This document shows, in pieces, positions 1 through 20,479 of a stretch of DNA of 20,479 bases; within the stretch, counting starts at the first letter, position 1; every line of letters starts with the position of its first letter. The DNA is taken from positions 1 to 20,479 of IMG/VR virus record IMGVR_UViG_3300042914_003582, one strand, 5' to 3'. Below the pieces are notes generated by a model that saw only the letters and a program-made list of their open reading frames with translations, did no database searches and was not told the origin of the DNA. Source of the stretch: a virus. A program made the translations under genes and the position numbers.

Positions 1-1
1 C

Positions 2-1984
2 TCGGAGGTCGACGCACTGCGCCAGCAGATTGCACAGCAGAAGGACTACGAGAAGACGCTCGTCTCCGTGGCCGAGCACTCCAGCAAGCTCAAGCTCGCG
101 CAAATGGCGCAGACCGACTCGCTGCGCGACTCCGTCATCAAGCTGCAGGAGCAAAACGACGCGCTGAACCTCTCCGAGCGCGAGCTGGTGAGCCGCCAGG
201 CGCAGCTCGATCGCACCCGGGCCGACGAGCTCGACTGGCAGGCCGCCATGGAAGGCGGCAACTACCAGCTCGAGGAGCAGGCGCGGCTGCTGCGCCAGCG
301 CGCGGATCTCTCCGAGCAGGGCGTGGTGCTCAAGGAGGCCAAGGCCGCGGCCGACGAGTGGAAGAAGACCACCGACAGCATCAACGACGGCCTCACCGAC
401 GCGCTGATGCGCGCCTTCGAGTCGGGCAAGGGCTTCATGGCCGCCTTCCGCGACACCCTCGTCAACGCCTTCAAGAGCCTGGTGCTGCAGCCCACCATCA
501 AGGCCATCCTGGCGCCGGTGAGCGGGGCGCTGGGCAGCCTGTTCGGGGGCAACGCCATGGCCAGCGCGGGCGCGGCCGGCGGTGGCGGTGGCCTGGGTTC
601 GCTGCTGTCGATGGGCACCAATCTGCTGAGCGGCAGCAGCATCAGCGCCGCGGCCTCCGGCGGCGTCATCCGCCTGGGCGACTTCCTCTCCACCAGCAGC
701 AACAACACGCTGGCCGGCATCGGCGACTTCATCACCGGCAACAGCGGCATGCTGGGCTCGGGCCTGGGCATGCTGGGCAACGGGTTCATGGGCTACGGCA
801 TCAGCCGGGCCCTGAGCGGCGGCTACAGCGCCGGCAGCTGGGTCAACACGGTCGCCGGCATTGCCTCCGCGATCCCCGGCATCGGCCCGATCGCCGGCGT
901 TGTGGGCGCGCTGGTCAACCGCGCCTTCGGCCGGCGCGCCAAAGAGGCGCGCGACTCCGGCATCACGGGCAGCTTCACCGCTGGCGGGGTCGATGCCCAG
1001 GCCTTCCAGGACTGGTTCCAGAAGGGCGGCTGGTTCCGCAGCGACCGCAGCGGCACCGACCTTTCTGCGCTGGGGGCCGAAACCTCCGACGCGCTGCGCG
1101 CCGGCGCCTTCGGTGTGCTCTCGAGCACGCGCGCCTGGGCCTCCGCGCTGCAGCTGCCGGCCGATGCTCTCTCGAGCGTGACCACGCAATTCCGCGTGAA
1201 GCTCACCGGCAACGCGCAGGAGGACCAGGCCGAGCTGTCCAAGCTCTTCGAGCGCTACTCCGACGACCTGGCGGCCACCTACCAGGCGCAGCTGCGCCCC
1301 TTCCAGCGCGCAGGCGAGACGCTCAGCGGCACACTGCAGCGCCTGGCCGGCCTGCAGCTCTTCAGCCAGACCCTCAACGAGTTCGGCGGGGTGTTCAGCC
1401 GGGTGGCCAACCTGTCGGTGGACGCCAAAGAGCAGCTGATCGCCTTTGCGGGCGGCATCGACGCGCTGCTGGGCAAGACGCGCGCCTTTGTGGGCAGCTA
1501 CTACAGCGAAGCCGAGCAGGCCGGCCTGGCCGCGCGCGCCATCCAGGACCAGCTCGGCGCCCTGGGCATCACCGACGACCTGCGCAACCGCGCCGACTTC
1601 CGCGCGCTGGTCGAGTCCACCGATGTCAGCAGCGAGTCCGGACGCCAGCGCCTGGCGCAGCTGCTGGACATCGCCGCGGCTTTCGCGCCGCTGGGCCAGT
1701 ACCTCGAGGCGCAGGGCGGCTCGCTGTCGAGCGCGGCCGGCATGGCCCCGGCCTCGAGCGTGCTGCAGGACATCCTCAGCGGCCCGGCCTCCACCCAGCA
1801 GGCCACCGTCGACGGCCTGGCCGAGCTCACGCAGACCACGGCCGCCGCGGGCGATGCCACCGTCGGAGCGCTCGAGCGGCTGATCGACCGCGTGGGCCAG
1901 CTCGAGACGGCGCTGGTCAGCGCCCTGGACCGCAACGCGCGCACCATCAGCGACGCCGTGGTGATCGAGAGCAGCGGGGCCTGA
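2..1984 (+). CDS. Phage tail tape-measure-like protein, C-terminal part (5' partial)
   Basis: The frame is open to the left edge of the window, so the true start lies upstream; about 660 residues are visible. The first ~120 residues are charged and heptad-like (many E, Q, L, R), consistent with coiled coil. A segment rich in Trp/Lys/Phe follows (DALMRAFESGKGFMAAF), then long Gly/Ala/Ser-rich hydrophobic stretches (GGGGGLGSLLSMG) typical of the membrane-associated part of tape-measure proteins. In that family the protein sets tail length and helps DNA pass the inner membrane. The position just upstream of other tail genes and a tail fibre supports this. No peptidase or lysozyme motif was seen in the visible part. 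The assignment rests on composition and context, not on a catalytic signature. Confidence 0.75.
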   Translation, partial: SEVDALRQQIAQQKDYEKTLVSVAEHSSKLKLAQMAQTDSLRDSVIKLQEQNDALNLSERELVSRQAQLDRTRADELDWQAAMEGGNYQLEEQARLLRQRADLSEQGVVLKEAKAAADEWKKTTDSINDGLTDALMRAFESGKGFMAAFRDTLVNAFKSLVLQPTIKAILAPVSGALGSLFGGNAMASAGAAGGGGGLGSLLSMGTNLLSGSSISAAASGGVIRLGDFLSTSSNNTLAGIGDFITGNSGMLGSGLGMLGNGFMGYGISRALSGGYSAGSWVNTVAGIASAIPGIGPIAGVVGALVNRAFGRRAKEARDSGITGSFTAGGVDAQAFQDWFQKGGWFRSDRSGTDLSALGAETSDALRAGAFGVLSSTRAWASALQLPADALSSVTTQFRVKLTGNAQEDQAELSKLFERYSDDLAATYQAQLRPFQRAGETLSGTLQRLAGLQLFSQTLNEFGGVFSRVANLSVDAKEQLIAFAGGIDALLGKTRAFVGSYYSEAEQAGLAARAIQDQLGALGITDDLRNRADFRALVESTDVSSESGRQRLAQLLDIAAAFAPLGQYLEAQGGSLSSAAGMAPASSVLQDILSGPASTQQATVDGLAELTQTTAAAGDATVGALERLIDRVGQLETALVSALDRNARTISDAVVIESSGA

Positions 1985-1985
1985 C

Positions 1986-3458
1986 ATGCCGATCACCGAC
2001 ACCCAATTCAGCGCCTGGCTGCGCGCCGACAACCAGGCCCGCGTGCTGCTGGTCGAGGTCGAGGCGTACTCCGGCGGCAGTGTCGTCACGCGCTACCTCT
2101 CCACCCACGGGTTCGTCAGCACGCCCACCGACTCGCCAGCCAGCACGTCCTACGAGGACATCGTGCTGGAAGTGCCGCAGATCCGCTCGCAGATGGGCGA
2201 GCAGCTGCGCGGGCGCAGCCTGGTCAGCTACGGCGACATCGACATCGACAACTCCAGCGGCGTGCGCGACAGCTGGCTGACCGACGCCTGGGACGGCCGG
2301 CCCGTTCGCCTGTACATCGGCGACCCGTCCTGGGCGAAGTCGGATTTCAGGCTCGTCTTCAGCGGCGCCATCCAGGACATCCAGGCCAGGGACAGCGCCA
2401 CCCTCACGCTGCGCGTGCGCGACCGGCAGCACCTGCTGAACGTGCCGGCCTGCACCACCCTCATCGGCGGCACCGACAGCACCAAGGACGCCCGGCGGCC
2501 GATCTGCTACGGCGAGTGCAAGAACGTGCGCCCGGTGCTGATCGACAGCGCCACGCGCACCTATGCCGTGCACGACGGCCAGATCGAGGCCATCGACGCG
2601 GTGTACGTCGGCGGAGCGGCCACGGCCGCCTACACCGCCAACTTGACGCTGGGCACCATCACGCTCACCGCGGCCCTCACCGGCACGCTCACCGCTGACG
2701 TGCGCGGCAGCAAGACCGGCGGCACCTACGTCAACACCGCGGCCAACGTGCTGCAGCGTCTGGTGACCGAGCGCACCACGCTCACCGCCAGCGACATCGA
2801 CAGCGCCAGCATCAGCGCGCTCAACACCACCATCGGTGCCGTCGTCGGGCTGTACGTCAACGGCGACAGCACCACCGTGCTGCAGGCCCTGGACACCTTG
2901 CTGGCCGGCATCGGCTGCTACTACGCAATCGGCCGCGACGGCAAGCTCACCGTCGGGCAGTTCGCCGTGCCGTCGGGCGCGCCGGTGGTGACGCTGGACG
3001 CAGACGATGTCGAGGAGAACAGCGTCGAGCTGGTGCGCCGCATCCTGCCGGCCCAGAGCATCCGGCTGGGCTACGCGCGCTTCTGGGACACCAGCACCAA
3101 CGGAGCCACCACGCTCACCGAGGCGCAGCGCGAGCGCCTGGCACAGCCGTACCTGGTGGCCAAGGCCACCAACACCCTGGCGGGGCACCTGCTGGCTGTT
3201 GACGAGGATCTGCAGCCCACGTGCCTGGTCTCGAGCGCGGCCGCGAGCACCGAGGCGGGCCGCCAGGCCGCGCTGTACGGGCAGCTGCGCTACGTCTATC
3301 GCCTTGCCGGGTTCACTGCGGCGCAGCAGGTCAAGCTGGGCGACGTCGTGGCGCTCAGCCTGGGCCGCTTCGGCCTGATCAGCGCCACCCTGGTGCGCGT
3401 GGTGGGCCTGCGCGAAAGCCTCACCGGCGGCCGCATCGAGCTGGAGGTGTTCCGCTAA
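1986..3458 (+). CDS. Phage tail protein, putative distal tail/baseplate component
   Basis: A 490-residue protein starting one base after the preceding stop. The N-terminal ~150 residues are beta-rich, with EVPQIRSQMGEQLRGRSLVSYGDIDIDN followed by DGRPVRLYIGDPSW split here only for description; the middle contains a short Cys pair (CYGECKNV, near residue 178) and the C-terminal ~140 residues carry a Gln/Lys-rich loop and a regular beta pattern. It resembles the conserved 'hypothetical tail protein' that follows the tape measure in many siphophages of proteobacteria. By position it probably builds the tail tip or hub near the tape-measure end. No enzyme motif is visible. The next gene starts inside its stop codon (TAATG), suggesting translational coupling. 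Confidence 0.65.
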   Translation: MPITDTQFSAWLRADNQARVLLVEVEAYSGGSVVTRYLSTHGFVSTPTDSPASTSYEDIVLEVPQIRSQMGEQLRGRSLVSYGDIDIDNSSGVRDSWLTDAWDGRPVRLYIGDPSWAKSDFRLVFSGAIQDIQARDSATLTLRVRDRQHLLNVPACTTLIGGTDSTKDARRPICYGECKNVRPVLIDSATRTYAVHDGQIEAIDAVYVGGAATAAYTANLTLGTITLTAALTGTLTADVRGSKTGGTYVNTAANVLQRLVTERTTLTASDIDSASISALNTTIGAVVGLYVNGDSTTVLQALDTLLAGIGCYYAIGRDGKLTVGQFAVPSGAPVVTLDADDVEENSVELVRRILPAQSIRLGYARFWDTSTNGATTLTEAQRERLAQPYLVAKATNTLAGHLLAVDEDLQPTCLVSSAAASTEAGRQAALYGQLRYVYRLAGFTAAQQVKLGDVVALSLGRFGLISATLVRVVGLRESLTGGRIELEVFR

Positions 3459-4294
3459 TGCCCAACCTTCGAGTGCTCAGCACCAACGTGGTCGACGCTG
3501 CCACGCTCAGCAGCAGCGACTTCACCGCCACCCTGCCCGTGACCAACCTGCAGGTGGAGGGCCGCGCGCGCGTGGCGCGCACGGCAAACGCCACCGGTAC
3601 CAAGACGATCAACGGCAACTTCGCGGGCAGCACGCTGTGCAGCGCGCTGGTGCTCTACGGCCACAACCTGAGCGGCACGGCCACGTGGCGCCTGCGCCTG
3701 TACAACGGCGCGAACCAGACCGGCAGCGTGGTCTACGACAGCACGACGCTCACGCCGCAGACGGTGGTGGGCTGGGGCGCGTTCCAGTGGGGTGCTGAGC
3801 CCTGGGGCAGCTACATCTTCCGCGACTGGGAGCAGCCCTTCTACTCGCTCTTCTTCGCCGAGGTCTACGCGGTGAGCTTCCGCCTGGAGATCACCGACAC
3901 CGGCAACCCGAGCGGGTACCTGCAGGCCAGCCGCCTCATCATGGGCCGCTACCTCACGCCCTACTTCAATGCCGCCTACGGCCTGGCGCTGACCTGGGAC
4001 ACCAACAGCGTACAGCGCCGCACCCTCGGCGGCAGCGTGCGCACCGATCGGCGAGCGACTTTCCGGCGCCTGGCCTTCGACCTCGAAACCCTGGACGCCG
4101 GCGAGCGCGCCCTGTGGCTGGACCTGGCGCGCAGCGCGTCGCTGCACCGCGAGATGTTCGTGAGCATCTACCCGGGCGTCGGCGGCGAGCTCGAGCGCGA
4201 CCACAGCCTGCTATGCAAGTTCAGCCAGGCCCCCGGATCCAGCCTTCCAGTGCCCGAGCGCTGGAGCATGAAACTCGAATTCATTGAGGTGTAA
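3458..4294 (+). CDS. Phage tail protein of unknown exact role
   Basis: A 278-residue protein. I chose the ATG at 3458, which overlaps the previous stop by one base, although the frame is open for another 79 codons upstream inside the preceding gene. The middle has a jelly-roll-like pattern of alternating hydrophobic and Thr/Ser/Gly residues with several Trp (WGAFQWGAEPWGSY, residues ~105-120), which could be a carbohydrate-binding or tail-tip beta domain. The C-terminal half is more charged and ends in SMKLEFIEV, a beta-strand ending common among tail-tip proteins. It sits between a tail-hub-like gene and the fibre gene, so it is probably a minor tail protein or fibre adaptor; that role is inferred from position. 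Confidence 0.6.
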   Translation: MPNLRVLSTNVVDAATLSSSDFTATLPVTNLQVEGRARVARTANATGTKTINGNFAGSTLCSALVLYGHNLSGTATWRLRLYNGANQTGSVVYDSTTLTPQTVVGWGAFQWGAEPWGSYIFRDWEQPFYSLFFAEVYAVSFRLEITDTGNPSGYLQASRLIMGRYLTPYFNAAYGLALTWDTNSVQRRTLGGSVRTDRRATFRRLAFDLETLDAGERALWLDLARSASLHREMFVSIYPGVGGELERDHSLLCKFSQAPGSSLPVPERWSMKLEFIEV

Positions 4295-4296
4295 CC

Positions 4297-5253
4297 ATGG
4301 CAAGCCTTGCCCCTTATGCAGTCACCCTTGGCGCCACCGATTACCCGACCAAATACGCCGGGCTGCTCTCGTATATCGAGCCCTATCTGACGAATCTGGA
4401 GTCGTTTTCGTTCTCGGGTGGTAACGCGACCTTCGGATCGTCGCTGACGGGCGCAGACGGGCTCGGCATCGGATCCAGCCTGAACTTCACGGTAGCGGAG
4501 GGCAGCGGCAGCTCGTACCTGAACCTTTTTCGGCAGACCAGCACCGCTGCGACCATTCTGGCCAACGGGTACAAACGCAGCGCCACAGCGGGGGGCTTTG
4601 CCAGCAGCACCGGCTCCTCTTGGGCAAAGACCGCAATCGGCCTGGGCGTCAACACGGGCGCGATCAGCTTTTACGCGGACGCCGCGGCGACTGTTGCCAA
4701 TGGCACCGACGCGACACCGACCGAGCGCGTGCGCTTCGCGTCCGGCGGGGAGGCGTACTTCATCGGCGTGGGCACGACTGCATCCGCTGCCAACGTCTTC
4801 ATGAACAACGCCAGCAGCCCGGTCAATCAACTGCTGCGCTCGACCTCGTCGCTGCGGTACAAAACCGACATTGAGCCGATCGACCGCCAGCACGTGCGCG
4901 CCGCTATCGCCGGCCTGCGCCCAATCTGGTATCGGTCGAAGGCCGAGGCGGATCGGAAGGACTGGTCGTGGTACGGCCTGATCGCTGAGGAAGTTGCGGA
5001 AGTCGAGCCGCGCCTCGTGCACTGGTCGTACGCGGAAGAAGACTACGACGACGTGCAAGTGAGCGCGATTGTCGAGCGCCCGGACGAGGATGGAAAGATC
5101 GTCTCCGTGGTAGAGCAGGTGACCGAGCGCCGCCTCAAGGATGGCGCAAAGCTGCGGCCAGACGGCGTCCAGTACGAGCGGCTCGCGGTACTGCTGCTGG
5201 CCGAGGTCCAGGCCCTGCGCGAGCGCGTCGCTACCCTGGAGGCCGCCAAGTGA
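4297..5253 (+). CDS. Tail fibre/spike with C-terminal S74 intramolecular chaperone domain
   Basis: A 318-residue protein. Residues 1-180 are low in charge and rich in Gly, Ser, Thr and Ala, as in trimeric beta-structured fibres. From about residue 182 the sequence changes to SSLRYKTDIEPI, the signature of the peptidase S74 (intramolecular chaperone auto-processing) domain. S184 and K189 match the family Ser...Lys dyad at +5 spacing, so the C-terminal ~135 residues should trimerise the fibre and then be cut off. The end (LLAEVQALRERVATLEAAK) is a coiled coil, usual for this domain. The fibre is expected to bind the host surface. Third codon positions are less GC-biased than in neighbouring genes, suggesting the gene was exchanged as a host-range cassette. 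Confidence 0.85.
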   Translation: MASLAPYAVTLGATDYPTKYAGLLSYIEPYLTNLESFSFSGGNATFGSSLTGADGLGIGSSLNFTVAEGSGSSYLNLFRQTSTAATILANGYKRSATAGGFASSTGSSWAKTAIGLGVNTGAISFYADAAATVANGTDATPTERVRFASGGEAYFIGVGTTASAANVFMNNASSPVNQLLRSTSSLRYKTDIEPIDRQHVRAAIAGLRPIWYRSKAEADRKDWSWYGLIAEEVAEVEPRLVHWSYAEEDYDDVQVSAIVERPDEDGKIVSVVEQVTERRLKDGAKLRPDGVQYERLAVLLLAEVQALRERVATLEAAK

Positions 5254-5567
5254 TGCCGCCCGACATCCCTGCTGACAAGGCCAACCACTACACCTACGGT
5301 GCGGCGATCAGCATCGTGGCATTCGCAGCCGCGCTGCTGATGGGCCTCGGCGCTGCAGTTGCATCGCAGCTGGCCGTGTGCGTAACGGCCAGCGCCGGCG
5401 TCGGCAAGGAGGCGCACGACGCATGGATCAACCGGCGCACAACGGGCGAATGGCGCCGAGGCCCGCATATCGTCGATCCTTTCGACGCCGTCTGGACCGC
5501 GGCAGGCGCGCTCCCGTTGGCCGTGGGGGTACATCTCCCGGAGGTGCTGCGGAGGCTCTCCACATGA
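5253..5567 (+). CDS. Small membrane protein of the lysis module (holin candidate 1)
   Basis: A 104-residue protein. The ATG at 5253 overlaps the fibre stop by one base (TGATG); a GTG directly before it is an alternative. It begins with ADKANHYTYGAAIS, a pattern seen in small phage membrane proteins, followed by a strong transmembrane segment (residues ~17-48) and a second hydrophobic stretch near residues 79-94, with a basic loop between (WINRRTTGEWRRG). It is the first of three consecutive small membrane proteins before two cell-wall hydrolases, which points to lysis. Whether it is a holin, an antiholin or an accessory protein cannot be decided from sequence. The next gene starts at an ATGA overlap. 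Confidence 0.65.
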   Translation: MPPDIPADKANHYTYGAAISIVAFAAALLMGLGAAVASQLAVCVTASAGVGKEAHDAWINRRTTGEWRRGPHIVDPFDAVWTAAGALPLAVGVHLPEVLRRLST

Positions 5568-5878
5568 GCCCGGACAGTCTCGACGCCTGGTTGGCCAAGC
5601 TCGCCGGCGTGGCCGGTGCATTCGCGTCGCTGGCCTTCCTGCGAGGCTCATGGAGCGAGCGGCTGACCATGGCGGTGGGCGGGTCCATCGTCAGCTACTA
5701 CGCGTCGCCGTGGATGTCTGCGGTCACCGGGCTGCCGGCGGGCCTATGCGGCTTCCTCCTGGGCCTGTTCGGCATGGCGGTATGCGCGAAGGTGTGGGAG
5801 GCCATCCAGGCCACCCCGATCTCCGAAGCCTGGACCGCGCTCATCGATGCGGCCCGCCGGCGCCTTGGAGGCGGCTGA
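5564..5878 (+). CDS. Small membrane protein, putative holin (candidate 2)
   Basis: A 104-residue protein starting at an ATGA overlap with the previous gene. Three hydrophobic segments can be seen at roughly residues 10-27, 33-52 and 57-78 (GLCGFLLGLFGMAVCAKVW), with a short C-terminal tail containing RRR. The pattern AVGGSIVSYYASPW is similar to proteins found in the holin position of many proteobacterial phages. Holins are inner-membrane proteins that open pores at a timed moment so that endolysin or membrane collapse can act. Of the three membrane proteins here this one and the next look most like three-helix holins. The next gene starts within the stop (TGATG). Confidence 0.65.
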   Translation: MSPDSLDAWLAKLAGVAGAFASLAFLRGSWSERLTMAVGGSIVSYYASPWMSAVTGLPAGLCGFLLGLFGMAVCAKVWEAIQATPISEAWTALIDAARRRLGGG

Positions 5879-6162
5879 TGGAGCAGCTCGAGCTCGTCGT
5901 CACTGTCGTGGCGCTGGTGGCGCTTGCCACGCTGGCCACGCTGGCCGTGTTCAGCCCGGCCTACAGCGACACCACCGTGCAGCGAATTGCTCTGGCCGGC
6001 ATTGCCATCGGTGCGCTGGGCGTGGCCTGGTGGTGCTGGCAGGCAAACGACGCGCCGGGGCCGGTGGTGGTCCTGAGCGTGTCGGCATCACTCTTCGGCG
6101 CCGAAACGGGCCGGAAGATCTGGTCCAAGCGCCGCCGGGGCCGCTGGACGGCCCAGCACTAG
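5878..6162 (+). CDS. Small membrane protein, putative holin or antiholin (candidate 3)
   Basis: A 94-residue protein with the ATG overlapping the previous stop by one base. Hydrophobic segments lie at about residues 5-26, 36-54 and 61-73, followed by a strongly basic tail (KIWSKRRRGRWTAQH), which predicts a cytoplasmic C-terminus. Small size, three possible membrane spans and a positively charged end are the general features of phage holins. It lies 13 bases upstream of the M15 endopeptidase gene, whose AGGAG ribosome site begins within this gene's stop codon. Having three such proteins in a row suggests holin plus regulators of lysis timing, but the division of labour is unknown. Confidence 0.6.
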   Translation: MEQLELVVTVVALVALATLATLAVFSPAYSDTTVQRIALAGIAIGALGVAWWCWQANDAPGPVVVLSVSASLFGAETGRKIWSKRRRGRWTAQH

Positions 6163-6175
6163 GAGCGCTCACCCC

Positions 6176-6643
6176 ATGACCTTCCTGCTCAGCGCGCGCT
6201 CCGAGCGTGCCCTCCAGGGCGTCCACCCGGACCTCGTGCGCGTGGTGCGCCGGGCCATCCAGCTCACCGCCGTGGACTTCGGCGTGGTCGAGGGCCTGCG
6301 CACCCAGGCGCGCCAGGCCGAGCTCGTCAAGAGCGGAGCCAGCCAGACGATGGCCAGCCGGCACCTGACCGGCCACGCGGTGGACCTGATGGCCTACATC
6401 GGCGACCGCGCCTCCTGGGAGCTGCCGCTGTACGACGACATCGCCGATGCCATGCGCGCCGCGGCCAAGGAGCTGCAGGTGCCCGTGCGCTGGGGCGCCG
6501 CCTGGTCGGTGAACGACATCCGCGGGTGGTACGGGACCATGGAGTCCGCGCTGCACAGCTACGTGGACGCCTGCCGCAAGGCCGGCGGGCGGCCCTTCCT
6601 GGACGGCCCGCACTTCGAGCTGCCGGCTGCCCAGTACGCATAG
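6176..6643 (+). CDS. M15-type peptidase, putative endolysin (L-Ala-D-Glu or D,D-peptidase)
   Basis: A 155-residue protein with the M15 zinc-peptidase signature SRHLTGHAVDL at residues 61-71. H63 and D70 should be zinc ligands, and DGPHFEL (143-149) gives the third ligand H146 with D143 as likely catalytic base. Length fits the compact single-domain peptidases used as endolysins by T5-like and many proteobacterial phages, which cut the peptide stems of peptidoglycan. No signal peptide is visible, so release would depend on a holin. AGGAG lies 10 bases before the ATG. It is followed by a second wall hydrolase of a different class, which is less usual. Confidence 0.88.
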   Translation: MTFLLSARSERALQGVHPDLVRVVRRAIQLTAVDFGVVEGLRTQARQAELVKSGASQTMASRHLTGHAVDLMAYIGDRASWELPLYDDIADAMRAAAKELQVPVRWGAAWSVNDIRGWYGTMESALHSYVDACRKAGGRPFLDGPHFELPAAQYA

Positions 6644-6656
6644 CACAGGAGCCCCC

Positions 6657-7274
6657 ATGCTCACCGTCACGCACCTGCAGGCAGCCGGCATTGCGCCGGC
6701 ACAGGCTGAGACGTTCCTGGCGCCCCTGAGCGCCGCCTGCGCGCGGTTCGGGATCAGCACCGCAGACCGCCTGGCCGCCTTCATCGCCCAGTGCGCCGTG
6801 GAGTCCGGCCGGTTCACCGCGCTCGAGGAGAATCTCAACTACAGCACGCCCGAGCGAATCCGTGCCGTCTTCCCCGCCCGGGTGCAGACACAGGCCGACG
6901 CGCAGGCCCTGGTGCGCAACCCGCAGGGGCTGGCCAATCGGGTCTACGCCGGGCGCAACGGCAACGGCGACGCCCTCAGTGGCGACGGCTGGCGGTTTCG
7001 GGGCAGGGGGCTCATCCAGCTCACCGGCAAGGCCAACTACGCCGAAGCCGCCACCGGCCTGGCGCTGCCGCTCGTCACGAACCCCGACCTGGCCGCGCAG
7101 CCCGAAGGCGCCTGCATGACGGCGGCCTGGTACTGGCACGCGCGCAAGCTCAACCTGCTGGCCGACGCCCAGCAGTGGGACTCGATCACCCGCCAGGTGA
7201 ACGGGCCCGCCATGCTGCACGCCGCCGAGCGCAAGGCCATCACGCTCACGCTGCGGGAGGCGTTGGCCGCATGA
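6657..7274 (+). CDS. GH19-family endolysin (chitinase-like muramidase)
   Basis: A 205-residue protein with the hallmarks of glycoside hydrolase family 19 lysozymes. AVESGRF (47-53) carries the probable catalytic Glu E49, LEENLNYS (56-63) the second acid E57/E58, and GRGLIQLTGKANY (116-128) plus VNGP (181-184) line the substrate cleft. Phage members cut the glycan strands of peptidoglycan. There is no signal peptide. The start is preceded by AGGAG seven bases upstream. The ATG of Rz overlaps its stop (ATGA), placing it in one transcript with the spanins. Together with the M15 peptidase it would attack both the peptide and the sugar parts of the wall. Confidence 0.9.
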   Translation: MLTVTHLQAAGIAPAQAETFLAPLSAACARFGISTADRLAAFIAQCAVESGRFTALEENLNYSTPERIRAVFPARVQTQADAQALVRNPQGLANRVYAGRNGNGDALSGDGWRFRGRGLIQLTGKANYAEAATGLALPLVTNPDLAAQPEGACMTAAWYWHARKLNLLADAQQWDSITRQVNGPAMLHAAERKAITLTLREALAA

Positions 7275-7696
7275 ACCTGTACGCCGCCCTGGCCGCGCTG
7301 CTGGTGCTCGGCACGAGCTGGGCCGGCAGCCTCTGGTGGGCCTACGAACGAGGCCGCGACGCCGAGCTCGCTACCCAGGTGCGCGAGCACCAGGTCGCCG
7401 CGGCGGCCACCCAGGCGGCGGCCAGTGCGGCGGCCGCAGCGGTGGCCAAGATCAAGGTGCAACACAAGACCGTGCAGCAGGAGGTGCAGCGTGAAGTGCA
7501 GGAGCGTGTCGTCTATCGTGATCCTGGCTGCAGCCACAGCCCTGACCAGCTGCAGCGCATCAATGCCGCGCTCACCGGAGCCCCCCGGCCCGAGCCCGCT
7601 GGTCGTGGCCTCCTGCCCAGAGCTGACGCCTTTGGCGGACTCCAGCTTCGGCGCGACGACGCTGAAGCTCCTCGAGGTGGCGGGGCAGTACCGTGA
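7271..7696 (+). CDS. Rz-like inner-membrane spanin
   Basis: A 141-residue protein starting at an ATGA overlap with the GH19 gene. A single N-terminal transmembrane segment (residues ~4-23, ALLVLGTSWAGSLWW) is followed by an Ala/Gln-rich region (30-85) expected to form a periplasmic coiled coil. This is the i-spanin layout. Rz proteins pair with the outer-membrane lipoprotein Rz1 to fuse the two membranes as the last step of lysis. The Rz1 reading frame lies inside this gene in another frame. The C-terminal ~35 residues overlap Rz1 and have a less regular, Arg/Gly/Pro-rich composition, as expected when two frames share DNA. Confidence 0.85.
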   Translation: MNLYAALAALLVLGTSWAGSLWWAYERGRDAELATQVREHQVAAAATQAAASAAAAAVAKIKVQHKTVQQEVQREVQERVVYRDPGCSHSPDQLQRINAALTGAPRPEPAGRGLLPRADAFGGLQLRRDDAEAPRGGGAVP

Positions 7697-7727
7697 GTGC
7701 AGGGCGGCGGCGCTGGGTCAGCGTTGA
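7491..7727 (+). CDS. Rz1-like outer-membrane spanin lipoprotein, nested in Rz
   Basis: A 78-residue protein in a different frame from Rz. I chose the GTG at 7491 because AGGAGGT lies five bases before it and because it gives a proper lipoprotein signal: short charged start (KCR), hydrophobic core (SSIVILAAATA) and lipobox LTSC with acylated Cys at residue 21. The mature part begins SASMPRSPEPPGP, the Pro-rich stretch typical of Rz1. It starts inside Rz and runs 31 bases past its end, the 'overlapped' class of spanin pair. Upstream ATGs in the same frame would give a long basic leader and are less likely. Confidence 0.85.
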   Translation: MKCRSVSSIVILAAATALTSCSASMPRSPEPPGPSPLVVASCPELTPLADSSFGATTLKLLEVAGQYRECRAAALGQR

Positions 7728-7939
7728 CAGCTCGAGCGTAGTTTCCCGCGTAGGTTTTCAGGCGGGCCCTCGATTTTCCCTCGTGCAGTTACTGCGCCAT
7801 CATCGGCGTGTGCGCCCTCGGAGAATCGCGCTCTACCTCGGTGGAGCCCTGCTCTGACTGCCCGTCCGGGCCCATGTTTCCCCGCCTTTGCTTGGGTTTT
7901 CAGCGTAACATTTGCGGAGCTTTTCAACCGGCGTAACTT
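7728..7939 (+). other. Noncoding region between lysis and integrase genes, probable attP
   Basis: 212 bases with no convincing gene. It lies between the last lysis gene and the integrase, where attP is expected in the free form of such a phage. It is less GC-rich than its surroundings, with T-runs (GATTTTCCC, GGTTTTCAG). The 9-mer GGTTTTCAG occurs at 7753-7761 and 7895-7903, and a 13-base repeat begins at 7903. These could be integrase arm or core sites, but the crossover core cannot be named without the host site. I saw no tRNA 3' end in it, and no strong terminator. Confidence 0.5.
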
Positions 7940-7943
7940 TTGC
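7903..7943 (+). repeat. Direct repeat GCGTAAC(A/T)TTTGC at the integrase start
   Basis: Two 13-base copies with one mismatch, at 7903-7915 and 7931-7943, are 28 bases apart. The second overlaps the integrase TTG start codon at 7940. A protein bound there could block translation start or transcription of the integrase, or the copies could be recombinase arm sites. The core CGTAAC is the same hexamer that builds the palindromic array near 20.3 kb. Confidence 0.5.
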
Positions 7944-9220
7944 TGTTCCACCCACGCGCTGCCGCGGCTCTTCAGCCCGGCGATCATCTCACGGTCGAGG
8001 GCGCGCCTGGGTTGCGCCTGGTCGCCACCGCGAGCACGCGCACGTGGGTGTACCGGTACCGCTCTCCCCTCGACCAGCGCATGCGCCAGGTGAAGCTCGG
8101 CCGCTGGCCAGCGATGGGCCTGCCGGCTGCCATGGCGGCCTGGCAGAAGGCCGCGGAGGCCCGCCAGGCGGGCGCGGATCTGTCCGTCGAGCGCCGCGCG
8201 AAGCGTGAGCAGGCGCAACAGACGGCCCGGCACGCGGCCTACACCGTGCAGCGCGCGTGCGACGAGTACCTGGCAACCTACGCCGCCAGCGTAACTTCCA
8301 AAACCTACGCTGAGGCCGAGCGCATCTTGCGCGTCGAGCTCCACCCGATCGCGGCGCGCCTGGCGCGCAGCGTCACCAGGGCCGACGCCTTCGACCTGCT
8401 GCAGGGCCTGGCCGACCGGCCGGTGCTCGCCCAGCGCACGCGGCAGCTGCTGGGCGCGGTGTGGGACCGCGCCCTCGATGCCGGCCGGCTGCCGGCCGAC
8501 ACCCCGAACTGGTGGCGCATGGTCCTGCGCGGAAAGCTGTCGAGCCGCGGGCCGCGGGTGGACGGTGAGAATGTGGGCGTGCGCGCCCGCGCGCTCAGCG
8601 AGCCCGAGCTCGCCGCGCTGCTGCCCTGGCTGCCGAACTTCACGCGCGACATCGAGGACGCCCTCACGCTCTACCTGTGGACGTGCTGCCGAGGCGCGGA
8701 AATTGTGGGCATGCAGCGCGAGGAGATCACCGAGGAAGCCGACGGCCTGTGGTGGACCATCCCGCGCGCCCGCCTGAAGATGCGCCGCCACCCGCTGCTG
8801 GGCGACCTGCGCGTCCCGCTCGTGGGCCGCGCTGCGGCGGTGGTCCGCCGGCGCCTGGCGGCCACCGACAGCGCCTGGCTCTTCCCCTCACGCGGCAAGA
8901 CGCCGCACATCGACCAGAAGGCCGTGGGCGTGGCCGTGTGGATGCACCAGGCGCGCTGCACGACCAGGCCGGAGTGGGTGCGCCCGCGGCTGCCGGTGGC
9001 CGACTGGGCGCCGCACGACCTGCGCCGCACCGGCCGCACGCTGCTGGCCGCGCTGGGCTGCCCGCCAGATGTCGCCGAGGCCATCCTCGGCCACCTGCCG
9101 CCGGGCATCCAGGCCGTCTACAACCGGCACCAGTACGACGCCGAGCGGCGCCTGTGGCTCACCCGGCTGGCTGAGCGGCTGGAGCAGCTCGCTTCCCAGG
9201 GCCCGGCGCCAGGTCGCTGA
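7940..9220 (+). CDS. int: Phage tyrosine integrase (P4-like, DUF4102 N-terminus)
   Basis: A 426-residue tyrosine recombinase. The N-terminal part (residues ~6-60, AAALQPGDHLTVEGAPGLRL ... VYRYRSPLDQRMRQVKLG) matches the DUF4102 arm-binding domain. A SAM-like core-binding domain follows near 100-185. The catalytic residues appear in order: R251 in TCCRGAEI, probable K280, H359 and R362 in HDLRRT, H385 in LGH, and nucleophile Y394 in AVYNRH. It would recombine attP with a chromosomal attB. The start is TTG at 7940; an in-frame TAA lies four bases before it, and the next residues already fit the family start, so there is little room for another choice. No good ribosome site is visible, suggesting low expression. 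It is transcribed toward the excisionase and overlaps it by 62 bases at the 3' ends. Confidence 0.92.
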   Translation: MLFHPRAAAALQPGDHLTVEGAPGLRLVATASTRTWVYRYRSPLDQRMRQVKLGRWPAMGLPAAMAAWQKAAEARQAGADLSVERRAKREQAQQTARHAAYTVQRACDEYLATYAASVTSKTYAEAERILRVELHPIAARLARSVTRADAFDLLQGLADRPVLAQRTRQLLGAVWDRALDAGRLPADTPNWWRMVLRGKLSSRGPRVDGENVGVRARALSEPELAALLPWLPNFTRDIEDALTLYLWTCCRGAEIVGMQREEITEEADGLWWTIPRARLKMRRHPLLGDLRVPLVGRAAAVVRRRLAATDSAWLFPSRGKTPHIDQKAVGVAVWMHQARCTTRPEWVRPRLPVADWAPHDLRRTGRTLLAALGCPPDVAEAILGHLPPGIQAVYNRHQYDAERRLWLTRLAERLEQLASQGPAPGR

Positions 9221-9419
9221 CAGGCCGGGCCTCGGCCCACTCCTGCAGCTCGCGCCACAGCCAGCCCGTGCGGCCCGCGCTGATGCGCCGCGGCGGCGGC
9301 AGCTCGCCCAGGCGCGAGAGTTGCTCGAGGGATGACACGCTGATGCCCAGTGCGGCGGCTGCCTGGTCGCGGGAGAGCAGCAGCGGCGGGGCTTGGATGA
9401 GGGAAGCGGTGCGCGCCAT
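9159..9419 (-). CDS. Excisionase-like helix-turn-helix protein
   Basis: An 86-residue protein whose central part (LLLSRDQAAAALGISVSSLE, residues 13-32) is a MerR/AlpA-like winged-helix DNA-binding segment, followed by a basic wing (PPPRRISAGRTGWLW) and the helix ELQEWAEARPV. Small proteins of this type direct phage integrases toward excision. It starts one base after the stop of the preceding gene and is last in the leftward operon, so it should be made only when PL is active. Its 3' end overlaps the integrase gene on the other strand by 62 bases. The Pro/Ala-rich tail is encoded mostly in that overlap and may have little function. It could instead act as a transcription regulator. Confidence 0.75.
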   Translation of the reverse strand: MARTASLIQAPPLLLSRDQAAAALGISVSSLEQLSRLGELPPPRRISAGRTGWLWRELQEWAEARPVSDLAPGPGKRAAPAAQPAG

Positions 9420-9420
9420 G

Positions 9421-9963
9421 TCAGCCGACCCTCTTGAACTCGACCACCCACACCCAGGGGTTTGCGGCCCAGGAGCCGGGGCCGTGGATGGATTCCCACA
9501 GGGCGCGGTAGTCAGTTGTCGCGTGCCAGTCCGGGCAATCAGCACGGCTGATACCCTCGGCCCGCGCATCCGCCTCGCTGATGTCCTGCAACCGCTCCAC
9601 GCGCACGCCGGTCACCTCCAGCGTGATGCGGCTGGCCCACCGGGGCATGTGGATGGAAGGGCGCACACGCTCTTTGCCGTACAGCATCGGGTTGTAGTTG
9701 CTCGGCGGTGTGCGCAGCTCGTAGCCCGCGTCGGCCCAATATCGGATACCGGCGCAGCTCGGCGTGCCGGGGTCGCCCTCGGGAATGAAGTCCCACGCCT
9801 CCCGCACCCACAGCCGGTCGCCGGGCTGGCCGTAGGGGCAGGGTACAACCGGCCCCCACTGTCCCATTGCTTGCGGCTTCACCACCCGCCGGGTCTGCAC
9901 CTTCGTGCCGGCTAGGATCCCGCGCACCATCGGCGCGCTGAAGAGGATGGGGCGCTCCTTCAT
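9421..9963 (-). CDS. ASCH-domain-like phage protein
   Basis: A 180-residue protein beginning MKERPILFSAPMVRGILAG followed by TKVQTRR, the conserved start of a phage protein family with an ASCH/PUA-like fold. GDRLWVREAWDF (near residues 48-59) and SRITLEVTGVRVERLQDISE (about 111-130) are further typical blocks. ASCH domains are thought to bind RNA or modified nucleosides, and some members are amidohydrolases; the substrate here is unknown. It starts at an ATGA overlap with the upstream gene and is followed by the excisionase-like gene after one base. The sequence is complete with no sign of decay. Family placement is from motif memory. Confidence 0.7.
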   Translation of the reverse strand: MKERPILFSAPMVRGILAGTKVQTRRVVKPQAMGQWGPVVPCPYGQPGDRLWVREAWDFIPEGDPGTPSCAGIRYWADAGYELRTPPSNYNPMLYGKERVRPSIHMPRWASRITLEVTGVRVERLQDISEADARAEGISRADCPDWHATTDYRALWESIHGPGSWAANPWVWVVEFKRVG

Positions 9964-10184
9964 GCCTCACCACCTTCCAGCACCACTGCCGCAGAAGCCG
10001 GCGCCATCACGTCGTGCGGCGGCAGCACCAGATTCGGGGGCATGTCCACGTCGAAGGCGACGCGGGTGAAGTCCTTCATGGCGGAGCCGCTGGCTGGCGT
10101 ACTCGTGGCGCACAGAGACCAACCGTATTGGCCCGTCACGCGAACTCCGTGCGACGGGATGTCGCAGTAGAAGCGCACCTTCAT
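9960..10184 (-). CDS. Small phage protein of unknown function (74 aa)
   Basis: A 74-residue protein. I chose the ATG at 10184, which overlaps the previous stop as ATGA; the frame extends further upstream but only as a shadow of the neighbouring gene. The sequence (MKVRFYCDIPSHGVRVTGQY) starts with beta-strand-like residues and has two Cys; the end is Ala/Val-rich. No family was recognised with confidence. It overlaps the next gene by ATGA as well, so it is embedded in the translationally coupled leftward operon, which is the main support for its being real. Confidence 0.7.
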   Translation of the reverse strand: MKVRFYCDIPSHGVRVTGQYGWSLCATSTPASGSAMKDFTRVAFDVDMPPNLVLPPHDVMAPASAAVVLEGGEA

Positions 10185-10630
10185 GGCTGCCCCTCCACCT
10201 TGGCGATGGCGAAGCCAGCTCCATTGACGTGCCCCTTGCCGCCGCGCCATGCGAACGGCAGTCGATCGCGCAGCACCCACAGGTGGCGCATGTTGGCCAC
10301 ATTCACCACGTCACCGGCCGGCGGATACACCTCCACTGCATCGGCCATCGGGTAGCCGCACTGCGCCTTGATGTCCTGCAGTTCGTCCCAGGTCAGGTTG
10401 TCGGCCCAGCGGTCCCCGGCCAGCGTCGTGCGGTTCACGCTCAGGCGCACGCAGGCGGGCTCAGGCGCATCGAACTCCTGCACCAGATAGGCCCGCGAGC
10501 GCCAGACGCGACGTTGCGGTCCGCTCGGGTTCGGCCACTCATGGCGCGGCACCAGTTGCAGTGTGTGCGGCAGCTTCGCGTTTTGCCGTTCCAGCTCGCG
10601 GCGCTGGGCGCGCGTCGTGACAATGCTCAT
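10181..10630 (-). CDS. DUF7694-like phage protein (149 aa)
   Basis: A 149-residue protein starting at the ATG at 10630 in an ATGA overlap; the longer open frame upstream is a shadow. Its first ~25 residues are basic (TTRAQRRELERQNAKLP), followed by a compact block with NPSGPQRRVWRSRAYLVQEF, RLSVNRT, LTWDELQDIKAQCGY, and a C-terminal HLWVLRDRLPFAWRGG. This order of blocks resembles small phage proteins assigned to DUF7694, whose function is not known. It may bind or modify host components after infection, as many early-left proteins do, but nothing in the sequence shows a reaction. Confidence 0.65.
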   Translation of the reverse strand: MSIVTTRAQRRELERQNAKLPHTLQLVPRHEWPNPSGPQRRVWRSRAYLVQEFDAPEPACVRLSVNRTTLAGDRWADNLTWDELQDIKAQCGYPMADAVEVYPPAGDVVNVANMRHLWVLRDRLPFAWRGGKGHVNGAGFAIAKVEGQP

Positions 10631-10902
10631 TCCCCAGTCCTCAACGAATGGCTGAAGGCCCACATGCCGCAGCGCGAGCAGGTGGTCGTCCACAGGCCGC
10701 CTTCCTGCGCCGGCTCGCCGTCCCAGCGGTGCTCGCAGGGGCCGCCGGCGGTGCAGGCGCAGTAGCAGGCGTCGGGGTTGTGAGAGGTGTGCATCGAGCT
10801 GACATCCCAGCCCGGCAGGGTGGCCGCCAGGCGCTGGATTTCGGCTTGCACGGCCGCGTTGCGCTGGGCGCGCAGGGCTTCGAAGTCGGGGGTGTTGCTC
10901 AT
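10627..10902 (-). CDS. Cys/His-rich small phage protein, putative zinc-binding
   Basis: A 91-residue protein starting at an ATGA overlap. The N-terminal half is helical (FEALRAQRNAAVQAEIQRLA). The second half contains CYCACTAGGPCEHRW followed by CSRCGMW about 18 residues later, giving two clusters of Cys/His that could bind one or two zinc ions. Such small zinc-ribbon-like proteins are common in early phage operons and often bind nucleic acid or host RNA polymerase; the role here is unknown. It is coupled on both sides by ATGA overlaps. Confidence 0.7.
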   Translation of the reverse strand: MSNTPDFEALRAQRNAAVQAEIQRLAATLPGWDVSSMHTSHNPDACYCACTAGGPCEHRWDGEPAQEGGLWTTTCSRCGMWAFSHSLRTGE

Positions 10903-11126
10903 CCCTGCCCTCCCGGCGGCAACACCCGCTGCAGCCGCTCAATCGCCCGCAACCGCGCCTGCTTGCCCAGGTTGCAATTCAGCACATCGAGGGCGTACAG
11001 CGCGGCGTCCAGCACGAGCTGCACGGAGTACCGGTGCAGCGCATCCACATGCCCCCACACGGCGCCCTTTTCATCCACGCGCAGCCCTGCGCGACTCGCG
11101 CGCTCGTTGACCTGGTCGAGCGTCAT
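10899..11126 (-). CDS. Small helical phage protein of unknown function (75 aa)
   Basis: A 75-residue protein (MTLDQVNERASRAGLRVDEK at the start) that starts four bases after the previous stop. It appears mostly alpha-helical with a central segment HRYSVQLVLDAALYALDVLN and a basic helix KQARLRAIERLQRVL. No recognised family. The small intergenic gap and the ATGA overlap with the next gene place it in the leftward operon. Confidence 0.7.
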   Translation of the reverse strand: MTLDQVNERASRAGLRVDEKGAVWGHVDALHRYSVQLVLDAALYALDVLNCNLGKQARLRAIERLQRVLPPGGQG

Positions 11127-11130
11127 GGCC

Positions 11131-11403
11131 TCACCCCTTCAGCCGATGCCGCGTGATGCCGACAATGCCGGCCGGCAGCGCCTGGCGCACGTTGTCGGCG
11201 CCGATGGCGGTGTCGATGAAGGCGGACTCGCCGCCGCCCGTGGTGCGCAGGTAATCCACCTCGACCTTGGCCGTTTCCACGATGGTCTTGCCCAGCTCGT
11301 TGATGGCGCGCGCCTGGTCGAGCTCGAGCGAGCCATCCTTGACGCCCTGGAGCGCGGCGAAAAGGTGGGCCCGCAGGCCCTGCAGAGTGTGATCGTTGCT
11401 CAT
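11131..11403 (-). CDS. Small conserved-looking phage protein (90 aa)
   Basis: A 90-residue protein starting at the ATG at 11403, in an ATGA overlap with the 54-residue gene before it; a start four codons upstream is possible but would lengthen the overlap. It is helical at first (LQGLRAHLFAALQGVKDGSL ... ARAINELGKTIVETAKVEVD) and ends in a Gly-rich, basic tail. The block ELGKTIVETAKVEVDYL is familiar from small proteins of unknown function in phages of beta-proteobacteria, sometimes near regulators. No catalytic or binding motif is visible. Confidence 0.72.
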   Translation of the reverse strand: MSNDHTLQGLRAHLFAALQGVKDGSLELDQARAINELGKTIVETAKVEVDYLRTTGGGESAFIDTAIGADNVRQALPAGIVGITRHRLKG

Positions 11404-11564
11404 GCTCGATGCCATCCAACCAGAGCCCCGAGCGCACCGAAGACGAGCGAGGGCCAGCCGAGGCCGGCTCCGGCCGAGCCCGCGGCGTTGAATGCGACCT
11501 GGCCGACGATGGCAGCCGCCAGGCCAAAGCCCACGGCGGCGAAGATCTTGACAGCGACTTTCAT
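11400..11564 (-). CDS. Very small membrane protein (54 aa)
   Basis: A 54-residue gene read directly from the sequence. It starts MKVAVKIFAAVGFGLAAAIV, giving a positive N-terminus and one transmembrane helix, and has a second hydrophobic stretch near the end (LVFGALGALVGWHRA). It is joined to both neighbours by ATGA overlaps, which is strong support for translation. It could be a phage small membrane protein that affects superinfection or host physiology; that is a guess from type only. Confidence 0.75.
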   Translation of the reverse strand: MKVAVKIFAAVGFGLAAAIVGQVAFNAAGSAGAGLGWPSLVFGALGALVGWHRA

Positions 11565-12232
11565 GGTTGAGACTCCTTCTCCCTGTTGCGAATGGCGCGG
11601 GTCAGTGCCCCGCGAAGTTGCACCACGCTGGCCAGCTCAGGCCCGTACTGGTGACACGTGTGCCGGCGCATGTGCTCCTGCCGGGTAATGCACTCGATCA
11701 CGTCGAGCGTGATTTCCGAGGCCTCGGCGCGCTTGCGCCCATCGCGAAAAACAACCAGGTGGCCCGTCGGCACCGGCCCGTGCGCCTGCTCCCACACGTA
11801 GCGGTGGTACATCACCCAGTCGCGCGGCGGGTAGCCGGTATCGGTCAGTTTGACCTGCAGGTAGCCCGAGCTCTGCACCCGCAACGAGCCGATGGGCAAG
11901 TGGTTCTGCGGCTTCTGCCCGGGCTTGAACTGTGTGGCCTTGCACCACTCGCTGCCGAGCTTTCGCCCCTTGTTCCAGCCTGGCTGTCCCTTCTGAAACC
12001 GCGTGCCCAGGCCGCGCTTGCCGTCGGTGCGGCCGCCGTCGGGCCCGTTGAGCCACTCCTCGCTCTTGCGCAGGCCCAACCTGTCCGCCAGTTTGGCCAC
12101 CTGGTGATAGGCCACGCCGAGCGCGGCCGCCAGGTCCGCAGTGCGGCTCGTGGCGAAGTGTTGCCGCACGAGCTCGAGCTCCCACGGGAGCGGGCGCCAC
12201 CTCGGGCGATTGATGCCGCGGCTCTTGGTCAC
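11561..12232 (-). CDS. HNH-endonuclease-like protein with N-terminal helix-turn-helix
   Basis: A 223-residue protein with a GTG start at a GTGA overlap. Residues ~15-57 form a helix-turn-helix-like region (TADLAAALGVAYHQVAKLAD then RLGLRKS), followed by a Gly/Lys-rich linker (TRFQKGQPGWNKGRKLG). The C-terminal half has the HNH_3-like blocks YHRYVWEQAHGPVP (142-155) and VVFRDGRK (160-167), then a basic helix. In classical HNH_3 nucleases a His is expected near position 162 (HxDG); here it is Phe, as in a common phage subfamily. H143 is kept. The protein may therefore be a DNA-binding relative with changed or weak nuclease activity. It lies in the leftward operon, not inside another gene. Confidence 0.78.
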   Translation of the reverse strand: MTKSRGINRPRWRPLPWELELVRQHFATSRTADLAAALGVAYHQVAKLADRLGLRKSEEWLNGPDGGRTDGKRGLGTRFQKGQPGWNKGRKLGSEWCKATQFKPGQKPQNHLPIGSLRVQSSGYLQVKLTDTGYPPRDWVMYHRYVWEQAHGPVPTGHLVVFRDGRKRAEASEITLDVIECITRQEHMRRHTCHQYGPELASVVQLRGALTRAIRNREKESQP

Positions 12233-12585
12233 GCCCGAACCTCATCAGGCAGCACGAACCGCGTCACGCCGGCGCGCTCCACCCACACGCGCTCGCTGTA
12301 CCCGTACCGATCCTCCGGGCAGCGCTGCGCGGCGTTGACGTGCCAGGCGCACAGGGTCTCCCACGCGCCGGTGGCCGGTATGCCCCAGCGCTCGGGCCTG
12401 GGCAGCGTGCGCAGCCTGTCGCCCACGTCCAGGCATGGCATGGGCAAGATCCAGTCGCGGCCTGGCAGCTTCCACCGCCAGTCCGGCTCGATGCCGCGGC
12501 GGCGCAGCACGCGGTGCAGGCGCTCCAGGGGCGAGAGCTCGCGGGGCGCGCGGCGCACGCGCAGGTCCAAGGCCTGCTGCTTCAC
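12229..12585 (-). CDS. Phage protein of unknown function (118 aa)
   Basis: A 118-residue protein. I chose the GTG at 12585 because it makes a GTGA overlap with the previous gene; the longer frame upstream overlaps a convincing gene. The sequence is basic at the start (MKQQALDLRVRRAPRELSPL), with Trp-rich blocks DWRWKLPGRDWILPMP and RWGIPATGAWETLCAWHVN, which suggests a compact folded domain. No family recognised. Its place between two HNH-type proteins suggests a nucleic-acid-related role, but this is only context. Confidence 0.68.
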   Translation of the reverse strand: MKQQALDLRVRRAPRELSPLERLHRVLRRRGIEPDWRWKLPGRDWILPMPCLDVGDRLRTLPRPERWGIPATGAWETLCAWHVNAAQRCPEDRYGYSERVWVERAGVTRFVLPDEVRA

Positions 12586-13124
12586 GCCGGCCTCCAACTG
12601 AACACGCTGGCCGCCTGGGCCACCGGAGCCCAGCACCTGCCGGTGCGGACGCGGCTGACCACCTGGGGCGACACGTCGAGCGCATGAGCCACCTCGCGCC
12701 CGTTCTGGTGGCTGTCGCGGATCCACTCGGCCAGCTCCAGCGTGATGCGCGTCTGCCCGGTCTCGACCTTGATGCGCCGGTTGATGAGCCGCCGCTCAAG
12801 GCGGCCGCGCAGGTGCCCCTGGGCGGCCACCCACTGGCCCCAGTCGGCCCGGCTGCCGGCCTTCAGGTGCGCCGGGTTGCCGCAGGTGTCGCAGCCGCAG
12901 CGGCGCCACACGGTCAGGTGCTTCACCCTCGGCAAAGGCTTGCCAGACAGGTGCCACGCCGCCCGCGGCAGCGTGGTGACGCGGGCGATGTCCGGCAGGT
13001 ACAGCCGCGGCTCGTCTCGCCCGTTGCTGCGGCTCATGGCGCCCCGCCAGTGCCAGCAGCCGGTGTCGGGGTCCACGTAGCACCGCTCGCGCAGTGCGTC
13101 CAGTGATCGGATTCCGGTGGCCAT
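12582..13124 (-). CDS. HNH-like zinc-finger protein with C-terminal helix-turn-helix
   Basis: A 180-residue protein. The N-terminal half looks like a degenerate HNH/zinc-finger fold: CWHWRGAMSR (23-32), the helix LPRAAWHLSGKPLP (52-65), and CGCDTCGNPAHLKAG (76-90), where the Cys and His would hold zinc and H86 is the conserved NPxH residue. The C-terminal half has a helix-turn-helix (TLELAEWIRDSHQNGREVAH then ALDVSPQVVSRVRTG, 128-162) like those attached to homing endonucleases. It probably binds DNA; cleavage is possible but unproven. It starts three bases after the dNMP kinase stop. Confidence 0.75.
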   Translation of the reverse strand: MATGIRSLDALRERCYVDPDTGCWHWRGAMSRSNGRDEPRLYLPDIARVTTLPRAAWHLSGKPLPRVKHLTVWRRCGCDTCGNPAHLKAGSRADWGQWVAAQGHLRGRLERRLINRRIKVETGQTRITLELAEWIRDSHQNGREVAHALDVSPQVVSRVRTGRCWAPVAQAASVFSWRPA

Positions 13125-13127
13125 CTG

Positions 13128-13763
13128 CTATCCGAAGCTCGGGTTTTCGAAGTCGAAGCTCGGCTCGCGCCGCTCCACGCCCAGGTCGGCCATCACGCCA
13201 TCGAGCAGGCCGTGCAGGCCGGCCAGGGTCGGGCCGTTGTTCCAGATGTCCACGTGCGTCGGGAGGTCGAGCACGTGCTGCTCGCTCGGATGCAGCCGCA
13301 CGCCTGGCGCGCTGTCTCGATGCAGGCGCACCAGGCGGCCACCGAGCCGCCGCAGCCAGCTCGCCTCGTTGGCGAAGCGCACGTCGCTGATGACGATTCG
13401 GTCATGCACCGGTGCCACCATCTCCACGCTGCCAGGGTTCTCGCCGAAGCCCAGCCGCATGTGCAGGTGGCGCACCCACAGGTCGTGATGCAGCGCGCGG
13501 CCCACCTCGGTGCCGAGCGTCTGCATCAGCGCCCTGGCGCTGACGCCCAGGCCAGGGATCGGCCGCTCCTTCAGGAAGCGCTCCGTCATCCAGGCGTGGT
13601 CGATACCAGCTTCCTCGAGGAACTGCAGCGCCATGCTGCGGATGGGGTCGGCGAAGGCCGCCTGCACGAACCCGTACTCGCGCACCAGGTGCTCGGCGGC
13701 CGAGTCCTTGCCCGTGCCGGCCAGGCCGGTGAGGCCCACGAGGGTAATGCGCTCCTCGCTCAC
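13128..13763 (-). CDS. Deoxynucleoside monophosphate kinase
   Basis: A 211-residue protein. The GTG at 13763 overlaps the previous stop as GTGA; longer frames upstream are shadows. Walker A motif GLAGTGKDS at residues 13-21 begins the nucleotide fold (ITLVGLTGLAGTGKD). Further family features include FADPIRSMALQFL, RALMQTLGTEVGR and DRIVISDVRFANEA. The T4 gene 1 family makes dNDPs from dNMPs, feeding phage DNA synthesis, which fits an early operon. The sequence appears intact. A different P-loop kinase specificity cannot be excluded. Confidence 0.85.
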   Translation of the reverse strand: MSEERITLVGLTGLAGTGKDSAAEHLVREYGFVQAAFADPIRSMALQFLEEAGIDHAWMTERFLKERPIPGLGVSARALMQTLGTEVGRALHHDLWVRHLHMRLGFGENPGSVEMVAPVHDRIVISDVRFANEASWLRRLGGRLVRLHRDSAPGVRLHPSEQHVLDLPTHVDIWNNGPTLAGLHGLLDGVMADLGVERREPSFDFENPSFG

Positions 13764-14572
13764 GCCACGATGCTCCCGTTGAGCACCTTGATGTCGAGCT
13801 CGGCCTCGATGGCGCGCCAGACGAACATGAGCGCGTCCTCGAGCACCTTGTGCGGGCGCAGCAGGTCGTACCACATGGTCATCTTTCCGCCGTCGGCGAT
13901 GCGGTAGCGCAGCCGGGCCTCGACGCGGTAGCGGTCTCCGGTCTCGAACACCGCGATGCCCAGCGCAAAGGTCTCGGGCACCAGCAGGCGACCCTTCGCG
14001 GCCGTGCCCTCGATGCTCTCCTCGTAGGTGAGCTGGTTCTGCCCGTTGCTCAGCCGCACGCCGCTGGCGAAGTTCACCTTCTTCTTGGCCTCGAGGCTGC
14101 GGCTGATCTCCAGCATGTCTGCCGCCGGCGGCTCGGCCACGTCGGGCAGGTTGTCCTCGATGAAGCGGGCGAAGTCCTCCTGGCTCATCACCTTGCCGCT
14201 GCTGGCCGTCCAGGTCAGCCACTCGCGGGAAAGCGGGCAGTCGAAGGTGGCGCGGTCGTCGCGCCAGCCGGGCGCGAGGTCTTGGCCGAAGTGGTCGTTG
14301 AGCACCGCGACGAAGCCGGGCTTCGGGGCTTGCGTGCCGTAGATGCGCGTAGCGGCAGTCTTGCGCTCGCCCACGTAGCGCACAAATGAGGCCATGTCGC
14401 GCAGCGCCACCGTTCCCTTCGCGCGGTGCGGGTTCGGGAGGATGTTGTCCAGCCAGTGCACCTGGGCGCCAGCCGGCAGCACCACCATCGGAATGTCGGC
14501 CACATGCTGCAGCTCGGCGAGCTGCATGCCGGCGTCCAGCGCCGCCTGCGTGTCGTTCTTCTGAGCTTCCAT
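13760..14572 (-). CDS. DUF2303 family protein (YfdQ-like)
   Basis: A 270-residue protein. The blocks LNDHFGQDLAPGWRDDRATF, PLSREWLTW, MSQEDFARFIEDNLPDV, NQLTYEESIEGTAAKG, and a beta-rich C-terminal third are the features I associate with DUF2303, known from the E. coli prophage gene yfdQ. Members commonly lie in early operons beside recombination or nucleotide genes and their function is not known. It starts one base after the 111-residue gene, a frequent partner. The fit to the family length (about 270 residues) is good. Confidence 0.85.
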   Translation of the reverse strand: MEAQKNDTQAALDAGMQLAELQHVADIPMVVLPAGAQVHWLDNILPNPHRAKGTVALRDMASFVRYVGERKTAATRIYGTQAPKPGFVAVLNDHFGQDLAPGWRDDRATFDCPLSREWLTWTASSGKVMSQEDFARFIEDNLPDVAEPPAADMLEISRSLEAKKKVNFASGVRLSNGQNQLTYEESIEGTAAKGRLLVPETFALGIAVFETGDRYRVEARLRYRIADGGKMTMWYDLLRPHKVLEDALMFVWRAIEAELDIKVLNGSIVA

Positions 14573-14573
14573 C

Positions 14574-14909
14574 TCAGGCCCCCGCGACGCGCTTGAGTTC
14601 GCCCGTGGCCTTGTCGACCGTGCGCAGGCCCTCGATCTGCATCTGCCGCGGGTCTTCGCGCGTCAGGTTGCCCTCGGGGGTGCTGAACATGATGGTCGAG
14701 CCGCGCTCCTCCTTGGGCAGCTTGACCTTGATGTCGTCGAACACCTCGATCTGCCCGCCCTTGCCGGGCTTGAGCTGCAGCTCCAGCGTGAGCGCGCCGG
14801 AGCGGCCGGTGTCCTGGCACTTGAGCGTGAGCTCGTGCAGCGCCTTGGTGAGGTCTTCGCCCAGCGTGCCGTAGCGCAGCTGGGCCAGGGTGTCGGTGAA
14901 CGGTCTCAT
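14574..14909 (-). CDS. Conserved partner of DUF2303 protein, unknown function (111 aa)
   Basis: A 111-residue protein starting at the ATG at 14909 in an ATGA overlap, with AGGAGG nine bases upstream, the best ribosome site in this operon. The sequence (MRPFTDTLAQLRYGTLGEDL, then TLELQLKPGKGGQIEVFDDI KVKLPKE) is a mixed alpha/beta fold with a Gly/Lys-rich strand turn. It sits immediately upstream of the DUF2303 gene, an arrangement seen in other phages, so the two may act together. No catalytic motif is visible. Confidence 0.75.
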   Translation of the reverse strand: MRPFTDTLAQLRYGTLGEDLTKALHELTLKCQDTGRSGALTLELQLKPGKGGQIEVFDDIKVKLPKEERGSTIMFSTPEGNLTREDPRQMQIEGLRTVDKATGELKRVAGA

Positions 14910-15031
14910 GGCCGGAGGCCTCCTGTGGTGGTGGGTGGGTTGCCCGCTGCTTTGCCGGGCTGGTCAGGGATAGGCAGGTGCGGTTGTTCGTGCCCACAGC
15001 GGCAGCGGGGCGTAGTCGATGCGAGGGTCAT
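14906..15031 (-). CDS. Very small protein with CxCG motif (41 aa)
   Basis: A 41-residue frame read directly. MTLASTTPRCRCGHEQPHLP then IPDQPGKAAGNPPTTTGGLRP. It has ATGA overlaps at both ends, and carries the strong ribosome site of the following gene within it. The CRCGH block could hold a metal, but the rest is Pro/Gly/Thr-rich and may be unstructured. It may be a functional micro-protein or simply a translated spacer that couples its neighbours. Confidence 0.55.
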   Translation of the reverse strand: MTLASTTPRCRCGHEQPHLPIPDQPGKAAGNPPTTTGGLRP

Positions 15032-15342
15032 GCGGGCACCCGCGCTGATTCGATGGCCACGCACCCGCGCAGCCAGAGCTGGTTGGGGTCGGCGTTGACG
15101 GCCGTCAGCGCCTGGCCGATGGCCTCCACCGACAGGCCCCGCTGCAGGCGCCGCAGTTCGCGCTCGGCGCGCTCCATAGCGGCCTGGCCGGCGCCCATCG
15201 GCAGGTAGGCGTGCACGACAGGCGTGCGCGGCTCGTGCTGACGGATGACCACATGCACCTGGACGAGAGACGCATCTGGCGGCGTGACGGCGCGGCAGGC
15301 GTAGGAAACGGTGCCGCGCACCGAGGCATTGCCGGGCCTCAT
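15028..15342 (-). CDS. Phage protein of unknown function (104 aa)
   Basis: A 104-residue protein with the ATG in an ATGA overlap. The first part alternates hydrophobic and polar residues (beta), e.g. LVQVHVVIRQHEPRTPVVHA, and the second part is a basic amphipathic helix (AMERAERELRRLQRGLSVEA). The last block, LTAVNADPNQLWLRGCVAIE, looks like a folded end. No family recognised. Coupled to its neighbours on both sides. Confidence 0.68.
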   Translation of the reverse strand: MRPGNASVRGTVSYACRAVTPPDASLVQVHVVIRQHEPRTPVVHAYLPMGAGQAAMERAERELRRLQRGLSVEAIGQALTAVNADPNQLWLRGCVAIESARVPA

Positions 15343-15677
15343 GGCTGGGCCTCGAGCTTTGCGATGCGCGCCTGCAGGTGCCGCGCGTGGCGCTTGTAGC
15401 GCTCCAGGTCGCGCGGCAGCACCTCGTAGATGTCCTCAGAGGTCCACGCGATCTCGTCCATCGTGAAGCGCAGCTCGCGCCGCAGCATGGCCAGGCGCAG
15501 GCTGCGCAGGATCGACTGCCACCAGCCGCCGGCTGGGGCTGCCAGCAGCGCCGCGCGGGCGACGTTCTCGGCATCGGCCAGGCTGTGGTCGATCCACAGC
15601 ACCAGCACGACGGCCAGACCCGCTCCGATGGCTGCGGCCAGCATGACGCTGGCCATGCGCTCGGCGCCGGGCCTCAC
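15339..15677 (-). CDS. Membrane-anchored coiled-coil protein (112 aa)
   Basis: A 112-residue protein from the GTG at 15677, which overlaps the stop of the 40-residue gene as GTGA; an internal ATG seven codons later (MASVML) is an alternative. One transmembrane helix is clear at residues ~9-29 (ASVMLAAAIGAGLAVVLVLW). The C-terminal part is charged and heptad-like (RRELRFTMDEIAWTSEDIYE then LERYKRHARHLQARIAKLEA), a likely cytoplasmic or periplasmic coiled coil. Unknown role; small anchored proteins of this type can act in superinfection exclusion, but that is a guess. Confidence 0.68.
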   Translation of the reverse strand: MRPGAERMASVMLAAAIGAGLAVVLVLWIDHSLADAENVARAALLAAPAGGWWQSILRSLRLAMLRRELRFTMDEIAWTSEDIYEVLPRDLERYKRHARHLQARIAKLEAQP

Positions 15678-15796
15678 AGCAGGGCCTCGCCACAGGCCTG
15701 GAGGGCCCGCTCGTATTGAGCCGCGCGCTCGGCGTGAGCCTGGTCCAGCGCGTCACGCGCCAGGGCCGCGGCCAGCTCGGCCAGGTCTTGCTGCAT
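15674..15796 (-). CDS. Very small helical protein, first gene of the leftward operon (40 aa)
   Basis: A 40-residue frame read directly, starting MQQDLAELAAALARDALDQA and continuing as one long Ala/Glu/Arg-rich helix to EALL. GAGGA lies four bases before the ATG at 15796, and its stop overlaps the next start as GTGA. It is the first start after the proposed PL transcription start, about 42 bases downstream. It could be a real micro-protein or a leader peptide that couples translation. Confidence 0.6.
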   Translation of the reverse strand: MQQDLAELAAALARDALDQAHAERAAQYERALQACGEALL

Positions 15797-15844
15797 CGCA
15801 TCCTCGCGCCCCCGGCGGTGCCGTTGTCGTAGGGCTGGACCCGG

Positions 15845-15873
15845 ACTGTAGCGATGCTACACACCGGAGTCAA
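15845..15873 (-). promoter_or_regulatory. PL, leftward early promoter
   Basis: On the minus strand TTGACT (15873-15868), a spacer of exactly 17 bases, then TACAGT (15850-15845) form a near-consensus sigma-70 promoter. Transcription should begin near 15838 and run leftward through the early operon. The two operators AGCGATGCT and AGCAATGCT touch its -10 end and lie just upstream of its -35, so the repressor would block it. Confidence 0.82.
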
Positions 15874-15883
15874 CAGCAATGCT
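15848..15883. promoter_or_regulatory. OL operator pair
   Basis: Two sites, GTAGCGATGCTAC at 15848-15860 (arms GTAGC/GCTAC) and AGCAATGCT at 15875-15883, lie 25 bases apart measured from their AGC cores. They are copies of the motif at PR and flank the PL elements. Expected ligands are the CI-like and Cro-like proteins encoded alongside. Confidence 0.8.
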
Positions 15884-15898
15884 TTATACGCGGACGAG

Positions 15899-15922
15899 AA
15901 AAAGCCCGCGCACGGGCGGGCT
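15899..15922 (-). terminator. Rho-independent terminator of the repressor gene
   Basis: Read on the minus strand, AGCCCGC and GCGGGCT form a 7-base stem with a 6-base loop, followed by a T-run (complement of 15899-15903). It lies 46 bases past the repressor stop and before PL, so repressor transcription should end before the early operon and not feed into it. Confidence 0.82.
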
Positions 15923-15933
15923 ACGTAACGCGG

Positions 15934-15952
15934 TTGCGACGGTGAGTCGCAA
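15934..15952. repeat. Perfect small inverted repeat downstream of the repressor gene
   Basis: TTGCGAC (15934-15940) and GTCGCAA (15946-15952) are perfect complements around the loop GGTGA. No T-run follows on the minus strand, so it is not a terminator on its own. It may stabilise the 3' end of the repressor messenger ahead of the real terminator, or be a minor binding site. Confidence 0.5.
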
Positions 15953-15967
15953 AAGAATGAATGCTGG

Positions 15968-16429
15968 CTACACGGCCGCCCGGACGTCTGCGCTTTCCTC
16001 GACCTGGAGAAACTGCAGCGTGGTGCTCTCAATCAGCGCCCGCTGCGTCGGTGTGAGCTTGGCCCACTGACTCGCCGAAACCTGTCGGAAGGGCCAGCCA
16101 GTGCCGAAGGCTGCCGGGTCTCGCTCACCAAGGCGAACCACCGACCCACCAGCCTCGCCGCTTGCATCTGAGCTCTCTTGCAGAGCTGCAGCGACACGCC
16201 GGCCGAATGCCGCCCAGCGCGGGCTGATCCGGGCCAGTGGGACTTGCAACGCTTCGGCGTACACGAGCGCGGCCTCGAGGTTGACCGGGCGGCGTTGCTT
16301 GATGTGCTGGCTGACCATCGACGCGCCGCCAGGAACCTTGTGCTGGCGGGCGAAGTCCGCGTGGTTGCGGCCATCGAGCAACTGCTCCAACGCCTCCGCT
16401 TCGAAGGCGGTCACAAGTTTCCGTCCCAT
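15968..16429 (-). CDS. CI-like phage repressor, short form without peptidase domain
   Basis: A 153-residue protein. Residues ~8-68 form a helix-turn-helix domain (HADFARQHKVPGGASMVSQH, then IKQRRPVNLEAALVYAEALQ). After a linker, the C-terminal part (GWPFRQVSASQWAKLTPTQR then ALIESTTLQFL) resembles the region linking DNA-binding and peptidase parts in larger repressors, but the S24 peptidase with its Ser/Lys dyad is absent. The gene lies between PL and PR and is divergent from the Cro-like gene, as for CI. There is no ribosome site before the ATG, which lies a few bases after a possible start of transcription. If functional, induction would not use RecA-driven self-cleavage. Confidence 0.82.
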   Translation of the reverse strand: MGRKLVTAFEAEALEQLLDGRNHADFARQHKVPGGASMVSQHIKQRRPVNLEAALVYAEALQVPLARISPRWAAFGRRVAAALQESSDASGEAGGSVVRLGERDPAAFGTGWPFRQVSASQWAKLTPTQRALIESTTLQFLQVEESADVRAAV

Positions 16430-16434
16430 AGTGC

Positions 16435-16492
16435 AGCAATGCTAAACGGCTTGGGATGCAGCATGGCTTTACGAAATGTCGACAGCAATGCT
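16435..16492. promoter_or_regulatory. OR operator array (three sites)
   Basis: AGCAATGCT at 16435-16443, AGCATGGCT at 16460-16468 and AGCAATGCT at 16484-16492 are spaced 25 and 24 bases apart. The site nearest the repressor covers its candidate -10, the middle site touches the PR -35, and the third abuts the PR -10. This is the logic of OR3, OR2 and OR1 in lambda. Confidence 0.85.
16439..16467 (-). promoter_or_regulatory. PRM, candidate repressor-maintenance promoter
   Basis: On the minus strand TAGCAT (16444-16439) is an acceptable -10 with 9 bases to the repressor ATG. The -35 position (16467-16462, GCCATG) is poor, as expected for a promoter that needs repressor bound at the middle operator for activation. 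The weak signal makes this tentative. Confidence 0.42.
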
Positions 16493-16497
16493 ACAGT
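16468..16497 (+). promoter_or_regulatory. PR, rightward early promoter
   Basis: TTTACG at 16468-16473, an 18-base spacer and TACAGT at 16492-16497. The -10 is identical to that of PL. Only seven bases separate it from the ATG of the Cro-like gene, so the messenger should begin at or within a base or two of the start codon. Confidence 0.72.
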
Positions 16498-16504
16498 CCG
16501 GCGC

Positions 16505-16804
16505 ATGTCTGAAACGAACCCGGTCGTCGCCGCATGTGCTGCGCTTGGAAGCGCGGCCTCTTTGGCGCGGGCTGTTGCGGTCAGTCCGGGCATGGTCACG
16601 CAGTGGGCGCGCGGCATTCGCCCCGTCGCTGTTGATCGCGCCTGCACCATCGAGCGCGCCACCGCCGAAGCCGGCTCGATGGTGGACGTCCACACACTGC
16701 GCCCCGACGTGGCCTGGAGCCGCATTCCCGACCCGAGCTGGCCCCACCCGGCCGGCCGGCCTGTCATCGACGTGGCGCGGCCGGTCGCTGCGCAGGAGGC
16801 CTGA
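16505..16804 (+). CDS. Cro-like regulator of the YdaS family
   Basis: A 99-residue protein. The N-terminal 55 residues form a helix-turn-helix (AALGSAASLARAVAVSPGMV then TQWARGIRPVAVDRACTIER) of the YdaS/Cro type. The conserved tail LRPDVAWSRIPDPSWPHPAG follows. It is divergent from the repressor and first after PR, so it probably opposes the repressor at the shared operators and favours lytic growth. I chose the ATG at 16505 over an upstream extension that would run through the operators and repressor gene. No ribosome site is present; a leaderless messenger is likely. YdaS is sometimes listed as an antitoxin, but no YdaT-like toxin is seen next to it. Confidence 0.86.
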   Translation: MSETNPVVAACAALGSAASLARAVAVSPGMVTQWARGIRPVAVDRACTIERATAEAGSMVDVHTLRPDVAWSRIPDPSWPHPAGRPVIDVARPVAAQEA

Positions 16805-16805
16805 G

Positions 16806-17009
16806 ATGGTGACCGAGGAGCTGCTGCGGCAGCCTGAAATCCGCGCCTGGCTGGCGCAACCGATCACTGCTTGCGGCGTTGCGCCGACTCCAGCATCTCG
16901 AGGCCCGTGGCCAGGTCTGCCAGCATGTGCGCGGCCATGGGCGATGCGCCTGGGCGCGTGGCTGCTGCGCGCAGGCCTTGCGCTACACGCGGCAGGGCGT
17001 CGGGATTGA
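16806..17009 (+). CDS. Small protein of unknown function after the Cro-like gene (67 aa)
   Basis: A 67-residue frame one base after the Cro-like stop, with GGAGG six bases before the ATG, so translation is well supported. It starts MVTEELLRQPEIRAWLAQPI; the rest is rich in Ala, Pro, Arg and Trp and ends in an amphipathic LGAWLLRAGLALHAAG segment. From 16864 it is overlapped on the other strand by another plausible gene, and there its third codon positions are much less GC-rich than in the first 20 codons. The start may be real while the end is shaped by the opposite gene, or this frame may be only a short leader. Confidence 0.45.
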   Translation: MVTEELLRQPEIRAWLAQPITACGVAPTPASRGPWPGLPACARPWAMRLGAWLLRAGLALHAAGRRD

Positions 17010-17085
17010 GCGCGCAGGCGCTGACCAGTACCCCGCGCAGCACTTCCTGCACCAGGTTGACGATGTCGATCTGCTCTTGGTTCAT
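16864..17085 (-). CDS. Antisense small helical protein in the rightward operon (73 aa)
   Basis: A 73-residue protein on the opposite strand to its neighbours. AGAGGG lies five bases before the ATG at 17085. The sequence is a believable folded helical protein (MNQEQIDIVNLVQEVLRGVL ... MAAHMLADLATGLEMLESAQ), and its codon third positions are strongly GC-rich over the whole frame, better than the overlapping plus-strand frame. If real it lies convergent with PR transcription and would be repressed or silenced by it, so it may be expressed from the prophage. No promoter was identified with confidence. Confidence 0.6.
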   Translation of the reverse strand: MNQEQIDIVNLVQEVLRGVLVSACALNPDALPRVAQGLRAAATRPGASPMAAHMLADLATGLEMLESAQRRKQ

Positions 17086-17277
17086 GGGCGCCCTCTCGAT
17101 GGCGATGGCTGGGGTGAGAGCCGCCAGCGTACATCGGGCAGGGCGCCCGCCCCGTCACCACAGCGTCTCCTCTCGCGGCCTGCAGTTGCCATCCTTCGAA
17201 GCCGCGACTTTTCGCCACGCTGGCCGGCCGTGCCGGCTGCCCGCCCGAGGGTCTCGATGCGACTCCCTCATCAACCA

Positions 17278-17303
17278 GGCCCCGGGCGGGCGGCGCCTTT
17301 TTT
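17278..17303 (+). terminator. Candidate intrinsic terminator before the replication genes
   Basis: GGCCCCG and CGGCGCC pair with one mismatch around the loop GGCGGG, and six T follow at 17298-17303. It lies between the Cro-like region and the replication genes, the place of tR1 in lambda. The stem is imperfect, so this is tentative; if it works, an antitermination step or a leaky stop would control replication genes. Confidence 0.4.
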
Positions 17304-17314
17304 CCGGAGGCTGA

Positions 17315-17533
17315 ATGAAGGCCGACACCGCAGAGCTGCGCACCGAGTGCCCCCTGGAGGTCGTGGACGTGCTCGACGCCGTCAGCCTGGCGCAGCGCCT
17401 CACGCGCGGCCAGCTGGTGGTGCGGATCCTGACGGACTGGGCAGAGCAGCGACATCGTGAGGCGATCCTGATCGGTCGGCTCTCGCGTGGCAATCCGGCG
17501 CCCCCGGACTTCGACGCGCGAGGTTCCGTGTGA
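17315..17533 (+). CDS. Small phage protein of unknown function (72 aa)
   Basis: A 72-residue protein with GGAGG four bases before the ATG. The sequence (TECPLEVVDVLDAVSLAQRL, then TRGQLVVRILTDWAEQRHRE) looks like a compact helical or ribbon-helix-helix type DNA-binding fold, with a basic, Pro-rich tail. Proteins of similar type occur upstream of phage primases. No family is claimed. Its stop overlaps the next start as GTGA. Confidence 0.7.
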   Translation: MKADTAELRTECPLEVVDVLDAVSLAQRLTRGQLVVRILTDWAEQRHREAILIGRLSRGNPAPPDFDARGSV

Positions 17534-17769
17534 AAAACCGCTCACGCTCAACACGCCCGGCGGTTGCGCTCGACATGAAAGCGCGCTACCTCACCCCGCT
17601 CGGCCGGGTGTGCCGGCTGCTTTCGCTGCGCGCCCCGCGGCCCGGCCTGCCGATGGAGGCCACCTTCTCCTACCTCGACGGCCCCGGTGGCCGCGGCGTG
17701 TCGCTGCCGGGCGATCGGTTCACGCTCACCGAGTCGGTGGCCGCGCGCGTGCTGGTGCGGGTCGGGTGA
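17530..17769 (+). CDS. Small basic phage protein of unknown function (79 aa)
   Basis: A 79-residue protein with a GTG start in a GTGA overlap. It is basic at the start (MKNRSRSTRPAVALDMKARY), then LTPLGRVCRLLSLR and a beta-like C-terminal half (EATFSYLDGPGGRGVSLPGD, FTLTESVAARVLVRVG). An internal ATG at codon 16 (MKARYLTP) is a possible alternative start. No family recognised. It directly precedes the primase and shares an overlapping stop/start with it. Confidence 0.65.
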   Translation: MKNRSRSTRPAVALDMKARYLTPLGRVCRLLSLRAPRPGLPMEATFSYLDGPGGRGVSLPGDRFTLTESVAARVLVRVG

Positions 17770-18734
17770 TGACGGAGCAGGACGTCGTCGGGCAGATGCT
17801 GGCCGCAGGCCTGGACATGCCGCCGCAGCCGCTGGACCTGAGCGGCAAGGTGCGGCGGTTTGGGCCGAAGAAGGCGCACTGGTACCGCCTGCGCGAGATG
17901 CGCACCGACGGCGGCACGCATGTGGTCGTGGGCAGTTTCGGAAACTGGCGCGGCCAGGAGCGGCACCGCATCGACATCGACTGGCAGGGCATCGGCGAGC
18001 AGGAGCGCCAGGCGCTGCAGGCCCGCCGTGAGGCCCAGGCGCAGGCCGATGCCCGAGCTCGAGCGGAGGCTGCCGCACAGGCCGCCATGAATGCGGCCGA
18101 GCTCTGGGCCAGCGCCTCGCGCACGGGCGAGAGCCCCTACCTGCAGCGCAAGGCCGTGCAGGCCGAGGCGTGCCGCTACCTGCGCGACGGCTCTATCGTG
18201 GTGCCTCTGCTGCGCTACGACCAGCCGCGCGAGACAGCGCTCAAGGCCTTGCAGGTCATCAGGCCCGACGGCTCCAAGCGCTTCACCCGCGGCTTCGAGA
18301 AGCCAGGCTGCTGCCTGCGCCTGGGCCACGTGGTGGTGGGCGAGCCCATCCTCGTGTGCGAGGGCTACGCCACGGGCCTGACGCTGCGCATGGCCGTGCA
18401 GCGCCGGCTGCCGGTGGTGGTGGCGCTGGACGCCGGCAACCTCCTGCCGGTGCTCGAGCTGCTGCGCGCCCTGCATGGCCAGAGCCGACTGCTGGTGTGC
18501 GCCGATGACGACTGGCGCACCGCGGGCAACCCCGGCCGCGAGAAGGCTCACAAGGCCTCGCGCGCGGTCGAGCGCTGCGCCTACACCTGGCCGATCTTCC
18601 GGCCGGGCAACCGCGGCCCGAAGGACACGGACTTCAACGACCTCCACCAGCGCGAGGGCCTCAACGTGGTGCGCCGCCAGCTGCGGCACGTGCTGCCCAT
18701 GCTCGATTCGGAAATCTTGAACGATGCCGCCTGA
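17769..18734 (+). CDS. Toprim-domain DNA primase-like protein
   Basis: A 321-residue protein. ATG at 17769 overlaps the previous stop by one base; a GTG three bases earlier is also possible. The N-terminal ~80 residues (VRRFGPKKAHWYRLREM, SFGNWRGQERHRID) correspond to the primase-associated region seen before Toprim in P4-like phage primases, followed by an Ala/Glu/Arg helix (76-115). The Toprim domain carries ILVCEGYATG (194-203, acidic E198) and LLVCADDDWR (241-250, acidic D246-D248), with DTDFNDLH (286-293) after it. The usual N-terminal zinc finger is not evident. Together with the helicase it should start phage DNA replication. Confidence 0.87.
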   Translation: MTEQDVVGQMLAAGLDMPPQPLDLSGKVRRFGPKKAHWYRLREMRTDGGTHVVVGSFGNWRGQERHRIDIDWQGIGEQERQALQARREAQAQADARARAEAAAQAAMNAAELWASASRTGESPYLQRKAVQAEACRYLRDGSIVVPLLRYDQPRETALKALQVIRPDGSKRFTRGFEKPGCCLRLGHVVVGEPILVCEGYATGLTLRMAVQRRLPVVVALDAGNLLPVLELLRALHGQSRLLVCADDDWRTAGNPGREKAHKASRAVERCAYTWPIFRPGNRGPKDTDFNDLHQREGLNVVRRQLRHVLPMLDSEILNDAA

Positions 18735-20181
18735 CAACGTCATTCGCATGGCCGACGACTCCACCCCCGATCCTGGCGGCGCCTCCGCGCCCACCAAGGG
18801 GAAGGGGACGGCACCCAAGCGGCGCAGCAAGTCGCCCATCAACCTGGGCAACTACACGCGGCTCATGGAGTCCTTCGCGCTCATCTACGGGACAAAGACC
18901 TGCTGGGACGAAGAGACGCACCGCATCGTGCCGATCGACGCGCTGCGCCTGGCCATGACGAGCGACTCCGTCAAGGCCTGGCTGGGCTCGCCCAACCGCC
19001 GCATGGTGATGCCGGAACAGCTGATGTTCGAGCCTGGCGCCACACTGGACCCGGGCTGCGTGCAGCTCTTCGGTGGCCTCGAGCTGCAGCCGGTGGCGTG
19101 CAGCACCGAGGACGTGCAGCCGATGCTGGACCTGCTGCACCACCTGTGCCGGGACAGCGCCGACAAGCCCGAGGAGGTGCGCGCCGTCATGCATTGGGTG
19201 CTGCGCTGGCAGGCGCTGCCGCTGCAGCGCATCGGCACGAAGATGCAGACGGCCATCGTCATGCACGGGCCGCAGGGCACCGGCAAGAACCTCTACTGGG
19301 ACGTCTGGCGCGACCTGTACGGTCGCTACGGCATCACGGTCGGCCAGGTCGAGCTCGAGGACAAGTTCAACGGCTGGCTGAGCCAGAAGCTGGCCATCAT
19401 CGGCGACGAGGTCGTCTCGCGCCAGGAGATGTACCACAACAAGAACCGCCTCAAGCTCATCGTCACGCAGCAGGCGAAGTTCCCGATCCGCGAGATCCAG
19501 CAGGCCACCCGGTGGGAGAGCAATCACGCCAACGTGGTGTTTCTGTCCAATGAGAGCCAGCCTCTGGCCCTCGAGGAGCGCGACAGGCGCTACATGGTGG
19601 TCTACACCCCACTGGCGGCCGATGCGGCGCTCTACGAGCGCGTCAAGGCCTTCCTGGAGGCCGGCGGTGCAGCCAGGTGGCTCCACTTCCTGCAGCACTA
19701 CCCGCTGGGCGACTTCGACCGCCACGCCAAGCCCATCCTCACGCGCGCCAAGATCGACCTAATCCAGTCGGGCTGGCTGCCGGCGCAGCGCTTCGCGCAC
19801 GAGTGGATGAGCGGTTTCCTGCCCCTTCCGGTTCGTGTGTGCTCGGCCGAGCAGCTGTACCGGGCCTTCGGTCGATGGTGCACGGTCTACGGCGAGAGGT
19901 TCCCACCCTCCCAGGGGAAGTTCACGGCCGAGGTGCAGCGCTGGCTCCGCGAGCATGCAGGAGTCGATGCCGACGGGCCGGCGATGACCTACAAGGTCGT
20001 GCAGCTCGAGGACGTCTCAGGCCGGCGCGCGGTGCGCTGCTGGCTGCCGCGCGGCACCGGGCGCACGGACGCCTACCCCACCGAGGGTGCATGGGCCGCA
20101 GAAAGCGTGCGGGCCTTCGAGGCCGTGCTGCGCGACTACCTGCGCGACATCTCGGGCGCCGACCTGGAGGCCCAGACGTGA
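18724..20181 (+). CDS. SF3-type replication helicase, DUF5906 (D5-like)
   Basis: A 485-residue protein that starts inside the primase gene (11-base overlap). After a low-complexity basic linker (residues ~10-38), it has an ATPase core: Walker A GPQGTGKN at 182-189, Walker B LAIIGDE at 223-229, motif C VVFLSNE at 271-277 and the basic RDRRY at 286-290 as a possible arginine finger. This is the DUF5906/D5-like helicase that loads onto the origin with the primase. The C-terminal ~150 residues are variable and could read the origin or act as a winged helix. The unusual palindromic array lies just beyond its stop. Confidence 0.9.
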   Translation: MPPDNVIRMADDSTPDPGGASAPTKGKGTAPKRRSKSPINLGNYTRLMESFALIYGTKTCWDEETHRIVPIDALRLAMTSDSVKAWLGSPNRRMVMPEQLMFEPGATLDPGCVQLFGGLELQPVACSTEDVQPMLDLLHHLCRDSADKPEEVRAVMHWVLRWQALPLQRIGTKMQTAIVMHGPQGTGKNLYWDVWRDLYGRYGITVGQVELEDKFNGWLSQKLAIIGDEVVSRQEMYHNKNRLKLIVTQQAKFPIREIQQATRWESNHANVVFLSNESQPLALEERDRRYMVVYTPLAADAALYERVKAFLEAGGAARWLHFLQHYPLGDFDRHAKPILTRAKIDLIQSGWLPAQRFAHEWMSGFLPLPVRVCSAEQLYRAFGRWCTVYGERFPPSQGKFTAEVQRWLREHAGVDADGPAMTYKVVQLEDVSGRRAVRCWLPRGTGRTDAYPTEGAWAAESVRAFEAVLRDYLRDISGADLEAQT

Positions 20182-20186
20182 GCGGC

Positions 20187-20396
20187 TTGTTACGCCTGCG
20201 CCGGTTTGTTACGCCGCCTGTTTCGGCTGGAACCCGCGCCGTTACGTGTGTTTCGCCTGTTACGGGGGCTCGCGCGTATGCACACATGCGTGCGCGTGCA
20301 CGTGCATACGCGACCCGGCGTAACAGCGAAACACACGTAACCACGCGGGTTTGCGGCGTAACACGTGCCGTAACCGCACGCCGCCAGGCGTAACAG
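20187..20396. repeat. Large imperfect palindrome of GTTACG/CGTAAC units
   Basis: About 210 noncoding bases. Left arm GTTACG at 20189, 20208, 20241 and 20259, plus variant GTTTCG at 20220 and 20250. Right arm CGTAAC at 20319, 20336, 20357, 20369 and 20389, plus CGAAAC at 20327. The sites mirror one another around position ~20291 to within about one base. The inner arms CGCGTATGCAC (20273-20283) and GTGCATACGCG (20302-20312) are perfect complements; GTTACGTGTGTTTCGC (20241-20256) is mirrored perfectly at 20326-20341. By hand alignment about three quarters of the ~97 arm positions match. It lies directly after the helicase, so a replication origin or a regulatory array is possible. Confidence 0.9.
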
Positions 20397-20400
20397 GCAC

Positions 20401-20411
20401 AGGAGGTGATC
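20401..20411 (+). promoter_or_regulatory. Extended Shine-Dalgarno sequence
   Basis: AGGAGGTGATC complements the 3' end of bacterial 16S rRNA over 11 bases, far more than usual. The spacer from AGGAGG to the GTG start at 20412 is five bases, so it decides the start of the following gene and predicts strong translation. Confidence 0.8.
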
Positions 20412-20479
20412 GTGGAGCAGCTTGGAAGAGACGAAGAGGGAAGCGCTGAGAAAAAAAAGGGGGGGGGTCTTCGGGAAGA
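20412..20479 (+). CDS. Start of an unknown gene with an A8G9 tract (3' partial)
   Basis: A GTG start after an exceptionally good ribosome site. The visible protein begins VEQLGRDEEGSAEKKKGGGL and then RE. The eight A (20451-20458) and nine G (20459-20467) encode KKKGGG in the zero frame. All three frames stay open to the window edge, so the correct one cannot be told. A AAA AAG at 20453-20459 is in the right phase for -1 frameshifting. The product is unknown; by position it may belong to replication or late regulation. Confidence 0.55.
   Translation, partial: MEQLGRDEEGSAEKKKGGGLRE

Follow-up and report, generated by a model that had tools for sequence, protein, structure and literature searches.

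The mirrored array and the genes around it

The window analysed here is the whole of a linear IMG/VR fragment of 20,479 bp (IMGVR_UViG_3300042914_003582), which encodes tape-measure, tail-fibre, endolysin, integrase, HNH, dNMP-kinase and DUF2303 proteins, the gene content of a temperate phage. A temperate phage is also suggested by a tyrosine-type integrase ORF (phrog_1) at 7940-9220. Genes of the DUF2303/YfdQ type are annotated in pAN and H4907 as well, two relatives that carry the array described below. Towards the right end of the window, a Toprim primase ORF is followed by the gene of its partner, a DUF5906 helicase; in many relatives the two are fused into a single ORF of 830-930 aa. The first site of the array lies 7 nt past the helicase stop, in agreement with an earlier note on this DNA, which had placed the array immediately after primase and SF3 helicase genes. 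The features are as follows.

13760-14572, minus strand: DUF2303 gene (phrog_210), by protein family match
14574-14909, minus strand: phrog_204 gene, by protein family match
17487..18734, plus strand: Toprim_3 primase ORF, true start uncertain (PF13362, E 3.8e-10; phrog_2249 DNA primase)
18724..20181, plus strand: DUF5906 / SF3-D5-type helicase gene, 485 aa (PF19263, E 4.9e-16)
20189..20264, plus strand: left arm, six sites (GTTACG at 20189, 20208, 20241 and 20259; GTTTCG at 20220 and 20250)
20226..20240, plus strand: left core box, between sites 3 and 4, GCTGGAACCCGCGCC (arm alignment)
20271..20312, no strand: perfect alternating purine-pyrimidine tract of 42 nt at the array centre, Z-DNA-prone, proposed opening element (run scan)
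20319..20394, minus strand: right arm, six inverted sites (CGTAAC at 20319, 20336, 20357, 20369 and 20389; CGAAAC at 20327)
20342..20356, minus strand: right core box, mirroring the left one, CGCGGGTTT... (arm alignment)
20412..20479, plus strand: next gene, cut by the record end and outside the candidate origin, with a probable GTG start behind AGGAGGTGA (from the sequence)

The array consists of 12 sites at 20189-20394, nine GTTACG and three GTTTCG, of which six point forward and face six inverted copies. The earlier note had counted eleven to twelve units, nine of them exact, in two mirrored arms; its coordinates are correct, and the number is exactly 6+6. Read from the outside in, the spacings are 19/12/21/9/9 in the left arm and 20/12/21/9/8 in the right arm, and the arms are therefore mirrored within 1 bp, as expected from its remark that spacings are kept on both sides. 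The window contains 14 copies of the hexamer GTTACG where 2.2 would be expected, and a count of 14 was reached in 0 of 100 shuffles. When the segment 20183-20398 was compared with its own reverse complement it scored 148, as against 28.7 +/- 6.6 for 500 dinucleotide shuffles (maximum 58; z=18), which bears out the view that a chance origin is unlikely. A separate self-comparison recovered 20185-20398 as a minus-strand self match with 75% identity (E 1.5e-29).

The centre between the arms measures 54 bp and is about 63% GC. Most of it is occupied by the perfect purine-pyrimidine alternation of 42 nt, and no other alternation in the window exceeds 13 nt. The facing halves that had been noticed at the centre do form an inner half-palindrome, which is part of this longer alternation that the earlier note had missed. 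The centre of the window's array shows neither AT-richness nor unusual instability, its nearest-neighbour energy resembling that of the flanks.

The window ends 85 bp past the array, within the next gene; short ORFs with similar starts come after the array in relatives. Close to the record end, at 20450-20468, a run of 8-9 A is followed by 9 G, and these homopolymers may reflect a sequencing or assembly error close to where the contig ends.

The AlphaFold model of the helicase (pLDDT 75.9) ends in a C-terminal domain with a helix-helix-strand-strand-helix (H-H-E-E-H) order. Its fold matches include the NrS-1 helicase (6k9c; VIA Z 22.0), the SaPI5 primase-helicase (7ola; Z 15.2), PriRep1 with dsDNA (7pds; Z 12.3) and D5/E5 entries, one of them a head-to-head double hexamer. 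We propose that the helicase is an origin-binding initiator carrying a winged-helix-like C-terminal domain at approximately aa 341-475.

Conservation and exchange of the sites among relatives

Helicase searches yielded 28 viral and 6 genomic loci, and subsequently 80 aligned viral loci from a collection in which 502 relatives were confirmed. A mirrored array was found 3' of the helicase stop in almost every locus read, starting within tens of bases of it, in relatives ranging from 81% to about 40% identity. Arrays were scored by exact hexamers against 1,484 control windows from the same loci, scoring with one mismatch being too permissive in GC-rich DNA. On this scale 71 of the 79 non-redundant loci lie above the 99th percentile of the controls, and 49 of them above the control maximum; the other eight fail the 99th-percentile test. 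The class has a stereotyped spacing of 8/9, 11/12 and 21 bp and a median of 6+6 sites, with a core box of the AACCCGCG or CTAAGTnnTTGT type between sites 3 and 4 in the arm alignment. Distant annotated phages carry arrays of wholly different words at the same place (Stenotrophomonas S1, Pseudomonas Turba, pAN, KT1, Halomonas H4907 and Moraxella Mcat4), and when these six complete temperate phages were scanned genome-wide, the best mirrored match was the array in 6/6, in pAN as a tie with one other place. The array is widespread in temperate phages, present at the same location in scores of relatives and with its spelling changed in many of them. Extra sites of flipped orientation outside both arms, giving a three-part pattern, were observed in Turba, pAN, KT1, Mcat4 and one further locus (L039 to L042 and L141).

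The gene downstream of the array varies (small unknown protein, antitermination protein, holin or terminase small subunit), whereas the upstream helicase gene is constant. Among DUF5906 loci sampled from Pseudomonadota genomes only 19/58 pass the exact-hexamer test, and the link between array and helicase therefore belongs to a phage clade, or part of the Pfam family, and not to the whole of it. The earlier note had named, as a refutation, related phages that lack the array and yet replicate normally. The comparison did not refute its reading: the array is retained in close relatives; in four lytic relatives with a helicase homologue (YuA, KpV79, VP5 and AXL3) there is no array directly 3' of the gene, which is followed by almost no gap. 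A turn in GC skew, which it had recommended looking for, proved uninformative: in the window and the six complete phages the skew is flat or tracks gene orientation, and it does not turn consistently where the array lies. No origin is marked at this position in any of the annotated phage records consulted, and no DNA polymerase is listed in the annotated temperate relatives.

The hexamer differs from phage to phage and is changed across both arms, to words such as GTTACG, GTTGCG, TGTCCCG, TCTCCCG, CTTACG, TGTGCG, ACCACG, TGTGTTGGG, GTCTGA and GGTTAG. Within a phage, the left and right arms are 91.5% identical at the sites, 73% in the core box and 60% in the other spacers; between phages the corresponding values are 0.778 (78%), 55% and 50%. 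The arms agree at the sites more within than between phages, indicating that the hexamer is replaced in concert in both arms. We compared site distances with protein distances at 55 loci. Once the ATPase core is held fixed, sites and winged helix diverge together (partial r 0.29, p 0.004), a modest correlation for which permutation corrects shared ancestry incompletely; at fixed winged helix, the value for the ATPase core is -0.04 (p 0.71). One pair of loci (L118/L119) has cores that are 91% identical and winged helices that are 64% identical, and its sites read TTACG and CCACG. These data suggest, with modest strength, that hexamer identity follows the predicted C-terminal winged-helix domain of the helicase and not its ATPase core.

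The alternating centre is likewise conserved. The longest alternation in relatives has a median of 19 nt, against 8 in controls, and exceeds the control 99th percentile (14) in 65 of 79 loci. Its length is independent of GC content (correlation -0.01), with a median of 18 in the 15 loci below 50% GC. The steps are 43% CG/GC, 47% CA/TG/AC/GT and 10% TA/AT, a composition expected for Z-prone DNA, the Z-propensity of such steps being textbook knowledge. In several AT-richer relatives (L093, L096, L101 and L104) an AT-rich stretch is added at the centre. A group of DUF5906 proteins of about 765 aa (L152, L154, L156-L158, L160-L163 and L165) has alternating purine-pyrimidine runs 18-23 long 3' of the gene and no exact mirrored hexamer there; the alternating tract may be conserved more widely than the site array.

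A candidate replication origin

We consider that the array is a phage DNA replication origin of the PICI/P4-like kind, bound by the adjacent DUF5906/SF3 helicase, and we give this reading a probability of roughly 0.86. It is based on the anatomy of the array, its conservation, the concerted swapping of its sites, its association with the helicase gene and the winged helix, and the plan it shares with the tested PICI ori and with P4 crr. A replication origin with iteron-like sites was one of four functions guessed at in the earlier note, and it is now strongly favoured. An iteron plasmid origin with direct iterons and an initiator of the RepA/RepE/TrfA type was rejected, as the sites are mirrored and the neighbouring initiator is an SF3/D5-type helicase.

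If the array is an origin, the C-terminal winged-helix domain of the helicase would recognize the hexameric sites, and the six inward-pointing sites of each arm could seat one helicase hexamer each, the two standing head to head. Distortion or opening of the alternating purine-pyrimidine centre would follow, either by a B-to-Z transition or by melting, and the helicase hexamers would pass onto single strands, such that bidirectional theta replication could begin, presumably primed by the neighbouring Toprim primase and extended by a host polymerase.

The earlier note had also considered an RNA hairpin, a partition site and an operator of the next gene, all of which are disfavoured by the repeats within each arm, by arm agreement that is much higher at sites than in spacers, and by the constancy of the upstream gene beside a changing downstream one. 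It is improbable that the array functions through its fold, be it a stem-loop, a cruciform or a hairpin formed by the rightward RNA, with its sequence serving pairing alone. Its predicted fold is very stable (z -9.4 as DNA, -8.6 as RNA), for pRN1 a stem-loop of 100 bp located 3' of the replication gene is both necessary and sufficient in cis, one is predicted 3' of the replication gene of BIP-1 as well (PMC4234260), and even the spacers agree slightly better between arms within a phage than between phages (0.60 versus 0.50). However, six copies of a hexamer inside each arm are superfluous for pairing, the arms agree at only 60% in spacers as against 91.5% at sites, the left and right core boxes are unlike in two loci (L004 and L009), and site identity follows the winged-helix domain; a scan against Rfam gave no family at gathering score, with chance matches to miRNA families below it. 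Any such palindrome folds stably, so that structure could still serve as an aid.

It is more improbable still that the array is a regulatory element to which the helicase or a phage repressor would bind, either as an operator for the downstream gene or so that the primase-helicase operon regulates itself. Hexamer repeats would fit a regulator, and the array is intergenic and precedes a gene whose Shine-Dalgarno sequence is strong; an operator role could moreover coexist with that of an origin. Against it, the downstream gene varies between phages whereas the upstream helicase is constant, and two arms of six mirrored sites each, around a conserved centre, exceed the needs of an operator. The least credible of these readings, to which we attach very little weight, is that of a packaging (cos/pac), attachment or partition site. 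Terminase genes are frequently found a few kb downstream of the array, and partition sites can be arrays of inverted repeats. However, in pAN the array is separated by about 2.2 kb from the terminase, where the record ends fall, and by about 16 kb from the integrase; in Turba and H4907 the stretch between array and terminase measures 2.5-3 kb and includes lysis genes; and no ParA/ParB-like match was seen among the proteins scanned.

We also considered, as a tentative and rather doubtful extension of the origin reading, that the array represents an undescribed class of origin, in which, between two arms of six sites, a Z-DNA-forming tract would stand in for the AT-rich unwinding element, and the winged helix and the twelve sites would co-change their specificity, giving a recognition code and incompatibility groups. 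A literature search, which covered few subscription journals, returned no paper on these phage origins or on such a Z-DNA origin.

As a candidate origin, the array ties DUF5906, a family of 'unknown function', to a likely role in origin binding, and offers a simple rule for locating such origins, namely to search 3' of the helicase gene. The dozens of matched pairs of helicase and sites with swapped specificity constitute a testbed for a winged-helix recognition code and for the link between satellite and phage replicons. The conserved Z-prone centre raises the concrete question of how origins open in GC-rich phages.

Comparison with known origins

The plasmid pRN1 uses as its origin a stem-loop located 3' of its replication gene, and the same has been predicted for Bordetella phage BIP-1; as in our array, an inverted-repeat element lies 3' of a primase-helicase-winged-helix gene and is proposed to be a protein-recognized origin (PMC4234260). 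The pRN1 element differs in that it is described as a stem-loop without iterons and is associated with an AEP-type primase and not a Toprim one. A pRN1-type origin with sequence-independent pairing of the stem was rejected for the array, in which sites are mirrored at 0.915 and spacers at 0.60. In the related Bordetella phage BPP-1 (L126, approximately 610-720, minus strand), a mirrored TTTGCCTCG surrounds an alternating centre, CATACGTGTACATG; this element lies 3' of the gene for an AEP-type primase-helicase, at a distance of about 0.5 kb. The plan is the same as that of the array, with another class of primase, a small ORF between gene and element, and fewer repeats. In SCCmec, the gene of the D5-type helicase Cch2 is followed directly by repeats, which the isolated C-terminal domain of this protein binds (PMC7581432); unlike the array, these are just three 5-nt iterons, and the system is known for binding rather than for replication in vivo.

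In phage P4, crr is annotated as required in cis for replication and lies directly 3' of alpha, with type 1 repeats in both orientations. Like the array, it adjoins the 3' end of a primase-helicase gene and has short repeats in two orientations. In contrast to the array, P4 divides the function between crr, where a direct repeat of 120 bp is present twice, and an ori lying about 4.5 kb from it; motif and arrangement are not alike. We detected no second array in the incomplete 20.5-kb fragment and no clear second peak in the six complete relatives, in a search that degenerate sites could escape.

Close parallels come from the PICIs, where the origin lies immediately 3' of rep and two sets of iterons surround an AT-rich region in all PICIs shown; for EcCICFT073, a cloned rep-ori replicates in E. 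coli, and deletion of ori lowers replication (PMC6092414). When we read the corresponding CFT073 intergenic region, we found that TGTCTACC/GGTAGACA sites in inverted arrangement come immediately after the 3' end of the primase-helicase gene (rep). The ori of EcCICFT073, SaPIbov1 and SaPI5 thus resembles the array in its position directly 3' of the initiator helicase gene, and in its two sets of short iterons flanking a centre, which are inverted in EcCICFT073 by our reading. It also resembles it in iterons that vary by element and in an initiator of SF3/D5 fold with a C-terminal DNA-binding domain (PMC6092414, PMC7581432), a likeness that rests on fold matches for the helicase studied here. 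It differs in that the centre of the array is GC-rich with alternating purines and pyrimidines whereas that of PICIs is AT-rich, in the regularity of the array's arms, each with six sites and a core gap of 21 bp, and in the setting of the array, which is not a satellite but a temperate phage that carries genes for tail, lysis and integrase. We keep the array apart from PICI origins because it has neither the AT-rich centre nor the satellite context. The array, which the earlier note had put forward as a candidate for an undescribed element, is not wholly new in kind, the plan being shared by PICI origins and P4 crr; most likely, the element is a replication origin in the manner of those of PICIs and P4.
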